Origin: Actinoallomurus spadix
Lineage (GTDB): Bacteria; Actinomycetota; Actinomycetes; Streptosporangiales; Streptosporangiaceae
Length of the DNA stretch: 64,000 bases
Direction of reading: 5' to 3'
NCBI RefSeq assembly: GCF_024055725.1
Contig: NZ_JAMXMX010000010.1
Span: 62,001-126,000 of the forward strand
In this document: positions 1 through 64,000 of the stretch, piece after piece
Layout: each line of letters begins with the position of its first letter
Position numbering within the stretch: the first letter of the stretch is position 1
Made by a program: the position numbers and the translations under genes
The notes under the pieces: generated by a model
The model's input: the letters and a program-made list of their open reading frames with translations, nothing else
The model's database searches: none
What the model was told of the DNA's origin: nothing

Positions 1-55
1 CCGTGCCGTACGGTGCATGGGGAGACCGAACCATAGATAGGAGGCGGAACCGGCG

Positions 56-652
56 ATGCCGAACGCTGAGTGCGCGCGGTGCGGCCACACCAACCCGGAC
101 GGTGCCCGCTTCTGCTCGAGTTGTGGCACCCCGCTCACCGGGGAGGCCCCGCCGTTCGCGAGCGAACCGGGCGCCTCAACGTCCACCATGTCGCTGAGCG
201 CGATCCAGGCGGCCGTCGAGGCGGAACAGGACGAGGGGCCGCCGATCGATCACGGAGGGGCTGAGGCGCTTCCGCCCGGCACGGCGCTCCTCCTCGTCAA
301 GGGAGGACCCAACGCCGGCAGCAGGTTCCTCCTCGACCGCGACACCACGACCGCGGGCCGCCATCCGCAGAGCGACATCTTCCTCGACGACGTCACCGTG
401 TCCCGCAAGCACGTCGAGTTCTTCCGGCGCGACGGCCGGTTCTCGATCCGTGACGCGGGCAGCCTCAACGGCACCTACGTCAACCGTGAGCGGGTCGACG
501 AGACGGTGCTGTCCAGTGGCGACGAGGTCCAGATCGGCAAATTCCGCCTGGTCTACGTCAGCAACGCTCCCCTGACCGGGGTTCCGGCCGGCGCGGCCGC
601 GTCGGAGCCTCCTGCCAAGCGGAGCCGGTGGAGTCTCTGGCGGCGCCGCTGA
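56..652 (+). CDS. Zinc-ribbon and FHA domain protein
   Basis: A 198-residue cytosolic protein. The N-terminus has a CxxC...CxxC zinc ribbon (Cys6, Cys9, Cys20, Cys23, in CARCGH and CSSCG). A low-complexity acidic linker follows, then an FHA domain over roughly residues 80-165 with the usual GR-HP-D--L-D--VSR-H and NGTYVN signatures. FHA domains bind phosphothreonine peptides, so a role in Ser/Thr kinase signalling is expected; the layout resembles the GarA/OdhI type, but I do not see the N-terminal TT phospho-site of those proteins clearly enough to use the name. The basic C-terminus (KRSRWSLWRRR) is typical of such actinobacterial proteins. AGGAGG lies 11 bases before the ATG. The left neighbour is outside the window. 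Confidence 0.93.
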   Translation: MPNAECARCGHTNPDGARFCSSCGTPLTGEAPPFASEPGASTSTMSLSAIQAAVEAEQDEGPPIDHGGAEALPPGTALLLVKGGPNAGSRFLLDRDTTTAGRHPQSDIFLDDVTVSRKHVEFFRRDGRFSIRDAGSLNGTYVNRERVDETVLSSGDEVQIGKFRLVYVSNAPLTGVPAGAAASEPPAKRSRWSLWRRR

Positions 653-758
653 CCTGTTCAGAGATCGTCGTCAGCGCGGACGCGGCGTTCCGGCCGGCCG
701 GATCGAGGACGGGATCCGGATCCTCAGCGGGGACGCCGGCCGTACGGAGGTGAGAATC

Positions 759-1172
759 TCATGAGAAGTGGAAGACGTTGCCACCTGTTACGAGCATCGC
801 GACACAGGGGTTGCTGAACCTGTTCGCGTAGGCGACAGGTAGTCCGCGCCAGTACCCGACCGCCGACGCGTCGGCCGGGTCGTAGTCGCCGCCGCAGCCG
901 CCGCCCCGGAACGGCGGGATACGCGAGATGTCGCCGTTCGCCGCGATCAGGTCCGCGCAGGCCGCGGCGGCGGCGGGATGTGTCCCGCCGGTCGGCTCGC
1001 ACGTGAGCGTCACGGTCCTGGTGCCGATCCGCTGGGACGAGAGGCTCAAGGTGAGCGAGTCCCACGCGACCGAAGCGGCCGGCGCGGGTGGCGCGACCGC
1101 CACCGAGGCCGTGACCGAGCCCGCCGCCAGCGCCATCGCCGTCATCAGCCGAACAGACCGCACCTTCATCAC
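759..1172 (-). CDS. Subtilisin inhibitor-like (SSI family) secreted protein
   Basis: A 137-residue precursor with a signal peptide (MKVRSVRLMTAMALAAG..., cleavage probably after an AxA near residue 33). The mature part matches the Streptomyces subtilisin inhibitor family: LTCEPTGGTHP, AACADL, a central C-G-G-DYDP loop where the reactive site lies, and YWRGLPVAYANRFSNPC. The four cysteines expected for two disulfides are present. SSI proteins are extracellular dimeric inhibitors of subtilases. The sequence around the reactive loop (RGGGCGGDYDP) is glycine-rich and lacks the usual CP(M/K)VYDP form, so target specificity or activity may differ. GTGGAGG precedes a double ATG; the second ATG is an equally good start. 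Possible targets in the window are the subtilase at 43.8 kb and other secreted proteases. Confidence 0.88.
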   Translation of the reverse strand: MMKVRSVRLMTAMALAAGSVTASVAVAPPAPAASVAWDSLTLSLSSQRIGTRTVTLTCEPTGGTHPAAAAACADLIAANGDISRIPPFRGGGCGGDYDPADASAVGYWRGLPVAYANRFSNPCVAMLVTGGNVFHFS

Positions 1173-1476
1173 CCTCCACCGCGATCGCCCTGATCGAGCA
1201 TCGGCGTGACCCGGAGCCCTCGGGCGAACACCGGCGACGCCGATCCCCTTGAGTGCTCATTCACGCTACTTTCCCTCGTCGGAACCCATCGCGGTTTTCA
1301 TGGGCCGAAGGCGGCCAGGCGGGCTGACCTCGGAGAACGCCCCCATGGCCGTGAAAACACGGGTCCGGCGTGATGGTGTCGCAGGCTCCGTCCGGTCGAG
1401 CTGCGGCCGGAACGAGATCTCGCCGCTATCCGGACCGGCCACGCTGAAGAACGCGGGGTCGGCCACGGAGGGCGCC
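1173..1476. other. Intergenic region between divergent genes
   Basis: About 300 bases separate the inhibitor gene (minus strand) from the lipoprotein gene (plus strand). Both promoters should lie here. I see no convincing -35/-10 pair, no large inverted repeat and no RNA gene. An open frame runs through from 1249 in phase with the downstream gene, but it lacks a ribosome site and the signal peptide begins only at 1477. Confidence 0.4.
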
Positions 1477-2292
1477 ATGGGATGGAGACGATGGGCCGCG
1501 CCGGCAGCGGTCGTGTTCCTCTTCCTCGTCGCCGTCGGCTGCGGAGCCGGCGGGCCGCGTCCGGCACCCGGGGCCCATGTCACCGTCGTCCTGCGGGCGG
1601 ACGGCGGCGGGCGGGTCGATCTGTGGGCGAGCGGCGGCATGCGCGCGGACCGCGACCTGCGGGACCTGGGCCGGCGGGTGGCCGCCGCGCTGTTCCGGGG
1701 AAAGGCCCTCGGGCCGACGACCGTACGGCCGGGCACCGCCGTCACGTTCGCCCGTACGGAGGTTCCGCGGGCGTACCGGCCGGGGCCGCGTCCAGGCTTC
1801 GACGTGGCCGGCGAGGGCGCCGGCGCCGTGCTGAAGGCCGCCGGGTACTCCGGTTACACACTGCGGATCCGGCCGCCTCTGGTCCGTACGTCGCTCGGCG
1901 CCCGGACCCATCCGCCCGGCTTCGAGTACACCTGGCGCGTCTCGCCGGGCGACCCGCCGCCGGCCGGCCGGATCGTCCTGCGCCCCCGGCTGCTGCACTG
2001 GGCCGTGGAGATGGCGTTGCTGGCCGTCGCCGCCGCCGGGGTGCTGACGGCGTTCGCCGCCCGTGACGCGCGGGTCGGGTACGGCGGATGCGCGGCCGGT
2101 GCGGTGGCCGCGGTGACGGTGCTGCTGAGCGACCATGGATCCGGTGACGCACTGGGCACTCTGGGGTACCTCGACGGAGCCCCGCTCACGCACGTGACGA
2201 GGCTGCCCCTCGTCGCGTTGCCCATGGTGGCGCTCGCGGTGATCCGGCTCCTGCGGCTCATCGCCGGGCACGCGCCGACGCGCCCCGAGTGA
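1477..2292 (+). CDS. Putative lipoprotein/membrane protein, function unknown
   Basis: A 271-residue protein that I cannot assign to a family. The N-terminus is a signal sequence (MGWRRWAAPAAVVFLFLVAV) followed by GCGAGG, a weak lipobox (A-V-G-C). Residues about 30-165 form a soluble extracytoplasmic part rich in Arg/Pro/Gly. The C-terminal third has three hydrophobic stretches (around VEMALLAVAAAGVLTAF, AAGAVAAVTVLLS and LVALPMVALAVIRLL), so the protein is likely anchored at both ends. The start at 1477 is chosen because GGAG lies just upstream and the signal peptide starts there; an upstream extension to 1249 is in phase but lacks these features. Confidence 0.7.
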   Translation: MGWRRWAAPAAVVFLFLVAVGCGAGGPRPAPGAHVTVVLRADGGGRVDLWASGGMRADRDLRDLGRRVAAALFRGKALGPTTVRPGTAVTFARTEVPRAYRPGPRPGFDVAGEGAGAVLKAAGYSGYTLRIRPPLVRTSLGARTHPPGFEYTWRVSPGDPPPAGRIVLRPRLLHWAVEMALLAVAAAGVLTAFAARDARVGYGGCAAGAVAAVTVLLSDHGSGDALGTLGYLDGAPLTHVTRLPLVALPMVALAVIRLLRLIAGHAPTRPE

Positions 2293-2358
2293 ACCGCTCG
2301 ACGCCTTCGTCTCGGGGCCACCGGCCGGTTGTCGTACGCGTCTGCTCGACTGTGCGGC

Positions 2359-3123
2359 ATGGAGTACTCCCGATTCCTCGACTGCCTCGCGTCGGACTTC
2401 GACCGCCTGCGGGCCGTCGTGGCGGCCGACCCGAGCGCGGCGGTCCCGACCTGCCCCGGCTGGGCCAATGCCGACCTCGCCCGCCACGTCGGGCAGGTCT
2501 ATCTGCACAAGACCCTCGGCATGCGCGATGGCGGTGAGCCCGACGAGTGGCCGCCGAAGTCGCTCGCGGACGAGGAGCCGCTCGCGCTGCTGGACCGGAC
2601 GTACGCCGACCTGCGGGCGGAGTTCGCCGCGCGCCGCCCGGAGGAGCCGACCGGCACCTGGTACGGCCCGGACCAGACCGTCCGGTTCTGGATCCGGCGG
2701 ATGGCGCAGGAGACGGTCATCCACCGCGTCGACGCCGAGCTCGCGGCCGGGCTGCCGGTCGCGCCCGTTCCGGCGGACCTCGCCGTCGACGGCGTCGACG
2801 AGCTCCTCACGGTCTTCGTGGCGTACTCCGTCGCCGGGTGGAGCGACGACTTCACCGGCATCCTGGCGGCCTCGCCCGGCTGGACGTACACCGTGCGGAC
2901 CGACGGCGCGGCCTGGCGCGTGCGGACGGGGCCGGGGCTGTTCACCGTCGAGGACGGTACGGACGAGGAGGCGGGCGACGTGACGATCACCGGCCCGCCG
3001 GCGGCCCTGCTGCGCCGGCTCTGGAACCGCGAGTCCCCCGGCGAGGCGAGCGGCGTGACGGTCGAGGGCCCTCCGGAGGCGGTCGAGGAGTTGCGGCGCT
3101 GCATCGTCACGGCGACGCAGTGA
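2359..3123 (+). CDS. Maleylpyruvate isomerase-family (MDMPI/DinB-like) protein
   Basis: A 254-residue cytosolic protein of the actinobacterial TIGR03083/MDMPI family. The N-terminal part (residues 1-140) is a DinB-like four-helix bundle with the family opening (FLDCLASDFDRLRAVV...PTCPGWANADLARHVGQVY) and the conserved QETVIHRVDAE helix, whose His with the upstream His would hold a divalent metal. The C-terminal domain (about 150-254) is the MDMPI C-terminal sterol-carrier-like fold (VTITGPPAALLRRLWNR). Family members use mycothiol or are of unknown substrate; a specific reaction cannot be named here. The ATG at 2359 is preferred to a TTG ten codons upstream because family members start at this point. 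Confidence 0.85.
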   Translation: MEYSRFLDCLASDFDRLRAVVAADPSAAVPTCPGWANADLARHVGQVYLHKTLGMRDGGEPDEWPPKSLADEEPLALLDRTYADLRAEFAARRPEEPTGTWYGPDQTVRFWIRRMAQETVIHRVDAELAAGLPVAPVPADLAVDGVDELLTVFVAYSVAGWSDDFTGILAASPGWTYTVRTDGAAWRVRTGPGLFTVEDGTDEEAGDVTITGPPAALLRRLWNRESPGEASGVTVEGPPEAVEELRRCIVTATQ

Positions 3124-3177
3124 GCGGGCCCGCGTAGCGCCGCCGGGCCCGCCCCGGACGGACCCGGATCCGTCCGG
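3124..3177 (+). terminator. Two tandem GC-rich hairpins after the MDMPI gene
   Basis: GCGGGCCCG (3124-3132) pairs perfectly with CGGGCCCGC (3144-3152), and CCGGACGGA (3154-3162) with TCCGTCCGG (3169-3177). They begin directly at the preceding stop codon. There is no T-run, as is common for actinobacterial terminators. Confidence 0.55.
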
Positions 3178-3342
3178 GCGGATCACGCCGGCGGAGCTCG
3201 AGCGCGAAGCACGACATCGGCAGAACCGGCCGACCCACGGGGTTCGGGGCGAGCCGTGATGCTCCGGGGACCTGAAGGACCTTTTCTCCATGCACGTCGG
3301 TGAACTACGGTCTTGGCACCCCCGAGCCAGGAGTCCGCAACG

Positions 3343-6108
3343 ATGCGCAACTCGGTACGCACCGCCCTCGCCGCCGCGGCGGCCACGCTCGGCGTGGCAG
3401 CCTGGTCCACGGCCCGGCCGGCGAGCGCCGCACCCGACTCTTCCGGACCCCGGGGCGGTGCCCTGCACTCGCTCCGCGGGCCGGTGACGAACGAGAACTT
3501 CTACTTCGTGATGGCCGACCGCTTCAAGAACGGCGACACGGCCAACGACACCGGCGGCCTGGGGAACGACCCGCTGGTCTCCGGTTTCGACCCGACGAAC
3601 AAGGGCTTCTACAACGGCGGTGACCTCAAGGGCGTCACCGCGAAGCTCGACTACATCCAGGGGCTCGGGACCAACGCGATCTGGCTCACCCCCAGCTTCA
3701 AGAACAAGGCGGTCCAGCTCGAGGACGGCCCCTCCGCCGGCTACCACGGGTACTGGATCACCGACTTCACCCAGATCGACCCGCACCTCGGCACGAACGC
3801 CGACCTGGCGGCGCTGGTCAAGGCCGCGCACCAGCGGGGCATGAAGGTCTACTTCGACATCATCACCAACCACACCGCCGACGTCATCGGCTACAAGGAG
3901 GGCGCGCGCACGGCGTACGTCTCCAAGGACGCCAAGCCGTACCGCACCGCCGGCGGCAAGCCGTTCGACGACCGCGACTACGCGGGGACCTCGACCTTTC
4001 CCAAGCTCGACCCGGCCACGTCCTTCCCGTACACCCCGGTGCTCGACGACGGCGAGAAGCACCTCAAGGTGCCGGACTGGCTCAACGACGTCACGCTGTA
4101 CCACAACCGCGGCAACACGACCTTCACCGGCGAGGACTCCCAGTACGGCGACTTCTACGGGCTCGACGACCTGATGACCGAGAACCCGCGCGTCGTCCGC
4201 GGGTTCATGGACGTCTACGAGACGTGGATCAAGGATTTCGGCATCGACGGCTTCCGCATCGACACGATGAAGCACGTCAATGACGAGTTCTGGCAGACGT
4301 TCGGGCCGGGCATCGTGAAGTACGCGCGGGAGCACGGCAAGCCGGGCTTCTTCATGTTCGGCGAGGTGGCCCTCGACGGCAGCGACGACGCGGCGAAGAG
4401 CCTCACCTCGCACTACACGACGCACGACAAGATGCAGGCGGTGCTGGACTTCCCGTTCCAGGACGCCGCGCGCGGCTTCGCGTCGCGGGGCCAGGGCAAC
4501 GCCGCGCTGGCGCGGTTCTTCGCGAACGACGACTGGTACACCGACGCGGACTCCAACGTGTACGAGCTGCCGACATTCCTCGGCAACCACGACATGGGAC
4601 GCGTCGGCTACTTCCTGACGAGCGACAACCCGAACGCCGGCGACACCGAACTCGTGGCCAGGGACCGGCTCGCGCACGAGCTGATGTACTTCTCGCGCGG
4701 CAACCCGGTCGTCTACTACGGGGACGAGCAGGGCTTCACGGGCAAGGGCGGGGACCAGTTGGCCCGCCAGACGATGTTCGCGAGCAAGGTGCCGGAGTAC
4801 CTCAAGGACGACCTGCTCGGGACCTCCTCGACGCACGCGGTCGACCACTTCGACCGGAGCCACCCGCTCTACCGGACGATCAGCGAACTCGCGGCGGTCA
4901 CCAAGCGGCATCCCGCCCTGCGGAACGGCGCCGAGCAGGTGCGGTACGCCTCGGACGGGCCGGGCGTCTTCGCGTTCTCCCGCACCGACCGCACACAGCA
5001 GCGGGAGTACGTCGTCGCGCTGAACAACAGCACGTCGGCGCAGTCGGCCGCCGTCCCCACCTACGTCGCGAACGGCGGGTTCACGAAGGTGTACGGCACC
5101 GGCGCGGCGACGCTGCGCAGCAAGGCCGACCGGACCCTGCAGGTGACCGTGCCGCCCCTGTCCGCGGTCGTCTACCTCGCCGACGGCCGCGTCCCCACGT
5201 CCACGGCCGCGCCCGCCATCACCCTCGCCCCGCCCGCGCCGGCGGAGGCGTCCCACGGGCGCATGCACGTCGCCGCGAACGTCACCGGGTCCTCCTTCAA
5301 CGAGGTCACCTTCCAGGTCAAGGCCGGCAGCGGCCCGTGGCGGTCGATCGGCACCGACGACTCCGCCCCGTACCAGGTGTTCCACGACACGAGCGGCTAC
5401 CGGACCGGCACCCCGCTGCGGTACCGCGCGGTCGTGCTCGACAACGCCGGTCACACGCGGTGGAGCCGGGAGCGGCCGACGGCCGTGCCGGCGCCGGCGG
5501 TGACCGTGGCCGCCCCGAAGGACGGCGGAACCGTCACGAACATCGACCCGGTCACCGTCCAGGCGAACGTCGACCCCGAGCGGGCGGCGCAGTCGGTACG
5601 GTTCGAGCGCAGCGTCGGTGGCGGGCCCTGGGAGGACCTCAGCACGGACACCTCCTCCCCGGCGTACACCGTCACGGACGACGTGTCGAAGCTGCCGCTG
5701 GGCACGCGGGTCCGGTACCGCGCGACCCTCCTCGAGCGCGGCTCGCGGCCGGTGGCCGGCGCACCGATCACGGTGACGACCGCCGAGCCGAAACCGGCCC
5801 GCGACCACGTGACGCTCGTCGGGTCGCTGCAGTCGGAGGCCGGTTGCGGCGGTGACTGGGACCCGGCCTGCGCGGCCAGCCGGCTGGCGTTCGACACCAC
5901 CGACGGCCGGTGGCACGGCACCTTCACGCTGCCGGCCGGCGACTACGAGTGGAAGATTGCGATCAACGACTCGTGGACCGAGAACTACGGCGCCGGTGGG
6001 GCCGCGGGCGGTGAGAACCTCAAGCTCGGCGTCCCGGCGGACGGCACGAAGTACCGGTTCACCTGGAACCAGGTCACCCACGTCCCGTCGGTCGAGAAGA
6101 TCTCCTGA
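3343..6108 (+). CDS. Secreted GH13 alpha-amylase with C-terminal starch-binding type modules
   Basis: A 921-residue extracellular glycoside hydrolase. The signal peptide (RNSVRTALAAAAATLGVAAW..., ending near ASAA) is followed by the GH13 barrel (residues about 50-470). The catalytic set is visible: nucleophile Asp307 in GFRIDTMKH, acid/base Glu341 in FGEVAL, and transition-state stabiliser Asp417 in GNHDMGR; FDIITNHT is region I. A barrel C-domain ends near 610 (VPPLSAVVYLADG). Two Ig/fibronectin-like repeats follow (about 625-715 and 720-810), then an X25/pullulanase-type module (VGSLQSEAGCGGDWDPAC ... YRFTWNQVTHVP) at the end. Expected to hydrolyse starch or related alpha-glucans outside the cell. 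AGGAG sits 9 bases before the ATG. An in-frame upstream start at 3313 would lengthen the signal peptide without a ribosome site. Confidence 0.94.
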   Translation: MRNSVRTALAAAAATLGVAAWSTARPASAAPDSSGPRGGALHSLRGPVTNENFYFVMADRFKNGDTANDTGGLGNDPLVSGFDPTNKGFYNGGDLKGVTAKLDYIQGLGTNAIWLTPSFKNKAVQLEDGPSAGYHGYWITDFTQIDPHLGTNADLAALVKAAHQRGMKVYFDIITNHTADVIGYKEGARTAYVSKDAKPYRTAGGKPFDDRDYAGTSTFPKLDPATSFPYTPVLDDGEKHLKVPDWLNDVTLYHNRGNTTFTGEDSQYGDFYGLDDLMTENPRVVRGFMDVYETWIKDFGIDGFRIDTMKHVNDEFWQTFGPGIVKYAREHGKPGFFMFGEVALDGSDDAAKSLTSHYTTHDKMQAVLDFPFQDAARGFASRGQGNAALARFFANDDWYTDADSNVYELPTFLGNHDMGRVGYFLTSDNPNAGDTELVARDRLAHELMYFSRGNPVVYYGDEQGFTGKGGDQLARQTMFASKVPEYLKDDLLGTSSTHAVDHFDRSHPLYRTISELAAVTKRHPALRNGAEQVRYASDGPGVFAFSRTDRTQQREYVVALNNSTSAQSAAVPTYVANGGFTKVYGTGAATLRSKADRTLQVTVPPLSAVVYLADGRVPTSTAAPAITLAPPAPAEASHGRMHVAANVTGSSFNEVTFQVKAGSGPWRSIGTDDSAPYQVFHDTSGYRTGTPLRYRAVVLDNAGHTRWSRERPTAVPAPAVTVAAPKDGGTVTNIDPVTVQANVDPERAAQSVRFERSVGGGPWEDLSTDTSSPAYTVTDDVSKLPLGTRVRYRATLLERGSRPVAGAPITVTTAEPKPARDHVTLVGSLQSEAGCGGDWDPACAASRLAFDTTDGRWHGTFTLPAGDYEWKIAINDSWTENYGAGGAAGGENLKLGVPADGTKYRFTWNQVTHVPSVEKIS

Positions 6109-6112
6109 ACCG

Positions 6113-6147
6113 GGTGCCGGCCCCCACCAGAGGTGAGGGCCGGCACC
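6113..6147. terminator. Bidirectional terminator between amylase and response regulator
   Basis: GGTGCCGGCCC (6113-6123) pairs perfectly over 11 bases with GGGCCGGCACC (6137-6147), with a 13-base loop. It lies between the ends of two convergent genes. Confidence 0.75.
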
Positions 6148-6163
6148 TGCCGCGCCGGCGGTG

Positions 6164-6823
6164 TCAGGTCACCAGGCCCCGACGGTACGCGTAGACGACC
6201 GCCTGCACGCGGTCCCGCAGGTCGAGCTTGGTGAGGATGCGCGACACGTACGTCTTGACGGTCTCCTGGCTGATCACCAGGGTCGCGGCGATCTCGCTGT
6301 TGGACAGTCCGTTCGCGATGAGGCGCAGAACCTCCAGCTCCCGTGGGGTCAGCGGGACGTCGCCCGTCTTGTCCTCGGCGGGACGGATCCGCGCGGCGTA
6401 CCTGCCGACGAGCCGCCGCGTCACCTCGGGCGCCAGCAGCGCGGCACCGGTCGCGACGGTGCGGATGCCGCTCAGCAGTTGCGCCGGCGGCGCGTCCTTG
6501 AGCAGGAACCCGCTCGCCCCGGCGCGCAGCGCCTCGTACACGTACTCGTCCAGGTTGAACGTCGTCACCACGAGCACCTTGATCGGGTCTTCCACGCCGG
6601 GACCCGCGAGCAGGCGGGTCGCCTCGATGCCGTCGAGCACCGGCATCCGGACGTCCATCACCACCATGTCCGGGCGCAGCCGGTGGGCGAGGTCCACCGC
6701 GGCGCGCCCGTCCCCGCACTCACCCACCACCTCGAGGTCGGGCTGCGAATCGATGATCGTCGAGAATCCCGTCCGGATCAGCGCCTGGTCGTCGCAGACC
6801 AGGACCCGGACCGGGGCGCTCAC
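6164..6823 (-). CDS. LuxR-family two-component response regulator
   Basis: A 219-residue NarL/LuxR-type regulator. The receiver domain (1-120) has the acidic pair DD at 11-12, phospho-acceptor Asp57 in VVMDVRMP, the T/S in VVTTF and the Lys in FLLKDAPP. The C-terminal LuxR HTH (about 150-212) reads LTPRELEVLRLIANGLSNSEIAATLVISQETVKTYVSRI in overlapping parts. The GTG start overlaps the stop of the sensor kinase gene by four bases (GTGA), so the two are co-translated. With the kinase and the CPBP protease it forms a three-gene operon. Its targets are unknown; autoregulation and control of the CPBP gene are likely but not shown. Confidence 0.94.
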   Translation of the reverse strand: MSAPVRVLVCDDQALIRTGFSTIIDSQPDLEVVGECGDGRAAVDLAHRLRPDMVVMDVRMPVLDGIEATRLLAGPGVEDPIKVLVVTTFNLDEYVYEALRAGASGFLLKDAPPAQLLSGIRTVATGAALLAPEVTRRLVGRYAARIRPAEDKTGDVPLTPRELEVLRLIANGLSNSEIAATLVISQETVKTYVSRILTKLDLRDRVQAVVYAYRRGLVT

Positions 6824-7974
6824 GACCCGCTCCCCGCGGGGATGCGGGCCCGCACGACGAAGCCCCCGCCCTCCCGCGGGCCCGCGCTGAACTCGCCGCC
6901 CAGGGCGTCGACCCGTTCGCGGAGCCCGGCGATACCCCGGCCGCTCCCGCCGGGAGAGCCGATCCGCGAGCCGGAACCGTCGGTGCCGACCTCCACTGTG
7001 ATCTCCCTTTTGCCATAGCGCGCACAGACCATGGTGCGGCTGCCGTGCGCGTATTTGAGGGCGTTCGTCAGGGCCTCCTGCACGACCCGGTAGGCCACGA
7101 ACTCGGCGCTGCCCGTCTCCTCCGGCAGGTCGCCCTGCTGGGTGAACTCCACCGGCTGCCCGGCCTGGCGCGTCTGCTCCACGAGGACCTCGAGGTCCCT
7201 GGCCGACGGCATCTGGACGTCGGTGTCGTGGTCGGGGTTGAGCAGGTCGAGCAGGTGCCGCAGGTCGGTGATGGCCCGCCGACCGGTGTCGGTGACGGCG
7301 CTCAGGGTCGCGTCGAGACGATCGGGGACGGCGGTCAGGTAGCGCGCCGCCTCGGCCTGTACGACCATCGCCGTCACGTGGTGCGTCACCACGTCGTGGA
7401 GTTCGCGGGCGATGCGGGTCCGCTCGGCCGCGCGGGTGGCCTCGGCGACGCGGCTGCGGCGTTCCGCCTCGGCGGCCCGGGTGGAGCGCAGCCAGGCCCC
7501 GACTCCCCACGCGACGGCCAGTACCAGGTAGAACGTCACGTACTCGCCGGGTCCCTTGCGCCCGCCGAGCTGGTCGAGCGCCACCGAGAACGGCACGTAC
7601 GCCACGGTGAGCAGGACCACGGTGACGCGCCGGTTGCGTTCCAGGTGGACGCCCGCGCTGATCAGCGCGAAGCCCAGGGCGGTGCCCGCGGCCGTGTGGT
7701 AGGCGAGGATCTGGTCGAGGACGAAGCCGAGCGAAACGAGGGTGAGACAGACGGCCGGCCACCGTCGGCGTACGGCGAGCGGGAGGCACTCGAGGGCCAT
7801 CACGACGAAGGTCAGCGCGTCGGAGGGACGGGTCGGCAGGCCACCGATCTCGGTCCGCTGGTCCCGGAACGCCGGCGTCAACGCCACGATGATCAGCAGC
7901 AGTGCGAACGGGAGATCCCGGATCGTGACGTCAAACCGCCGCCACAGATCCGGGACCCGCCGGAAATCGATCAC
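6820..7974 (-). CDS. Two-component sensor histidine kinase (HisKA_3 type)
   Basis: A 384-residue membrane kinase. Residues about 20-165 hold several hydrophobic segments with short loops (LPFALLLIIVALTPAF, ALTFVVMALECLPLAV, CLTLVSLGFVLDQIL, GTALGFALISAGVHL, VTVVLLTVAYVPFSV, YLVLAVAWGVGAWL), so there is no large external sensor domain. The HisKA_3 dimerisation helix carries phospho-accepting His193 in RELHDVVTHHV. The ATPase domain has the N-box-like VVQEALTNALKYA and the glycine-rich GRGIAGLRERV. The GTG start overlaps the stop of the upstream CPBP gene (GTGA), and its own stop overlaps the regulator start. Signals sensed are probably membrane-related, as for other intramembrane-sensing kinases. 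Confidence 0.93.
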   Translation of the reverse strand: MIDFRRVPDLWRRFDVTIRDLPFALLLIIVALTPAFRDQRTEIGGLPTRPSDALTFVVMALECLPLAVRRRWPAVCLTLVSLGFVLDQILAYHTAAGTALGFALISAGVHLERNRRVTVVLLTVAYVPFSVALDQLGGRKGPGEYVTFYLVLAVAWGVGAWLRSTRAAEAERRSRVAEATRAAERTRIARELHDVVTHHVTAMVVQAEAARYLTAVPDRLDATLSAVTDTGRRAITDLRHLLDLLNPDHDTDVQMPSARDLEVLVEQTRQAGQPVEFTQQGDLPEETGSAEFVAYRVVQEALTNALKYAHGSRTMVCARYGKREITVEVGTDGSGSRIGSPGGSGRGIAGLRERVDALGGEFSAGPREGGGFVVRARIPAGSGS

Positions 7975-8804
7975 TGGGCGAGCGTAGCGGTCGCGGCGGC
8001 CCGGGCGGAGCGCCGGAGGGGGACCAGGTTGCCGCGCCGGTGGGCGAGCCACATGAACGCGACCGTCAGCAGCGCGCCGAACAGGATCGAGTACACGCTC
8101 GCCTCCGGGCCGAACTTCCCGCCGGTGAGGATGGACGGGCCCGACGTGACGCCGTGCAGCAGCCCCTCCGTGTTGCCGTTGCCGGAGACCTCGGTGCCGA
8201 AGATGCCGGCCTCGGCGAAGTTCCAGCCGAAGTGCACACCGATCGTCACCCACAGGTTGCGGGTGGCGGCGTAGGCGGCGGCGAGCATGCCGCCGGCCTC
8301 GATGGCGATGGCGATGGCACCCCACAGGCTCGCGTCCTTGTTGAACAGGTGCGACAGGCCGAACAGCAGGCCGGTCAGCGTCAGCGCCGACCAGGTGCCG
8401 ATCCATCCCTCGACGATACGGAACAGGACGCCGCGGAACAGCAGCTCCTCCGTCACGGCGGCGGCGGCCATGAAACCGAACAACCCCAGCGCGCCCAGCA
8501 CCGAGCCCCCGTGGTCGACCCGGTAGTCGCCCAGGAAGACGAGGTTGACGATGACCGCCGCGAACATCGCCACACCGATCAGCAGCCCCCGGCCGACGGC
8601 GGCGACGGCGCCCTGCCCGGCCAGTTCGGCCGGCGCGCGGCGCTCGGACCACCGCACCGCCCACCGATACACCAGCACCGTGACCACGGCCGTCGCAAGA
8701 CCGATGATGAGGGTGAGAACCTCATTCCCATCGACCGCGGCCGCGGCCTGACCGCCGACCATCGCGACCAGCGCGACGGGCACGAGCTGCTTCAACAGTC
8801 GCAT
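7971..8804 (-). CDS. CPBP family intramembrane glutamic endopeptidase
   Basis: A 277-residue polytopic membrane protein of the CPBP (Rce1/CAAX-like) family. Motif 1 is EELLFRG (about residue 120), motif 2 is FGLSHLFN, and motif 3 is HFGWNF, which supply the Glu and His residues of the catalytic site. Hydrophobic segments before and after complete about seven membrane spans. The first gene of an operon with a histidine kinase and a LuxR-type regulator; both junctions overlap by four bases. The linkage suggests that the protease acts on, or is controlled by, this signalling system. Bacterial members are involved in bacteriocin immunity or membrane proteolysis, but no substrate can be named here. 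Confidence 0.9.
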   Translation of the reverse strand: MRLLKQLVPVALVAMVGGQAAAAVDGNEVLTLIIGLATAVVTVLVYRWAVRWSERRAPAELAGQGAVAAVGRGLLIGVAMFAAVIVNLVFLGDYRVDHGGSVLGALGLFGFMAAAAVTEELLFRGVLFRIVEGWIGTWSALTLTGLLFGLSHLFNKDASLWGAIAIAIEAGGMLAAAYAATRNLWVTIGVHFGWNFAEAGIFGTEVSGNGNTEGLLHGVTSGPSILTGGKFGPEASVYSILFGALLTVAFMWLAHRRGNLVPLRRSARAAATATLAQ

Positions 8805-8980
8805 GTGGACTCCTTTACGAAATCCCGCGACCGGAGCGCCGCGGCATGGTGAAGACGCTAAGGATTCGGCCGCCTGGAATCGTCACCACGCCGTGGACAT
8901 TCGTTTGTCGCTCGCACGGGGGACAAAAGAGCCTCGGCAATGTCCGCTGTGCGGTGACGACCCGGGGGCCGTCGGATCAA

Positions 8981-8986
8981 TAGCGT
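8981..8986 (+). promoter_or_regulatory. Candidate -10 element for the lipoprotein hydrolase
   Basis: TAGCGT fits TANNNT. Transcription would start near 8993, giving a leader of about 49 bases with a TGGAGG ribosome site. An in-frame ATG at 8994 would then be almost leaderless. No good -35 is visible. Confidence 0.3.
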
Positions 8987-9041
8987 TCTTCCCATGCCGC
9001 GGCGCTCCGCCCGCCGCCGGAATCGCTCATTGGAGGACATA

Positions 9042-9935
9042 ATGCTTCGCAATATCAAGGCATCCGCCGTCATCGCCCTGTCCTGCGCCGTTGCCGGCGC
9101 GGCACTCACCGGCTGCAAGGCCGACGCGGACGCGGCCTCCAATCCGCTCTCCCACCACAAGGACGACCACAGCCTGTTCTCCGGCACCGGGAAGATCACG
9201 GTCGACGGCAAGTCGGTGAACGTGTCCTGCTCGGGCGACCTGGCGAAACGCGGACCGGTCATCGTCCTGCTGCCCGGGCTCGGCGACGGCCTGGACAAGA
9301 TGGCCGCCCTGCAGAAGACCTTGAGCGCCCACAACCGGGTCTGCTCCTACGACCGGCTCGGTGAGGGCGCCAGCGACAAGCCGGACGGCCCCCAGAGCTT
9401 CGCGAGCACCGGAAAGATCCTGACCGGGGTGCTGGAGCGCGTCGCCGGTCACCGCCCGGTCGTCCTGGCCGGGCACTCCCTCGGCGGGTTGATCGCCGGC
9501 CGGTACGCCCCCGACCACCGCGACAAGGTCAAGGGCCTGGTCCTGATGGACGCCACCTCACCCACCATGGAAGCCGACCTCACCAACACGATCCCCGCCA
9601 ACGCCACCGGCCCCGCCGGCGAGATGCGCGCGCAGAGCATCGCGACCTTCCACGGGGACAACCCGGAGAAGCTCGCGACCCCCGACGGGAAGGTCCGCTC
9701 CGCCGGGCGCATCCCCGTCCAGGTGATCAAGCACGGCAAGCCCTACCTCGCCGCCGTCCCCGAGTACGGCCCGCGCCTGGAGCAGGCCTGGACCGAGGGC
9801 GCGCACAAGTGGCTCGCGCTCTCCCGGCACAGCAAGTACAGCGTCGCGACCAACAGCGAGCACTACATCTACGTCGACCAGCCCGAGATCGCCGTCCGCG
9901 CCATCCAGCGCGTCGCCTCCGAAGCCGGGCACTGA
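9042..9935 (+). CDS. Alpha/beta hydrolase lipoprotein
   Basis: A 297-residue exported hydrolase. The N-terminus is a lipoprotein signal (MLRNIKASAVIALSCAVAG, then LTGC as lipobox). The hydrolase fold shows an oxyanion-type VLLPGLGDG, the SYDRLGEGAS strand-turn, and the nucleophile elbow AGHSLGG. A late His is in NSEHYIYVDQPE. Substrate unknown; family members include esterases and peptidases acting at the cell surface. TGGAGG lies five bases before the ATG at 9042. An in-frame ATG at 8994 would add a basic n-region and cannot be fully excluded. Divergent from the CPBP-kinase operon, with about 240 bases between. Confidence 0.85.
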   Translation: MLRNIKASAVIALSCAVAGAALTGCKADADAASNPLSHHKDDHSLFSGTGKITVDGKSVNVSCSGDLAKRGPVIVLLPGLGDGLDKMAALQKTLSAHNRVCSYDRLGEGASDKPDGPQSFASTGKILTGVLERVAGHRPVVLAGHSLGGLIAGRYAPDHRDKVKGLVLMDATSPTMEADLTNTIPANATGPAGEMRAQSIATFHGDNPEKLATPDGKVRSAGRIPVQVIKHGKPYLAAVPEYGPRLEQAWTEGAHKWLALSRHSKYSVATNSEHYIYVDQPEIAVRAIQRVASEAGH

Positions 9936-9986
9936 GCGACCCCGACGCGTCGCGGCCCCTCGCCCCTCACCGGGGCGATGGGGCCG

Positions 9987-10055
9987 CCGGCTTTCACCCA
10001 CCGGCTGTTGCCCGCTTGCTCCCACCCGCCGGCTTTCACCTACCGGCTTTCACCC
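9987..10055. repeat. Short direct repeats across the 3' end of the RCC1 gene
   Basis: CCGGCTTTCACC occurs at 9987, 10029 and 10043. The last copy covers the stop codon of the RCC1-repeat gene (minus strand). The intervening bases are similar pyrimidine-rich CACCGGCT variants. Confidence 0.6.
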
Positions 10056-11072
10056 GCCGCTGCCGGCTCCACCACCGGCTCCGCCCGCTCCGCCGGCCGC
10101 GCCCATGCCCGAGCCGACATCGACCGGCTCAGCCGGTCCGCCGATGTTGCCCCACTCGACGACGACGCCGTCGCTCCGCAGGGCGACCACGAAGTCGTTG
10201 CCCGAGGAGACCTCGATGATGCCGCGCAGCCAGGGCGGCGGGCTCGCCTGGCCGAAGTCGTCCCGCCCCCAGCCGATCACGGTGCCGTCCCACCGGAGTG
10301 CGGTGATGAACCCGCCACCGCCGGAGACCTGGCGTATCCCGTAGACCCGGTCGGCCGTGCTGACGACACGGAACCGATCGCCTCCCCAGGCGGCGAGCGT
10401 GCCGTCCCACCGGAGGGCCACGCCGAAGATGTCACCCGTCGACACGTCCTGTACCCCGGTCAGCCAGCGCGGCGGGCTCGCCTTGCGGAACTCGTCGTTG
10501 CCGAAGCCGAGCACGGTGCCGTCGGAGCGCAAGGCCAGGCCGAAGTTGTCCGCGGCCGCGACGAGAATGATCCCCCGGAGGCGGTTCGCCGAGCTGACCT
10601 CGCGGAACTCATCGTTCCCCCAGGCCACGACGGTGCCGTCCCACCGGACCGCCGCGGCCCACACGCCGCCGGCCGAGATCGCCCGGACACCGGTCAGCCA
10701 GCGCGGCGGGGTCGCCTTGCCGAACTCGTTGTTCCCCCAGCCCACCACCGTGCCGTCCGAGCGCAGCGCGATGCCGAAGTCGCTGCCGGCCGAGATCGCG
10801 ATGATGCCCGTGAGCCGGCGGGGGAGGCTGGACTGGCCGAACTGGTCGGAGCCCCAGCCGACGACCGTGCCGTCGGTTCGCAGCGCGAGCGCGAAGTCGC
10901 CGCCCGCGGAGACCGCCGTGATACCGGAGATCCGGACCGGCGGAATCGGCATCGGCCGTCCTCGGGGCGGCGCGGCGGCGAATGCCGCCCCGGGCGTGAC
11001 CCACGCGAGGACGGCCACGGTGGTCACCGGTGCGACCGCGCGCCACCGGCGGGTTCGCGTTCTCGCCCCCAT
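10050..11072 (-). CDS. Secreted RCC1-repeat (beta-propeller) protein
   Basis: A 340-residue protein with a signal peptide (ARTRTRRWRAVAPVTTVAVL..., cleavage near AFA) and then about seven RCC1-type repeats of 38-39 residues. Each has a core of the kind ALRSDGTVVGWG(N/S)(D/N)xF followed by a linker such as PPRWLTGVxxISAG. Seven blades would close a propeller. A Gly/Ala-rich tail (GMGAAGGAGGAGGGAGSGG) ends the protein. RCC1-like propellers mediate protein-protein contacts; secreted bacterial versions have no known function. The start at 11072 is chosen for the GAAGGAGG ribosome site; an upstream in-frame start at 11156 is unsupported. The adjacent repeats in the DNA overlap its stop. Confidence 0.85.
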   Translation of the reverse strand: MGARTRTRRWRAVAPVTTVAVLAWVTPGAAFAAAPPRGRPMPIPPVRISGITAVSAGGDFALALRTDGTVVGWGSDQFGQSSLPRRLTGIIAISAGSDFGIALRSDGTVVGWGNNEFGKATPPRWLTGVRAISAGGVWAAAVRWDGTVVAWGNDEFREVSSANRLRGIILVAAADNFGLALRSDGTVLGFGNDEFRKASPPRWLTGVQDVSTGDIFGVALRWDGTLAAWGGDRFRVVSTADRVYGIRQVSGGGGFITALRWDGTVIGWGRDDFGQASPPPWLRGIIEVSSGNDFVVALRSDGVVVEWGNIGGPAEPVDVGSGMGAAGGAGGAGGGAGSGG

Positions 11073-11208
11073 GGCCGGCCGGCCTCCTTCGAACCCGAGT
11101 CGTACGGACGGCCTGCGCGACCGCTCCATCGGCCTTCCATGCTCGCGCGTCGCCACCGGGTGAGGCCGCGGATCTCGGTCACGGCACCGTCAGCAGCCGG
11201 GAAAACAA

Positions 11209-11328
11209 GCGGCGGGACTCTCAGCCAGATCGCGGGCCCACGTCAGGCGGCGGGCCTACGTCAGGCGGCGGGACTCTCAGCCAAGACCGCGGACCCCGGT
11301 CAGGCGGCAGGAACCCGAGTCAGGCGGC
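11209..11328. repeat. Interspersed short repeats between RCC1 and PAP2 genes
   Basis: GTCAGGCGGC occurs at 11242, 11260, 11299 and 11319; a longer 19-base unit (GCGGCGGGACTCTCAGCCA) occurs at 11209 and 11265. The last GTCAGGCGGC contains the stop codon of the downstream PAP2 gene (minus strand). Spacing is irregular (18, 39, 20 bases), unlike a CRISPR array. Together with the repeats at 9987-10055 they flank the RCC1 gene on both sides. Confidence 0.65.
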
Positions 11329-12096
11329 GTGGTCGTCACCGGCGATCCGCGGTTCGGCCTCGGGCTCGGTGCCTTCGCGGAGTGGGTCGGCCGGACGCCG
11401 GCCCTCGCCGCGCCGCCACGTCTCGAACGCCGCGGTGGTGGCCAGGACGATGGCGATGCCCAGGATCCACCCGCCGAGGACGTCGCTGAGGTAGTGCACG
11501 CCCAGCAGCACGCGGAACAGCCCGGACGCGGCGCTGAGCACGGCCACGGCGGCCCAGGCCACCGCGCGCCCGGCACGGCGCAGGAGCGGGAGGAACACCA
11601 GCACGATCGTCACGGTGCCCACGACCGTCATCAGCGCGTGACCCGAGGGGAACGACCCTCCGCCCGCGTGCGCGATCGGGCTGGGCAGCACGGGACGGGT
11701 CCGGCCGACCGCCGCCTTGAGCGCCCCGCTCGCCGCCCCGGCGACCAGCACGTTCGTGGTCACCCACAGGGCGAGTCTCCGCGCGCCCCGGTGGAGGAGC
11801 CAGGCCGCCAGCGCGAGGAGGATGACCCGGAACACCCACGGGTGGAAGACGTACGCGGTGGCCCGCAGCGGGCCGACGAGCGCCCGGTGCCGGACGACGA
11901 AGCCGTGGGTGTGGATCGTCGCCGTGTCGTCGAGGTTCCGCAGGGGCGCCCAGTGGGCGTTGACGAGTGCCAGCAGGACGACGAACGGCACGGCGAGGAG
12001 GAAGACCGCGGCCCCGGCCAGTGTCAGTCTCAGGCCGAGACGCCCGTCCGGGCTGAACCGCCGGTGAATCCACCTCCGCGTCTTTTGTGGCCACAT
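11320..12096 (-). CDS. PAP2 superfamily membrane phosphatase
   Basis: A 258-residue polytopic protein with the three PAP2 signatures: KAAVGRTRP (motif 1), SFPSGHAL (motif 2) and GVHYLSDVLGG (motif 3), which supply the catalytic His residues. About six membrane spans and a charged cytosolic C-terminus (EPEAEPRIAGDDHAA). The family includes undecaprenyl-diphosphate and phosphatidate phosphatases. It starts 11 bases after the stop of a second PAP2 gene on the same strand, so the two form an operon of paralogues. An active-site facing the outside, with a role in recycling lipid carrier or in phospholipid metabolism, is expected from the family but not provable here. Confidence 0.9.
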   Translation of the reverse strand: MWPQKTRRWIHRRFSPDGRLGLRLTLAGAAVFLLAVPFVVLLALVNAHWAPLRNLDDTATIHTHGFVVRHRALVGPLRATAYVFHPWVFRVILLALAAWLLHRGARRLALWVTTNVLVAGAASGALKAAVGRTRPVLPSPIAHAGGGSFPSGHALMTVVGTVTIVLVFLPLLRRAGRAVAWAAVAVLSAASGLFRVLLGVHYLSDVLGGWILGIAIVLATTAAFETWRRGEGRRPADPLREGTEPEAEPRIAGDDHAA

Positions 12097-12107
12097 GCCG
12101 GAGACTC

Positions 12108-12800
12108 TTACCCAGGCCGGTTCGTGGGCACCCGGGCCGCGCGGCCCGCGTGGTGCCGGCCGGCGGCGGGAGTGCCCACGTCCTCCAGTCCGCTACGGAT
12201 GCGGGGCAGGTCGTAGAAACCCGAGACCAGGAGCGCGGCGCTCACCGCCGCGAGGCAGCCGCCAACGACGTCGAGCAGGTAGTGCACGCCGAGGTACATG
12301 CGGGCGAACGCCACGACGCCCGCGAACATCACCCCCACCGTCAACGCGAGCGGCCGCAGCCGCCCGCGTACGAGCAGGCCGAGGATGATGGCGACCGCGG
12401 CGGCGACGGTGGCGTGCCCGCTCGGGAAGCTCATCGCGTTGTCCGGCGGGATCACCCAGAGCCGCTTCGGCGGGCGGTGCTCGGCCACCAGGGTCTTCGC
12501 GACGTACGCGATCCCGAGCGCGCCGATCATCAGGCAGGCGGTCAGCAGCGCGTCACGGCGGCGCCGCAGGAGCCAGAGGATCGCCGGAACGACGACAGCG
12601 ATCACGGCGCCGACCGCGGCCTGCGCGACCAGCGTCGCCGCCTTGGCGACGAGGGTCAGGGCGGGAGTCCGCAGGCCGGCGAGGTGCTCGTCGAGACGGA
12701 GGTCCGCGTTGGTCAGCGCGGCGGTCTTGGCGGCCGGGCCCAGCGCCGCCAGGACGGCCAGCAGGAGCACCCCTCCGATGATCTTCGTCCGACCTGCCAC
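12108..12800 (-). CDS. PAP2 superfamily membrane phosphatase
   Basis: A 230-residue membrane phosphatase with motifs KTLVAEHRPP, SFPSGHAT and YLGVHYLLDVVGG. It begins with a GTG preceded by GGAAGG. The first gene of a two-gene operon of PAP2 paralogues; this copy is shorter at the N-terminus, and its motif 1 has VAEHRP in place of the usual GRxRP, a common variant. The substrate is probably a polyprenyl or lipid phosphate. The upstream 200 bases to the divergent DUF2231 gene hold its promoter. Confidence 0.88.
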   Translation of the reverse strand: MAGRTKIIGGVLLLAVLAALGPAAKTAALTNADLRLDEHLAGLRTPALTLVAKAATLVAQAAVGAVIAVVVPAILWLLRRRRDALLTACLMIGALGIAYVAKTLVAEHRPPKRLWVIPPDNAMSFPSGHATVAAAVAIILGLLVRGRLRPLALTVGVMFAGVVAFARMYLGVHYLLDVVGGCLAAVSAALLVSGFYDLPRIRSGLEDVGTPAAGRHHAGRAARVPTNRPG

Positions 12801-12999
12801 GTCCCGCCCTTCCAGCCCACCACGGCGTTCACCGTGACTTCACGATCAGGACACGTTAGCGCCGTGATCGCCACACTGCGCCGCAGACGCGACACATCGG
12901 GTGAGTGACGGAGGACACGGGTGGGCCCGGATGCTTTCAGAGGCGATTCATAGCCTTCTCACAGCCACCGCTCCGCGAACTCCCATAGCTTCTGGACTC

Positions 13000-13674
13000 A
13001 TGACAACGGCCCTGACCGAATCCGACACTCCAGCGAAGCCGCCCGCACGGCGGTTCTTCCCATCGGACCCCTCGGTCCTCCTGCTGGCGGCGACCGTCGT
13101 GGTCGCCGTCGCGGTGGCTCCGTTCGAGCTGACCACGCTCTTCGGCCTGCCCGCCCACGCGCTGTTCCTGCACGTCCCGGTCGTTCTCGTCCCCATCCTG
13201 GCGGGCGTCGTCATCGCCCTGGCCGTACGCCCCGTCTGGCGGGTGCGGTATGGCCTGGCGGCCGGCGTCTTCGGCATCGTGACGATGGCGGCGACCGTCC
13301 TCACCGCCGGCGCCGGCGAGAAACTGCGGGACGAGCGCATGAAGCGATTCAAGGCGCTCAGCGGCGGCGCCGGCCGGCCGTCGGGCCGACCCGCGGGCGG
13401 CCCGCGCCAGGGCGGCGGAGAGGGGAACCTCCTGGAACGCCACGCCGAGCTGGGCTCGCAGCTGCGCCTGCTCGTGCTCGTCCTCGTCGTCCTCCTGGTC
13501 GTCCTCGTCATCCTCGCGCGGTACCGCGCGTACACGGCGGAGGGCTTCCTCGCCGGTCCGGCGCTCGGCACCGTGGTGGCGGCCCTCGCCGTGGTGGCCG
13601 CCGTCGTCTCGGCGATCTGGGTGATACGGACCGGTCACCTCGGCGCCAAGATGACCTGGCACGAAGGCGGCTGA
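13000..13674 (+). CDS. DUF2231-like membrane protein
   Basis: A 224-residue integral membrane protein with four clear hydrophobic segments and the histidine-bearing LPAHALFLHVPVVLVPILAG pattern typical of DUF2231 proteins. A basic, Gly-rich cytosolic loop (about 125-150, GGAGRPSGRPAGGPRQGGGE) sits between spans two and three. Function unknown; DUF2231 proteins are often near heme or redox genes. The ATG at 13000 is chosen over the in-phase 12901 start because TAGCTT at 12986-12991 lies 8 bases upstream, so the message may be leaderless; no ribosome site is visible. Confidence 0.75.
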   Translation: MTTALTESDTPAKPPARRFFPSDPSVLLLAATVVVAVAVAPFELTTLFGLPAHALFLHVPVVLVPILAGVVIALAVRPVWRVRYGLAAGVFGIVTMAATVLTAGAGEKLRDERMKRFKALSGGAGRPSGRPAGGPRQGGGEGNLLERHAELGSQLRLLVLVLVVLLVVLVILARYRAYTAEGFLAGPALGTVVAALAVVAAVVSAIWVIRTGHLGAKMTWHEGG

Positions 13675-13677
13675 GCA

Positions 13678-13706
13678 CGGGCGGGGGCGCACCCGGCCCC
13701 CGCCCG
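13678..13706 (+). terminator. Terminator hairpin after the DUF2231 gene
   Basis: CGGGCGGGGGC (13678-13688) pairs perfectly with GCCCCCGCCCG (13696-13706), 7-base loop, directly after the stop codon. Confidence 0.75.
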
Positions 13707-13724
13707 GACCGTTCGAGATGAGAC

Positions 13725-13760
13725 GTCGGGGACCGATCCGGACACGGCTCGGTCCCCGAC
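13725..13760. repeat. 12-bp inverted repeat upstream of the first LQVFRC gene
   Basis: GTCGGGGACCGA (13725-13736) pairs perfectly with TCGGTCCCCGAC (13749-13760) around a 12-base loop. It may be a second terminator or an operator/leader structure for the small-protein and carbonic anhydrase genes that follow. Confidence 0.5.
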
Positions 13761-13932
13761 CCGTACGTACGACAGGAGGCCGTCACGGAGGGTGGCGGGA
13801 CCGACACCTCTGCCTGCCCGGACGTGTAGCGCAGCCCCCACCGGCAACATAGAGTCATGAAGCGGCAACTCTTTGTCATCGATGGGAGCCGGGTTGGCCT
13901 CGGGGCGGCGGGCGAGGGACGGTGCGATCCGG

Positions 13933-14334
13933 ATGGCGCGCATGACCGCCGTCATCCTGTGGGCGCTGGCCGTGACCGTCGTCATCCTCGTGCACGGCAC
14001 CGCCCCGCACGGCGCCCATGCGGCGGCCGTACTGGCGTCGATCCAGGCCGATCATCCGGCGCTCTCCCCATGCCCGGCCTCCCGCTCGACGGACCGGCTG
14101 CGCCACGATCCGGGTGACGGCGGCCGGCCCACACCCTGGGGCCACTGCGACGCCGTCCTGCACCGGGCGCCCGCGCCGCCCTCCGGCCCCGGCGCGCAGC
14201 CCCTCCGCCCGTCCACCGCGCAGCCCGCCGGACCGAGTGCGGACCCGCGCGGAACGGCGCCCCGCCGGGCCGACCGCCCGGCACGGCACGCCGCGCAGCC
14301 CGAACCCGCGACCCTGCAGGTCTTCCGCTGCTGA
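13933..14334 (+). CDS. Small membrane-anchored Pro-rich protein ending in LQVFRC (copy 1)
   Basis: A 133-residue protein that I do not recognise. The N-terminus is a single hydrophobic segment (MTAVILWALAVTVVILVHG), which would act as an uncleaved anchor or signal. The rest is low-complexity and rich in Pro, Ala, Arg and Gly. It ends in EPATLQVFRC, the same six final residues as an otherwise dissimilar protein at 36617-36988. Both genes lie directly upstream of a beta-carbonic anhydrase gene, and the last 18 bases (CAGGTCTTCCGCTGCTGA) are identical. The terminal Cys is invariant in the pair. Start uncertain: ATG at 13933 or 13942. Probably co-transcribed with the anhydrase 96 bases downstream. 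Confidence 0.6.
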   Translation: MARMTAVILWALAVTVVILVHGTAPHGAHAAAVLASIQADHPALSPCPASRSTDRLRHDPGDGGRPTPWGHCDAVLHRAPAPPSGPGAQPLRPSTAQPAGPSADPRGTAPRRADRPARHAAQPEPATLQVFRC

Positions 14335-14351
14335 TCCGCGGCCCGCCCGCA

Positions 14352-14379
14352 CGCGCGCGAAGCGGACATGCCGCGCGCG
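14352..14379 (+). repeat. CG-repeat hairpin between small protein and carbonic anhydrase
   Basis: CGCGCGCG at 14352-14359 and again at 14372-14379, self-complementary, with a 12-base loop. It lies just after the LQVFRC stop codon. No T-run follows, so termination is unlikely. Confidence 0.35.
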
Positions 14380-14430
14380 ACGGGACCGCCGGTTCACCTC
14401 ACCCGTCCCCAGCGCGAAGGACTTCGTCCC

Positions 14431-15015
14431 ATGCAGTCACTGATCGACCATGCCCGCAGCTTTCATCAGCAGGTCGCGACCCACCGGGGGCTGCGCTCCC
14501 CGCTCCGGCCGGACCACACCCCACAGGCGATCTTCGTCTCCTGTTCCGACGCCCGGGTCGTCCCCTCGCTGCTCACCGGTTCCACGCCCGGTGACCTGTT
14601 CGAGCTGCGCACCGCCGGCAACGTCATCCCGCCCTACCGGGTGGGGCGGCTGACCGCCGAGGCCGCGACCCTGGAGTACGCCGTGGTGGTCCTCGGCGTC
14701 CGTGACCTGATCGTGTGCGGTCACACCCGGTGCGGCGCGGTCCGCGCCCGTACGAGCGGCGGCGCGCTCCGCCACGCCCCTACGACGAGATTCTGGCTGC
14801 TGCACACGCACCGCTGGCGGGGGATCCGCGCGCAGGAGCAGGAGGACCCGGGCCGGCCGCACCTCATCGCCCAGCTCGACAAGCTCCGCCGCTATCCGTG
14901 GGTGGCCCGGCGCCTGGCCGACGGCACACTGCGGCTGCACGGCTGGTTCTACGACGTCGAGACGGGCGCGGTCTGGAGATACCGGCCGGACACGGGCGCG
15001 TTCGTCCCCCTCTGA
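14431..15015 (+). CDS. Beta-class carbonic anhydrase (copy 1)
   Basis: A 194-residue cytosolic enzyme that interconverts CO2 and bicarbonate. The zinc ligands are Cys38, His98 and Cys101, with the Asp40-Arg42 dyad in SCSDAR and the HTRCGA motif. It aligns without gaps with the second anhydrase at 37182 over at least the first 104 residues, and the two share an MQSLIDxAR start and an identical set of metal-binding positions. The ATG at 14431 has GAAGGA eleven bases upstream; the longer frame from 14368 has no support. The preceding gene encodes a small LQVFRC protein. Unlike the second copy there is no SulP bicarbonate-type transporter beside it; a RodA-like gene follows. Confidence 0.92.
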   Translation: MQSLIDHARSFHQQVATHRGLRSPLRPDHTPQAIFVSCSDARVVPSLLTGSTPGDLFELRTAGNVIPPYRVGRLTAEAATLEYAVVVLGVRDLIVCGHTRCGAVRARTSGGALRHAPTTRFWLLHTHRWRGIRAQEQEDPGRPHLIAQLDKLRRYPWVARRLADGTLRLHGWFYDVETGAVWRYRPDTGAFVPL

Positions 15016-15197
15016 CGCCCTCACCACCGCTCCGCTCCTCGCCTCAGGAACGTTCCCATCACCCCGGGTATGCTCGGAGAGTGACTGATCGATCACCTGC
15101 TGCGATGTGATCACACCATCGCCGGGGTCCGCGGCCGGCGCCGCGACCCCGGCGAGGGATGGTCGGGACCCGTCGGGGGGCGGGTTCGGGGGGTGCC

Positions 15198-16385
15198 ATG
15201 TTCGGATCGCACGACACCGTACGGACGGCGCGGCGACGTTCGCTGCTGCGCCGCTGGTCCGGCCACGAGTCACCGCTGCGCCGGCTCGACTGGGTCCTGC
15301 TCGGCGCCGTCATGACGCTGACGCTCATCGGGACCCTCCTGGTGTGGTCGGCGACCCGGCCGGCCCTGCTGCACACCGGCCAGGATCCGCAGGTCTTCCT
15401 CAAGAAGCACCTGCTGACGGTGGGGCTGGGCTTCGGGCTGGCCGCGCTGGTCGCGGCACTGGACTACCGGCTCGTCCGCGCGTACGCGCCGATCGTCTAC
15501 GGCGCGTCCTGCGTCGGCCTGATCCTCGTTCTCACGCCGCTGGGCTCCACCATCAAAGGGCATCACTCCTGGATCGAGCTGGGCGGCGGCTTCCAGCTCC
15601 AGCCCGCGGAGTTCGCCAAGGTGGGCCTGGTCGTGGTGCTCGCCGTGCTACTCGGCGAGCCGAGAGACGCCCAGACCGCGCCGGACACCCGCGACATCGT
15701 GGCCGCGCTCGCCCTCGCCGGGCTGCTCGCGGGCCTGATCATGATGCAGCCGGACCTCGGGACGACCATGGTCCTCGCCGTCGTCGTCCTGGCGATGATC
15801 GCGATCTCCGGCGCGTCGAAGCGCTGGCTGCTCAGCCTGGTGGCCGGCGGGGTCGGCGGCGGGATCGCCGCCTGGCAGTTCCACCTGCTGAAGCCGTACC
15901 AGATCAACCGGTTCATCGCCTTCGCCGATCCCTCGGCCGATCCGAGGGGCGCGGGATACAACGCGGCGCAGGCCCGCATCGCGGTCGGATCGGGCGGGCT
16001 CGCCGGTCAGGGATTGTTCCGGGGCCAGCAGACCGGCGGCCACTTCGTCCCCGAGCAGCACACCGACTTCATCTTCACGGTCGCCGGTGAGGAGCTCGGC
16101 TTCCTCGGCTCCGCGCTGATCGTCGTGCTCGTCGGAGTGGTGCTGTGGCGGGGCCTGCGCATCGCCGCCCTCTGCCCGAACGGCTTCGGCATGCTCGTGG
16201 CGACCGGGGTCGTGTCGTGGCTGGCGTTCCAGACTTTCGAGAACATCGGCATGACGCTCGGCATCATGCCGATCACCGGAGTCCCACTGCCGTACATCTC
16301 CTACGGCGGGTCGGCGACACTCGCCAACATGCTCGCACTCGGCCTGCTCCAGGCCGTCTACCTGCGCCAGCGCCCCTTCAGCTGA
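15198..16385 (+). CDS. rodA: RodA/FtsW-family (SEDS) peptidoglycan polymerase
   Basis: A 395-residue membrane protein with about ten spans. SEDS signatures are present: SWIELGGGFQLQPAEFAKV, MMQPDLGTTMV (the catalytic Asp is in a later loop), and the C-terminal VPLPYISYGGSATLANM. SEDS proteins polymerise lipid II into glycan strands with a partner class B PBP. RodA rather than FtsW or SpoVE is suggested by LDWVLLGAVMTLTLIGTLLVWSATRP. It stands alone here, not in an mre cluster, so it may be a second copy. The ATG at 15198 follows a run of G residues; an in-frame ATG at 15159 is a possible alternative. Its 3' end overlaps a small gene on the opposite strand by 8 bases. Confidence 0.9.
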   Translation: MFGSHDTVRTARRRSLLRRWSGHESPLRRLDWVLLGAVMTLTLIGTLLVWSATRPALLHTGQDPQVFLKKHLLTVGLGFGLAALVAALDYRLVRAYAPIVYGASCVGLILVLTPLGSTIKGHHSWIELGGGFQLQPAEFAKVGLVVVLAVLLGEPRDAQTAPDTRDIVAALALAGLLAGLIMMQPDLGTTMVLAVVVLAMIAISGASKRWLLSLVAGGVGGGIAAWQFHLLKPYQINRFIAFADPSADPRGAGYNAAQARIAVGSGGLAGQGLFRGQQTGGHFVPEQHTDFIFTVAGEELGFLGSALIVVLVGVVLWRGLRIAALCPNGFGMLVATGVVSWLAFQTFENIGMTLGIMPITGVPLPYISYGGSATLANMLALGLLQAVYLRQRPFS

Positions 16386-16509
16386 CGGCGCCGAGGTCTC
16401 CGTCGCCGGGTACGCCGATGGTCCCGTAGGTGAGACGGGCGACCTCGACACAGGCCCCATTGGCTTCACTACGACTCGACTTACGCCAGTCGGCGCACTG
16501 CACGGTCAT
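16378..16509 (-). pseudogene. Truncated DUF397 protein gene
   Basis: A 43-codon frame on the minus strand starts at ATG 16509 and reads MTVQCADWRKSSRSEANGAC then VEVARLTYGTIGV. WRKSSRS...GACVEVA is the DUF397 signature of small actinobacterial proteins that accompany XRE-type regulators (WhiJ/AbaA-orfD type pairs). The usual RDSKDP...TPAEW second half is missing: after IGV the frame turns to PGDGDLGAVS and stops inside the 3' end of rodA. No XRE partner gene is next to it. It is either a remnant or a shortened form. It is too short to stand out by length and was found by motif. Confidence 0.6.
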
Positions 16510-16585
16510 GTCACGGATCCAATCCTGTTCGAAGCCAGGTCAGATCTGATTACAGCAGGTGATGGTCGAACAGGCGCCGACGCCG

Positions 16586-16647
16586 CGCACGTCGGTGCCG
16601 AGGGTTTTCGATGCTCACGGCACCAGAACCCTCGGCACTGACGTGCG
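16586..16647. repeat. 21-bp inverted repeat with 20-base loop
   Basis: The arm at 16586-16606 (begins CGCACGTCGGTGCCGAGG) pairs with 16627-16647 over 21 positions with one G-U pair. The loop contains CGGCACC (16618-16624), which can pair instead with GGTGCCG in the left arm. It sits alone in a 266-base intergenic stretch without any other recognisable element. Confidence 0.7.
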
Positions 16648-16775
16648 ACGTGGCGACCGGTGCCGCGTCGTCCAGCGGGCGCTGCTGCTGTTGCTGAGTT
16701 CGCTGACCCGTCACCTGATCCGCGCCGCCGAACGCGATGCCACGAGCGCCTGAGGCGAACGGGCCGGGCGCGGGC

Positions 16776-17537
16776 TCAGGGCGTACGGACCTCCGGGACG
16801 CGGTCCAGTTCGACGCCGAAGTGGGCTCGGTAGGCGGCGAGCACCTGTGCGTCGTCGCCGAGCCGCTCCTTCCGCCGCTCGCCGTCGACCGTACGGGTGA
16901 GGGTGCGGCCGCTCAGGGTGATCCGGCCGGTCTCGGTGAGCAGTGAGCAGACGAGGGACCCGGTGAAGTGGGACCCGGGGGACGTGCGGTGCCACCAGCA
17001 GCCGGCGGCGAAGTCCCGCAGCGTGCGCGGACGGGTCTCCAGGCGGTAGACGGGCCGTCCGTCCCGCAGCACGTCGAGGTCGCCGTCGGCGGTCTCGACG
17101 ATGCGGAAGATCCCCCCGGGGTCCTCCTGGTCGCCGCGCTCGTCGATCCGCAGCGGGTGGTGGGTGTGGTCGCCGAATCCGACGTCGACCAGCCACGGTC
17201 CGACCCGCAGGGCGAGGTGGTCGTATGGGATGCCGGGGTCGTCGTCGCCGAGGACACGGGCGGCGAGGTGCGTGACGTCGTAGCCCAGCGCCGACAGCAG
17301 CGCCCCGAACGCCCCGTTCAGCTCGTAACAGAACCCGCCCCGCCGCCGGTCGACGACCTTGGCGACGAGGGCGTCCTCGTCGAGGACGATGTCCTCGCCC
17401 AGGTGGACGGCGAGGTTCTCGAACGGCACGGTGCGCAGGTGCCGCAGGTGCAGGTCGCGGAGTGCGCCGTCGTCGGGACGCGCGGGCGCGTCCGCGCCGA
17501 TGCGGGCCAGGTAGGCCTTCATCCGGGTTTCGTCCAT
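16776..17537 (-). CDS. nat: Arylamine N-acetyltransferase
   Basis: A 253-residue cytosolic enzyme that transfers an acetyl group from acetyl-CoA to arylamines or related amines. The catalytic triad is visible as Cys70 in RRGGFCYELNG, His107 in PYDHLAL and Asp118 in WLVDVGFGD. PFENLAVHLGE near residue 40 is also characteristic. Length is slightly below the usual 270-280. Actinobacterial homologues act on small aromatic amines, and some in antibiotic assembly as amide synthases, but there is no polyketide cluster here. Convergent with the truncated DUF397/RodA pair to the left, and close to an L,D-transpeptidase-like gene on the same strand. Confidence 0.93.
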   Translation of the reverse strand: MDETRMKAYLARIGADAPARPDDGALRDLHLRHLRTVPFENLAVHLGEDIVLDEDALVAKVVDRRRGGFCYELNGAFGALLSALGYDVTHLAARVLGDDDPGIPYDHLALRVGPWLVDVGFGDHTHHPLRIDERGDQEDPGGIFRIVETADGDLDVLRDGRPVYRLETRPRTLRDFAAGCWWHRTSPGSHFTGSLVCSLLTETGRITLSGRTLTRTVDGERRKERLGDDAQVLAAYRAHFGVELDRVPEVRTP

Positions 17538-17603
17538 GCCTCATTCACGCACGCGGGGACGGCGCCGGGCCATCGGTCGTGGGTCGTACGCCCGGTCGTA
17601 GGT

Positions 17604-18317
17604 CTAGGAGCGGAAGAGCGCGCTCTTCGGGCCCATGATCATGCGGTCGTTCGGGACGAGGGTGCGCATGACGGCGCGCAGCTCCGGCTCCTTGATCGAC
17701 ACGCAGCCGGCGGTCGGGGTGACGCCGCCGACGTGGAAGAAGATCGCCGACCCCAGTCCGGGCTTGGCGTTCGGCCGGTTGTAGTCGATGACGACGGCCT
17801 GGTGGTACGGGCCGCGCCGCGCGATGGCGGAGAGGTTCTCGTCGGTCGAGCGGCACGAGCCGGAGTAGTAATCGTTGTAGTGGCTCTTACCGGGGGTGGC
17901 GCCCCAGCAGTCGCCGCTGCCGCGCAGCGTGCGGTACTTGAGCTTCGTGCCCGAGTTGCCGAGGCCGAACGCCTCGGTGAGCGTGAACGAGCCGGTCGGG
18001 GTCGCGCCGTCGCCCTCGCGCTTGGCGCCCGGCCGGGCGAAGGCACCGGTTCCCGCGCGTCCGGTGGTGACGCTGATCCGCTTCCACGATCTGCCGTGCT
18101 TCGCGCACTCGCTGACCACCACGTGGTTCGAGGCGTACGAGGGGGAGATCGCGAACACGACGTGCGCGGCCGACCCGGTCGTGTACCGGAGCCTGCCGTG
18201 GTTCGCGGCGGAGCACGGGTCGAAGGTCTGGGCCTGCGCGGCGGGCGCCAGTGCGGTGAGCGCGGTCCCGCCGGCGAGGGCGAGGGACGCGAGGACGGCG
18301 GTTCGATGCGGCTTCAT
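17604..18317 (-). CDS. Secreted L,D-transpeptidase-like (YkuD) protein
   Basis: A 237-residue exported protein with a signal peptide (MKPHRTAVLASLALAGGTAL..., cleavage at AQA-QT). The C-terminal YkuD-like domain ends in IFFHVGGVTPTAGCVSI, where the His and the Cys of (S/T)xGC are the catalytic residues. It resembles the KPxxGxG L,D-transpeptidase/DUF-type secreted proteins of actinobacteria (ATPTGSFTLTEAFG is the typical conserved strand before). Such enzymes form 3-3 peptidoglycan crosslinks or attach proteins. The ATG at 18317 is chosen because the signal peptide starts there and GGGGGTG precedes it. Confidence 0.88.
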   Translation of the reverse strand: MKPHRTAVLASLALAGGTALTALAPAAQAQTFDPCSAANHGRLRYTTGSAAHVVFAISPSYASNHVVVSECAKHGRSWKRISVTTGRAGTGAFARPGAKREGDGATPTGSFTLTEAFGLGNSGTKLKYRTLRGSGDCWGATPGKSHYNDYYSGSCRSTDENLSAIARRGPYHQAVVIDYNRPNAKPGLGSAIFFHVGGVTPTAGCVSIKEPELRAVMRTLVPNDRMIMGPKSALFRS

Positions 18318-18373
18318 GAGCACCCCCAGCGGTGTTCGGCGCAACAACCCTACGCACCCGGATGCGGGCGATC

Positions 18374-18379
18374 TAGGGT
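18374..18379 (+). promoter_or_regulatory. -10 element for a predicted leaderless message
   Basis: TAGGGT ends exactly six bases before the ATG of the DUF1707 gene (18386), so the expected transcription start is the A of the ATG. Confidence 0.4.
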
Positions 18380-18385
18380 GGCGCC

Positions 18386-19000
18386 ATGACGAATCTTCCG
18401 GAGCGGCGCGAGATGCGCATCTCCGACGCCGAGCGCGACCAGGTCGCGGCGATCCTTCGTGAGGCGGCGGGCGAGGGCCGGCTCGACCTCGAGGAGCTCG
18501 ACGAGCGCCTCACGGCAGTCTACGCCGCCAAGACGTACGGCGATCTGGAGCCCATCACCCATGACCTGCCCGAACCGGCGGCCCGGCCGGCCGCCGCGCC
18601 GCGCGGGGACCGGTTCGGCGGGACACCCGTCTCCCGTGCGGCGTTCGGGATCATGAGCGGGTTCCAGCGCAAGGGCGCGTGGGTCGTCCCGGAGGAGTTC
18701 ACCGCCGTGGCGTTCTGGGGCGGCGGGCAGTTGGACCTGCGGGATGCGAAGTTCGAGACGCCCGTGGTGACCATCCGGGCGTTCGCCGTGATGGGCGGCG
18801 TGGAGATCCTCGTTCCCGAGGACGCCGAGGTGCACGTGAACGGCATCGGCATCATGGGCGGCTTCGACCACCGCGCGAGCGGCGTGGGCGCCGCCGGCGC
18901 GCCGAAGATCATCATTACCGGTTTCGCGTTCTGGGGCGGGGTCGGCGTCCAGCGCCGAGCCTCCGACGCCGAGACGGGGCGCCGGAGGCTCGAGGGTTAG
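18386..19000 (+). CDS. DUF1707 (SHOCT-like) domain protein with LiaF-type C-terminus
   Basis: A 204-residue protein. The first 60 residues are a DUF1707 domain (MRISDAERDQVAAILREAAGEGRLDLEELDERL read in parts; AVYAAKTYGDLEPITHDLP). The C-terminal half (about 100-190) is the repeated beta pattern of LiaF/cell-wall-antibiotic-response proteins (FWGGGQLDLRDA, GGVEILVPEDAEVHVNGIGIMGGF, KIIITGFAFWGGVGVQ). No membrane span is evident. Such proteins are common in actinobacteria and are thought to be regulatory or envelope-stress related; function not established. The start is supported by the DUF1707 consensus and a -10 hexamer six bases upstream. Confidence 0.88.
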   Translation: MTNLPERREMRISDAERDQVAAILREAAGEGRLDLEELDERLTAVYAAKTYGDLEPITHDLPEPAARPAAAPRGDRFGGTPVSRAAFGIMSGFQRKGAWVVPEEFTAVAFWGGGQLDLRDAKFETPVVTIRAFAVMGGVEILVPEDAEVHVNGIGIMGGFDHRASGVGAAGAPKIIITGFAFWGGVGVQRRASDAETGRRRLEG

Positions 19001-19013
19001 GAACCCGCGCGTC

Positions 19014-20681
19014 TCACTCCGGGTCGCGAGCGCGCCTCGGGAGCAGGAACGCCGCGAGGAAGGTCAGGCCGAGGAGCCCCACCTCGACCCAGAGCACGAT
19101 CTTCATCGTCGCGACGAACCCGCTCTTCACCGCCGTACGGCCGGCCTCGGCGGCCGCCCGCTGGGCCGGGACGCCCGCCGCGCGCACCTCCCCCTCGGCG
19201 CGGAGGCAGGACGCGGGGACGGTCTCGGTGTCCTTGGCCACCGCCCGGTCGTGACCGCAGTCGCGCAGCCCGGCGACGAGCCGGTCCCGTGCCGGTCCGG
19301 ACACTCCGGCCGCGGCGAGCGTCTTCGGCGCCGTCGTGTCCGTGGCCGACGCGATCTCCCCGCCGAGGACCCCGAAGAAGATGGTGCCGAGGACGGCGAC
19401 CCCGAGCGCGCTGCCGAACTGCTGCACGGCGGTGAGCGTGCCGGACGCCGAACCGGTCTCGTGCGGCTCGACTCCCGCCAGAACGATGTCGAAGAACGGT
19501 GCCATCAGCACGCCCATACCGGTGCCGGTGAGCGTGAGCGCGGGCACGAAGTCCCACGGGCCGACGCCCGTGCCGGCCAGGTGGAGGGTGAGGACGACGG
19601 CCGCGACGCCGAGGGCCATCACCACCGTCCCGCCGTGGATCACCCGGCGGCCGTACCGCTGGACCGCCTGGGCGACGCCGAAGCCGATGACGACGCCGGC
19701 CGACCACGGCACCGTCGCCAGCCCGGCCCGCAGTGGGGAGTACCCGAGACCGATCTGCAGGAAGAGGCTGAAGACCAGCGAGAACCCGGCCATGCCGGAG
19801 AAGAACACGGTGCCGACGATCAGGCCGCCCGTGTAGCCGCGCTTGTGGAACAGGCTGGGCACGACCAGCGGATCACCGCCCGCGCGCTTCGTGCGGGCCT
19901 CGTACCAGCCGAAGAGCCCGAAGACGGCGACGCCCGCGGCGATCATCGCGAACGCCCACGTCGGCCAGCCGAGCTCACGGCCCTGGACCAGCGGGTAGAT
20001 CAGCAGCAGTGAGGCGAGGGCGGCCAGCACCACGCCGGCGAGGTCGAGCCGGGGCGCCTCCGTGGAGCGGGTGGCGGGCAGGAACCGCAGCCCGCCGAGC
20101 ACGGCCAGCAGCCCGAGCGGCAGGTTGATGAGGAAGATCATCCGCCAGCCGGTGCCGAAGAGGTCGGCGTCGATGAGCCAGCCGGCGAGGATCGGGCCGC
20201 CGACCGAGGACAGGCCCATGACCGGGCCGAACGCCCCGAACGCCTTGCTCATCTCCTCCTCGGAGAACATCTCTTTGATCATGCCGAGCCCCTGCGGCAG
20301 CATGACGGCTCCGAAGAGCCCCTGGAGGCCGCGGAAGGCGATCAGCGTCTCCGGTGACTGCGCGAGGGCGCACAGCAGGGAGCCGGCGGTGAAGCCCACC
20401 GCGCCGATCACGAACATCCGCTTGCGGCCGACGACGTCGCCCAGCCGCCCGCCGGTGATCAGGCCGACCGCCATCGCCAGCGTGTAGGCGGCGCCGAGCC
20501 ACTGGACGATGCTCGCGCTGCCGCCCAGGTCGGCGCGGATCGACGGCGCCGCGATGCTCGTGATCATGGCGTCGAGCATGTCCATCACCTCGGCGGCGAG
20601 GATGACGAACAGGGCGGCCCACCGCCATCGGTACACCGCCGGGGTGCCGACGCCCGCCCGGGACTCGTCGGTCGCGGTCAT
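19014..20681 (-). CDS. MFS exporter, DHA2 (EmrB/QacA) family, 14 spans
   Basis: A 555-residue multidrug-type exporter. Motif A appears as GGRLGDVVGRKRMF after span 2; motif C-like GPILAGWLIDADLFGTGWRMIFLINLPLG is characteristic of DHA2 proteins. An extracellular loop near the C-terminus (about 440-515, with DTTAPKTLAAAGVSG and CGHD...CLRAEG) contains two cysteines and is longer than usual. GGAGAG precedes the ATG. The promoter region upstream carries two near-identical 10-base sites covering its -35 and -10, which suggests repression by a regulator encoded elsewhere. Substrate unknown. Confidence 0.92.
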   Translation of the reverse strand: MTATDESRAGVGTPAVYRWRWAALFVILAAEVMDMLDAMITSIAAPSIRADLGGSASIVQWLGAAYTLAMAVGLITGGRLGDVVGRKRMFVIGAVGFTAGSLLCALAQSPETLIAFRGLQGLFGAVMLPQGLGMIKEMFSEEEMSKAFGAFGPVMGLSSVGGPILAGWLIDADLFGTGWRMIFLINLPLGLLAVLGGLRFLPATRSTEAPRLDLAGVVLAALASLLLIYPLVQGRELGWPTWAFAMIAAGVAVFGLFGWYEARTKRAGGDPLVVPSLFHKRGYTGGLIVGTVFFSGMAGFSLVFSLFLQIGLGYSPLRAGLATVPWSAGVVIGFGVAQAVQRYGRRVIHGGTVVMALGVAAVVLTLHLAGTGVGPWDFVPALTLTGTGMGVLMAPFFDIVLAGVEPHETGSASGTLTAVQQFGSALGVAVLGTIFFGVLGGEIASATDTTAPKTLAAAGVSGPARDRLVAGLRDCGHDRAVAKDTETVPASCLRAEGEVRAAGVPAQRAAAEAGRTAVKSGFVATMKIVLWVEVGLLGLTFLAAFLLPRRARDPE

Positions 20682-20716
20682 GATCTCTCCTTTGGACTTT
20701 TAACTCGGTTTCAGAG

Positions 20717-20755
20717 AAGATATATCTCGTACTCGAAGAGAGGTCAAGACATATC
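20717..20755 (-). promoter_or_regulatory. MFS promoter with two overlapping operator-like direct repeats
   Basis: On the minus strand TTGACC (20747-20742) and TATATC (20724-20719) are spaced by 17 bases. Two near-identical decamers, GATATGTCTT (20755-20746) and GATATATCTT (20726-20717), overlap the -35 and the -10. The second is part of the palindrome AGATATATCT (20718-20727). This looks like a repressed promoter; no regulator gene is adjacent. Confidence 0.6.
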
Positions 20756-20806
20756 GCGTTTGACGCCAAGTGTCCGGCAGGAGGACACGCTCGCGCCTCG
20801 GGGGGT

Positions 20807-21298
20807 TCAGCGCTCCAGCGCGGCCAGGTGGGCGGCCGCCACGTCGAGGTCGTCCTCGGCGAAGACCCTGATCCCGCCGCGCTCCAGCAGGGCGGCCGTG
20901 ACGCCCTCCCCAGGCACGGTCGTGCCGCTGAAGCCGCCGTCGTAGATCCGCGCGACGCCGCACGAGGGGCTGCGTTCCTTGAGGATCGCCATCCGCACGC
21001 CGTGCGCGCGGGCCTGGTCGAGGGCGTGCCGCGCACCCTTGAGGAAGTGGGCCGTGACGTCCGTGCCGTCGGGGGTCAGCACCCGCGCCCGCCCGTCGAG
21101 CACGTCCCCGCCGAGCCCGCCGTGGATCTCGGCGGGCGGTCGCGGCACGGGCAGCCCGCCCCGCACCTCCGGGCAGACCGGCACGAGCCGCCCCTCGTCC
21201 CGCCACCGCGCGAAGACGGCGTGGTCGCTGCGCTTGCCGGTGCCGTCATAGCGGACCGGCGTGCCCAGCAGGCAGGAGCTGACGAGGATGCGTTCCAT
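20807..21298 (-). CDS. DUF523 family protein
   Basis: A 163-residue protein of the DUF523 family. Conserved blocks are ILVSSCLLGTPVRYDG at the start, VCPEVRGGLPVPRPPAEI, and the cysteine motif KERSPSCGVARIYDG. The conserved Cys residues (Cys9, the Cys of VCPE, the Cys of SPSCG) suggest metal or thiol chemistry; homologues are sometimes annotated as 2-thiouracil desulfurase (TudS). I assign only the family. ATG at 21298. It reads toward the MFS exporter but is separated from it by that gene's own promoter. Confidence 0.88.
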   Translation of the reverse strand: MERILVSSCLLGTPVRYDGTGKRSDHAVFARWRDEGRLVPVCPEVRGGLPVPRPPAEIHGGLGGDVLDGRARVLTPDGTDVTAHFLKGARHALDQARAHGVRMAILKERSPSCGVARIYDGGFSGTTVPGEGVTAALLERGGIRVFAEDDLDVAAAHLAALER

Positions 21299-21385
21299 CG
21301 TGTTCAGCGTAGTCAACCCCCGAGTACACGAATGTGACGACGGTCTCATACCTCGGCGGCGCCCGGCCGTGCCACACTCCGGATC

Positions 21386-22276
21386 ATGAGCTCGATGCAG
21401 GCTGACCTCCGACGTGGACTGGCCTTCGTCCGCCCGGTCGGCAGGACCCGCGAGAGCGCCGTCGAACCCGATCTGCCGCCCGCACGGGTCCTCGCGCTGC
21501 CCCGGCGCGGCGAGGTCACCGTGCGGGTCGTCGAGGGCCCCGCGCCCGTCCTGCTCCTACACGGGTGGGCGCTGACCGCGGACGTGAACTTCTGCCACCT
21601 CATGCCGCACCTGTCCCAGGGCATGGTGGCCATGGACCACCACGGGCACGGCCACGGGCCGGACCGGCCCGGGCGGTTCCGCATCGAGGCCGCGGCGGAC
21701 GACCAGGCCGCGCTGCTCGACGCGCTCGGCATCGACGAGGTCGTCGTGTGCGGCTACTCCCTGGGCGGCCCGGTCGCCCTCGAACTCGCGCGCCGCCACC
21801 CCGACCGGGTCGCCGGCCTGGTGCTGCAGTCCACCGCCCTGCGCTTCGACAGCCCCGCCGACCGGGTGACCCGGCCCCTGCTGAAGGCGCTCCGGCCGCT
21901 GACCCGCTTCGACGTCGGCCGTACGGCGCCGCTGCGCTACTTCAGCGACACGCGCAAGCGCAGCGCGGAGACGGCCCGGCTGTGGCCCTGGCTGCGCCGT
22001 GAGCTCGTACGGGCACACCCCCGCGCGATCATCGACACGATGCTGGCGGAGTACGAGTTCGACTTCCGGCGGCACGCGCCTCAGCTCGCCGGGCTGCCCA
22101 CGGCCGTGGTCGTGACGACGCGGGACCGCGCGGTGCCGCCCGATGATCAGTACGCGATGGCCCGCCGCCTGGACGCCGAGGTCCTCGAGATCGACGACGA
22201 CCACGACGTCTTCCTCGCCGACCCCGAGACGTACGTCGCGACGACCCTGGAGGCGATCCGGCGCGTCACCACCTGA
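21386..22276 (+). CDS. Alpha/beta hydrolase
   Basis: A 296-residue cytosolic hydrolase. Strand and turn LLLHGWALTADVNF holds the oxyanion HG; MDHHGHGHGPD is the typical DxxGxG segment; the nucleophile elbow is VCGYSLGGPVALELARRHPDRV; the acid is probably in TTRDRAVPPDDQ and the His in IDDDHDVFLADP. No signal peptide. Substrate unknown. Its 3' end overlaps the convergent DUF711 gene by 11 bases. Confidence 0.88.
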   Translation: MSSMQADLRRGLAFVRPVGRTRESAVEPDLPPARVLALPRRGEVTVRVVEGPAPVLLLHGWALTADVNFCHLMPHLSQGMVAMDHHGHGHGPDRPGRFRIEAAADDQAALLDALGIDEVVVCGYSLGGPVALELARRHPDRVAGLVLQSTALRFDSPADRVTRPLLKALRPLTRFDVGRTAPLRYFSDTRKRSAETARLWPWLRRELVRAHPRAIIDTMLAEYEFDFRRHAPQLAGLPTAVVVTTRDRAVPPDDQYAMARRLDAEVLEIDDDHDVFLADPETYVATTLEAIRRVTT

Positions 22277-23360
22277 CGGTGGTGTTCGTCAGGTACTCGG
22301 ACGTGAACGCCGTACGGTCGCCGTCGCGTGTGCCCGGCACCGGGAACAGCCGCGCCGACAGCGGCTTGCGCAGGCGTACGGCCAGGGCGGTGACGTCCAG
22401 CAGCAGCCGCGCGATGGCGTCGGCGGAGCTGTCGCCGGGCAGCGGCACGGTGTCCAGGCCGGTGCCGCAGACCGAGGAGTACGCCAGCAGGTCGTGCAGG
22501 CCGATCCGGCCCTCCTCCCAGCGCCGGGCGAGCACGACGTCCTCCATCACCGGCAGCATCAGCCCGTTGTAGCCGCAGGTCGGCAGGCTCGTGCTCCGGA
22601 TGCCCGCGGTGAGCGCGGCGGCGACGGCGAGCGTGCCGGGCGCGCCGAACTCCCCGGTGATCTCCTCGAACGCCGCGCCGATGGAGTCCGGCCCGTTCGG
22701 GGCGGGCGACAGGTCGATCCCGCCGAACGCCACGCCCAGTTCGGCCGCGACCTGCTCGGCGAGCCGGACGACCGGCGTGGCCTCCTCGGTGACGGCGGCG
22801 GCGAGGCGCTCGGTCAGCCCGTCCAGTCCTTCTTTGGCCGCGCCGACCGCGATGCTCGCGCCCTGCAGGCCGACCGTGAGGTTCGCGGGGCCCTCGTGGT
22901 GGGCGGCGGGGAAGAATGGGCTGCCCGGCGGGACGCACGCCAGCGCGGCGAACCGGAAGTTGCCGAAGCCCTCCTCCGTCTCGTCCGCGAGCCGCAGCAT
23001 CGCCTCGGCCGCGGGCCGGGCCGCCGCGGTGTTGCCGTCGAGGCGGACGGTGCAGTGCAGCGCGTCGTTGCCGATGAGCAGGTCCGGGATCGTCTCGACC
23101 CCCGACGTCGCCGGGCCGAGCGAGAGGTACGTCAGGCCGGCGTCGTCCAGTGCGGCCTGCAGGTCGCGCGCGTACGCGGCGGTCGGCGTCATGTCGCCGA
23201 ACACCGGGCGGGTGGACAGACGCAGCGTCTGCACCTCGTATCCGGCGTCGCGGAACACCGCCTCCGCGCGGCGCAGCGCGTCCGCGCCCTTCGCGACGAC
23301 GTCCGCGGCGAGCGGGTGCGGCTCGGGCACCCCGAGAGTGAGCGTACGGATCGGGACCAT
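22266..23360 (-). CDS. DUF711 family protein
   Basis: A 364-residue protein of the DUF711 (PFL-like, UPF0210-related) family. Recognisable parts are IRTLTLGVPEPHPL at the N-terminus, GNFRFAALACVPPGSPFFPAAHH, and GGIDLSPAPNGPDSIGAAFE. The family is structurally related to pyruvate formate-lyase-type barrels but has no proven activity. It follows a methyltransferase gene on the same strand with 3 bases between, so it is probably the last gene of an operon with that gene and the amidase gene. Confidence 0.85.
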   Translation of the reverse strand: MVPIRTLTLGVPEPHPLAADVVAKGADALRRAEAVFRDAGYEVQTLRLSTRPVFGDMTPTAAYARDLQAALDDAGLTYLSLGPATSGVETIPDLLIGNDALHCTVRLDGNTAAARPAAEAMLRLADETEEGFGNFRFAALACVPPGSPFFPAAHHEGPANLTVGLQGASIAVGAAKEGLDGLTERLAAAVTEEATPVVRLAEQVAAELGVAFGGIDLSPAPNGPDSIGAAFEEITGEFGAPGTLAVAAALTAGIRSTSLPTCGYNGLMLPVMEDVVLARRWEEGRIGLHDLLAYSSVCGTGLDTVPLPGDSSADAIARLLLDVTALAVRLRKPLSARLFPVPGTRDGDRTAFTSEYLTNTTVRW

Positions 23361-23363
23361 GGC

Positions 23364-24800
23364 TCAAATCATGTCAAAGAACCCGTCGGCCACCAGATCG
23401 GGCAGCACGGCGAGCGCCCGGGCCCGTACGGCGGCGGCGTCCGCGCCGGTCAGCTCGGCGATCGCGTCGAGGAGCGGTCCGAGCGGCAGGTCGCCGTCAC
23501 AGGCCCCGGCCAGCGCCGCCTCGACCGTTCCGACCTGGGCGGCGCGGCGCAACCCGTACGTCTGCCGCAGCACGATCCGCTCGGGATCCTCCGCGCCGGG
23601 CGGGCCGATCTGCTCCTGGACGACCCCCGGCGCGGTGCGCAGCGTCGTCTCCGGAGTGAGGCGCGGCCGGGGGCGTACGACGTCCCGGACGTACGCGCCC
23701 ACGGGCTGGTCGACCGCGTGCCGCAGCTCCTCGACCCGTACGTCCTCCCCGCCGGAGGCGTGCAGGGTGATCCAGCCGAAGCCGACGCCGGTGACCTTGT
23801 GCGCCTCAAAGTAGTCGAGCCAGGCGTCGTAGCGGCGGCGGTACTCCGGCGAGCCCACGTCGCAGGAGTCGCGCAGCCACAGCTCGGCGTACTCCGCGGG
23901 GTCCTGCACGTCGCGCTGCACCACCCAGCCGTCGACGCCCTCGATCCAGTCCGCGACGCGCTCGCGCCAGTCCTCGCCCTCGACGTTCAGCCAGTTGGCC
24001 AGCAGGTGACACCAGCCGCCCGGCGCCAGGTGCGCGGGCGCCCGCCGGACCAGGCGCCGGCACAGCTCGTCGCCCGGCAGTCCCGTCTCGCGGTACTCGA
24101 AGCGCAGTCCCGGTGAGATCACGAACGGCGGGTTCGACACGATCAGGTCGAACGTGCGGCCCTCGACGGGCTCGAACAGCGAGCCCTCCAGCAGCTCGGC
24201 GTCGATCCCGGACAGCGCGAAGCTCAGCCGCGCCAGGTCCAGGGCGCGCGAGCTGACGTCGGTGGCGGTCACGCTCCGGGCCCGGTCCGCCAGGTGCACG
24301 GCCTGTACGCCCGATCCCGTGCCGAGGTCGAGCACGTCGCCGACCGGGCCGCGTGCGACGAGCTGCGCCAGGTTGTTCGACGCGCCGCCCTGCCCGACGA
24401 CGTGGTCGGGCCGGAGCGGGACCCCGCCCGGCCGGGCCTTCAGGTCGGACACGATATGACCGCGGGCCGAGGGCGGCTCGCCGGCGCCCGACGCGGACTC
24501 GACCGGTTCGACGTGCAGCAGCGCGCGGACCTCGCCGCCCGACCGCTCGACCAGGCCCAGGGCCGCCAGGTCGTCGGCCGGCAGCGCCGACTCCGGGACC
24601 GGGACCTGCAGCCAGAACAGCCGGACCAGGGTCTCCAGCGGCGTGCCGCCCCGCGTGGCGCGCAGCGCCGGAACGATCTCGTCGCGGGCCAGCGCCGCAC
24701 CGGCGACCGGCCCGAGGAGGTGCCGCACCCCGGCGACGGTGTAGTCGGCGTGCTCGAACAGCCCGCGCACGCGCCCGGCGGCGCCCTCGTCGACGGTCAC
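23364..24800 (-). CDS. Class I SAM-dependent methyltransferase (HemK/PrmC-like core)
   Basis: A 478-residue protein. Residues about 165-260 form a Rossmann methyltransferase: DVLDLGTGSGVQAVHLA (motif I), TATDVSSRALDLA (motif II) and DLIVSNPPFVISPG (motif IV). The NPPF tetrapeptide is the signature of N-methyltransferases acting on amide or amino nitrogen (HemK/PrmC, RlmG, N6-adenine enzymes). An N-terminal winged-helix-like region (1-150) and a C-terminal domain (about 370-478, DUF7782-like) are typical of a large actinobacterial family whose substrate is unknown. GTG start; the stop of the upstream amidase gene is 2 bases away. Confidence 0.87.
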   Translation of the reverse strand: MTVDEGAAGRVRGLFEHADYTVAGVRHLLGPVAGAALARDEIVPALRATRGGTPLETLVRLFWLQVPVPESALPADDLAALGLVERSGGEVRALLHVEPVESASGAGEPPSARGHIVSDLKARPGGVPLRPDHVVGQGGASNNLAQLVARGPVGDVLDLGTGSGVQAVHLADRARSVTATDVSSRALDLARLSFALSGIDAELLEGSLFEPVEGRTFDLIVSNPPFVISPGLRFEYRETGLPGDELCRRLVRRAPAHLAPGGWCHLLANWLNVEGEDWRERVADWIEGVDGWVVQRDVQDPAEYAELWLRDSCDVGSPEYRRRYDAWLDYFEAHKVTGVGFGWITLHASGGEDVRVEELRHAVDQPVGAYVRDVVRPRPRLTPETTLRTAPGVVQEQIGPPGAEDPERIVLRQTYGLRRAAQVGTVEAALAGACDGDLPLGPLLDAIAELTGADAAAVRARALAVLPDLVADGFFDMI

Positions 24801-24802
24801 GC

Positions 24803-25660
24803 TCAGCCCAGGTACTTGACGAAGCCGTTCGCGAGGGCCTCGGCCATCTTCTGCCGGCCCTTCGCGCTCTTCATCGTCGCCGCGTCGCCCGGGTTGCGCA
24901 TGTTGCCCGCCTCGATGAACACGGCCGGCCGGGTCGAGACGTTCAGGCCGCCGAGGTCGCCGCGGACGTCGATGCCGTCCTTGCCGAGGTACGTGGAGTA
25001 CGGGATGCCGGTGCCCTCGTGGAAGGCGTCGCGCAGGTCCTTGCCCAGCCTGCGGGACGGCGCGAGGATCGCGTCGTTGTGGCCGCCCTTGATGTGCGCC
25101 GGCTCGATGATGTGGAACCCGTGGCCCTTGGCGGGCGCCCCGTCACCGTGGATCGACAGGACCGCGTCGGCGTGCGCCCGGTTGCCGATCCGGGCACGCT
25201 CGTCGACGCACGGGCCGACGCCCGTGTCGCTGTGCCGGGTCAGGACGACCTCGGCGCCCTTCGCCCGCAGGATCTTGGTGAGACGGGTGGCGACGTCCCA
25301 GGTGAACGCGTGCTCGGAGTAGTCGTCGTTCGTCGAGGTGCCGGTCGTGTTGCAGGGCTTCTTGCCGTTGTAGACGTCGACGGGCTTGTTGATGACCTCG
25401 GGGTGTTTCGCGTTGCCGCCGTTGTGGCCCGGGTCGACGACGATGACCTTCCCGGCGAGCGGCCCCTGCCCGCCCGATCCGCCCGTCGGCGACGGAGCCC
25501 CGGAGGAGGCCGGGGCGGGGTGCGAGCCGGCCGACGCCGACGGCGGAGCCGCCGACGCCGACGACGAGCCCCCGGACCCGCAGGCGGCGAGACCACCCGC
25601 GAGCACGGTCATGACCAGGGCGCTCAGCGCCCTGCCGGAGCGAACCGTCGAACAACGCAT
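24803..25660 (-). CDS. N-acetylmuramoyl-L-alanine amidase (Amidase_3) lipoprotein
   Basis: A 285-residue lipoprotein with signal and lipobox LAACGSGG (Cys27), a Ser/Ala/Pro-rich linker, and an Amidase_3 domain from about residue 60. Zinc ligands are in IVVDPGHNG (His), SEHAFTWD (Glu) and LSIHGDG (His), and the catalytic Glu in FIEAGNMRN. It cleaves the amide between muramic acid and L-Ala in peptidoglycan outside the membrane. The ATG at 25660 begins the signal peptide; a GTG one codon upstream is possible. First gene of the amidase - methyltransferase - DUF711 operon. Confidence 0.9.
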   Translation of the reverse strand: MRCSTVRSGRALSALVMTVLAGGLAACGSGGSSSASAAPPSASAGSHPAPASSGAPSPTGGSGGQGPLAGKVIVVDPGHNGGNAKHPEVINKPVDVYNGKKPCNTTGTSTNDDYSEHAFTWDVATRLTKILRAKGAEVVLTRHSDTGVGPCVDERARIGNRAHADAVLSIHGDGAPAKGHGFHIIEPAHIKGGHNDAILAPSRRLGKDLRDAFHEGTGIPYSTYLGKDGIDVRGDLGGLNVSTRPAVFIEAGNMRNPGDAATMKSAKGRQKMAEALANGFVKYLG

Positions 25661-25808
25661 CACGACCAGTCTGCCAAACTCCGGCGGGTGCGGTGCCCCG
25701 CCCCTCGAAAACAGGTGGCCGCCGTCGGAGAAGCGGGTGGCCGCCGCCGTTCTCTCCGCGCTGAGTGGAACGGCGACGGCCACGTCCTGACGCCGGGCGG
25801 CCGCTCGA

Positions 25809-26045
25809 TCAGCGCACCACGCTCTCCTTGCCGAGAAGGACGGCGAGGGCCCTGGCCTCGTCGGCGTCCAGGCCGAGCACCACACGGGGCCGTCCCCACG
25901 GATGGTCGATCGAGTGGCTGACGTATCCGGCGACGGACTCCGTCACCTCCTCGATCAGCCCGCGTGCGTGCCGCCACTGCGACCAGGCGCGTTCCAGCTC
26001 ACTCGCCGCGCGCTGCGCGGATGACACAAGCTCGGGATCACGCAC
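25809..26045 (-). CDS. Small conserved-type protein, unknown function
   Basis: A 78-residue soluble protein (starts RDPELVSSAQRAASELERAW). The N-terminal half is a long amphipathic helix with Trp residues (WSQWRHARGLIEEVTESVAGYV) and the C-terminal half reads PRVVLGLDADEARALAVLLG. I do not recognise the family. The GTG start at 26045 is chosen because AGGAGG lies five bases upstream; an in-phase upstream extension to 26168 is Arg-rich and unlikely. The gap to the amidase gene is about 150 bases. Confidence 0.6.
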   Translation of the reverse strand: MRDPELVSSAQRAASELERAWSQWRHARGLIEEVTESVAGYVSHSIDHPWGRPRVVLGLDADEARALAVLLGKESVVR

Positions 26046-26294
26046 GATCGCCTCCTGGCATCTCTCGGCTCCGCCCGTCCGCCGCCCGGCGGTCCCGGGC
26101 CTGCGCCCCGGCCGTCCCCCCGAACAGGGCCGGCGACGACTCCCGAGGACCCGCCGGGCGGCGGTCACGCGTCCATTAAGGCGGGCACGCCGGGCCGGGG
26201 TACGCGGGTTCGGCGGAGCTTGACGCCCCCCTTACCGATCGCAGACCACGGCGGGACGAGAGGCGTACGAAGGTAGATCGGCGATGCCGTACGG

Positions 26295-27365
26295 TCAGCC
26301 CGGGATGGGACCGGCGGTCGAGGCCGGGCCGGCCGGGGACGGGCCGGTGGTCGAGCGGATCACCAGGTGCGGCACCACCAGAGTCTGCTTCGGCGCCCGG
26401 AACGGGTCGTCGATGCGCGCGCACAGACGCTCGGCGGCGACCCGGCCCATGTCGCGGCGGGGCTGATCGACGCTGGTCAGTGCGATGTGGCGGATGGCCG
26501 CGAGGTGGGTGTTGTCGTATCCGACGATCGAGATGTCGGCCGGGACGCGCAGGCCGCGTTCGTCGGCGGCGGACAGGACGCCGGTGGCGACGAGGTCGTT
26601 CGGGGCGAAGATGGCCGTCGGCGGCTCGGGGCCCTCGAGCAGCTTGCGGGCGGCGCGGTAGCCGCCCTCCTCGGTGAAGTCGCCGGGCTCCACGACGATC
26701 CGCTCCGCCAGCCCGTGCCGGCGCATCGCCGATTCGTACCCGGTCCGGCGGTAGTGCGCCGTCGTCGACGACGCGCCCTCGATGTGGGCGATCCGGCGAT
26801 GGCCGAGCTCGACGAGGTGGTCCACCGCGAGCCGCGCGCCGAGTTCGTCGTCGTCGACGACGATGTCCACGCCGTCGATGTCGCGTTCCCCCACCAGGAC
26901 GACGGGGACGGTCTTGGCGATGTCCGTGAGCGTCTCCGGGACGACGCTGAGCAGCACGAGCCCGTCGACGCGCATCTCCAGGAACGCCTCGACGGCCTCG
27001 GCCTCGAACTGCGGGTCCCAGCGGCCGCTGCCGACGAGCATCCGCAGGCCGGCGCCGTGCAGGCTCTCCTGCAGTCCGTCGAGGAACTCGGCGAAGAACG
27101 GGTTGTGCAGGTCGGCGACGAGCGCGCCGATCAGCCGGGTGCGTCCCTCGACCAGGCTGCGGGCGACCGCGTTGGGACGGTAGCCGAGCTCTCGGGCCGC
27201 CTTCAGCACCGCCTGCCGTCGTGCCTCGCTGACGTGCGGTGACCCGCGCATGACGAGCGAGACCAGCGACTTCGACACGCCGGCGCGCTCCGCCACGTTG
27301 CGGATGGTCGGCTTCGCCGCCGGCACCTTGGGCACGGCCGCCTCCTGGCGTGGGTCCTCGGGCAT
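26295..27365 (-). CDS. LacI family transcriptional regulator
   Basis: A 356-residue repressor. The HTH covers residues about 19-45 (PTIRNVAERAGVSKSLVSLVMRG) with the hinge helix following at RPNAVARSLVEGRT. The periplasmic-binding-like effector domain carries LIGALVADLHNPFFAEFLDG and LAVDHLVELGHRRIAHI. It would respond to a sugar, but no sugar transport or metabolic operon is adjacent, so the target is unknown. AGGAG precedes the ATG. Divergent from a TetR regulator gene, with about 225 bases between. Confidence 0.93.
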   Translation of the reverse strand: MPEDPRQEAAVPKVPAAKPTIRNVAERAGVSKSLVSLVMRGSPHVSEARRQAVLKAARELGYRPNAVARSLVEGRTRLIGALVADLHNPFFAEFLDGLQESLHGAGLRMLVGSGRWDPQFEAEAVEAFLEMRVDGLVLLSVVPETLTDIAKTVPVVLVGERDIDGVDIVVDDDELGARLAVDHLVELGHRRIAHIEGASSTTAHYRRTGYESAMRRHGLAERIVVEPGDFTEEGGYRAARKLLEGPEPPTAIFAPNDLVATGVLSAADERGLRVPADISIVGYDNTHLAAIRHIALTSVDQPRRDMGRVAAERLCARIDDPFRAPKQTLVVPHLVIRSTTGPSPAGPASTAGPIPG

Positions 27366-27578
27366 GGGGGTTCTCCTGTCCCAGCGACCGCCTGAATCAG
27401 GGACAGATACCGGCGGACCGCCGCAAGGGAGGAGATGCCATGATGCCCTCCTATCGCCTCTCTCGCCCGTAACCCTCAGTAATGGGCATGCCTGAGAGGC
27501 ATTTCGGGCCAGGTCACTACTTTCGGTCCATGCGCTGACCAGCTATTGACCGAACCACCGCGAGAAAGCCCGCTCCGA

Positions 27579-27584
27579 TACGCT
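27579..27584 (+). promoter_or_regulatory. -10 element for a predicted leaderless TetR message
   Basis: TACGCT ends six bases before the GTG at 27591, so transcription is predicted to begin at the start codon. No -35 match at the normal distance. Confidence 0.4.
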
Positions 27585-27590
27585 TCCACT

Positions 27591-28292
27591 GTGGGTGATC
27601 GCGCAACCGCTCCGGACGAACAACCGGGGCAACTCCGGCGTTCCACCGGCGGGCGACCGGGCCGGCGTCGGCTGAGCGTCGACGAGCGCCGTGAGGAGCT
27701 GATCTCCGCCGCCCTGGAGCTGTTCAGCGACCGGCCGCCCGAGGAGATCTCGATCGATGACGTGGCCGACGCGGCGGGGGCGTCCCGCGCGCTGGTCTAC
27801 CACTATTTCGGCGGCAAGCAGGAGCTTTACCTCGCGGCACTGCACACCGCCGCCAAGCAGCTCGGCGAGTTGCTCGACCCGCCGGCGGAGGGGCGGGGGC
27901 TGGAGCGGCTGGCCGTGTCGCTGCACCGCTACTTCGACTTCGTCGAGCACTACGCCGCGGCGTTCGTCGCGCTGCTGCGGGGCGGCCCGGCGTACCGGAC
28001 CGGCGAGATCGGCGAGGTGATCGAAGGCATCCGCAACTTCGTCATGAGCCGCATCATCGCCACGATCGGCGCGGACGACCCGGGCCCCATCCTGCGCATC
28101 ACGCTCCGGTCGTGGATGGCCTCGGTGGAGACCGCCGGCCTCGACTGGCTCGAACACCGCGACATCCCCCGGGACGAACTCGAACGCCTGCTCATCGATC
28201 ATCATGTCGTGCTCCTGGACGTCGCCGCCCGGCACGATCCGCAGGTGGCGGCGCTCATCGACCGGCTGTCCCGGGAGTCCCGCGCCACCTGA
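27591..28292 (+). CDS. TetR family transcriptional regulator
   Basis: A 233-residue regulator. After a charged N-terminal extension the HTH is at about residues 32-75 (RREELISAALELFSDRPPEEISIDDVADAAGASRALVYHYFGGKQELY, in parts). The C-terminal ligand domain ends LLDVAARHDPQVAALIDRLSR. Start codon: GTG at 27591 with a TANNNT hexamer six bases upstream; a TTG at 27546 is in phase but has no ribosome site. Target unknown. Confidence 0.87.
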   Translation: MGDRATAPDEQPGQLRRSTGGRPGRRRLSVDERREELISAALELFSDRPPEEISIDDVADAAGASRALVYHYFGGKQELYLAALHTAAKQLGELLDPPAEGRGLERLAVSLHRYFDFVEHYAAAFVALLRGGPAYRTGEIGEVIEGIRNFVMSRIIATIGADDPGPILRITLRSWMASVETAGLDWLEHRDIPRDELERLLIDHHVVLLDVAARHDPQVAALIDRLSRESRAT

Positions 28293-28351
28293 CCCCCCTG
28301 CCGGTGACGCCCCGGTCGCCCTCCGGACACCGGCGACACGCCGGACGGCGC

Positions 28352-28383
28352 GGATGCCCCGCCCGGTCTCGGGCGGGGCATCC
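28352..28383. terminator. Bidirectional terminator between TetR and bldC
   Basis: GGATGCCCCGCCCG (28352-28365) pairs perfectly over 14 bases with 28370-28383, 4-base loop. The two flanking genes are convergent. Confidence 0.8.
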
Positions 28384-28591
28384 ATCACCTGGAGTCCGTG
28401 CAACCCCCCTCGGCCCCGAACGTGCGGGACCGGTCGAACCTCACGGAAGCTCCCCGACCTCCCGCGGACGGCGGACATCCGCCATCGCGCGGCTCATGCG
28501 ACACGCCCGGCGACCGCCGGCCGTGCGCCCCCCAGTTGAACGTCGCCGGCGGGTCCGTACCGGTCACCGACGACTGATCGGGGTGCTCCGA

Positions 28592-28795
28592 CTACTCCGA
28601 CCGCTGCTGCGGGATCCCCCCCAGCAGAGCGCGGACCTCGGCCTCGCGGTAGCGCCGATGCCCTCCCAGCGTCCGGATTGACGTCAACTTCCCGGCCTTC
28701 GCCCAACGGGTGACGGTCTTGGGGTCGACGCGGAACATCGTCGCCACCTCTGCCGGCGTCAGCAGGGGCTCGGCCTCTGGCGTACGAGCTGACAT
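28592..28795 (-). CDS. bldC: Developmental regulator BldC (MerR-type HTH)
   Basis: A 67-residue DNA-binding protein consisting of little more than a MerR-type winged helix (LLTPAEVATMFRVDPKTVTR, WAKAGKLTSIRTLGGHRRYR). It closely matches Streptomyces BldC, which binds direct repeats as head-to-tail oligomers and delays entry into development and sporulation. GGAGAGG precedes the ATG. The downstream convergent terminator and the neighbouring conserved gene and valine dehydrogenase reproduce the bldC neighbourhood I know from Streptomyces. An extended in-frame reading to 28936 has no start signals. Confidence 0.96.
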   Translation of the reverse strand: MSARTPEAEPLLTPAEVATMFRVDPKTVTRWAKAGKLTSIRTLGGHRRYREAEVRALLGGIPQQRSE

Positions 28796-28907
28796 TTGTG
28801 CGGCCTCTCCTCCGTGGACCGATGACAGCGATCCAGCGTTTGAACCTCGCGCGTGCCACTGATGTCTCTTATGGTCTGGATGGACCACTTTGACATCACA
28901 AGACGTA

Positions 28908-28936
28908 ACCATGCCACCACTGAGCGCAACAGGCAA
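28908..28936 (-). promoter_or_regulatory. Candidate bldC promoter
   Basis: On the minus strand TTGCCT (28936-28931) and CATGGT (28913-28908) are separated by 17 bases, about 110 bases upstream of the bldC start codon. The leader region is AT-richer than its surroundings. Moderate match only. Confidence 0.35.
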
Positions 28937-28973
28937 GTCCCTGATAGCAACTCTGTGATTTTTGGTGGTCGAG

Positions 28974-28986
28974 TCACGCTGCGTGA
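28974..28986. promoter_or_regulatory. Palindrome upstream of bldC
   Basis: TCACGCTGCGTGA is a perfect 6+1+6 palindrome about 180 bases upstream of the bldC start and near the 3' end of the next gene. Possible operator. Confidence 0.35.
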
Positions 28987-29035
28987 TTCTAGCGACACGT
29001 ATAGTCGCATCGCGCGGTGATTCGGCTAATTTTGC

Positions 29036-29902
29036 TCAGTTGGCGGATTCAAGAGCTCGTACAACCCGCCACCGGGCGGTCACACGCTTGTGCATCGCGA
29101 CGGCGACCTCGGCCTGCCCGGTCTCCAGTCCCATGATCGCAGCAGCGATCTCTCCGACCGACTCATCGGCGCGCAACGCCGCGTCGTCGAGCAGGTGCAC
29201 CAGTCCGCCGTAGTCGAGTTCCACCAGAGAGTGCGGGTGAAACTCCTCGAGCCAGCGCCCCACCGACTCGATGTCCCCGAGCTCCAGGCCGTCGCCCACC
29301 TGGCGCCGCAGGACACCACGGGCACGCGCGACACGCCGTCGGGCCTGGGCCATCGGTGTCACGTAGATCAGCGTACGGGTCGGCGTGGCGGTCGTCGGCC
29401 CGCCGGATCCGGGCTCCCCCTGGCCGCCGAGCACGAGCCAGCGCTCCTTGGCCACGAACGGCACGAACCAGGCGAGCGGCACCTGCCACGTGCTGGACAG
29501 GATGTGCGGGGTCAGCGGCCCGGACGCGCGCTTCCAGCCCTCGAACGCCTCGTCCGCCTGCTCGGCGACGCGCGCCGGCACGAACATCTCCGCCAGCCCG
29601 TCGGGCATCTCCGCCCGGAAGCGGTCGAACGCCAGCCACGACCGCAGCCGCGTCTCCCAGGGGCAGACATATGTCACCCCTTCGACACGCCTCACATACG
29701 CGTCACCGCTCTCGCGTGTCGGCGCCACGATCGGCGGAACCGCGATCATCCGCCAGAGCGCACGCGTATGCTCGACGCCCAGCGCACCGACCCGCCGTGG
29801 CCGCTCCTGCGAATCGGCGTACGCCTCCCAGCGCGAGCGCTCCGGCTCGGGATAGGCGGCCAGCGGTTCGTACACCCGGAGGTAGGCGGCGTAAGGCAAC
29901 AC
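29036..29902 (-). CDS. Conserved actinobacterial protein next to bldC, function unknown
   Basis: A 288-residue soluble protein. It starts LPYAAYLRVYEPLAAYPEPE and contains several Trp-rich helices (WLAFDRFRAEMPDGL, STWQVPLAWFVPF) and a Gly/Pro loop. No catalytic motif is evident to me. A protein of this kind lies between bldC and valine dehydrogenase in other actinomycetes, so it belongs to the conserved core of the locus. The GTG at 29902 is chosen because the conserved sequence begins there; an in-phase frame extends to 29992 without signals. Divergent from vdh. Confidence 0.82.
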   Translation of the reverse strand: MLPYAAYLRVYEPLAAYPEPERSRWEAYADSQERPRRVGALGVEHTRALWRMIAVPPIVAPTRESGDAYVRRVEGVTYVCPWETRLRSWLAFDRFRAEMPDGLAEMFVPARVAEQADEAFEGWKRASGPLTPHILSSTWQVPLAWFVPFVAKERWLVLGGQGEPGSGGPTTATPTRTLIYVTPMAQARRRVARARGVLRRQVGDGLELGDIESVGRWLEEFHPHSLVELDYGGLVHLLDDAALRADESVGEIAAAIMGLETGQAEVAVAMHKRVTARWRVVRALESAN

Positions 29903-30089
29903 GACCGCATCGTTACACGACCGTACGGAAAACGCTCGTCGCCCGGGCCGCCGAGATGCTCCTGAGACCTCTTCGGCGCATCGCCGCGCCATTGCCCGCG
30001 CACCGCCGTGCGGACGCCTACCCTGATCCTGTCGGACTCATGCCCCACCCCGGCCATGGGCAGCGTGTGCTCAGAGAGGAGCCACCACA

Positions 30090-31157
30090 GTGACGAAGGT
30101 CTTCGGCACACCCCACGAACAGGTCGTCTTCTGCCACGACGAGGCCAGCGGTCTCAAGGCGATCATCGCCATCTACTCGACCGCGCTGGGTCCCGCGCTC
30201 GGCGGCACCCGCTTCTACCCCTACGGTTCCGAGGACGAGGCCCTCGACGACGTCCTCAACCTCTCCAAGGGCATGGCGTACAAGAACGCCCTGGCCGACC
30301 TCGACCTCGGCGGCGGCAAAGCGGTCATCATCGGCGATCCGGCGACGGACAAGTCCGAGGCGCTGCTGCGCGCGTACGGGCGCTTCGTGCAGTCGCTGCG
30401 CGGCCGCTATTTCACGGCCTGTGACGTGGGGACCTTCTCCGAGGACATGGACGTCATCGCGCGGGAGTGCGCGTACGTGACGGGCCGCACGGTCGCGCAC
30501 GGCGGGGCCGGGGACTCCTCGATCCTCACCGCGTACGGAGTGTTCCAGGGCATGCGGGCGGCGGCCGAGCGCGTGTGGGGTTCGCCGACCCTGCGCGGCC
30601 GTCGCGTGGGCGTGGAGGGCGTCGGCAAGGTCGGCCACCGGCTCGTGGAGCACCTGCGCGAGGACGGTGCCGACGTGGTGATCACCGACGTCGACGCGGC
30701 GGCCGTCGCGCGCGTACGGGCCCGGCACCCGGAGGTCGACGTGGTCGACGGCCACGCGGCCCTCATCGCCTCCGACATCGACGTGTACTCCCCCTGCGCG
30801 CTCGGCGCGGCCCTCGACGACGAGACGGTCGCGGTGCTGGGCGCCAAGGTCGTCTGCGGCGGGGCCAACAACCAGCTCGCCCATCCCGGCATCGAGAAGC
30901 AGCTCGACGACCGGGGTGTCCTCTACGCGCCCGACTACGTCGTGAACTCCGGCGGCGTGATCCAGGTGGCCGACGAGATCGAGGGCTTCGACTTCGATCG
31001 GGCGAAGCAGAAGGCGAGCGGCATCTTCGAGACGACCCGGCGAATCTTCGCGATCGCCGCAGACGAGGGCGTCCCACCCGCCGTTGCGGCCGATCGACTC
31101 GCCGAACGACGGATGTCCGAAATTGGCCGCCTGCGGGGCATCCTGCTGAACCCGTGA
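30090..31157 (+). CDS. vdh: Valine (branched-chain amino acid) dehydrogenase
   Basis: A 355-residue NAD-dependent enzyme of the Glu/Leu/Phe/Val dehydrogenase family, which oxidatively deaminates valine and related amino acids to 2-oxoacids. The catalytic region reads [20 protein letters not shown] (Lys65 and Lys77), the dinucleotide fold [16 protein letters not shown], and the C-terminal CGGANNQL and [17 protein letters not shown] start with AGAGAGGAG upstream. Its products feed 2-oxoacid dehydrogenase; an operon of that type lies 28 kb to the right. Followed by DUF3073, as in Streptomyces. Confidence 0.94.
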
Positions 31158-31274
31158 TCGGCGCACGCTGCGGATCCTCCGTCCCGAGAAGGTCGCCGGA
31201 GCGCGTACGGGAACGGTGGGTTAAGCTCTAGACCAGCCGCTGCCGTGCAGACGACGTACCGAGCTAGGCGCAAA

Positions 31275-31294
31275 ACGGGTACGGTTGTACCCGT
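31275..31294. promoter_or_regulatory. Inverted repeat upstream of DUF3073 gene
   Basis: ACGGGTAC (31275-31282) and GTACCCGT (31287-31294) form a perfect 8-bp inverted repeat with a 4-base spacer, about 100 bases upstream of the start codon. Operator or leader hairpin. Confidence 0.4.
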
Positions 31295-31394
31295 AGTCGG
31301 TGCGTGGCGTGTTGTCGCGCCCGGTTGCGGATGCGTAAGCGAGCGTAAGTGGGGCCGATACGACGGGTCCCCGACCATCGAGGGGGTCGAGCCA

Positions 31395-31619
31395 ATGGGG
31401 CGCGGCCGAGCCAAGGCCAAGCAGGTTAAGGTTGCTCGCCGGCTGAAGTACAACAGCGGCGGGACGGACCTGGAGCGCCTGCGCGGCGAGCTGGGCGTCA
31501 ACCAGAACTCGCAAGATGACCATGACCCCTACGACGACGACTCGTCGTACGAAGACCTCGCAGCGCGCTATGCGGACTACGCCGAGGACTACGACGAGAA
31601 GAAGGACGGCACGAGGTAA
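31395..31619 (+). CDS. DUF3073 family protein
   Basis: A 74-residue protein. The basic N-terminus (GRGRAKAKQVKVARRLKYNS) and the strongly acidic, Tyr-rich C-terminus (DDDSSYEDLAARYADYAEDY) are the DUF3073 pattern found throughout actinobacteria. Function unknown; the charge split suggests nucleic-acid or protein binding. The ATG at 31395 follows a G-rich stretch and matches the family start; the longer frame from 31245 is not supported. A strong terminator follows. Confidence 0.92.
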   Translation: MGRGRAKAKQVKVARRLKYNSGGTDLERLRGELGVNQNSQDDHDPYDDDSSYEDLAARYADYAEDYDEKKDGTR

Positions 31620-31705
31620 GAGCGAGCCGAGTGCCGTCTCGGCGTCTGAGCCACCCGGTCGCCCGGCCGACCGAGGCCGGAGGGGTATGCCGGGATGTAC
31701 GACCG

Positions 31706-31739
31706 AAAAGCGTCCCCGCCACACGGCGGGGGCGCTTTT
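31706..31739. terminator. Strong terminator with T-tract
   Basis: 15-base arms 31706-31720 and 31725-31739 (AAAAGCGTCCCCGCC against GGCGGGGGCGCTTTT) pair with one G-U and a 4-base loop, ending in TTTT. The A-tract on the other side makes it bidirectional. Confidence 0.92.
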
Positions 31740-32136
31740 CGTAACCCCTGACCGACCCTGAGTCCTCCCCCCGCCCGCCCCACCGGCCGGGCCGTCGGGC
31801 GGCCTGAACTCCGGGCCGCGCGGCAGGCGTCGCGTCGCGGTGGTGGCCGGTGTGCCGGGGAGCGGAGCGTGGCGGAGCCGCTACGCGGCCAAGGTTGCGG
31901 GCCGGAGTTTGTAGGAGTCCGCACTGGCACGTTCCAGAAGAATGTGCAGAAATGCCGGGAAACTCACTCTTCGTAAGTTCCTAACGCGTTGAGCGTTTTT
32001 TCAGGAGTTTTCAAGCTGACAACGGACTTGACTCCCGGCCATATGCGGACGTGATCTTTGCCGTCTCTTGGGCGACGATCGGCGTGTTCGAGACCCGTGA
32101 TCCGGGTCCCCGCCACCCCCGCCAGGAGAGACGTCC
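31740..32136. other. Gene-free stretch before the sedolisin gene
   Basis: About 400 bases. The left part is GC-rich with no coding signal that I trust. From about 31920 to 32050 it becomes AT-richer, as expected for a promoter region: TTGACT at 32028-32033 is a possible -35 but the -10 (around TGATCT, 32052) is poor. CAGGAGAG at 32123-32130 is the ribosome site of the next gene. Confidence 0.4.
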
Positions 32137-35100
32137 ATGCCCCAACCTCCCACCCGGCGGCGGCCTCGTCGCCTCCCCCATCCGCTCGCGGTGTCATCCG
32201 TGGGCGGGCGCGTGGGCGCCCTCGTCGTGGCGCTCATGACGGCCGTCCTGACAGTGATCAGCGTTCCGGCGGCCTCCGCGTCCGGCCTCCCGGCCAAGAG
32301 ACCCGTCCCGCACACCAAGGCGTCCGGTCCGGCCGCCCCGGGCCTGCATCCCACCAGCCGGGCGTGCGCCAAGCCGACCCGGGCCGGGGAGATGGCCTGC
32401 CTGTCGTTCGTTCGCGACGACGCCATCGGGCCGAAGGGCGTGCAGCCGAACAGCGACCCGGCCGGACTGGCACCCGCCGATCTGGTCGACGCGTACGCCC
32501 TGCCCGACACGGGCGCGGGGCGGACGGTGGCGATCGTCGACGCGTTCGACAGCCCGAACGCCGAGGCCGACCTGGCGGTGTACCGGCAGCAGTACGGCCT
32601 GCCGCCGTGCACGACCGCCAACGGCTGCTTCAAGAAGATCGACCAGCGCGGTGGGACGAGCTACCCCCCGCCGAACTCCGGCTGGGCCGGTGAGATCGCG
32701 CTCGACGTCGACATGGTCAGCGCGGTCTGCCCCAGTTGCAAGATCCTGCTGGTCGAGGCCGACGACAACTACATGGAGAACCTCGGCGCGGCGGTGAACC
32801 AGGCGGTCGCGCAGGGCGCCAAGTTCGTCTCCAACAGCTACGGCGGCGGTGAGGGCTCCGACGAGATCCAGGCGGACGACGCCTACTTCGACCACCCCGG
32901 CGTCGTGATCACGGCCAGCAGCGGTGACGACGGGTACGGCACGAGCTATCCGGCGGCGTCGCCGGACGTCACCGCCGTCGGCGGCACGTCCCTGGTCAAG
33001 GACTCCTCCGCGCGCGGCTGGACCGAGACCGTGTGGGACGGCGCGGGCAGCGGCTGCTCGGCCTACGAGTCCAAGCCGTCGTTCCAGCAGGACACCGGCT
33101 GTGCCCGGCGGTCGATCGCCGACGTGTCCGCGGTGGCGGACCCGAACACCGGCGTCGCCGTCTACTACGGCGGCTGGCACGTCTACGGCGGCACGAGCGC
33201 GTCGGCTCCGATCATCGCCTCGGTGTACGCGCTCGCGGGCACGCCCGCCGCGGGCTCCGCGCCGAACGCCCTCCCGTACGCCCACCCGGGCGACCTCAAC
33301 GACGTGACGAGCGGGTCGAACGGCGACTGCGACCCGGCGTACCTGTGCACGGCCGGGTCCGGGTACGACGGGCCGACCGGGCTCGGCACGCCGAAGGGCG
33401 TCGGGGCGTTCCGGTCCGGGCCGCACGGCATCGTCACCGGCACGGTCACGGACGGCGCCGCGCCACTGGCCGCCGCCAAGGTCACGGCGGGCGACGCCAC
33501 GACCACGACCGACGGGCAGGGCGACTACACGCTCAGCGTTCCGCCCGGGACGTACGACGTGACCGCGAGCAAGTTCGGCTACGCCGCCAAGACGGTCGCC
33601 GGCGTGCAGGTCGCCGACGGGCAGACGGTGACCGAGAACTTCGCGCTGACCGCCAAGGCGCGCGTCAACGTGACCGGTCTCGTACGGGACGGGTCCGGCC
33701 ACGGCTGGCCGATGTACGCGACGGTCCGGGTCAAGGACGAGCCGACCTCGGTGACGTACACCGATCCGAAGACGGGCCGGTACGCCCTGAGCCTGCCCGC
33801 CGACGACACGTACACGCTGCAGGTCGATCCGCTGTACCCGGGCTACCGGTCCGATTCGGCGGACGTACGGGTCGGGTCCTCCGACACGACGCACGACGTC
33901 ACCACACTGGTGGACCAGACGACGTGCAGCGCGCCCGGGTACGGCTTCACCTACTCCGGCACCACGCAGGGCTTCGACGGCACGGCCGCCCCGGGCGGCT
34001 GGACGGTCGACGACAAGCCCGGCAAGGGCCAGACGTGGGTGTTCGACGATCCGGGCGGGCGCGGCAACCGGACCGGCGGAACCGGCGGGTTCGCCATCGT
34101 CGACAGCGACGAGTACGGCTCGGGCAACACCCAGGACACGTCGCTGGTCAGCCCGGTCCTCGACTTCAGCGGCAAGGCGCACCCGATCGCGTCGTTCCGC
34201 AGCGACTACTACCACTACTCCGGTCAGGCCGGTGACGTGGACCTCAGTGTCGACGGCGGCCAGACGTGGACGACGGTCGCGCACCACGCGGCCAGTGCCC
34301 GCGGTCCCCGGACGGAGACGGCCGACCTGTCGGCGGCGGCCGGCAAGAGCGCGGTCCAGGTGCGGTTCCACTTCACGGGGAAGTTCGGCTACTGGTGGCA
34401 GGTCGACGACGTGTTCCTGGGCGAGCGCACGTGCGCCCCGGTCTCCGGCGCCCTCGTCCTCGGCCAGGTCCTCGACGGCAACACCGGCGCGGGCGTGAAC
34501 GGCGCCACCGTGACCTCGGCCGACCGGCCGGCGGAGAAGGCGACGTCGGCGGCGACGCCGGACGACCCGAACCTCGGTGACGGCTTCTACTGGCTGTTCT
34601 CCTCGGTCACCGGAAGCCACAGGTTCACCGCGTCGGCGAGCGGCTACTCCACCAAGGACGCCACGGTGAACGTGGCGGCCGGCTGGGCCACGGCGGCCGA
34701 CTTCACCCTGGCCGCGCCCCGGCTCGCGGTGACGCCGGCCGAGCTGAAGAAGACGGTGGCCTGGCAGGGGCAGGGCAGCACGACCCTGACCTTGAAGAAC
34801 ACCGGCTCGGCGCCCGTGACCGCCAAGATCGGTGAGCAGAACGGCGACTACCACCCGGCGGCGCAGGGCGCGCCGCTGCAGAAGGTGAAGGGAGACTACG
34901 CGCAGGGCCGGTTCCGCCCGGACAAGAGCGCCACGGCCCGGACGAAGGCCGCCGCCCAGGCCGCCGCGGCACCGTACGCGCCGCCGTGGGCGAGCATCGC
35001 CGACTACCCCTCGACGGTCATGGACAACGCGGTCGTGAACGTCGGCGGCAAGGTCTACTCGCTCGGTGGCGTCGACACCACGTCCGTCCTGAACAAGGCG

Positions 35101-36327
35101 TACGTCTACGATCCGGCGGGCCAGGCGTGGTCATCGATCGCGAACCTGGGCACCGGACGGGAGGCACCGCAGGCCGCGACGGTCGGCGGGAAGATCTACG
35201 TCCTCGGCGGCTGGGGCTCCACCGGCGACGCGGTCGCCAAGACGGAGGTCTTCGACCCGGCGACGGGCGCCTGGTCGGCCGGCGCGGACAACCCCAAGCC
35301 GTACGCCGGAGCCGGCGTCGGCGTCCTCGGCGGCAAGATCTACCTCGTTGGCGGCTGCCTGGACGCCTGCGGCGCGACCGACGTGCAGGTGTACGACCCG
35401 GCGGCGAACTCCTGGAGCTCGGCGGCCGCGTACCCGGAGAAGACCGCCTGGCTCGCCTGCGGCGGGATCGGCGCGAAGCTGTACTGCGCGGGCGGTTCGG
35501 CGACGAGTGTCAGCAGCAGGCACGCCTACGCCTACGACCCGTCGAGCGGGACCTGGTCGGCCGTCGCCGACCTGCCGATCGACCTGTGGGCGATGGGGTA
35601 CGCCACGGCCGGCGGGCAGCTGCTGGTGTCCGGCGGCGTGACCAACGGCACGAGCACGCTGACCAACCAGGGCTTCGCCTACCACCCCGACTCGGACTCC
35701 TGGACGGCCCTGCCCAACTCCAACAACACCCTGTACCGCGGCGGTGCCGCCTGCGGCCTGTACAAGATCGGAGGGTCCAGCGGCGGGTTCAACGCCGTGA
35801 AGAGCGGTGAGACGCTGCCCGGGTACGACCAGTGCGTCGCGACGGCCGACGTCCCGTGGCTGTCGGAGGATCCGACCGAGGTGACGATCCAGCCGGGCAA
35901 GAGCGCCAAGGTCACGGTGAAGTTCGACGCGAACGTCGCCGCGATCACCCAGCCGGGGACGTTCACCGCTCAACTGACGGTCGACGCCAAGACGCCGTAC
36001 GGCGCCACCTCGGTGCCCGTGACGCTGACGGTGAATCCGCCGTCGACGTGGGGGAAGATCACCGGGACGGTGACGGGCGCCGGATGCACCGGCGCGCCGG
36101 CGCCGCTGGCCGGGGCGACCGTGCAGATCGACAGCTGGACGGCGGGCTACACGCTCAAGACCGACAAGAACGGCCAGTACGTGCTCTGGCTCGACGTCCG
36201 CAACAACCCGCTCACCCTGATCGCGGCCAAGGACGGCTGGGCGCCGCAGAGCAGGTCCGTCAAGATCGTGAAGCTGGCGTCCACGACGGCCGACTTCGCG
36301 CTCAAGCCGGATCACGCCTGCGGCTGA
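32137..36327 (+). CDS. Very large secreted sedolisin (S53) protease with MAM-like, Kelch and carboxypeptidase-regulatory-like domains
   Basis: A 1396-residue exported protein with a signal peptide (cleavage near ASAS, residue 48). The sedolisin domain (about 80-430) shows the Glu-Asp pair E186 and D190 in GEIALDVDMV and the nucleophile Ser354 in GGTSASAP; ASSGDDGYG supplies the oxyanion Asp. The large inhibitory propeptide usual in S53 is short here. After the protease follow CarboxypepD_reg-like beta-sandwiches (VTGTVTDGAAPLAAAKV; VTGLVRDGSG), a MAM/immune-inhibitor-A-like domain (about 595-770) and another sandwich. A set of Kelch repeats (about 950-1220, such as GGKIYVLGGWG, GAKLYCAGG) and a final CarboxypepD_reg domain complete it. 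AGGAG precedes the ATG and a perfect hairpin follows the stop. Probably an acid-tolerant extracellular or wall-associated protease. Confidence 0.9.
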   Translation: MPQPPTRRRPRRLPHPLAVSSVGGRVGALVVALMTAVLTVISVPAASASGLPAKRPVPHTKASGPAAPGLHPTSRACAKPTRAGEMACLSFVRDDAIGPKGVQPNSDPAGLAPADLVDAYALPDTGAGRTVAIVDAFDSPNAEADLAVYRQQYGLPPCTTANGCFKKIDQRGGTSYPPPNSGWAGEIALDVDMVSAVCPSCKILLVEADDNYMENLGAAVNQAVAQGAKFVSNSYGGGEGSDEIQADDAYFDHPGVVITASSGDDGYGTSYPAASPDVTAVGGTSLVKDSSARGWTETVWDGAGSGCSAYESKPSFQQDTGCARRSIADVSAVADPNTGVAVYYGGWHVYGGTSASAPIIASVYALAGTPAAGSAPNALPYAHPGDLNDVTSGSNGDCDPAYLCTAGSGYDGPTGLGTPKGVGAFRSGPHGIVTGTVTDGAAPLAAAKVTAGDATTTTDGQGDYTLSVPPGTYDVTASKFGYAAKTVAGVQVADGQTVTENFALTAKARVNVTGLVRDGSGHGWPMYATVRVKDEPTSVTYTDPKTGRYALSLPADDTYTLQVDPLYPGYRSDSADVRVGSSDTTHDVTTLVDQTTCSAPGYGFTYSGTTQGFDGTAAPGGWTVDDKPGKGQTWVFDDPGGRGNRTGGTGGFAIVDSDEYGSGNTQDTSLVSPVLDFSGKAHPIASFRSDYYHYSGQAGDVDLSVDGGQTWTTVAHHAASARGPRTETADLSAAAGKSAVQVRFHFTGKFGYWWQVDDVFLGERTCAPVSGALVLGQVLDGNTGAGVNGATVTSADRPAEKATSAATPDDPNLGDGFYWLFSSVTGSHRFTASASGYSTKDATVNVAAGWATAADFTLAAPRLAVTPAELKKTVAWQGQGSTTLTLKNTGSAPVTAKIGEQNGDYHPAAQGAPLQKVKGDYAQGRFRPDKSATARTKAAAQAAAAPYAPPWASIADYPSTVMDNAVVNVGGKVYSLGGVDTTSVLNKAYVYDPAGQAWSSIANLGTGREAPQAATVGGKIYVLGGWGSTGDAVAKTEVFDPATGAWSAGADNPKPYAGAGVGVLGGKIYLVGGCLDACGATDVQVYDPAANSWSSAAAYPEKTAWLACGGIGAKLYCAGGSATSVSSRHAYAYDPSSGTWSAVADLPIDLWAMGYATAGGQLLVSGGVTNGTSTLTNQGFAYHPDSDSWTALPNSNNTLYRGGAACGLYKIGGSSGGFNAVKSGETLPGYDQCVATADVPWLSEDPTEVTIQPGKSAKVTVKFDANVAAITQPGTFTAQLTVDAKTPYGATSVPVTLTVNPPSTWGKITGTVTGAGCTGAPAPLAGATVQIDSWTAGYTLKTDKNGQYVLWLDVRNNPLTLIAAKDGWAPQSRSVKIVKLASTTADFALKPDHACG

Positions 36328-36368
36328 GAGGAGCCGTCCCTGACCGGTGAACCGGTCCCGGAGTGAGA

Positions 36369-36401
36369 CGTACGGGCCGCGGGTCTCCCGCGGCCCGTAC
36401 G
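36369..36401. terminator. Perfect 15-bp terminator stem after the sedolisin gene
   Basis: CGTACGGGCCGCGGG (36369-36383) pairs perfectly with 36387-36401 around TCT. Followed by a pyrimidine-rich stretch. Confidence 0.85.
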
Positions 36402-36425
36402 CCTTCTCCCGCCGATCACCCTCCG

Positions 36426-36453
36426 TTGACAAAATGTAACGTCCCGGTTAAAT
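36426..36453 (+). promoter_or_regulatory. Promoter of the second LQVFRC-carbonic anhydrase-SulP locus
   Basis: TTGACA (36426-36431), spacer 16, TTAAAT (36448-36453): a close match to the vegetative promoter consensus, and one of the best in the window. A second candidate -10, TAGGCT (36570-36575), lies closer to the gene. Confidence 0.6.
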
Positions 36454-36616
36454 CCCCCTCACTAGTCAGCGGAGTTCATCCCGAAAGAAGGTGAATCGCC
36501 CCGAGAAGTCCCTGGCCAGAACCAGGTTCTGCGCGGAGTGTGACCTCCCGATCACGTACCGCCCCAGGTTAGGCTGGCCTTGGTTCATGTCAGTCAGGTC
36601 CGAGTCAGGGGGCGTC

Positions 36617-36988
36617 GTGCTCAGGGCACGCGGAGGCTGGATCGCAGCGGTGCTGCTGATCGCGCTGGCCTTCCTCGGGGGTCCCGACCTCCTGACCTCC
36701 GGCCATTCGCCGGTCCCCGCCTCGGCCGCCTCGTCGGCGACCGAGCGCGACAACCGGGCCGGCGAGGAGCCGGTCGGCTCCGCCTCGGTCACCGCGCACC
36801 TCATGCCCGGTCGTCGCCGGATACCAGGCCTGCCGCCCGACCACGAAAGCCGCTCGGTCCTCACGACCGGGCAGACCGGTGTCACCGCCGCTCCGCCTCC
36901 CGGACCGGCCGGCGCGCTCCTCGACCGCGACCTCACGCGGCACCCTCTCGGGTCCACTCCCGAGTCACTACAGGTCTTCCGCTGCTGA
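36617..36988 (+). CDS. Small membrane-anchored Pro-rich protein ending in LQVFRC (copy 2)
   Basis: A 123-residue protein of unknown family. It begins VLRARGGWIAAVLLIALAFL, a single hydrophobic anchor after a basic n-region, and continues as a hydrophilic, Pro/Ala/Arg-rich tail. It ends GSTPESLQVFRC, the same last six residues as the protein at 13933-14334; both also have an Arg-His about 11-15 residues before the end. The genes lie in the same place, just upstream of a beta-carbonic anhydrase. The GTG at 36617 is preferred (AGGGGG 4 bases upstream); an ATG at 36587 and a GTG at 36491 are in phase, but the latter has no room for a ribosome site. Probably co-transcribed with the anhydrase and SulP genes. 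Confidence 0.6.
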   Translation: MLRARGGWIAAVLLIALAFLGGPDLLTSGHSPVPASAASSATERDNRAGEEPVGSASVTAHLMPGRRRIPGLPPDHESRSVLTTGQTGVTAAPPPGPAGALLDRDLTRHPLGSTPESLQVFRC

Positions 36989-36993
36989 GCGAC

Positions 36994-37038
36994 GCCGCCT
37001 AGGGCGGCCCACCGCCCGTTCTCTCCTTCTTCTTCTCC
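36994..37038 (+). promoter_or_regulatory. Mutually exclusive hairpins with pyrimidine tract after the LQVFRC stop codon
   Basis: GCCGCC (36994-36999) can pair with GGCGGC (37003-37008), or GGGCGG (37002-37007) can pair with CCGCCC (37012-37017). The second hairpin is followed by GTTCTCTCCTTCTTCTTCTC, a T/C tract. The first begins only 5 bases after the stop codon, so a terminating ribosome could cover it. This has the form of an attenuator or translation-coupled terminator; stems are only six bases. Confidence 0.35.
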
Positions 37039-37181
37039 GCAGACGGTGTCTCCGACGACGCCGACTGATCGACGCCTGCCCGCGACGGCCCGACGCCGTG
37101 CCTTCGCGTGCCGCGTGAACGCTCGCCAGTACCCGTCCGTTCTCGTCGGTTCGTGCCGACGACCCCAGAGAGGGCTGTGCC

Positions 37182-37787
37182 ATGCAGTCGCTGATCGACA
37201 ACGCTCGTCTCTTCCCGAAGCGAGCCGCCGACCGGCGTACGGACCTCGGCCGTCTGGCCGAGGGCCAGCGCCCCGAGGCGCTCTTCATCACCTGCTCCGA
37301 CTCCCGCGTGGTGCCCACGCTGATCACCGGCGCCGGTCCGGGCGAGCTCTTCGAGCTCCGCACCGCCGGGAACATCGTCCCGGTCCACAACGCCGAGCGG
37401 GTTACCGCCGAGGCCGCCACGATCGAGTACGCCGTCGAGGTGCTCGAGGTCGCCAACGTCATCGTCTGCGGGCACTCGCACTGCGGAGCCGTGGGCGCGC
37501 TCCTGAGCGCCGACGGCCTGCCCGCCGTGCCCACGGTCCGGCGCTGGCTCAGCCACACCGAGCCCCACGACCCCGTACGCGACGCCATGACCGACGCGGA
37601 CGGACCCGCGATCAGCTCCGCCGTCCAGCGGCACGTGCTGACCCAGCTCGACCGGCTCCGCACCCATCCGAGCGTCGCGACGCGGGTGAGGGACGGCCGG
37701 CTCGCGCTGCACGGCTGGTTCTACGCCATCGACACCGGCGTCGTCAGCGCCCACCGCCCGGACGCCGGCACCTTCCTGCCGCTCTGA
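37182..37787 (+). CDS. Beta-class carbonic anhydrase (copy 2)
   Basis: A 201-residue zinc enzyme, CO2 + water to bicarbonate. Cys38, Asp40, His98 and Cys101 occupy the same positions as in the copy at 14431, and the sequences start alike (MQSLIDNAR). The C-terminus differs slightly, with an insertion of a few residues near 130. AGAGAGGG precedes the ATG. It is followed 28 bases later by a SulP transporter and preceded by the LQVFRC protein, so the three form a likely operon for bicarbonate supply. Confidence 0.93.
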   Translation: MQSLIDNARLFPKRAADRRTDLGRLAEGQRPEALFITCSDSRVVPTLITGAGPGELFELRTAGNIVPVHNAERVTAEAATIEYAVEVLEVANVIVCGHSHCGAVGALLSADGLPAVPTVRRWLSHTEPHDPVRDAMTDADGPAISSAVQRHVLTQLDRLRTHPSVATRVRDGRLALHGWFYAIDTGVVSAHRPDAGTFLPL

Positions 37788-37815
37788 AACCCTCCCGACC
37801 TGGAACGAGGTGAAC

Positions 37816-39312
37816 ATGGCACCGCCCCTCTCCGGACGTGCCGCCCCCCGGCGCTTCCCGCATTTCCGGCAAGACCTGCTCTCATCGATCGTCGTCTTCC
37901 TCGTCGCCCTGCCCCTGTGCATCGGCGTCGCGGTCGCCTCCGGCGTCCCGGCCGAGCTCGGCCTGGCGACCGGCATCGTCGGCGGCCTGGTCGCCGGCGC
38001 CCTGCCGGGCAGCAGCCTGCAGGTCAGCGGCCCGGCCGCCGGCCTGACCGTGCTCGTGTTCGAGGCCGTGCGGGAGTACGGCCTGCGGTCCCTTGGACTG
38101 ATCGTCCTCGCCGCGGGCCTCATCCAACTCGGGATGGGCGCGCTGCGCCTCGGACGCTGGTTCCGCGCGATCTCGATCTCGGTCGTGCACGGCATGCTGG
38201 CCGGTATCGGGCTGGTCCTGGTGACCGGCCAGGTGCACAGCCTGTTCGATAACAAATCACCCGGCGCGGCGATGGCCAACGTCGCCGGCCTGCCGGACCT
38301 GTTCGCCGACTCGGCGAGCGAACCGGCCGCCCTCGCCGCCGGCGGAATCGGCATCGGCACGATCGTCGTCCTGGTCTGCTGGAAGTACGCGCCGAGGCGG
38401 CTGCGGGTGATCCCGGGCGCGCTCGTCGCGGTGGCGCTGGCAACGCTGGTCACGGTCGCCTTCGACCTTCCGGTCAAGCGCATCGAGGTCAAGGGCCTGC
38501 TCGGCGCGATCCAGCCGCCGAGCCCGGCCGACCTCGGCGGGCTCGTCTCGATCGGCGCGGTCGGCACCATCGTGGCGTTCGCGTTGATCGCCTCGGCGGA
38601 GAGCCTGTTCAGCGCGGCGGCCGTCGACCGGATGCACCACGGCCCGCGCACCCACTACGACCGGGAGCTGATGGCGCAGGGGGCCGGCAACATGGTGTGC
38701 GGGCTGCTCGGCGCCCTGCCCATGACCGCCGTCATCGTACGGAGCGCCACGAACGTGCAGGCCGGCGCCCGCACGAAGGCGTCCCGAATCCTGCACGGGG
38801 TCTGGCTGCTCGCATTCACGGTGATCTTTCCGGTGGCCCTGGAGTACATCCCGGTGACCGCCCTCGCCGCCATCCTCGTGCACGCGGGCTGGAAGCTGCT
38901 GTCGCTGCGGGAGGTCGGCCGGCTCTGGCGGACCGAGCGCGGCGAGGCGGTCGTCCTGACCGGCACGGCCCTGGCGATCGTCGTCACGAACCTGTTCGAA
39001 GGCGTCCTCATCGGCCTGCTGCTGGCCGTTATCAAGACGGCATGGGACGTCTCGGATATCCACATCCATGTGGACGAGCAGGCGGATCCGCTCGTCATCC
39101 GGCTCACCGGGAACGCGACGTTCCTCCGCCTGCCGAAGGTGCTCGACGCCCTGGAGAGGATCCCGCATGGCCGGGCGGTCGAACTCGACCTGTCCGGCCT
39201 GCGCCACCTCGACCACGCCTGCCGGACGGCGCTGGAGTCCTGGTCCGCTCAGCACCGCGAACGGGACGAGACGTCCTCGGTGCGGATCGCGGAGCCGGCC
39301 GCCGCCGGATGA
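37816..39312 (+). CDS. SulP family anion (probable bicarbonate/sulfate) transporter
   Basis: A 498-residue membrane protein with 10-12 spans. The family start FRQDLLSSIVVFLVALPLCIGVAVASG and the LQVSGPAAGLTVLVFEA signature are present; residues about 415-490 form a short STAS-like domain (VIRLTGNATFLRLPKVLDAL...VELDLSGLRHLDHACRTALESW). SulP proteins move sulfate, bicarbonate or related anions; the adjacent carbonic anhydrase argues for bicarbonate. GAGG lies 5 bases before the ATG at 37816; a GTG two codons upstream is less likely. Ends 10 bases before the convergent SanA-like gene. Confidence 0.92.
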   Translation: MAPPLSGRAAPRRFPHFRQDLLSSIVVFLVALPLCIGVAVASGVPAELGLATGIVGGLVAGALPGSSLQVSGPAAGLTVLVFEAVREYGLRSLGLIVLAAGLIQLGMGALRLGRWFRAISISVVHGMLAGIGLVLVTGQVHSLFDNKSPGAAMANVAGLPDLFADSASEPAALAAGGIGIGTIVVLVCWKYAPRRLRVIPGALVAVALATLVTVAFDLPVKRIEVKGLLGAIQPPSPADLGGLVSIGAVGTIVAFALIASAESLFSAAAVDRMHHGPRTHYDRELMAQGAGNMVCGLLGALPMTAVIVRSATNVQAGARTKASRILHGVWLLAFTVIFPVALEYIPVTALAAILVHAGWKLLSLREVGRLWRTERGEAVVLTGTALAIVVTNLFEGVLIGLLLAVIKTAWDVSDIHIHVDEQADPLVIRLTGNATFLRLPKVLDALERIPHGRAVELDLSGLRHLDHACRTALESWSAQHRERDETSSVRIAEPAAAG

Positions 39313-39322
39313 ACCGGCCGGT

Positions 39323-40003
39323 TCACTCTCTCCCCGCCGCGTCGAGCGCGCGGCGGATCCCGGTCTCACGCGGGCCGAGATAGTACGGGCGCGGGCGCAG
39401 CGCCACCTCGTAGGTGGCCTTGAGGACGGCCGGGATCTCCCGGACGTACAGCGAGTCGGTGGTCGTGGCGGCGTACCGGCCGCTGTCGTCGCCGACGCCC
39501 CAGGCGTCGATGCCCGCGGCACGGCACAGGGTGAGGGCGCGCGGCAGGTGGAAGTTCTGGGTGACCAGGATCGCCCGGTCCACGCCGAAGATCTGCTTGG
39601 CGCGGGCGCAGGAGTCCCAGGTGCTGAAGCCCGCGTAGTCCAGCACGATCCGGGTCTGCGGCACGCCCTGGGCGACCAGGGTGTCGCGCATGACCGACGG
39701 CTCGTCGTAGTCCTTGCGGCTGTTGTCGCCGGTGACGAGCAGGACCCGCACCTTGCCCGCGCGGTACAGCGCCGCGCCGAGTTTCAGCCGCTCGTAGAGC
39801 ATCCGGGACGGGCTGCCGTTCTCGGCGCCCGCACCGAAGACCATCCCGACGGCCATGGGAGGAGCGTGCGCGACGTCCGTCCGGTAGCGGCCCGCGTCGG
39901 CGTACATCAGGGCACCGGGCAGGAACAACGCGTATCCGCCGAGCGCGCCGAACACGGCCAGCGGCGCCCTGCACCGCCAGACGCCACCCCAGAACCGCCT
40001 CAT
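39323..40003 (-). CDS. SanA/YdcF-like (DUF218) membrane protein
   Basis: A 226-residue protein with one N-terminal membrane segment (LAVFGALGGYALFLPGAL) and a DUF218 domain: VGMVFGAGAENGSPSRMLYERL, VLLVTGDN, YDEPSVMRDTLVAQGVP, and AILVTQNFHLPRAL. This is the SanA type, linked to vancomycin permeability of the envelope in Enterobacteria; the biochemical role is unknown. Convergent with the SulP gene and upstream of nothing on its own strand. Confidence 0.9.
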   Translation of the reverse strand: MRRFWGGVWRCRAPLAVFGALGGYALFLPGALMYADAGRYRTDVAHAPPMAVGMVFGAGAENGSPSRMLYERLKLGAALYRAGKVRVLLVTGDNSRKDYDEPSVMRDTLVAQGVPQTRIVLDYAGFSTWDSCARAKQIFGVDRAILVTQNFHLPRALTLCRAAGIDAWGVGDDSGRYAATTTDSLYVREIPAVLKATYEVALRPRPYYLGPRETGIRRALDAAGRE

Positions 40004-40055
40004 ACCAGAGAAGACGCGGGTACGAGGCGGTCGGTTCGCGGGTTCGCGGGAAGGG

Positions 40056-41099
40056 TCAGACCAGGCGGGCCTGGCCGGTGCCCTCGACGATCTCGCCGAG
40101 CACCCAGGCGGGCAGGCCGCGCTCGGCCGCGGTCCGCAGCGCGGCGTCGGCGTCCGGCGCGGCCACGACGGCGGCCATGCCGACGCCCATGTTGAACGTC
40201 GTGTCCATCTCCGCCTGCGGCACCCGGCCGTGCGCCGCCAGCAGGCCGAAGATCGGCGGCGGTTCCCAGGAGGAGCGGCGCAGGACGGCGTCGCAGCCGG
40301 CCGGCAGCGACCGGGCGAGGTTGGCGGCGAGGCCGCCGCCGGTGATGTGCGCGAACGCGTGCACGTCGGCGGCGCCGATCAGGGCCAGGCAGTCCTTGGC
40401 GTAGATCCGGGTCGGGGTGAGCAGCTCCTCGCCCAGCGTCCGGCCCAGCTCCGGCGGCGTCGTCTCCAGCGCCAGGCCGCTCTCGCGCAGGATGTGCCGG
40501 ACCAGGGAGTAGCCGTTGGAGTGGATCCCGGACGAGGCCAGGCCCAGCACGACGTCACCGTGGCGAACCCGGTGCGGGCCGAGGACCTTGGACGCCTCGA
40601 CCGCGCCGGTGCCCGCACCGGCCACGTCGAACTCGTCCGGCCCGAGCAGCCCCGGATGCTCGGCGGTCTCGCCGCCCACCAGGGCGCAGCCCGCCAGCGC
40701 GCAGCCCTCCGCGATACCGCCGACGATCGCGGCGATCCGCTCGGGGACGACCTTCCCGCAGGCGATGTAGTCGGTCATGAACAGCGGCTCGGCGCCGCAC
40801 ACGACCAGGTCGTCGATGACCATGCCGACCAGGTCATGCCCGATCGTGTCGTACACCCCGAGGCGCCGGGCGAGGTCGACCTTCGTGCCGACGCCGTCGG
40901 TGGAGGTGGCCAGCAGCGGCCGCTCGAAACGCTTCAGCGCCGAGACGTCGAACAGGCCCGCGAAGCCGCTGACGTCCTCGACGACCTCCGGGCGGTGGGA
41001 CGCGGCGACGCGGGACTTCATCAGCTCGACCGCGCGCTCGCCGGCCGCGATGTCCACGCCGGCGGCGGCGTAGGACGTCCCGGTGGACTCGTCGGTCAC
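40056..41099 (-). CDS. purM: Phosphoribosylformylglycinamidine cyclo-ligase
   Basis: A 347-residue enzyme of purine synthesis (AIR synthetase): FGAM + ATP to AIR. Signatures: TSYAAAGVDIAAGERAVELM, LLATSTDGVGTKVDLA, VGGETAEHPGLL, SSGIHSNGYSLVRHIL and the C-terminal AHITGGGLAANLAR. The GTG start overlaps the purF stop (GTGA), so the two are translationally coupled. A cytosolic step immediately following the PurSQL reaction encoded at 51-55 kb. Confidence 0.96.
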   Translation of the reverse strand: MTDESTGTSYAAAGVDIAAGERAVELMKSRVAASHRPEVVEDVSGFAGLFDVSALKRFERPLLATSTDGVGTKVDLARRLGVYDTIGHDLVGMVIDDLVVCGAEPLFMTDYIACGKVVPERIAAIVGGIAEGCALAGCALVGGETAEHPGLLGPDEFDVAGAGTGAVEASKVLGPHRVRHGDVVLGLASSGIHSNGYSLVRHILRESGLALETTPPELGRTLGEELLTPTRIYAKDCLALIGAADVHAFAHITGGGLAANLARSLPAGCDAVLRRSSWEPPPIFGLLAAHGRVPQAEMDTTFNMGVGMAAVVAAPDADAALRTAAERGLPAWVLGEIVEGTGQARLV

Positions 41100-42532
41100 C
41101 GGCGGGCCTCTTCGAGCAGGTGCTTGCCGCGGGCGTCGTCGGCGACGTCGATCGGGTAGACACCGTCGAAGCAGGCACGGCAGAGCTTGTTCTTGTCCTG
41201 CTGCGTCGCCGCGATCAGCTCGTCGAGGGAGATGTAACCGAGCGAGTCGGCACCGAGGGACTGCCGGATCTCCTCGACCGAGAGGTTCCCCGCGATCAGC
41301 TCGGCCCGGGTCGCGAAGTCGATGCCGTAGAAGCACGGCCAGGCGACCGGCGGGCTGGAGATGCGGACGTGCACCTCCTTGGCCCCGGCCTCCCGGAGCA
41401 TCTTCACGATCGCCCGCTGGGTGTTGCCGCGCACGATCGAGTCGTCGACGACGATCAGGCGCTTGCCCTCGATGGCCTCGCGCAGCGGGTTCAGCTTGAG
41501 CCGGATGCCGAGCTGGCGGATCGTCTGCGACGGCTGGATGAAGGTCCGGCCGACGTAGGAGTTCTTGACGAAGCCCTGGCCGTACGGAATGCCGGACTCC
41601 TCGGCGTACCCGATCGCGGCGGGCGTGCCGGACTCCGGCGTCGGGATGACCAGGTCGGCCTCGACCGGATGCTCACGGGCCAGCCGGCGGCCCACGTCGA
41701 CGCGGGTGGCCTGGATGCTGCGGCCGGCGATCGAGGTGTCGGGCCGGGCCACGTAGACGTACTCGAACAGGCAGCCCTTCGGCTCGGCGACGGCGAACCG
41801 CGTGGACCGCACGCCCGCCTCGTCGATCGCGATGAGCTCGCCGGGCTCGACCTCGCGGACGAACGTCGCGCCGACGATGTCCAGGGCCGCGGTCTCACTG
41901 GCGACGACCCAGCCGTGGTCGAGACGGCCCAGCACGAGGGGGCGGATGCCCTGCGGATCCCGCGCGGCGTACAGCGTGCGCTCGTTCATGAAGACCAGGG
42001 AGTACGCGCCGCGGGCGAGCGGCAGCACCTCCAGCGCGGTCTCCTCGACGCTGCCGCCCCCGCCGGCCAGCAGGGCGGTGAGCACCTCGGTGTCGGTCGT
42101 GGCGGTCAGCTCGCCCGACGGCACTCGCGCGGCCAGCTCCGGCGTGTTGATCAGGTTGCCGTTGTGGCCGAGGGCCATGCTGCCGGTCTCGGTCGACCGG
42201 AACGTCGGCTGGGCGTTCTCCCAGACGCTGGACCCGGTCGTTGAGTAGCGGCAGTGCCCCACCGCGATGTGCCCGCGCAGGGTGTTGAGCACGGGTTCCT
42301 CGAAGACCTGGGACACCAGCCCCATGTCCTTGAACACCACGATCCGGGCGCCGTCGCTCACCGCGATGCCGGCCGACTCCTGACCGCGGTGCTGAAGGGC
42401 GTACAACCCGAAGTAGGCGAGCTTGCTGACCTCTTCGTCGGGCGCCCACACGCCGAAGACCCCGCAGGCGTCCTGGGGGCTTCGATCACGGGGGTCGAGG
42501 TCGTGACTCAGACGTCCGTCTCCATGCGGCAC
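41096..42532 (-). CDS. purF: Amidophosphoribosyltransferase
   Basis: A 478-residue enzyme for the first committed purine step (PRPP + Gln to phosphoribosylamine). The N-terminal nucleophile Cys23 is in PQDACGVFGVWAP, so a 22-residue propeptide is expected to be removed; YALQHRGQESAG is the glutaminase motif. The PRPP loop is LIVVDDSIVRGNT. Cysteines near the C-terminus (CFYGIDF, KLCRACFDG) are consistent with the Fe-S class. The GTG at 42532 (PHGDGRLSHDL) matches the start known in Streptomyces; longer in-frame readings are not supported. Followed by overlapping purM. Confidence 0.96.
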   Translation of the reverse strand: MPHGDGRLSHDLDPRDRSPQDACGVFGVWAPDEEVSKLAYFGLYALQHRGQESAGIAVSDGARIVVFKDMGLVSQVFEEPVLNTLRGHIAVGHCRYSTTGSSVWENAQPTFRSTETGSMALGHNGNLINTPELAARVPSGELTATTDTEVLTALLAGGGGSVEETALEVLPLARGAYSLVFMNERTLYAARDPQGIRPLVLGRLDHGWVVASETAALDIVGATFVREVEPGELIAIDEAGVRSTRFAVAEPKGCLFEYVYVARPDTSIAGRSIQATRVDVGRRLAREHPVEADLVIPTPESGTPAAIGYAEESGIPYGQGFVKNSYVGRTFIQPSQTIRQLGIRLKLNPLREAIEGKRLIVVDDSIVRGNTQRAIVKMLREAGAKEVHVRISSPPVAWPCFYGIDFATRAELIAGNLSVEEIRQSLGADSLGYISLDELIAATQQDKNKLCRACFDGVYPIDVADDARGKHLLEEARR

Positions 42533-42694
42533 ACGCCCAGTGTAGTGCGGCGTTCGCCAAGCTCCCGCCCATACCGGACAGGACATCGCCGGATCACCGG
42601 TCCTGCCGGAATTCACGGACGGCACGGTGACCGGCGCGCCGCGGCGACCGGCCGCCCGCCGATCGAGCACGATGGGCACGGGGGTGACCACGGA

Positions 42695-43048
42695 ATGTAT
42701 CCGCCGATACGCGAGACGCCGCCGCAGCGCCGGGGGCTGGGCATCGCCGCGCTCGTCCTCGGGATCGCGGGGCTCCTGACGCTGCTGCTGTGCGGGATCG
42801 GTGTCATCCTGGCCATCATCGGCCTGGTCATCGGCATCATCGCGGTCGTCCGGCGGAACGGCCGCGGCATGGCCGTCGCCGGCCTCGTCCTGTCGGTGAT
42901 CACACTCGTCATCGCGATCGGCTTCGCCGTGTGGTTCTACGGCCGCATTCAGCCCTGCGCGGACCGGGCCCGTTACCCCACCAAGGCGGACCGCGACCGG
43001 TGCCTCGAGGAGCGCGTCCCCTTCCTGAAACCCAGCCCCACCCCCTGA
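42695..43048 (+). CDS. DUF4190-like small membrane protein
   Basis: A 117-residue protein with two adjacent hydrophobic hairpins (LGIAALVLGIAGLLTLLLCG...ILAIIGLVIGIIAVV, then GMAVAGLVLSVITLVIAIGF) after a short Pro/Arg-rich start. This is the DUF4190 pattern. The C-terminus after residue 92 is hydrophilic and contains two Cys residues (IQPCADRA, DRCLEE). Function unknown. ATG at 42695 after GGGGGTG. Convergent with the SCP2-like gene and divergent from purF. Confidence 0.78.
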   Translation: MYPPIRETPPQRRGLGIAALVLGIAGLLTLLLCGIGVILAIIGLVIGIIAVVRRNGRGMAVAGLVLSVITLVIAIGFAVWFYGRIQPCADRARYPTKADRDRCLEERVPFLKPSPTP

Positions 43049-43160
43049 CGGGGCCACCGGGGACCACTTCGGCCCCCTGACGCGATCGCCGGGACCCGTA
43101 CGGCCCCCTGACGAGGCCGCGGACCCGGACATCCCCTGACGACGAGGCGGGCCCGGCCCG

Positions 43161-43604
43161 CTACCCGCCTTCGTACGGCGTGACCGGCAGGTACGGCGAC
43201 AGGTCGGCACGCGCGCCGCTCGCCGAGATCCGGTCGGCGGCGTCCGCCCAGGCGAGGCGGCCGGTGGCGAGCAGGATCCACGTCTTCGGGTCGGTCTCGA
43301 CCACGTTCGGGGGCGTGCCACGCGTATGGCGGGGACCCGGGACGCACTGCACGGCGGCGTACGGCGGGACGCGCACCTCCACCGACTTGCCCGGCGCCTG
43401 CCCGGCGAGCCGTTCGAGCAGCAGTTTCACGGCCAGGCGCGCGGCGGCGCGCTCGGGCTCGGCGCCGGTGGCGTACGCGGTCACGACGGCGTCGACGAGG
43501 GCGTCCGCGAGGCGGGTGGCGGGGCCGGCGTAGGGCTCCTCGCCGAGTGCGGCGAGCTGGTCGTCGAGGGCGGCGCGTAGCCGCTCAGGTGTCGGTTTGG
43601 CCAT
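43161..43604 (-). CDS. SCP2 sterol-carrier-like family protein
   Basis: A 147-residue soluble protein of the family often found beside purF/purL in actinobacteria and annotated as sterol carrier family protein. It has PTPERLRAALDDQLAALGE at the start and TPPNVVETDPKTWILLATGRLAWADA near the end, the SCP2-like core. A lipid or small ligand would be bound; the biological role is not known. ATG at 43604. It lies between purF and purL in the conserved gene order, although both intervals carry extra genes here. Confidence 0.83.
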   Translation of the reverse strand: MAKPTPERLRAALDDQLAALGEEPYAGPATRLADALVDAVVTAYATGAEPERAAARLAVKLLLERLAGQAPGKSVEVRVPPYAAVQCVPGPRHTRGTPPNVVETDPKTWILLATGRLAWADAADRISASGARADLSPYLPVTPYEGG

Positions 43605-43674
43605 GACAGGACAGACGCTACCGGGTGCGAATGACGCCCCTTCACCCACAGAACCCGCTAAATTGCCTTAGTCC

Positions 43675-43699
43675 CCCATATGCAACTTAGACCCATATG
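43675..43699 (+). promoter_or_regulatory. Direct repeat CCCATATG upstream of the subtilase gene
   Basis: CCCATATG at 43675-43682 and 43692-43699, 17 bases apart, in an AT-richer stretch about 90-115 bases upstream of the subtilase start codon. Each contains the palindrome CATATG. Confidence 0.35.
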
Positions 43700-43788
43700 T
43701 CACAGGAGTACGGTCTTGTGGCAGTTTTGAGTTTCGCCGCCGGTGCCCCCTCCCGGTGAACGCCCCCCGATCTAAGGAGAACCCCCCT

Positions 43789-45012
43789 GTGAGGGTCCGA
43801 GCCAGAAGACTCGTGATCGCATCCTCCGTCGTCGCGCTGGGCGCGGCCGCAGTCCCGGCGTACGCCGCCATCACCGGGCCCGCGCCGCACGTCGCCGTCG
43901 TCTCCGCCTCCGTCTCCGCCGACGCGGTCCCCGGGCAGTACATCGTCACGCTGAAGCGTGCCGGCGCGCGCTCGTCGAAGCTGTCCGGATTCCACCGGAT
44001 CCACGACTACGGCGACGGCTTCGCCGCGAAGCTCACCCCGGCGCAGCTGAGGAAGGTGCAGACCGACCCGAACGTCGCCGCGATCGAGCAGGACAAGATC
44101 GTCAAGATCCAGGGCACCACGCCGACTCCCACGCCGAGCGCCACCCCGACCACCGCGCCGCCGACCACTCCGCCGACCACTCCGACGCCTCCCACGAAGA
44201 CCACCCAGAAGAACCCGAACTGGGGCCCGGACCGCATCGACCAGCACAAGCTCCCGCTGTCGCACTCGTACACCTACACGCACACGGGCAAGGGCGTCGA
44301 CGCGTACGTCATCGACACGGGCATCGACACCACGCTCAGCCAGTTCGGCGGCCGGGCGGACTCCGTGTACGGCGGCAAGGGCGACTGTGAGGGTCACGGC
44401 ACGCACGTGGCGGGCATCATCGGGTCGCGGACCTACGGGGTGGCCAAGGAGGTCAAACTGCACGCCGTGAAGGTGCTCGGCTGCAACGGCCAGGGGAAGA
44501 TCTCCGACGTGATCGCGGGCATCAACTGGGTCACCAAGCACCACGCGTCGAAGTCGGTGGCCAACCTCTCGCTGGGCGGTGACAAGTCCACGGCCCTGAA
44601 CAGCGCGGTCACCAAGCTGTCGAAGTCCGGCGTCTTCGTCGCGGTCGCGGCCGGGAACGACAGCGCCGACTCCTGCAAGTCGTCCCCGGCCAGCGCGGCG
44701 AGCGTCGAGGCGGTCGCGGCCAGCACGTCGACCGACAAGCGCGCCTCGTTCAGCAACTACGGCAAGTGCGTCGACATCTACGCGCCCGGCAACAACATCA
44801 AGTCGACCGTACCCGGCGGCACCGAGTTCGAGAGCGGCACCTCGATGGCGTCGCCGTTCGTGGCCGGCGTCGCGGCGCTGTACAAGTCGACGTACGGCCA
44901 GAAGAGCTTCGGCACCGTCCAGTCGTGGATCCACGCGCACGCCACCAACAACGTCATTCAGAAGAACAAGTCGAACACGCACAACCGCCTGCTCTACAAG
45001 AGCACCCTCTGA
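43789..45012 (+). CDS. Secreted subtilisin-like (S8) serine protease
   Basis: A 407-residue exported protease. Signal peptide (RVRARRLVIASSVVALGAAA, ending near AYA), an I9 inhibitor propeptide (PGQYIVTLKR...GDGFAAKLTPAQLRKV...VAAIEQDKIV), a Pro/Thr-rich linker and the S8 domain. The triad is Asp176 in VIDTGIDTT, His203 in EGHGTHVAG and Ser352 in SGTSMASP; AAGNDS supplies the oxyanion Asn. The Pro/Thr linker between propeptide and catalytic domain is unusual. The GTG at 43789 has AAGGAGA upstream at 8 bases. Possible partner of the SSI-like inhibitor at 0.8 kb. Confidence 0.94.
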   Translation: MRVRARRLVIASSVVALGAAAVPAYAAITGPAPHVAVVSASVSADAVPGQYIVTLKRAGARSSKLSGFHRIHDYGDGFAAKLTPAQLRKVQTDPNVAAIEQDKIVKIQGTTPTPTPSATPTTAPPTTPPTTPTPPTKTTQKNPNWGPDRIDQHKLPLSHSYTYTHTGKGVDAYVIDTGIDTTLSQFGGRADSVYGGKGDCEGHGTHVAGIIGSRTYGVAKEVKLHAVKVLGCNGQGKISDVIAGINWVTKHHASKSVANLSLGGDKSTALNSAVTKLSKSGVFVAVAAGNDSADSCKSSPASAASVEAVAASTSTDKRASFSNYGKCVDIYAPGNNIKSTVPGGTEFESGTSMASPFVAGVAALYKSTYGQKSFGTVQSWIHAHATNNVIQKNKSNTHNRLLYKSTL

Positions 45013-45021
45013 CCTGATCGA

Positions 45022-45062
45022 CGCGGGAGGCCGCCGTCCCGTCGGGACGGCGGCCTTCCGCG
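45022..45062 (+). terminator. Long terminator stem after the subtilase gene
   Basis: AGGCCGCCGTCCC (45028-45040) pairs with 45044-45056 around GTC; outward pairing continues to 45022/45062 with one G-U, giving 19 bp. Confidence 0.85.
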
Positions 45063-45127
45063 TGTGCCGGGAGGGCCGGTCCGGGTTCACGCTTGCACCG
45101 GGAGGACATCTCGTTGATCGTCGGTGT

Positions 45128-45781
45128 ATGACGCCGACGCACGACGAAGACGCGCCGGACCTGCTCGCCGAGCAGGTCGCCTACTACCGGGCGAGGGCAC
45201 CGGAGTACGAGGCGAGTGCCCTGTGGCCCCTCGGATCCGAGCTGCCGGAGGCGCTGGACGCCTTCCGGCCGACCGGCAGCGTGCTCGAACTCGCCTGCGG
45301 CCCCGGCATCTGGACCGACCGACTGCTCCGGCACGCCACGGACGTCACCGCGGTGGACGCGTCGCCGGAGATGCTCGCCCTCGCCTCGGCGCGGGCCGGC
45401 TCCGAACGGGTGCGGTTCGTGCCGGCCGACCTGTTCCGCTGGCGGCCGGACCGCCAGTACGACGTCGTCTTCTTCGGGTTCTGGCTGTCCCATGTCCCGC
45501 CCGAGCGCTTCGCGTCCTTCTGGGCGCTGGTGGCCGACTGCCTGAAGCCGGGAGGGCGGGTGTTCTTCGTCGACGACGCGTACCGCACCCCTGACGAGCT
45601 CATCGAGGGCGAGGAGTCCGCGACGATCCGGCGCCGGCTCGGCGACGGCACCGCCTACCGGATCGTCAAGGTTCCGTACCGGCCCGCCGACCTCGAGCGA
45701 CGACTCGAACGCCTCGGGTGGCGGATCGAGGTCCATGCCACCGCGGGCCCCTGCTACTGGGGAGCGGGCGGCCGCGGATAG
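45128..45781 (+). CDS. Class I SAM-dependent methyltransferase
   Basis: A 217-residue cytosolic methyltransferase. Motif I is VLELACGPGIWTDRLL, motif II VTAVDASPEML, then FVPADLF and VVFFGFWLSHVPPERFASF, followed by LKPGGRVFFVDD. It starts with AEQVAYYRARAPEYEAS, as in the ubiE-like small-molecule enzymes. Substrate unknown. The ATG at 45128 has no clear ribosome site. Convergent with the pentapeptide gene. Confidence 0.88.
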   Translation: MTPTHDEDAPDLLAEQVAYYRARAPEYEASALWPLGSELPEALDAFRPTGSVLELACGPGIWTDRLLRHATDVTAVDASPEMLALASARAGSERVRFVPADLFRWRPDRQYDVVFFGFWLSHVPPERFASFWALVADCLKPGGRVFFVDDAYRTPDELIEGEESATIRRRLGDGTAYRIVKVPYRPADLERRLERLGWRIEVHATAGPCYWGAGGRG

Positions 45782-45795
45782 TCCCCGGAGCGGAG

Positions 45796-46416
45796 TCAGG
45801 CCTCTCTCACGTCGAGACCGAGGGCCCGCGCGATCACGATCGCCTGGTAGGGGTCGATCACCGCGCGGGCCAGGGCGGTGGTGTTCGGGTCCAGCGACGA
45901 CAGGTCGCTGCCGCGCAGGTCGCAGTCGGACAGGTCCGCCTTGTGCAGCCACGCGCCGGAGAGGTCCACGTCACGGAACGACGCCTTCTGCAGCCGGGCG
46001 CCCGTGAGGTCGGCCTCCCGCATCCGTACGCCACGGAACGAGGACCCGCGCAGATCGGCTCCCGGCAGGCCGGTGAAGGACCAGTCGCCGCCCTCGACCT
46101 TCAACAGGCCGTACGTGCAGCCGTCGAACATGCCGCCGACCAGCTTGCATCCCGTGAGGGTGGCGTCGAAGAACGAGCACCGGACGAACGCGCAGTTCAG
46201 GAAGGCCGTGTCGGTGTAGGAGGAGACGTTGAACCGGACGCCCCGGAACGTGCACTCGGTGAACGCCGCGCCCTGACCGGACGTCTCGGTCAGGTCGACG
46301 TCGGCGAACTCGACCCGGGTGTACCCCTGCCCGGACAGGTCCCGGCCGTCCCAGTCCTCGGACCGGATGGTGCTCTCGGTGGGCGGCGCGGCCCGCCCGT
46401 GCTTGCGGTCGGCCAT
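45796..46416 (-). CDS. Pentapeptide repeat protein
   Basis: A 206-residue soluble protein built from pentapeptide repeats A(D/N)LxX and variants (FADVDL, FRGVRF, FLNCAF, ADLRGSSFRGVRMREADL, ASFRDVDLSGAWLHKADLSDCDLRGSDL in parts). These fold as a right-handed quadrilateral beta-helix. The C-terminal helix (NTTALARAVIDPYQAIVIARALGLDV) is typical of the Qnr/MfpA group, which can protect DNA gyrase from quinolones by DNA mimicry; whether this one does is unknown. GGAG precedes the ATG. Confidence 0.88.
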   Translation of the reverse strand: MADRKHGRAAPPTESTIRSEDWDGRDLSGQGYTRVEFADVDLTETSGQGAAFTECTFRGVRFNVSSYTDTAFLNCAFVRCSFFDATLTGCKLVGGMFDGCTYGLLKVEGGDWSFTGLPGADLRGSSFRGVRMREADLTGARLQKASFRDVDLSGAWLHKADLSDCDLRGSDLSSLDPNTTALARAVIDPYQAIVIARALGLDVREA

Positions 46417-46538
46417 GGTGCTCCACTCCTCGGCTGCGCGTCCGAGTGACGTTATCGAAGCCGACCGACGGATGGGCGAAACCTGATCCCTGGCGCTCAC
46501 CGTTCATAGGTGATCGCCAGGGACCGTGGGGGGAGGGG

Positions 46539-47963
46539 TCAGACGACCGGCTCTAGCATCGGTTCCCGCTCTGCGGGGGTCGCCTTCCGCGGGCGGAGGG
46601 CGTACAGGCTGAGTGGGACGCCGATGAAGACGATCGTGGCGCCGACCAGGAGGGCGAGCTGGTAGCCGGCCAGGAACGCGTGGGTCGGCGTGGAGCCGCC
46701 ACGCAGGACCGCGGACTGGCGTGAGGTCAGGATCGCGCCGATGATCGTCACGCCCAGGAGGCCGGACACCTCACGGGTGGCGTTGAGCACGCCGGAGGCG
46801 GCGCCGGCCCGGTCGGGCGGGAGCATGCCGATCATCGCGTCGGTGAGCGGCATCATCGTGAAGCCGGAGCCGACCCCGAACAGCAGGAAGGCGGGCATCA
46901 AGTCCATGAAGTGAGCGCCCTCGCCGACGAACGCCACCATGACCAGCCCGGTGACGAGGAGGGTGAGGCCCCCGGCGACGGTGCGGTGCGTGCCCAGGCG
47001 GCGCGCGACGGACCCGGCGAACGGCGTGATGACGATCATCGTCAGCGCCATCGGGACGATGGAGGCGCCGGCCTCGGTCGGGGAGAAGCCCAGGATGTTC
47101 TGCAGGTACATGGCCGTGAACAGGTAGACGCCCATGACGCCGAAGCCCCAGAGGACCATGGCGCCGGCGCCGCCGCTGAACACCCGGTTCCGGAACATCG
47201 ACAGGTCGACCATCGGGTCGGCGGCGCGCGTCTCGATGACGATGAACGCCGCCGCGGCGGCCGCGGCGAGGCCGAAGGCGCCCAGGATGAGCGCGGACGT
47301 CCAGCCCCGGTCCGATCCCTCGATCAGCGCGTACGTGACGGAGAACAGGGCCACCGCGGAGGTCAGCAGGCCCGGGAGGTCCAGGCGGCGGCGTACGGCC
47401 TCGGTGTCGCGCATCGATACCGCGATGATGGCGATCGTCACCACGCCCACCGGCACGTTGATGAGGAAGATCCAGCCCCAGTGCCAGTGGTCGCTGATGA
47501 GGCCGCCGGTGAGCGGCCCGAGCGCCAGGGCGAGCGCGCTGACGGCGCTCCACACGCCGACCGCCCTGCTCCGCTCCCGCTTGTCGGGGAAGGTCGACGA
47601 GATGATCGCCAGCGTCGACGGCGCCGACAGCGAGGCTCCGACGCCCTGCAGGACGCGGGCGATGATCAGCGTGGTCTCGTCGTTCGCGATCCCGGCCAGC
47701 AGCGACGCTCCGGTGAAGATCACCAGCCCGGTCAGGAAGAGCCGGCGGCGGCCGTACACGTCGCCGAGCCTGCCGCCGACCAGCATCAGGCCCGAGAAGA
47801 CGAGGATGTAGCTGCTGACGATCCACTCCAGCCCGGACAACGACAGGTGCAGGTCGCGCTGGATCGACGGCAGCGCGACATTGACGACGTTGTTGTCCAG
47901 GTAGGTCATGAAGGTCGCCAGCGCCACCCCGGTCAGGGTCCACCAGCGTCGACGAGATTCCAT
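46539..47963 (-). CDS. MFS exporter, DHA2 family, 14 spans
   Basis: A 474-residue drug-exporter type protein. Motif D1-like NNVVNVALPSIQRDL, motif A GGRLGDVYGRRRLF, and motif C-like GPLTGGLISDHWHWGWIFLINVPVG identify DHA2 (EmrB/QacA). AGGAGCGGGG is the ribosome site, and TATAAG (47993-47988 on the minus strand) a likely -10. Divergent from a TetR regulator with only 81 bases between, which hold palindromic operators: a classic repressor-pump pair. Confidence 0.93.
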   Translation of the reverse strand: MESRRRWWTLTGVALATFMTYLDNNVVNVALPSIQRDLHLSLSGLEWIVSSYILVFSGLMLVGGRLGDVYGRRRLFLTGLVIFTGASLLAGIANDETTLIIARVLQGVGASLSAPSTLAIISSTFPDKRERSRAVGVWSAVSALALALGPLTGGLISDHWHWGWIFLINVPVGVVTIAIIAVSMRDTEAVRRRLDLPGLLTSAVALFSVTYALIEGSDRGWTSALILGAFGLAAAAAAAFIVIETRAADPMVDLSMFRNRVFSGGAGAMVLWGFGVMGVYLFTAMYLQNILGFSPTEAGASIVPMALTMIVITPFAGSVARRLGTHRTVAGGLTLLVTGLVMVAFVGEGAHFMDLMPAFLLFGVGSGFTMMPLTDAMIGMLPPDRAGAASGVLNATREVSGLLGVTIIGAILTSRQSAVLRGGSTPTHAFLAGYQLALLVGATIVFIGVPLSLYALRPRKATPAEREPMLEPVV

Positions 47964-47975
47964 CGGTCCCCGCTC

Positions 47976-48037
47976 CTATACGGCGTTCTTATACGATGTA
48001 CATGTACGTCGTATAGGGAAACGTGTACGGCGTATAG
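47976..48037. promoter_or_regulatory. Operators between MFS pump and TetR
   Basis: A 26-base near-palindrome at 47990-48015 is centred on GTACATGTAC with TATACGA/TCGTATA-type ends (two mismatching pairs). Outside it CTATACGGCGT (47976-47986) faces ACGGCGTATAG (48027-48037), an inverted repeat with one mismatch. The -10 hexamers of both genes overlap these sites: TATAAG for the pump and TATAGT (48033-48038) for TetR. Confidence 0.7.
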
Positions 48038-48044
48038 TTGTCAA

Positions 48045-48716
48045 GTGGCCTCGACAGATGAACGGGCCCGGCTCAGCCGGGAGACGGTGGTGGACGGCGC
48101 GCTCGCGCTCGTCGACGAAGAGGGCCTGGACAAGCTGACCATCCGTCGGCTCGCCCAGCGGCTCGGCGTCACGCCGATGGCGCTGTACTGGCATTTCAAG
48201 AACAAGAACGAGCTGCAGACCGCGCTCATCAACCGGCTGTGGTCACTGGTCGACACCGACGTGGATCCAGCCGCGCCCTGGCATGCCCGGTTGCATGCGC
48301 TGGTGACGTCGGTCGTGGCCGTGCTCCGCGCGCACCCCAGCGCGGCCCAGCTGATGTTGAGCGTGAACTTCGAGGCGGCCCCACTCTGCTACGACTCGAT
48401 GGAGACGGCCCTCGCGCTCCTCATCGAAGGCGGGTTCTCCGCCGAGCAGGCGGTCGCCGTCGGGCGGTACGGCCTGCGCACGGCGACCATGCTGGCCGTC
48501 GGCGACCCGAAGATGCCGCCGAACATGACCGCCGAGGAGATCGCGGAGGTCCACCGGCGCAAACGGGTCATGTTCGAGACGCTGTCTCCCGAGCGGTACG
48601 GCCGCGTCGTCGAGGCGGCGTCGGCGCTCGCCATCAGCGACCAGTCCGACGCCGACATCGCCCTCGGCATCGACCTGTTCGTGGCGGGTGTCCGGGCCCT
48701 GGCCCCGAACGGCTGA
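48045..48716 (+). CDS. TetR family regulator of the adjacent MFS pump
   Basis: A 223-residue repressor. The HTH is at about residues 10-55 (LSRETVVDGALALVDEEGL...RRLAQRLGVTPMALYWHFKNKNEL), the TetR/ActR type, followed by a TetR_C-like effector domain. The GTG at 48045 is exactly six bases after TATAGT, predicting a leaderless message. It probably represses both itself and the divergent exporter through the palindromes between them. Confidence 0.9.
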   Translation: MASTDERARLSRETVVDGALALVDEEGLDKLTIRRLAQRLGVTPMALYWHFKNKNELQTALINRLWSLVDTDVDPAAPWHARLHALVTSVVAVLRAHPSAAQLMLSVNFEAAPLCYDSMETALALLIEGGFSAEQAVAVGRYGLRTATMLAVGDPKMPPNMTAEEIAEVHRRKRVMFETLSPERYGRVVEAASALAISDQSDADIALGIDLFVAGVRALAPNG

Positions 48717-48760
48717 CCCCCGGCGGAGAACGATCATCCGCCGCGCCGGGCGCCCGGGTT

Positions 48761-49360
48761 CTAAGCCCGGAGAGCGTCGATCAGGGCGTCGACGGCGGCG
48801 AGCGCGGCGGCCATGTCGAGTCCTGCCCGGGAGACCAGGGAAAGCCCCTGGACGGTGAACAGCAGTAGCCGCGCCTGGGCCTCGGGGGTGGCGTCCCGGG
48901 TGACCTCGCCGTCGGCCTGCGCGCGCCGCAGCGCGTCGGTGACGATCTCGATGAAGCGAGCGTGCGAGCGGGCCACGATCTCGCGCGCCTCGGCATCCTG
49001 CGGAACGAGCTCGGCGGTGGTGTTGCCGATCATGCACCCCTGCGGAACGCCGACGTCGGAGGCGTACTCGTGCGCCCGGGCCGGGTGGGCGAGCACCTCG
49101 CGCAGCGCGGGCAGCACCGGCCCGGCCGCCAGCGCCGTGACGAGCCGGCGCTCGTAGGTCTCCCAGTACAGCCGGGTCGCCGCCAGGTAGAAACTCCGCT
49201 TGTCGCCGAAGGCGCCGTACAGGCTGCCCCGTTCCAGGGCCAGCGCGTCGACGAGGTCCTGGACGGAGGTCGCTCCATAGCCCCGGGACCAGAACAGGAG
49301 GAGCGCGCGCTCCAGGGCCTGGTCCTTGTCGAACTCGCGGGGGCGTCCTGTCCGTGCCAT
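48761..49360 (-). CDS. TetR family regulator
   Basis: A 199-residue regulator of the AcrR/YcnC-like type. HTH at 1-50: ARTGRPREFDKDQALERALL, LFWSRGYGATSVQDLVDALALERGSLYGAFGDK. The ligand domain has GCMIGNTTAELVPQDAEAREIV, a sequence seen in regulators of nearby short-chain dehydrogenases (with a Cys in GCM). The ATG at 49360 lies six bases after TACCGT; a GGAG is also present but very close. Divergent from two SDR genes with about 130 bases between. Confidence 0.9.
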   Translation of the reverse strand: MARTGRPREFDKDQALERALLLFWSRGYGATSVQDLVDALALERGSLYGAFGDKRSFYLAATRLYWETYERRLVTALAAGPVLPALREVLAHPARAHEYASDVGVPQGCMIGNTTAELVPQDAEAREIVARSHARFIEIVTDALRRAQADGEVTRDATPEAQARLLLFTVQGLSLVSRAGLDMAAALAAVDALIDALRA

Positions 49361-49366
49361 GTCTCC

Positions 49367-49408
49367 ACGGTAGGACTTTTTGACCGCACGCACAAAAATC
49401 CCTACGGT
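49367..49408. promoter_or_regulatory. Overlapping divergent promoters and inverted repeat of TetR and SDR genes
   Basis: Plus strand: TTGACC (49380-49385), spacer 17, TACGGT (49403-49408). Minus strand: TTGTGC (49395-49390), spacer 17, TACCGT (49372-49367), then six bases to the TetR ATG. CACGGTAGGACTTTTT and AAAAATCCCTACGGTG form an imperfect inverted repeat (12 of 16) across both promoters, a likely TetR operator. Confidence 0.65.
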
Positions 49409-49488
49409 GAGGGCGAGAGTATTTCTTGAACGCTCGCACAGAAGTCGATCAGAGGTGCGGGCGCACGGCGGACGAGAGGCAGGACCCC

Positions 49489-50229
49489 ATGGACTTCGCG
49501 GGAAAGACGGCACTGATCACCGGATCGGGCGCCATCGGCGGGCTCGGGCACGCGACGGCGAGAGTCTTCGCCGCCGGCGGGGCCAACGTGATCATCACCG
49601 GCACCGACCCGGACCGCGGCGCCCAGGTCGTCGACGATGTGCGGGCAAGCGCGGCCGGCTCCGTGCGCTTCATCCCCGCCGACCTGGCCGACCCCCAGGC
49701 CGTGCAGCGGCTGGCCGAGGACGCCGGGGCGGTGGACATCCTCGTCAACAACGCGGGCGTCGTCCCGTTCAGCGCGACCGCCGACCAGGACATCGCCACC
49801 TACGACGCCGCCTTCGCGGTCAACGTGCGCGCGCCGTTCCTCCTGGTCGGCCGGCTCGCACCGAAGATGGCCACGAGCGGGGGCGGCAGCATCGTCAACG
49901 TCAGCTCCACCGCCGCCCGCCTCGGCATGCCGCCGATGGCGGTCTACGGTGCCACCAAGGCGGCCCTCGAGTCCCTGACCCGCACCTGGGCGGCCGAGTT
50001 CGCCGCGTCGAACGTGCGCGTCAACGCCGTGGCGCCCGGCCCGATGACCACCTCCAAGGTGGTGGCGGCCATGGGCCCCGACCTCGGCGGCATGGGACTG
50101 ACGACCGCGCTGAAGCGAACCGCCGACCCGGCCGAGGTCGCCCAGGTGATCGCGTTCATCGCCGGCGACCAGGCCGGCTACGTGACCGGCGCCGTCGTGG
50201 CCGCCGACGGCGGCCGGACCGCCATCTGA
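49489..50229 (+). CDS. Short-chain dehydrogenase/reductase
   Basis: A 246-residue NAD(P)-dependent SDR. Glycine motif TGSGAIGGLGHATA is a slightly extended variant of TGxxxGxG; LVNNAG (NNAG) and the active-site NVSSTAARLGMPPMAVYGATKAA (Ser, Tyr-x3-Lys) are all present, as is PGPMTT. The enzyme reduces a ketone or oxidises an alcohol; substrate unknown. GGCAGGA precedes the ATG. Controlled by the promoter/operator that it shares with the divergent TetR; a second SDR follows 18 bases later. Confidence 0.9.
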   Translation: MDFAGKTALITGSGAIGGLGHATARVFAAGGANVIITGTDPDRGAQVVDDVRASAAGSVRFIPADLADPQAVQRLAEDAGAVDILVNNAGVVPFSATADQDIATYDAAFAVNVRAPFLLVGRLAPKMATSGGGSIVNVSSTAARLGMPPMAVYGATKAALESLTRTWAAEFAASNVRVNAVAPGPMTTSKVVAAMGPDLGGMGLTTALKRTADPAEVAQVIAFIAGDQAGYVTGAVVAADGGRTAI

Positions 50230-50247
50230 GTGAGGAGATCGAGATCG

Positions 50248-50997
50248 ATGGATCGTCTTGCGGGAAAGCACGCACTGATCACGGGCGGGACGGGCGGCAT
50301 CGGGCTTGCGACCGCCCGCGAATTCCTCGCCGAGGGAGCGACGGTCGCGATCACCGGCCGCTCGCAGGAACGGCTGGATGAGGCCGCCCGGCAGTTGGAC
50401 GGCCCGCTGCTGCCCATTCTCAGCGACGCCGGCGACGTGCCCGGCCAGGCGGCGCTCGCGGCGCGGTTGCGGGAGGAGTGGCCGAAGCTCGACATCGTGA
50501 TGAGCAACGCCGCCGACGTCACCCATCTCCCGATCGAAGACTGGACCGAGGAGGCGTTCGACAGGCTCGTCGCCACCGATCTCAAGGGCCCGTTCTTCCT
50601 GATCAAGGCCCTGCTGCCGCTCTTCTCGCGGCAGGCATCGGTCATCCTCGTCGGCTCTGTCTCCGCTTTCATCGGGCATGAGAACGCGGCGGTCTACGGT
50701 GCCGCCAAGGCCGGCCTGCTGTCCCTTTCCCGTGGGCTGACCCATGAGCTGAAGGACCGGGGCGTCCGGGTCAACGGGCTGAGCCCGGGGCCGACCGTCA
50801 CAGACACGTTCAAGCCGCTCGGCCCGGAGCGCCAGGCCGCCATCTACGACGAACTCCGCCGGACCGTGCCCCTCCATCGCCTCGGCACCGCCACCGAACT
50901 GGCGAAGGCGGCCGTCTACCTCGCCTCCGACGAGTCCGCCTACACCGCCGGCACCGTCCTGCGCGTCGATGGCGGTATCGGAGAACTCGCCTACTGA
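50248..50997 (+). CDS. Short-chain dehydrogenase/reductase
   Basis: A 249-residue SDR: TGGTGGIGLATA (nucleotide binding), DIVMSNAADVTHLPIEDW (an NNAG variant, SNAA), and the catalytic SVSAFIGHENAAVYGAAKAG with Ser, Tyr and Lys. The SNAA in place of NNAG is atypical. Ends in the usual TAGTVLRVDGG. Cotranscribed with the upstream SDR, with which it overlaps in regulation but not in sequence. GAGGAG precedes the ATG at 50248; a GTG at 50230 is an in-frame alternative. Confidence 0.89.
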   Translation: MDRLAGKHALITGGTGGIGLATAREFLAEGATVAITGRSQERLDEAARQLDGPLLPILSDAGDVPGQAALAARLREEWPKLDIVMSNAADVTHLPIEDWTEEAFDRLVATDLKGPFFLIKALLPLFSRQASVILVGSVSAFIGHENAAVYGAAKAGLLSLSRGLTHELKDRGVRVNGLSPGPTVTDTFKPLGPERQAAIYDELRRTVPLHRLGTATELAKAAVYLASDESAYTAGTVLRVDGGIGELAY

Positions 50998-51049
50998 GAC
51001 AGGTCGTTCGCCGCGTCAGGGGGCCGAACGGCGCGAGGGGACGGCCGTT

Positions 51050-51079
51050 CGCCGCGCCGGGTGGTCGCCCGGCGCGGCG
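51050..51079. terminator. Terminator between SDR operon and purL
   Basis: CGCCGCGCCGGG (51050-51061) pairs perfectly with CCCGGCGCGGCG (51068-51079), 6-base loop; genes on both sides converge on it. Confidence 0.75.
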
Positions 51080-51085
51080 GATCGC

Positions 51086-53425
51086 TCAGCCGAAGAGAGC
51101 GGGCAGCGCGCCCTGGTGCACCTCGCGCAGCTCGCTCAGCGGAATCGAGAACAGGCCCGCGACCTCGAAGGCGTCGCCGCCGACCGTGCCCAGCCGGCGC
51201 ACCGGGACCCCGGCGGCCTGGGCCAGGGCGGTGACCCGCTCCTCGTGCTCCGGGTAGACGGCCACGACGGCGCGCGCGACGGACTCACTGAACAGCTCGG
51301 TGAACGGGTCGTCCGGCAGGTCGACCACGCAGCCGAGGCCGCCACGCAGGCAGGACTCGACCAGCGACTGCGACAGGCCGCCGTCGGACAGGTCGTGCGC
51401 GGCGTTCAGCACGCCCTCACGGGCCCCGGCCACCAGCACCGACGCCAGCGCGGCCTCGGCGGCCAGGTCGACGCGCGGCGGCAGGCCGCCGAGGTGCTGG
51501 AACACGACGTGCGCCCACTCGGAACCGCCGAACTCCGGCCGGGTCTCGCCGAGCAGCAGCAGCGTGGTGCCCTCGACGTTGAACGACATCGGCACCCGGC
51601 GGTTCACATCGTCATGGACGCCGAGGACACCGATCACCGGGGTCGGGTTGATCGGGGTGGTGCCCGTCTGGTTGTAGAAGCTGACGTTGCCGCCGGTCAC
51701 CGGGACGCCCAGCGCCTGGCAGGCGTCCGCGAGACCCTCGACGGCGCGCGCGAACTGCCACATCACGCCCGGGTCCTCCGGGGACCCGAAGTTGAGGCAG
51801 TTGGTCACCGCGAGCGGCCGCGCGCCCGTCGTCGCGACGTTGCGGTACGCCTCGGACAGCGCGAGCTGCGCGCCGGCGTACGGGTCGAGCCGGGCGTACC
51901 GGCCGTTGCCGTCGGTGGCCAGCGCGATGCCCTGCGGCCCGTCGCCGATGCGGATCAGGCCGGCGTCCTCCGGCATGGCCAGCACCGTGTTGCCGAGCAC
52001 GAACCGGTCGTACTGCGAGGTCACGAACGACTTGTCGGCGAGGTTCGGCGAACCGGCCAGCCACAGGACGGTGTTGCGCAGGTCCTCCGGGGTGGCCGGG
52101 CGGGGCAGCCGGCCGGGGCCGTCGGCCTGCAGCTGCGCCAGGTCGGCCGGCACCTCGTACGGCCGCTCGTAGACGGGGCCCTCGTCGGCGGCGGTGCCCG
52201 GCGGGATGTCGACGATCGTCTCGCCGTGCCACGTCATCCGGAGCCGCCCGGTGTCGGTGACCTCGCCGATCACCGTCGCCGGGACGTCCCACTTGGCGCA
52301 GACCTCGAGGAAGCGCTCGACCTTGGCCGGCTCGACCACGGCCATCATGCGTTCCTGGGACTCGCTCATCAGGATCTCTTCGGGGCGCAGCGTCGGGTCG
52401 CGCAGCGGGACCGTGTTCAGGTCGATGTCCATGCCGCCGGTACCGGCCGCGGCCAGCTCGGTGGTGGCGCAGGAGACACCGGCCGCGCCGAGGTCCTGGA
52501 TGCCGACGACGAGGTCCTCGTCGAAGATCTCCAAGCAGCACTCGGTGAGCAGCTTCTCCATGAAGGGGTCGCCGACCTGCACCGACGGCCGCTTGGCCTG
52601 CGACTCCTCATCGAAGGTCGCGCTGGCCAGCACGGACGCGCCGCCGATGCCGTCCGGCCCGGTGCCCGCGCCGAACAGAATGACCTTGTTGCCCGGCCCC
52701 GGGGCGATCGCGCGCTTGATGCCCTCGGGCTTGAGCACGCCGACGCACAGGGCGTTGACCAGCGGGTTCGCGGCGTAGCAGTCGTCGAAGACGACCTCGC
52801 CGCCGATGTTGGGCAGGCCGAGGCAGTTGCCGTAGCCGCCGACGCCGCGGACGACGCCGTCGAGCACACGGCGGGTGTCCGGGGCGTCCGGCGGGCCGAA
52901 CCGCAGGGAGTCCATGACGGCGACCGGGCGGGCGCCCATCGAGATGATGTCGCGGACGATGCCGCCGACGCCCGTGGCCGCGCCCTGGTACGGCTCGACG
53001 TACGACGGGTGATTGTGCGACTCGATCTTGAAGGTGACGGCCCAGCCGTTGCCGACGTCGACGACACCGGCGTTCTCGCCCATGCCGACGAGCAGCGCGT
53101 CGCTCTGCGGGGCCTTGTCCCCGAACTGCCGCAGGTGGACGCGCGAGCTCTTGTACGAGCAGTGCTCGCTCCACATGACGGAGTAGATCGCCAGCTCGGC
53201 GGAGGTCGGCCGCCGGCCCAGGATCTCCCGGACCCGGGCGTACTCGTCGTCCTTCATGCCGAGCTCGGCGTACGGGAGGGGGAGCTCGGGGGTCTGCGCG
53301 GCGCGGGCGACGGAGTCGACCTCCGCGGGGCGTACCGGCGTGGGCTCGGTGGCCGCCTCGGCGGACCCGGCGGACCCGGCCCCGGTCGGCTCGACGCCGC
53401 TCTCGTTGCTGCTCTGCTCACTCAT
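51086..53425 (-). CDS. purL: Phosphoribosylformylglycinamidine synthase subunit PurL
   Basis: A 779-residue small-type PurL (the type that works with PurQ and PurS). It catalyses FGAR + ATP + ammonia to FGAM. Signatures: [25 protein letters not shown]-like [39 protein letters not shown] and the C-terminal [17 protein letters not shown] variable N-terminal extension (about 45 residues, Glu/Pro/Ala-rich) precedes the core. The ATG overlaps the purQ stop by four bases (ATGA). Convergent with the SDR operon. Confidence 0.97.
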
Positions 53426-54099
53426 GCGGCGACCAACTTCTTGACGACCGAGGTGAAGAAGCCAAGGCCCTCGGTGGACGTACCGGTCAGGGCCTCGACC
53501 GCGTGCTCCGGGTGCGGCATCAGGCCGACGACGTTGCCCGCCTCGTTGCAGATGCCGGCGATGTCGTTCAGCGAGCCGTTGGGGTTGACGTCGAGGTACC
53601 GGGCCACGATCCGGCCACTGGACTCCAGCTCGTCGAGGGTCTCGGGGTCGGCGACGTAGCAGCCGTCCATGTTCTTGACCGGAATGACGACCTCCTGCCC
53701 CTCCTCGTAGTCGGTGGTCCAGGCGGTCTCGGCGTTCTCGATCCGCAGCCGCTGGGCGCGGCAGACGAAGTGGAGGCCGGTGTTACGGGTCAGGGCGCCC
53801 GGCAGCAGGTGCGACTCGCACAGCACCTGGAAGCCGTTGCAGATGCCAAGGACGGGAAGGCCGTCGCGGGCGGCGGCGACCAGCTTCTCCATGAGCGGCG
53901 CGAACCGCGCGATGGCCCCGGCGCGGAGATAGTCGCCGTAGGAGAAGCCACCGGGGAGGATGACGGCGTCGACACCGAGCAGGTCACCCTCGGCGTGCCA
54001 GAGGGACACCGGCTCGGCGTCCGCGAGGCGGACCGCTCGTGCGGCGTCCCGGTCGTCCAGCGACCCGGGGAAGGTGATCACGCCCACACGGGCTGACAT
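53422..54099 (-). CDS. purQ: Phosphoribosylformylglycinamidine synthase subunit PurQ (glutaminase)
   Basis: A 225-residue class I glutamine amidotransferase supplying ammonia to PurL. Catalytic Cys in [11 protein letters not shown], with the His and Glu in [11 protein letters not shown]. Starts [22 protein letters not shown], as usual. GGAGTG precedes the ATG at 54099; the in-frame start at 54117 is not needed. The gene overlaps purL. Upstream on the same strand is an ATPase-like gene, then purS. Confidence 0.96.
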
Positions 54100-54154
54100 G
54101 GGCACACTCCGATACAAGAACGGACTCGGGACGTGCCCTAGCCTATCCGGCGTT

Positions 54155-54604
54155 CTAACCTGCGGTTTTCAGGAGCTGGGGCTCCAGGAGCCGCATCGGT
54201 GACTCCTCCTGCCAGCTCAGCCGCTTCTGCAGGTAGACGACGGTGCCCGTGTCGGGACGACTGTCGAAGGTGACGTCGTCGACGAGAGCTCGCATGATCT
54301 TGATCCCGCGCCCGGATTCCGAATCGAGACCGACGTTCTTCTCCGCGTCGCCTCGGAAGCCGTGGCCGGTGTCGGCGACCTTCAGGACGCAGTGATCCCC
54401 CGCGATACTGGCGATCACCTCATAGTGGCTCGCCGAATCGACATGCTGCACCACATTCGTGCAGGCTTCGGATGCGGCCACGAGAAGGTCGGCGATACAG
54501 GCTTCCGAAACCCCCAACCCGCGCAACGTATCGCCCAGGACCCGGCGGATCACCGGGATGCTGAGAGTCTCACGCGGCAAGTCGAGTGAGAACTTCATAT
54601 CCAC
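54155..54604 (-). CDS. Anti-sigma-factor-type Ser/Thr kinase (RsbW-like HATPase)
   Basis: A 149-residue protein of the HATPase_c_2 (RsbW/SpoIIAB-like) family. N-box [14 protein letters not shown]1 box [11 protein letters not shown], and G2-like [15 protein letters not shown] are all visible. Such proteins bind a sigma factor or phosphorylate an anti-sigma antagonist; free-standing actinobacterial members are numerous and often unassigned. No STAS antagonist or sigma factor gene is next to it. The GTG at 54604 has GAGG 6 bases upstream; an ATG two codons on is an alternative. It sits between purS and purQ, an unusual position. Confidence 0.9.
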
Positions 54605-54731
54605 CGGTCACCTCGTGTCATCTTCGACCCCTGACCTGGGGGTCGACCCCGTCTTCGCGATTCTTTCAACGAAGCTAAGGCTTCCCCGGCGGAAACTGGC
54701 GTAATCGCGCGACCGGGCTAACTTTGAGCGA

Positions 54732-54974
54732 CTATTCGGCGCGCAGTTCGAACGTCTCGATGACGGGGTTGGCCAACAGCGTCTCGGCCATCTTCCGGAC
54801 ACGTTCCGTGGCCGCTTCGTCGGCCGGTCCGTCGACTTCGATCTCGAACCGCTTACCCTGCCGAACCTGCGTCACGCCTTCGAAACCGAGCCGCGGCAGC
54901 GCGCGGGCGACCGCCTGGCCCTGGGAATCGAGAATTTCCGGCTTGAGCATGACCTCGACGATGAAACGCGCCAT
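54732..54974 (-). CDS. purS: Phosphoribosylformylglycinamidine synthase subunit PurS
   Basis: An 80-residue protein that bridges PurQ and PurL in the FGAM synthase complex. Conserved sequence: RFIVEVMLKPEILDSQGQAV, LGFEGVTQVRQGKRFEIEVDG, and LLANPVIETFELR. Full length for the family. Its operon with purQ and purL is split by the RsbW-like gene and a 127-base gap. Promoter not obvious. Confidence 0.95.
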   Translation of the reverse strand: MARFIVEVMLKPEILDSQGQAVARALPRLGFEGVTQVRQGKRFEIEVDGPADEAATERVRKMAETLLANPVIETFELRAE

Positions 54975-55093
54975 GGGGACCCCCTCTGATCTGCAGCTAC
55001 GGCATCGAAGCGTACGGCACGCCCGGCGGCCGATGACGGGATGCCTCCTCCGATGGGATCGTAGGGGCCGATCACCCCTCCGGAGGAATCGTC

Positions 55094-57226
55094 ATGCGCG
55101 CCGAGGACCTGACCGAGCCCGAGTCGGCCCTATGGGAGGCGTTCCCCGCCGCGCGGACCGTCGACCTCGGCGGCCGGGGTGAGGTGCGGGCCGAGGTGAT
55201 CGCGGCGCTGCTCTCGGGCGCCCGGCCGCCCGAGCCGGGACGGGTGCCCGCCGTCCGGCTCACCGGCGCGAAGATCACCGGAGCGCTCGACCTGTCCTTC
55301 GCCGACGTGCCGTACGCCGCCCTGCTGCGCGACTGCGTGTTCGCCGAGAGCCCCAGCCTGTACGGCGCCCGGCTCCGGCAGGTCAACCTCTCCGGTTCCC
55401 GGCTTCCGGGCCTGCAGGCCTCCGACGCCCGGATCGACGGCCTGCTCTGGCTGGAGGGCTGCCGGTTCGACGGACCCGTCGTCATCGTCGGAACGCAGGT
55501 CGACGGCGCGTTGTCCCTGACCTCGGCGCGGATCGACGGGGAAGACGCCCTGCGGGCCGACGGCCTGACCGTCGCCCGCGACCTGATCGCCACCGGCCTC
55601 ACCGTCTCGGGAGCGGCTCGCCTGCGGGGCGCGCGGATCCAGGGCGCGATCGTCCTCGACCGCGCCCGGCTGTCCTGCCCGGGCGGCGTCGCACTGGATC
55701 TCGACCGCGCCCGCGTCGAGGGCGCCGTCGTGATGGGCAAGGGGCTGCGCGCCGAGGGGATGGTCAGCCTGCGGTCCGCGGTGATCGGCGGGGCGCTGGA
55801 GCTGGACGGCGCGGAGCTGGTCAATCCCTCGGGCGTGGCGCTGCGCGGCCACCTCCTCACCGTCGGAAGCAGCCTGCGGGCCGCGAGCATCCGGGTGACC
55901 GGGCAGGTCTACCTCGACGCGGCGCACATCACCGGATCGATCAACCTGGACGGCGCCCACCTGTCGAACCCGGGTGGCGCCGCGCTGCGCGCCTCCCGGG
56001 CGGAGATCACCGGCGGCCTCTTCGGCAAGTACGGGTTCGTCGCCGACGGCGCGATCCACCTGGTCGACACACGGGTGGGAGCCAGCGTCGACCTGTCCGG
56101 CGCCCGGATCACCGCCTCCGGGTCCGTCGCGCTCAAGGCCGCAGGGATCTCCGTCGGCGGCGCCCTGAACTGCGGCGACGGCTTCACCGCCGTCGGCGAG
56201 GTGGTGCTCGAGGGCGGCACCGTCCGGGACTCGCTCGACCTGGACGGGGCCCGGCTGTCGAACCCGGGCGAGTCGGCGCTGTCCGCGGACCGGATCGAGG
56301 TGGGCGGCACGCTCTCCGGCAAGGGCGGCCTCACGGTCGACGGGGAGATCCGCCTCCTGGACGCCCGCGTCGGCGCGAGCGTCGAGTTCAACGGGGCGGC
56401 ACTGTCGAATCCGGGCGGCCGCACGCTGACCGCCTGGGGCATCCAGGTCGGCCGGGTGGTCGACTGCTGTGACGGGTTCACCGCCGACGGCCGGGTCTCC
56501 TTCGCCGGCGCCCAGGTCGGCGGCCAGGTGTGCTTCGCGGACGCGGCGATCGACGCGTCCGTCGCCCTCCGTGGGACGCGGGCCGACAATCTCCGGCTGA
56601 CCGAGAACACCCGCATCACCGGCCCCCTCGACCTGCGGCACGCGACGATCACCGTCCTCCGCGATCACCCGGCGGGCTGGCCGGCCGAGACCCTCCTCGC
56701 GGGGTTCACCTACGACTCCTTCGACACGCCGCTGTCCGCGGCCGACCGGGCGGCCTGGCTCGACGGCGCGGCCACGTACCAGCCGCAGCCGTACGAGCAG
56801 CTGGCGGCCGTCTACCGGCGGCTCGGGCAGGACGCCGACGCCCGTACCGTCCAGCTCGCCCGGCAGCGCCACCGCCGGCGGACCCTGCCGCGCTGGCTCG
56901 CCGCCTGGAGCCTGGTCCAGGACTGGACGGTCGGGTACGGCTACCGGCCGCAGCGGGCGGTGCTCTGGCTGGCCGGACTGCTGCTCGCCGGCGTCGCGGC
57001 GTTCGGCGGCCACCATCCGCCGCCGCTCAAGGCCGACGAGGCGCCGCCGTTCAACCCGGTCCTCTACACGCTCGACCTGCTGCTGCCGATCATCGGGTTC
57101 GGCCAGGAGTCGGCGTACGCGCCGCGCGGCTGGCAGCAGTGGCTCGCGGCGGCACTCGTCGCGGCGGGCTGGATCCTCGCCACCACCATCGCCACCGGCG
57201 TCACCCGCGTCCTATCCCGCCAATAG
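55094..57226 (+). CDS. Large beta-repeat protein with C-terminal membrane segments (copy 1)
   Basis: A 710-residue protein. The N-terminal 60 residues (LTEPESALWEAFPAARTVDL, then a short charged region) are followed by about ten repeats of about 50 residues. Each has a LxGAxLSNPGGxAL pattern and a VGGxLxxxGFxxxGxVxL pattern. This suggests a pentapeptide-like or other beta-helix. The C-terminal part starts with QPYEQLAAVYRRLGQDADARTV and a basic helix, then two membrane spans (AVLWLAGLLLAGVAAFGG and WLAAALVAAGWILATT) around FNPVLYTLDLLLPIIGFGQE. Actinobacterial homologues carry the unsupported label oxidoreductase. The gene at 57732 is a shorter paralogue. GGAGGA precedes the ATG. Confidence 0.82.
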   Translation: MRAEDLTEPESALWEAFPAARTVDLGGRGEVRAEVIAALLSGARPPEPGRVPAVRLTGAKITGALDLSFADVPYAALLRDCVFAESPSLYGARLRQVNLSGSRLPGLQASDARIDGLLWLEGCRFDGPVVIVGTQVDGALSLTSARIDGEDALRADGLTVARDLIATGLTVSGAARLRGARIQGAIVLDRARLSCPGGVALDLDRARVEGAVVMGKGLRAEGMVSLRSAVIGGALELDGAELVNPSGVALRGHLLTVGSSLRAASIRVTGQVYLDAAHITGSINLDGAHLSNPGGAALRASRAEITGGLFGKYGFVADGAIHLVDTRVGASVDLSGARITASGSVALKAAGISVGGALNCGDGFTAVGEVVLEGGTVRDSLDLDGARLSNPGESALSADRIEVGGTLSGKGGLTVDGEIRLLDARVGASVEFNGAALSNPGGRTLTAWGIQVGRVVDCCDGFTADGRVSFAGAQVGGQVCFADAAIDASVALRGTRADNLRLTENTRITGPLDLRHATITVLRDHPAGWPAETLLAGFTYDSFDTPLSAADRAAWLDGAATYQPQPYEQLAAVYRRLGQDADARTVQLARQRHRRRTLPRWLAAWSLVQDWTVGYGYRPQRAVLWLAGLLLAGVAAFGGHHPPPLKADEAPPFNPVLYTLDLLLPIIGFGQESAYAPRGWQQWLAAALVAAGWILATTIATGVTRVLSRQ

Positions 57227-57250
57227 CCGGACCGGATTCCTACTTCTTTG

Positions 57251-57376
57251 ATGGACGAGTACCTGGCCGACTACGAACGCCGCAAGGGACCGGTCTCGGT
57301 ACGAGAACAGGAGGAGGCACGCCAGGTCTTCGACGAGGTGTTCGCCGAGGAGGGCAATTGGCCCGCCGCAAGCTGA
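57251..57376 (+). pseudogene. Remnant of a VapB/RHH-type antitoxin
   Basis: Forty-one codons (MDEYLADYERRKGPVSVREQ, then EEARQVFDEVFAEE) look like the C-terminal half of a small antitoxin that normally precedes a PIN toxin. The N-terminal DNA-binding part is missing: the same frame is open only back to the stop codon of the preceding repeat-protein gene at 57224. The stop overlaps the following toxin remnant. Confidence 0.5.
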
Positions 57377-57664
57377 GCCACGAGGGCACCCTGGTGCTCG
57401 ACTGCGAGGGACTGTCGCCGAACCGATAAGGCACGACTGGCCTGGCTCCTTCCCGGTGTGCGGATCGCCCCGGTCGGCGAAGAGGAGGCCAAGGCCGCCT
57501 CTACGATGCTGATCGGCGCCGGGTTGCACGGCCACAAGTACGCGATCGACGCCGCTGTGGCCGAGATGGCCGTACGGCAGCGACGTCCCGTCGTCCTTCT
57601 CACCTCGGACATCGACGACATGACGAAACTCTGCGGTGATCGGGTGCGTCTCGTGTCCGTGTAA
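57358..57664 (+). pseudogene. Broken PIN-domain (VapC-type) toxin gene
   Basis: The frame from TTG 57358 reads ARRKLSHEGTLVLDCEGLS, the start of a PIN protein with its first catalytic Asp, then stops at 57427. The C-terminal half (WLLPGVRIAPVGEEEAK, GLHGHKYAIDAAVAEMA, VVLLTSDIDDMTKLCGDRVR) continues to 57664 in another frame. The middle of the domain (about 40 residues expected) is missing, so a deletion and a frame change have destroyed the gene. Catalytic residues in the AIDA and SDIDD motifs are still recognisable. Confidence 0.75.
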
Positions 57665-57731
57665 GCGGTCACACCGGGCGGGGCGTCGGCGCGCTATATA
57701 TGTTGGTTCTGTCCTCGCCCCGGAGTGGTGG

Positions 57732-59342
57732 ATGCTGATCGATGACCTGACCAAGCCCGAGCGCGTGCTCTGGGACGCGTTCCCGCGCGGGGAGACCGTG
57801 GACCTGTCCGGCGGTGACCAGGACTTCGACGCCACGAACGCCTGGGGCCCCGAGCGTACGATCCGGGCCGAGGTGATCTCCGCGCTGCTGCTGGGCGGGC
57901 GGGAGACCGAGCCCGGCCAGGTCGCCGCCGTGCGCCTGACCGGCGCGCGGATCACCGGCACCCTCAACCTCGGGCACGCCCACGTCACCGTTCCGCTCGC
58001 GCTGACCGGCTGCCAGCTCACCGACGCGCCGCACCTGTACTGGGCGCAGCTGCGCAGCGTCCACCTCATGCGCTGCCGGCTGCCCGGCCTGGTCGCCTCC
58101 GGCGTGCGCATCGACGGGCACCTGTGGCTGGAGGGCAGCCACATCTACGGCGGCGTCTGGCTCGACAGCGCCCACATCACCGGCATCCTCAACCTGACCG
58201 GCGCGTACCTGTCGCACCCGAACGGCGACTCGCCGCTACTGGCCGACCGCCTCATCGTCGACAACAACGTCTACTGCGACCAGGGCTTCACCGCCGAGGG
58301 TGAGGTGCGGCTGCCGGGCGCGCACATCGGCGGCCTGCTCAACCTGCGCGGCGCGCGGCTGCGCAACCCCAGGGGCCAGGCGCTGTACGCCAGCCGGCTC
58401 GTGGTCGCGGCCAACATGTTCTGCGACGGCGGGTTCGGCGCGGAGGGGGAGATCCGGCTGCGCGGCGCGCGGATCGGCGGGTACCTCTCGATGGTCGGCG
58501 CCACCGTGTCCAACCCGGGCCGTACCACGCTGAACTGCGACGACATGAGCATCGAGACCGACATCCACTGCTCGGACGGCTTCCGCTCCGACGGCGTGGT
58601 CAGCCTGGCGGGCGCGCACATCGGCGGCCTGTTCAACCTGCGCGGCGGGCGGCTCGCCAACCCGGCCGGCGTCGCGCTGAACCTCCAGCGCGCCCAGGTC
58701 GAGGAGGTGATGCTGCGCCCCGCCGAGCCGGTCAAAGGCGTCGTCGACCTGAGCTACGCGCGGATCAAGCTGCTGCGCGACGACCCGCTGTCCTGGGCGC
58801 CGAGGTACCAGCTCGACGGCCTGACGTACGAGATGATCGATCCGCCGCTGACCGCCAGGGAACGGCTCAAGTGGGTGGCCCGCGACACGGACGGCTACAT
58901 CCCTCAGCCGTACGAGAAGCTCGCGGAGACCTACCGGGCCCTCGGCCACGACGGCGAGCGGCGCAGCGTCCTGCTGGCCAAGCAGCGGGCGCGCCGCGAC
59001 ACCCAGCCCGTGCCGCGCCGCATCTGGGGTTACGCCCAGGACTGGACGGTCGGCTACGGGTACCGGCCGTTCCTGGCCGCCGCGTGGCTGGTGGCGCTGC
59101 TGGCGATCGGCACCGTGGTGTTCCAGCACCGCCCGCTGATCCAGGAGCCGGGGCACAACACGCAGTTCAACCCGTTCCTGTACACCCTTGACCTGCTGCT
59201 TCCGGTGGGTTCGCTGGGTCAGGAGGGGGAGTTCGCCCCCCACGGCATCTACCTGTGGATCTCCGACGCGCTCGTCGCCGCGGGCTTCGTCCTCGGCCTG
59301 ACCGTCGCCGCCGGCGCGACCCGCGTCCTGTCCCGCGAGTGA
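57732..59342 (+). CDS. Large beta-repeat protein with C-terminal membrane segments (copy 2)
   Basis: A 536-residue paralogue of the protein at 55094. It starts the same way (LIDDLTKPERVLWDAFPRGETVDL), has fewer repeats (AHIGGLLNLRGARLRNPRG; AHIGGLFNLRGGRLANPAG), and the same C-terminal layout: QPYEKLAETYRALGHDGERR, QDWTVGYGYRPFLAAAWLVALLAIG, FNPFLYTLDLLLPVGSLGQE and a final span (ALVAAGFVLGLTVAAGATRVLS). Both paralogues end in TRVLSR. The identical pieces lie in the terminal domains and the repeats vary in number, so the repeat section looks like the variable, binding part. Function unknown. Confidence 0.82.
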   Translation: MLIDDLTKPERVLWDAFPRGETVDLSGGDQDFDATNAWGPERTIRAEVISALLLGGRETEPGQVAAVRLTGARITGTLNLGHAHVTVPLALTGCQLTDAPHLYWAQLRSVHLMRCRLPGLVASGVRIDGHLWLEGSHIYGGVWLDSAHITGILNLTGAYLSHPNGDSPLLADRLIVDNNVYCDQGFTAEGEVRLPGAHIGGLLNLRGARLRNPRGQALYASRLVVAANMFCDGGFGAEGEIRLRGARIGGYLSMVGATVSNPGRTTLNCDDMSIETDIHCSDGFRSDGVVSLAGAHIGGLFNLRGGRLANPAGVALNLQRAQVEEVMLRPAEPVKGVVDLSYARIKLLRDDPLSWAPRYQLDGLTYEMIDPPLTARERLKWVARDTDGYIPQPYEKLAETYRALGHDGERRSVLLAKQRARRDTQPVPRRIWGYAQDWTVGYGYRPFLAAAWLVALLAIGTVVFQHRPLIQEPGHNTQFNPFLYTLDLLLPVGSLGQEGEFAPHGIYLWISDALVAAGFVLGLTVAAGATRVLSRE

Positions 59343-59396
59343 TCCACCACTAGCGAATCGGCGCGTGATTCGCGTTGGTGGCAGGGCACAACCTTG

Positions 59397-59439
59397 CGGG
59401 TACGTTTCCGTAGGAGCAAGGGCTTGCGCCCGGGTACGT
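59397..59439 (+). promoter_or_regulatory. Direct repeat CGGGTACGT upstream of the 2-oxoacid dehydrogenase operon
   Basis: CGGGTACGT occurs at 59397-59405 and 59431-59439, with CCTTGC/GCAAGG (6 bases) inverted between. About 120-165 bases upstream of the E1alpha start codon; may be a regulator site. Weak evidence. Confidence 0.25.
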
Positions 59440-59560
59440 GGCCTCTGTCACGATGACGACTACGTCTCCCGTACTCGCCGGGATCCGCGGGAAGGGCGAC
59501 GCGCAACCAGGCCGACCGCGGCGATCCCGCGGACGGCCCTGAACGCACGAGGAGTGGCAC

Positions 59561-60682
59561 GTGATCGTCGACGCCGCGCGCGGTGCGCCCCTGGGCACCG
59601 ACGCACAGTCTCCCCCGCCGGAACTCGTCCAGCTGCTCACCCCTGAGGGTGAGCGCGTCGAGCATCCCGAGTACGACGTGAACCTGACCCCCGAGGAGAT
59701 CAAGGGCCTGTACCGCGACCTGGTGATCGTCCGCCGGATCGACACCGAGGCCGTCGCGCTGACCCGACAGGGCGAGCTCGGCATCTGGGCCTCGCTGCTC
59801 GGCCAGGAGGCCGCGCAGATAGGCTCGGCGCACGCCCTGCGGACCGGCGACATGGCGTTCCCGAGCTACCGGGAGCACGGTGTGGCCTGGTGCCGGGGCG
59901 TCGACCCGCTCGACCTCCTGGGCCTCTTCCGCGGCGTCAACCACGCCGGCTGGGACCCGAAGGCCCACAACTTCCACCTCTACACGATCGTCATCGGCAG
60001 CCACGCCCTGCACGCCACCGGCTACGCCATGGGCATCCAGCGCGACGGGGCCGAGAACGCCGCCATCGTCTACTTCGGCGACGGCGCGACCAGCCAGGGC
60101 GACGTCAACGAGGCGTTCGTCTGGTCGGCCGCGCAGAACGCCCCCATCGTCTTCTTCTGCCAGAACAACCAGTGGGCCATCTCCGAACCGCTGGAGAGGC
60201 AGTCCCGCATTCCGCTGTACCGCCGCGCCGAGGGCTTCGGCTTCCCCGGCGTCCGCGTCGACGGAAACGACATCTTCGCCGTTCTCGCCGTCACCCGGAA
60301 GGCCCTCGACAACGCCCGCAGCGGGCAGGGCCCCACGCTCATCGAGGCGTTCACGTACCGCATGGGCGCGCACACCACCACCGACGACCCGACGCGCTAC
60401 CGGCTTCAGTCCGAGCTGGAGTCCTGGAAGCTCAAGGACCCGATCGAGCGTCTCAAGGCGTACCTCGTCAAGAACGAGATGGCCGACCGTGAATTCTTCG
60501 ACGCGATCGACGCCGAGGCCAAACAGGTCGGCTCGGACCTGCGGAGACGCTGTCTAGAATTGCCCGACCCGGAGCCGACGGCGATCTGGGAGAACGTCTA
60601 TGCCACCGAGCACTCGCTGCTCGCGGAGGAACGCGACCAGTTCACCTCGTACCTGGCGTCGTTCGAGGATGTGTCCCGATGA
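59561..60682 (+). CDS. 2-oxoacid dehydrogenase E1 component, alpha subunit
   Basis: A 373-residue ThDP enzyme subunit of the pyruvate/branched-chain 2-oxoacid dehydrogenase complex. The ThDP motif is FGDGATSQGDVNEAFVWSA...QNNQWAIS; RQGELGIWASLLGQEAAQIG and FPSYREHGVAW are also typical. The phospho-loop region is FTYRMGAHTTTDDPTRYR. The first gene of an E1alpha - E1beta - E2 operon. The E3 subunit is not in the operon. Substrate (pyruvate or branched-chain oxoacid) cannot be told from sequence alone; the N-terminal extension and QLLTPEGERVEHPEYDV favour the branched-chain type. GTG start with AGGAG upstream. Confidence 0.93.
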   Translation: MIVDAARGAPLGTDAQSPPPELVQLLTPEGERVEHPEYDVNLTPEEIKGLYRDLVIVRRIDTEAVALTRQGELGIWASLLGQEAAQIGSAHALRTGDMAFPSYREHGVAWCRGVDPLDLLGLFRGVNHAGWDPKAHNFHLYTIVIGSHALHATGYAMGIQRDGAENAAIVYFGDGATSQGDVNEAFVWSAAQNAPIVFFCQNNQWAISEPLERQSRIPLYRRAEGFGFPGVRVDGNDIFAVLAVTRKALDNARSGQGPTLIEAFTYRMGAHTTTDDPTRYRLQSELESWKLKDPIERLKAYLVKNEMADREFFDAIDAEAKQVGSDLRRRCLELPDPEPTAIWENVYATEHSLLAEERDQFTSYLASFEDVSR

Positions 60683-60730
60683 GGGGGCGGCCGGTTCCGG
60701 CCGGGGGTACGCGCGGAGGGGAGTTCGACG

Positions 60731-61708
60731 GTGAGCGCTGAGACGCTGACTCTTTCCAGAGCGATGAACGAGGGCCTTCGCAAGGCCATGGAGAACGACC
60801 CGAAGGTCCTCATCATGGGAGAGGACGTCGGCAAGCTCGGCGGCGTCTTCCGGGTGACCGACGGTCTGCAGAAGGACTTCGGCGAGGCGCGCGTCATCGA
60901 CACGCCGCTGGCCGAGTCCGGCATCGTCGGCACGGCCATCGGGCTGGCGCTGCGCGGCTACCGGCCGGTGTGCGAGATCCAGTTCGACGGGTTCGTGTTC
61001 CCGGCGTTCAACCAGATCACCACGCAGCTCGCCAAGATGCGGATGCGCTCGCTCGGCACGCTCGAACTCCCGGTCGTCATCCGCATCCCCTGCGGCGGCG
61101 GCATCGGCGCGGTCGAGCACCACAGCGAGTCGCCGGAGGCGTACTTCACCCACACCGGCGGCCTGCGCGTCGTCGCCTGCTCCAACCCGTCCGACGCGTA
61201 CACGATGATCCAGCAGGCCATCGAGTGCCCCGACCCGGTGATCTTCTTTGAGCCGAAGCGCCGCTACTGGGACAAGGCCCCCGTCGACCGCGACCTGTCC
61301 AAGGCCGTGCCGTTCGACAGGGCCGTCGTCGCGCGCCCCGGCGAGGACGTGACCGTGCTCGCGTACGGGCCGATGGTCAAGACGTCGCTGGAGGCCGCGC
61401 AGGCCGACGAGAACCACTCGATCGAGGTCGTCGACGTCCGCTCGCTGAACCCGCTCGACGAGGAGACGATCCTGGAGTCCGTACGCCGCACCGGCCGGTG
61501 CGTCGTCGTGCACGAGGCGCCGGTCTTCAACGGGTACGGCGCCGAGCTCGCCGCCCGGATCACCGAGAAGTGCTTCTACCACCTGGAGGCACCGGTGCTG
61601 CGGGTCGGCGGCTTCTCCACGCCGTACCCGCCGTCCCGCCTCGAGGACCACTACCTGCCCGACCTCGACCGCGTCCTCGACGCCGTCGACCGGACCTTCG
61701 CGTGGTGA
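60731..61708 (+). CDS. 2-oxoacid dehydrogenase E1 component, beta subunit
   Basis: A 325-residue partner of the E1alpha protein; together they decarboxylate the 2-oxoacid with ThDP. MGEDVGKLGGVFRVTDGLQKDFG, PLAESGIVGTAIGLALRGYRPVCEIQF and HSESPEAYFTHTGGLRVVACS are characteristic. GTG start with GGAGGGGAG upstream. Its stop codon overlaps the GTG of the E2 gene. Confidence 0.95.
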   Translation: MSAETLTLSRAMNEGLRKAMENDPKVLIMGEDVGKLGGVFRVTDGLQKDFGEARVIDTPLAESGIVGTAIGLALRGYRPVCEIQFDGFVFPAFNQITTQLAKMRMRSLGTLELPVVIRIPCGGGIGAVEHHSESPEAYFTHTGGLRVVACSNPSDAYTMIQQAIECPDPVIFFEPKRRYWDKAPVDRDLSKAVPFDRAVVARPGEDVTVLAYGPMVKTSLEAAQADENHSIEVVDVRSLNPLDEETILESVRRTGRCVVVHEAPVFNGYGAELAARITEKCFYHLEAPVLRVGGFSTPYPPSRLEDHYLPDLDRVLDAVDRTFAW

Positions 61709-63114
61709 GCATGGGTGAGCTGAAACAGTTCAAGCTGCCGGACGTCGGCGAGGGCCTGACCGAGGCCGACATCGTCAAGTGGCACGTACGGCCCGGCGAC
61801 CCCGTCGAGGTCAACCAGACGATCGTGGAGATCGAGACGGCCAAGGCCGTCGTCGAGCTGCCCTGCCCGTTCGAGGGGACGGTCGCCGAGCTCCTCGTCG
61901 AGGAGGGCACGACCGTCGACGTCGGCGTCCCGATCATCGCGGTCGCCGTCGGCGGCGACGTCCCGGCCGCCGCGGAGACCGCGCCGACGGAGGCCACGCC
62001 GGCGGAGGGCGCGCAGGAGCCGGGCATGGTCGGCAGCCCCGCCCCGGCCGTCGACCCGGCCGCTCCGGAGCAGAAGCGCGTCCCGGTGCTCGTCGGCTAC
62101 GGCGTGAAGGCCGGCTCGACCAAGCGCCGCCCGCGCAAGGCCCCGGCGCCCGCTGGACCGGTCCCGGCCGCGACCGCCGCTCCGGCCGTACGAGCGGCGG
62201 AGCCCGCCGCTCCGGCGCAGACCGTCCCCGTTCCCCGCCCTGCGGGGTCGCGGGTCGCGGTGCTGGCCAAGCCCCCGGTCCGCAAGCTGGCCAAGGACCT
62301 CGGCGTCGACCTGGCGACCGTCGCCGGCACCGGCCCGCAGGGGTCGATCACCCGCGACGACGTACGCCAGGCCGCCGAGGCGCCCGCCGCCCCGGCCCGT
62401 ACGGTGGGCGAACGGCGGGAGGAGCGCATCCCGATCCGCGGGGTGCGTAAGCACACGGCGGCGGCCATGGTGCAGTCGGCGTTCACCGCGCCGCACGTCA
62501 CCGAGTGGCTGCAGGTCGACGTGACCGAGACGATGAACGCCGTGAAGCGGCTGCGCGAGCTGCCCGACTTCGAGGGCGTCAAGGTCTCGCCGCTGCTGCT
62601 GGTCGCCAAGGCGCTCCTGCTGGCGGTCCGCCGCAACCCGCTGATCAACTCGGCGTGGGACGAGGACGCGCAGGAGATCGTGGTCAAGCACTACGTGAAC
62701 CTGGGCATCGCCGCCGCGACCGAGCGCGGGCTGATCGTGCCGAAGGTGCGCGACGCCCACGACCTGTCCCTGCCGGACCTGGCCCGGGCGCTCGCCGACC
62801 TCGCCGCCACGGCGCGGGCCGGCAAGTCCACCCCGGCCGACCTGTCCGACGGCACGATCACCATCACCAACGTCGGCGTCTTCGGCGTCGACGCGGGCAC
62901 CCCGCTCCTGACCCCCGGTGAGTCGGCCATCCTCGCCTTCGGCCAGATCCGGGACATGCCCTGGGTACACGGTGGCGAGATCAAGGTCCGCAAGGTGACG
63001 ACGCTGGCGCTGTCGTTCGACCACCGCATCGTCGACGGCGAGCTCGGCTCCGCCGTCCTCCGCGAGGTCGGCGCCATGCTCGAGGACCCCATGCGCATGC
63101 TCGCCTGGTCCTGA
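61705..63114 (+). CDS. 2-oxoacid dehydrogenase E2 component (lipoyl acyltransferase)
   Basis: A 469-residue core of the complex. A single lipoyl domain (about 4-80; lipoylated Lys in VEIETAKAVVELPCP), a Pro/Ala-rich linker, a peripheral subunit-binding domain (KPPVRKLAKDLGVDLATVAGTGPQGSITRDDV in parts) and the catalytic domain ending in LSFDHRIVDG with the active His. It passes the acyl group from E1 to CoA. The GTG at 61705 overlaps the E1beta stop (GTGA); an ATG at 61711 is an equal alternative. A long linker segment (about 85-200) contains an RRPRKAP stretch. A terminator follows. Confidence 0.95.
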   Translation: MSMGELKQFKLPDVGEGLTEADIVKWHVRPGDPVEVNQTIVEIETAKAVVELPCPFEGTVAELLVEEGTTVDVGVPIIAVAVGGDVPAAAETAPTEATPAEGAQEPGMVGSPAPAVDPAAPEQKRVPVLVGYGVKAGSTKRRPRKAPAPAGPVPAATAAPAVRAAEPAAPAQTVPVPRPAGSRVAVLAKPPVRKLAKDLGVDLATVAGTGPQGSITRDDVRQAAEAPAAPARTVGERREERIPIRGVRKHTAAAMVQSAFTAPHVTEWLQVDVTETMNAVKRLRELPDFEGVKVSPLLLVAKALLLAVRRNPLINSAWDEDAQEIVVKHYVNLGIAAATERGLIVPKVRDAHDLSLPDLARALADLAATARAGKSTPADLSDGTITITNVGVFGVDAGTPLLTPGESAILAFGQIRDMPWVHGGEIKVRKVTTLALSFDHRIVDGELGSAVLREVGAMLEDPMRMLAWS

Positions 63115-63124
63115 TCGCGCGGGA

Positions 63125-63152
63125 AGGGGCTCCGGGCCACGCCTCGGAGCCC
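63125..63152 (+). terminator. Terminator after the 2-oxoacid dehydrogenase operon
   Basis: GGGGCTCCG (63125-63133) pairs with CGGAGCCCC (63144-63152), perfect 9 bp, 10-base loop, 11 bases after the E2 stop. Confidence 0.75.
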
Positions 63153-63187
63153 CTCTCCCGTCACCACGGACGGCCCGCCCCACACCG

Positions 63188-63213
63188 AGGTACGTTGAGT
63201 ACTTGACGTACCT
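63188..63213 (+). promoter_or_regulatory. 26-base palindromic operator upstream of the toxin-antitoxin genes
   Basis: AGGTACGT (63188-63195) and ACGTACCT (63206-63213) are perfect inverted repeats; the centre contains AGTACT, so 22 of 26 positions are symmetric. TTGACG (63203-63208) lies within it. Placed 46 bases before the antitoxin-like gene, as expected for autoregulation. Confidence 0.65.
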
Positions 63214-63258
63214 GCCGTTGTCACAAAAGCGGCATGATCGGTGACAGGGAGTGGCATC

Positions 63259-63675
63259 ATGTCGTCTGTGCACTTCAACAGCTACACAGAAGCGCGCGCG
63301 CATCTGAAGGATCTCCTCGATGCGGCGGAACTCGGATGCACGGCGACCGTACGCCGGGAGTCCTCGATGGCGGCGGTCGTGGACGCCGAGCGACTACGAC
63401 ACTTCCTCGCCCTCGTCAGCCCGGTTCGCGCGCAGGTGGTGGCGGAAGACGGCGGCTGGTCGGTGTTCCTCCCAGGGATGCCCATCTCCGCCGATGGCGC
63501 CACCTTCGACGAAGCGATCGCGGAGATGGTGGACGCCCTCCGTGAGTATGCCGCCGACTGGCAGGAGCGACTGCGTGAGGCACCGAACCATCGCCGGCAG
63601 TGGGGACTGGTCCAGCTGATCAACCTCAGCGACGACGACCAGCTACGCGAGTGGCTCACCGGGGACGGCGCATGA
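63259..63675 (+). CDS. Antitoxin-like protein (Phd/YefM-like start, HicB-like end)
   Basis: A 138-residue protein. Residues 1-60 (SVHFNSYTEARAHLKDLLDAAELG, then VRRESSMAAVVDAERLRHFL) resemble a Phd/YefM antitoxin DNA-binding part; residues 65-115 (VVAEDGGWSVFLPGMPISAD, then FDEAIAEMVDALREYAADW) resemble a HicB partial-RNase-H fold. The C-terminus (LVQLINLSDDDQLREWL) is of its own kind. ATG start at 63259; its stop overlaps the start of the next gene (ATGA). A likely antitoxin and autorepressor. Confidence 0.78.
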   Translation: MSSVHFNSYTEARAHLKDLLDAAELGCTATVRRESSMAAVVDAERLRHFLALVSPVRAQVVAEDGGWSVFLPGMPISADGATFDEAIAEMVDALREYAADWQERLREAPNHRRQWGLVQLINLSDDDQLREWLTGDGA

Positions 63676-64000
63676 ACTGGCCACGACCCACCCGGAAGGA
63701 TCACGAGTGCTTCTGCGTGACCGAAAGCTGGCGTCGGGTGCGCGACGCACGTGGACGCACCGGAACCCATCACGTCACCTATGAACTCGACCTTCCCGAC
63801 GGGTCGATCCTGCGTACCAGGATCTCCCACCCGGTCGATCGCAGCGGTTACGGCAAGAGCCTGTGGGCGCACATCCTCCGTGACCAGCTCGATGTCTCGG
63901 AGCAGGAGATCTGGGCCTGTGTTCGCGATGGCCAGAAACCCGACAGAGGAGCTCCCCCGCCGGCGCAAGACGCCCTCCCTGCTGAAATGGTGCGTCTTTT
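63672..64000 (+). CDS. Toxin-like protein (cytotoxic translational repressor type), truncated by window end
   Basis: The first 109 codons of a protein that starts NWPRPTRKDHECFCVTESWR. It continues VRDARGRTGTHHVTYELDLPDG and ILRTRISHPVDRSGYGKSLW; then AHILRDQLDVSEQEIWACVRDG. Actinobacterial homologues, as I remember them, are annotated as cytotoxic translational repressor of a toxin-antitoxin system. It overlaps the antitoxin-like gene by four bases (ATGA). The end lies outside the window. Activity is not shown. Confidence 0.72.
   Translation, partial: MNWPRPTRKDHECFCVTESWRRVRDARGRTGTHHVTYELDLPDGSILRTRISHPVDRSGYGKSLWAHILRDQLDVSEQEIWACVRDGQKPDRGAPPPAQDALPAEMVRL

Follow-up and report, generated by a model that had tools for sequence, protein, structure and literature searches.

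Leader peptides of the TnaC and SpeFL type stall the ribosome at the termination of translation in response to a metabolite. A second group of regulatory nascent chains comprises the monitoring substrates of the Sec/YidC machinery, SecM, MifM, VemP, ApcA, ApdA and ApdP, of which ApcA and ApdA also occur in actinobacteria; in the accessible part of PMC7897499, Sakiyama et al. used five features to look for arrest peptides. A re-annotation of S. lividans names eight leader peptides in the accessible part of its text, all of them amino-acid attenuators (PMC8079986). Pairs of carbonic anhydrase (CA) and SulP genes, and SulP proteins as bicarbonate transporters, go back to Felce & Saier 2005 and Price et al. 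2004, as cited in the accessible part of PMC5489568. Here, we analysed a stretch of 64,000 nucleotides from Actinoallomurus spadix (the window), in which two small putative leader ORFs sharing one C-terminus each precede a beta-carbonic anhydrase gene. The features are as follows:

13933..14334, plus strand: leader ORF 1, ATG start, 133 amino acids, ending LQVFRC-TGA
within 13933..14334, plus strand: layout of leader ORF 1, an N-terminal hydrophobic segment (MARMTAVILWALAVTVVILVHG) and then a variable Pro/Arg-rich tail
14314..14334, plus strand: conserved end of leader 1, the LQVFRC codons and UGA
14314..14436, plus strand: weak predicted pairing between the last codons of leader 1 and the Shine-Dalgarno/start region of CA1
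14431..15015, plus strand: CA1, beta-carbonic anhydrase (Pfam PF00484, Pro_CA, E 1.1e-35)
36617..36988, plus strand: leader ORF 2, GTG start, 123 amino acids, ending LQVFRC-TGA, laid out as an N-terminal hydrophobic segment and then a variable tail
36968..36988, plus strand: conserved end of leader 2, the LQVFRC codons and UGA
37182..37787, plus strand: CA2, beta-carbonic anhydrase (Pfam PF00484, Pro_CA, E 1.5e-43)
37810..39312, plus strand: SulP-family transporter, third gene of the operon (PF00916, E 1.9e-65; Sulfate_transp and STAS)

Re-reading the sequence returned both ORFs with the coordinates and LQVFRC endings given in the preliminary description. Its claim of identity over the last 18 bases holds when the stop codon is included (CAGGTCTTCCGCTGCTGA) but not for the LQVFRC codons alone, in which 17 of 18 bases are equal and a Leu codon differs (CTG versus CTA). 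The gap from leader stop to CA start measures 96 nt for CA1 and 193 nt for CA2. CA1 is followed by an FtsW/RodA-like gene rather than SulP, and CA2 by the SulP gene, whose product shares 66% identity with a Streptomyces SulP that has the same leader upstream; we infer that its substrate is bicarbonate or another anion. Searches of Pfam and NCBIfam returned no family above cut-off in 12 leaders (the two of the window and ten from other loci), and Rfam returned none in 13500-39500. The signal region of one leader gave a sub-threshold N_methyl match. No intrinsic terminator was found at 13600-15100, and one weak terminator-like match lies at 37001-37022, downstream of leader 2.

Following the check that the preliminary description had proposed, we searched genomes at several taxonomic depths for the shared ending. 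In the 8.02-Mb genome of A. spadix, LQVFxC before TRR occurred at these two ORFs only (0 in the reversed control), and the looser pattern [LF]Q[VIM]FxC hit the same two places only. Among 345 genomes of the window's order, LQVFxC-TRR occurred 17 times in 14 genomes. LQVFRC-TGA accounts for sixteen of these occurrences, every one of them upstream of a CA gene (15) or a SulP gene (1; L031, with SulP 274 nt downstream as seen in extended DNA); the seventeenth, L024 (LQVFVC-TGG), is not upstream of either. Within the genus (8 genomes), all 11 CA1- or CA2-type genes have an LQ[VI]FRC leader (8 CA2-type, 3 CA1-type), and a twelfth CA match of 30% identity (L022) has none. Orthologues of leader ORF 1 precede CA1-type genes in two other Actinoallomurus genomes, and those of leader ORF 2 carry an LQ[VI]FRC ending in 8/8 genus genomes (LQVFRC in 3, LQIFRC in 5).

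The looser pattern, applied to 296 genomes spread over the class, matched 30 places. Two are those of the window, another 10 are LQ[VI]FRC-TGA endings and 18 are other matches. All ten precede CA (9) or SulP (1, L247), as against 0/18 of the others within 1500 nt. The 18 include two chance LQIFRC matches, L240 (CGG, TAA stop) and L241 (AGA, no stop), neither of them near CA or SulP and both left out of the Arg-codon tally below. The ten come from 10 of the 27 sampled genomes of a single genus, which comparison with named loci suggests is Streptomyces; the class sample held no CA- or SulP-linked match beyond this Streptomyces-like genus and the window's own family. A scan of named GTDB genomes yielded at least 118 matching stretches, of which 80, from Streptomyces, Kitasatospora, Actinomadura, Actinoallomurus and Sphaerisporangium, were taken as loci. 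All 80 leaders are in frame; 61 precede CA, 16 precede SulP (15 identified by tblastn and one, L088, from a SulP start read where its locus ends) and 3 end at the locus boundary. Five of the 80 are duplicates of loci from the order search (L035=L031, L042=L027, L048=L007, L057=L025, L071=L029), so that 101 leaders reduce to 96 distinct ones, and none of the ten class-search leaders is among these. Thus no orphan leader appeared among resolvable loci (16/16, 10/10 and 77/80, the other three ending at the locus boundary). The distance from leader stop to the next gene ranged from 43 to 417 nt for CA and from 122 to 718 nt for SulP. These genome, order and class searches reject a chance origin of the linkage and bear out the earlier claim that LQVFRC endings are coupled to CA genes.

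Nineteen genomes, selected because each holds a leader ending, showed the gene order leader-CA-SulP or leader-SulP with exactly one such ending each. No CA lies in the leader operon at 17 loci (16/80 of the named scan, and L247). At several leader-SulP loci, a mini-ORF begins with the CA start region (hairpin, AGGAGG, ATGCAGCC...) and terminates immediately ahead of SulP, and in L044 it retains, by reading, both ends of the CA. Here the 5' control region has been kept and the operon's enzyme lost, which argues against physical service of the leader to that enzyme. The 19 include seven leader-SulP genomes, six of which have another CA-like gene elsewhere (E <= 1e-20) while one, G362, has none; an action of the leader on a distant CA is therefore formally still conceivable.

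The reverse arrangement, an operon lacking the leader, was also found. Nine of 32 genomes selected for having no pattern match contain a CA2-like gene (E <= 1e-45), at 13 loci. Three of these have variant leaders (RGFRC*, HCVFRC*, LPVFRC*), two (L259, L265) have shortened or diverged leaders without FRC, and eight have no leader within 500 nt; six further paralogous CA-SulP operons are likewise without one. Since such CA-SulP operons exist, leader control is not obligatory. For plasmids, the analysis covered a listing of 20 out of 165 matching records, 14 of which are from S. clavuligerus, and seven loci were opened. Found through their CA, six of the seven have an FRC* leader, ending in IQAFRC, LQTFRC, LQIFRC or LQVFRC (LQVFRC three times), and one has none; where tabled (3/7 loci), the leader ORF is annotated as 'hypothetical protein'.

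The leaders share an architecture more than a sequence. Among 91 full-length leaders, counted without duplicates, 90 have a hydrophobic segment before the tail (by hydropathy; the exception is L043), and the N-region carries a net positive charge in 87/90, so that the tail is predicted to lie outside the cytoplasm. The N-terminal membrane segment of the preliminary description is thus present, but it resembles a Sec signal or signal anchor and not specifically a tether. An AxA signal-peptidase motif was found in 66/70 Streptomycetaceae leaders against 53.5 expected by shuffling, and in 14/20 leaders of the other order against 13.6, which is not above expectation. The stretch that follows the hydrophobic core has a median length, up to the C-terminus, of 107 residues in Streptomycetaceae (IQR 104-110) and 107.5 in the other order (IQR 101-113), with a span of 90-162; length is nearly constant and the bulk of the sequence is not conserved. 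Indeed, the leader body evolves almost neutrally, with a median dN/dS of 0.81 (1049 non-independent pairs) versus 0.31 for CA. Its G+C by codon position (0.757/0.643/0.865) is coding-like. These length and base-composition statistics exclude L010, L064, L071, L087, L100 and L111, in which the ORF runs off the locus. Total lengths, given for the leaders with a fixed start codon, are 133 and 123 amino acids in the window and 117 in an annotated plasmid example. Gap lengths modulo three were dropped as evidence of coding, since cutting in frame forces the net gap length and many of the 58 pairs were not true homologous alignments.

The C-terminus behaves differently from the body. Every counted leader has FRC and TGA, and the last residue is always Cys, with the reservation that the pattern used for the 80-locus scan already prescribed the stop and most motif bases. 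Adjacency to the stop extends beyond this search artefact, as seen in the CA-found variants RGFRC*, HCVFRC* and LPVFRC* and in the six FRC* plasmid loci. Conservation is at the peptide level: codons for Leu, Val/Ile and occasionally Phe differ, and L262 writes VFRC as GTT TTT CGT TGC. The view that this end is under strong selection is supported.

Codon choice is unusual at certain positions. Among 40 leaders recovered by searches that left the codon free, Arg at -2 is CGC in 38, CGT in 2 and CGG in 0; all 80 loci of the named scan have CGC (the pattern permitted both CGC and CGG). The CA genes at these loci, by comparison, use CGG for 293/936 of their Arg codons. Under the wobble rules, the restriction to CGC/CGT could reflect the decoding tRNA, or it could reflect a small CAG...CUG hairpin in the motif codons. 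Codon -16 is AGA in 59/75 Streptomycetaceae leaders (10/10 of the class-search Streptomyces leaders, 3/6 plasmid leaders, 2/21 in the window's order), a codon that is rare elsewhere (2/936 Arg codons in CA, 2/364 in SulP). At a guess, this AGA programmes a slow step ahead of termination. Pairing of this AGA with GGUCU in the Val/Phe codons was rejected, because AGA is retained where Val is GTG. Leu at -6 is CTT in 5/10 class-search leaders versus 12/1066 Leu codons in CA.

Judged on sequence comparison, the ORF is probably a cis-acting regulatory leader of a leader-CA-SulP inorganic-carbon operon, working like an arrest peptide. Its cis position, export signal, length-held spacer and invariant C-terminus together form the feature set of a regulatory nascent peptide. 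Also in favour of this reading are the retention of the leader where the operon's CA is lost, the Arg codon bias within the motif and, in Streptomyces, the hairpin beside the Shine-Dalgarno sequence described below. The hydrophobic segment with its basic N-region would engage the Sec pathway, and the tail of about 107 residues would serve as a spacer constrained in length and almost free in sequence. Acting in the exit tunnel and peptidyl-transferase centre, the nascent C-terminus may retard either the last peptide bonds or termination at UGA by RF2; we consider the latter more likely because FRC is placed directly at the stop. Dwell time of the ribosome might be altered by export of the N-terminus, as for SecM, MifM, VemP and ApcA, or by a small signal, e.g. 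bicarbonate, CO2 or pH, and would set the extent to which the mRNA beyond the leader is translated; candidate cues are export efficiency, pH or proton motive force, and bicarbonate. Against this reading count the CA-SulP operons without a leader and, as set out below, the unchanged predicted Shine-Dalgarno accessibility, the lack of general complementarity between leader end and Shine-Dalgarno sequence and the scant covariation of the hairpin stem. The motif is also unlike any known arrest sequence (no RAPP/RGP), and coupling export to carbon uptake has no obvious rationale. More tentatively, and with rather less confidence than in the general reading, we propose a nascent-chain sensor of inorganic carbon, in which FRC would block termination at UGA, AGA at -16 would tune the block (in Streptomyces), and bicarbonate/CO2 would release or hold the ribosome, either directly or via the proton motive force that drives export. 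CA and the bicarbonate transporter would then be made on demand.

The alternative that survives best is a stable product, a small secreted or membrane-anchored protein that acts in trans with SulP through LQVFRC, as a small subunit or assembly factor, its operon position being ordinary functional clustering. In its favour, the leader stays with SulP when CA is lost, has a signal or anchor and shows conservation of its C-terminus in amino-acid sequence. The near-neutral tail (dN/dS 0.81), the failure of the 12 leaders to match any Pfam or NCBIfam family above cut-off and the FtsW/RodA-like gene, not SulP, after the window's CA1 are less readily accommodated, and Arg codons limited to CGC/CGT with a fixed rare AGA at -16 point to a role at the level of translation or RNA. 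We regard this alternative as unlikely.

A further alternative is a purely RNA-level attenuator, whose codons would be conserved for the sake of mRNA folding or of pairing to the Shine-Dalgarno sequence of CA, the peptide being incidental. In Streptomyces, a stem (GACGCGCC/GGCGCGCC) lies immediately 5' of the CA Shine-Dalgarno sequence and is kept in several CA-less loci. Its positions pair in 91.8% of cells across 69 loci (61 distinct; 11 of the 80 loci were missed), versus at most 63.6% in slid controls, and compensated cells number 5 versus 0.6 in shuffles, with 2-9 in slid versions. A first alignment (A1) gave covariation for 0/13 pairs, and covariation support in a second, wider one (A2) was weak; 48 RNA references, chosen without L103, L075, L057 or spacers outside 60-160 nt, were listed and 38 of them aligned. 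For leader 1, the duplex of its end with the CA1 Shine-Dalgarno sequence is predicted at -22.2 kcal/mol, against a control-window mean of -14.2, and the whole leader 1/CA1 fold is not significant (z-score -0.67). Complementarity between leader end and Shine-Dalgarno sequence is not general, the three CA1 loci of the genus being the clearest exceptions.

The attenuator can thus draw on the hairpin adjoining the Shine-Dalgarno sequence, on the predicted pairing of the leader 1 end with that of CA1, and on the small predicted CAG...CUG hairpin inside the motif, which would explain CGC/CGT. It is opposed by the spelling of the same peptide in synonymous codons, by the hydrophobic N-terminus retained in 90/91 leaders and by the lack of any Rfam match in 13500-39500. 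Most synonymous codings, moreover, would pair with the Shine-Dalgarno sequence as well or better (median weight 0.91 in 61 loci, 0.67 in 19), on which ground an RNA-only mechanism through motif/Shine-Dalgarno pairing was rejected, the strong pairing in the CA1 loci of the genus notwithstanding. We give the attenuator a very small probability. In-silico folding did not support a simple switch by ribosome occlusion of the Shine-Dalgarno sequence either: masking a ribosome at the stop left predicted accessibility unchanged (0.306 versus 0.307, n=39). The effect of a stalled ribosome on the mRNA may differ between clades.

Smaller still is the probability of what the preliminary description had proposed, a docking, tethering, redox or metal-delivery peptide for CA. 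Speaking for it are the 61 of 80 leaders that precede CA (80 of at least 118 stretches), the Cys that is last in every counted leader and the other CA-like gene present elsewhere in 6/7 leader-SulP genomes. Against it, leaders persist where the operon's CA is lost: 17 have no CA in the operon, and G362 has no CA match at all at E <= 1e-20. The topology is also adverse, as the tail is predicted to be extracytoplasmic and the CAs start MQSLID... without a signal.

Even less credible is an exported C-terminal signalling hexapeptide cut from a variable pro-region, for which Phr and PapR peptides are the model. A signal sequence, a variable middle and a fixed C-terminal hexapeptide are what it predicts, but the same peptide recurs across two groups instead of being strain-specific, none occurs away from CA/SulP among resolvable loci, and no receptor gene was noticed among the features annotated within 2-3 kb of six plasmid loci (incomplete tables). 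Least credible of all is ribosome-mediated attenuation by Cys/Arg codons, a leader for amino-acid starvation, which the terminal Cys and rare AGA at -16 might suggest and which is contradicted by the absence of a single-codon run in the last 24 codons, by downstream genes that are not amino-acid genes and by an export signal that attenuation does not need.

The preliminary description knew of no described system of this kind, and our searches agree: LQVFRC had no occurrence in the literature searched, and among the matches listed for leader and arrest peptides in combination with actinobacteria, carbonic anhydrase, SulP or bicarbonate there was no such leader, nor any leader-peptide control of CO2/bicarbonate supply. 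If the leader stalls ribosomes, it would link export or the nascent chain to CO2/bicarbonate supply and would add an arrest motif acting at termination. Should the sensor version be correct, an arrest peptide outside protein localisation would have kept the export-monitor architecture in two actinobacterial groups. The leader is common in Streptomyces and relatives (at least 118 stretches in named genomes) and thereby amenable to testing in common laboratory strains, and it offers a way to ask when cells use the CA-SulP pair, an open question in carbonate-forming Streptomyces according to the accessible part of PMC5489568.

The leader can be set beside several known systems. The genes that it precedes belong to the CA-SulP class of PMC5489568, in whose accessible main text no leader is mentioned ('upstream', 0 occurrences). 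With the S. lividans attenuators it shares a small ORF before a metabolic operon, in a genus that holds many of its relatives; unlike the leader, those attenuators depend on amino acids, are 12-29 residues long where a length is stated and, in the accessible part of PMC8079986, are not named before CA or SulP ('carbonic', 0 occurrences). Their hallmark, a run of codons for a single amino acid, was not found in the last 24 codons of the leaders.

The Sec/YidC monitors are closer. As far as the accessible part of PMC7897499 describes them, they share with the leader an ORF of 80-200 amino acids upstream of the regulated gene, an N-terminal topogenic signal (here by hydropathy only), a hydrophilic domain of at least 40 residues (90-162 in the leaders) and a subgroup-specific conserved C-terminus (here LQ[VI]FRC or FRC*). 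Four of the five features are thereby present and the remaining one, a position before sec or yidC, is absent: in all resolvable loci the leader precedes CA or SulP. Unlike ApcA, ApdA and ApdP, the leaders have no RAPP/RGP-type motif in their last 24 codons. Because position and motif both differ, we do not file the leader in that group, and a follow-up survey of arrest peptides (PMC10987492) has neither 'carbonic' nor 'SulP' in the accessible main text. In further distinction from the monitors, the conserved residues of the leader abut the UGA stop, and its stalling is putative.

The conserved residues at the stop bring the leader near TnaC and SpeFL. By comparison with these peptides, the leader is far longer, has an export signal and different residues, and is not known to bind a ligand. 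They share with it a metabolic or transport operon downstream, a possible metabolite signal, and functional residues that adjoin the stop (FRC-TGA in the counted leaders; L259 and L265 are without it). By analogy, stalling at UGA in the manner of TnaC fits the position of FRC best.

At six loci (L039, L044, L067, L078, L089 and L113), only a short ORF is left of the beta-carbonic anhydrase (CA) gene between the leader, the small ORF that opens the operon, and the SulP transporter gene. This remnant ORF retains the hairpin, the Shine-Dalgarno sequence and the first codons of the CA gene and extends to the SulP start. At these loci, the CA gene has apparently been converted from an enzyme gene to a translational coupler. 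The leader itself was cut down in genome G569 (locus L259) to the signal segment and a few residues, without FRC, while both the hairpin 3' of the shortened leader and CA-SulP were retained; this locus is a natural case of leader loss.

Rare codons were observed near the leader end. AGA, a very rare arginine codon, occupied codon -16, counted back from the leader stop, in 59 of the 75 Streptomycetaceae leaders among L034-L113 and in all ten Streptomyces leaders from the class search (10/10), and in contrast to AGA, the codons flanking it varied. The rare leucine codon CTT was found at codon -6, the first residue of the LQ[VI]FRC motif, in five of the ten leaders of L246-L255, compared to a share of ~1% among the leucine codons of CA genes.

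Two neighbouring genes in the window are:

15159-16385, FtsW/RodA-type gene, immediately 3' of CA1, the first CA gene
32137-36327, ORF of 1396 aa, a short distance 5' of leader 2, whose product carries Kelch repeats as well as carboxypeptidase-regulatory-like domains

The CA1 operon is without SulP, and the FtsW/RodA-type gene instead lies directly behind CA1. The leader-CA-SulP operon of L273 is plasmid-borne (Streptomyces globosus plasmid, NZ_CP030864.1) and is adjoined by gamma-butyrolactone ScbA/ScbR-type genes.
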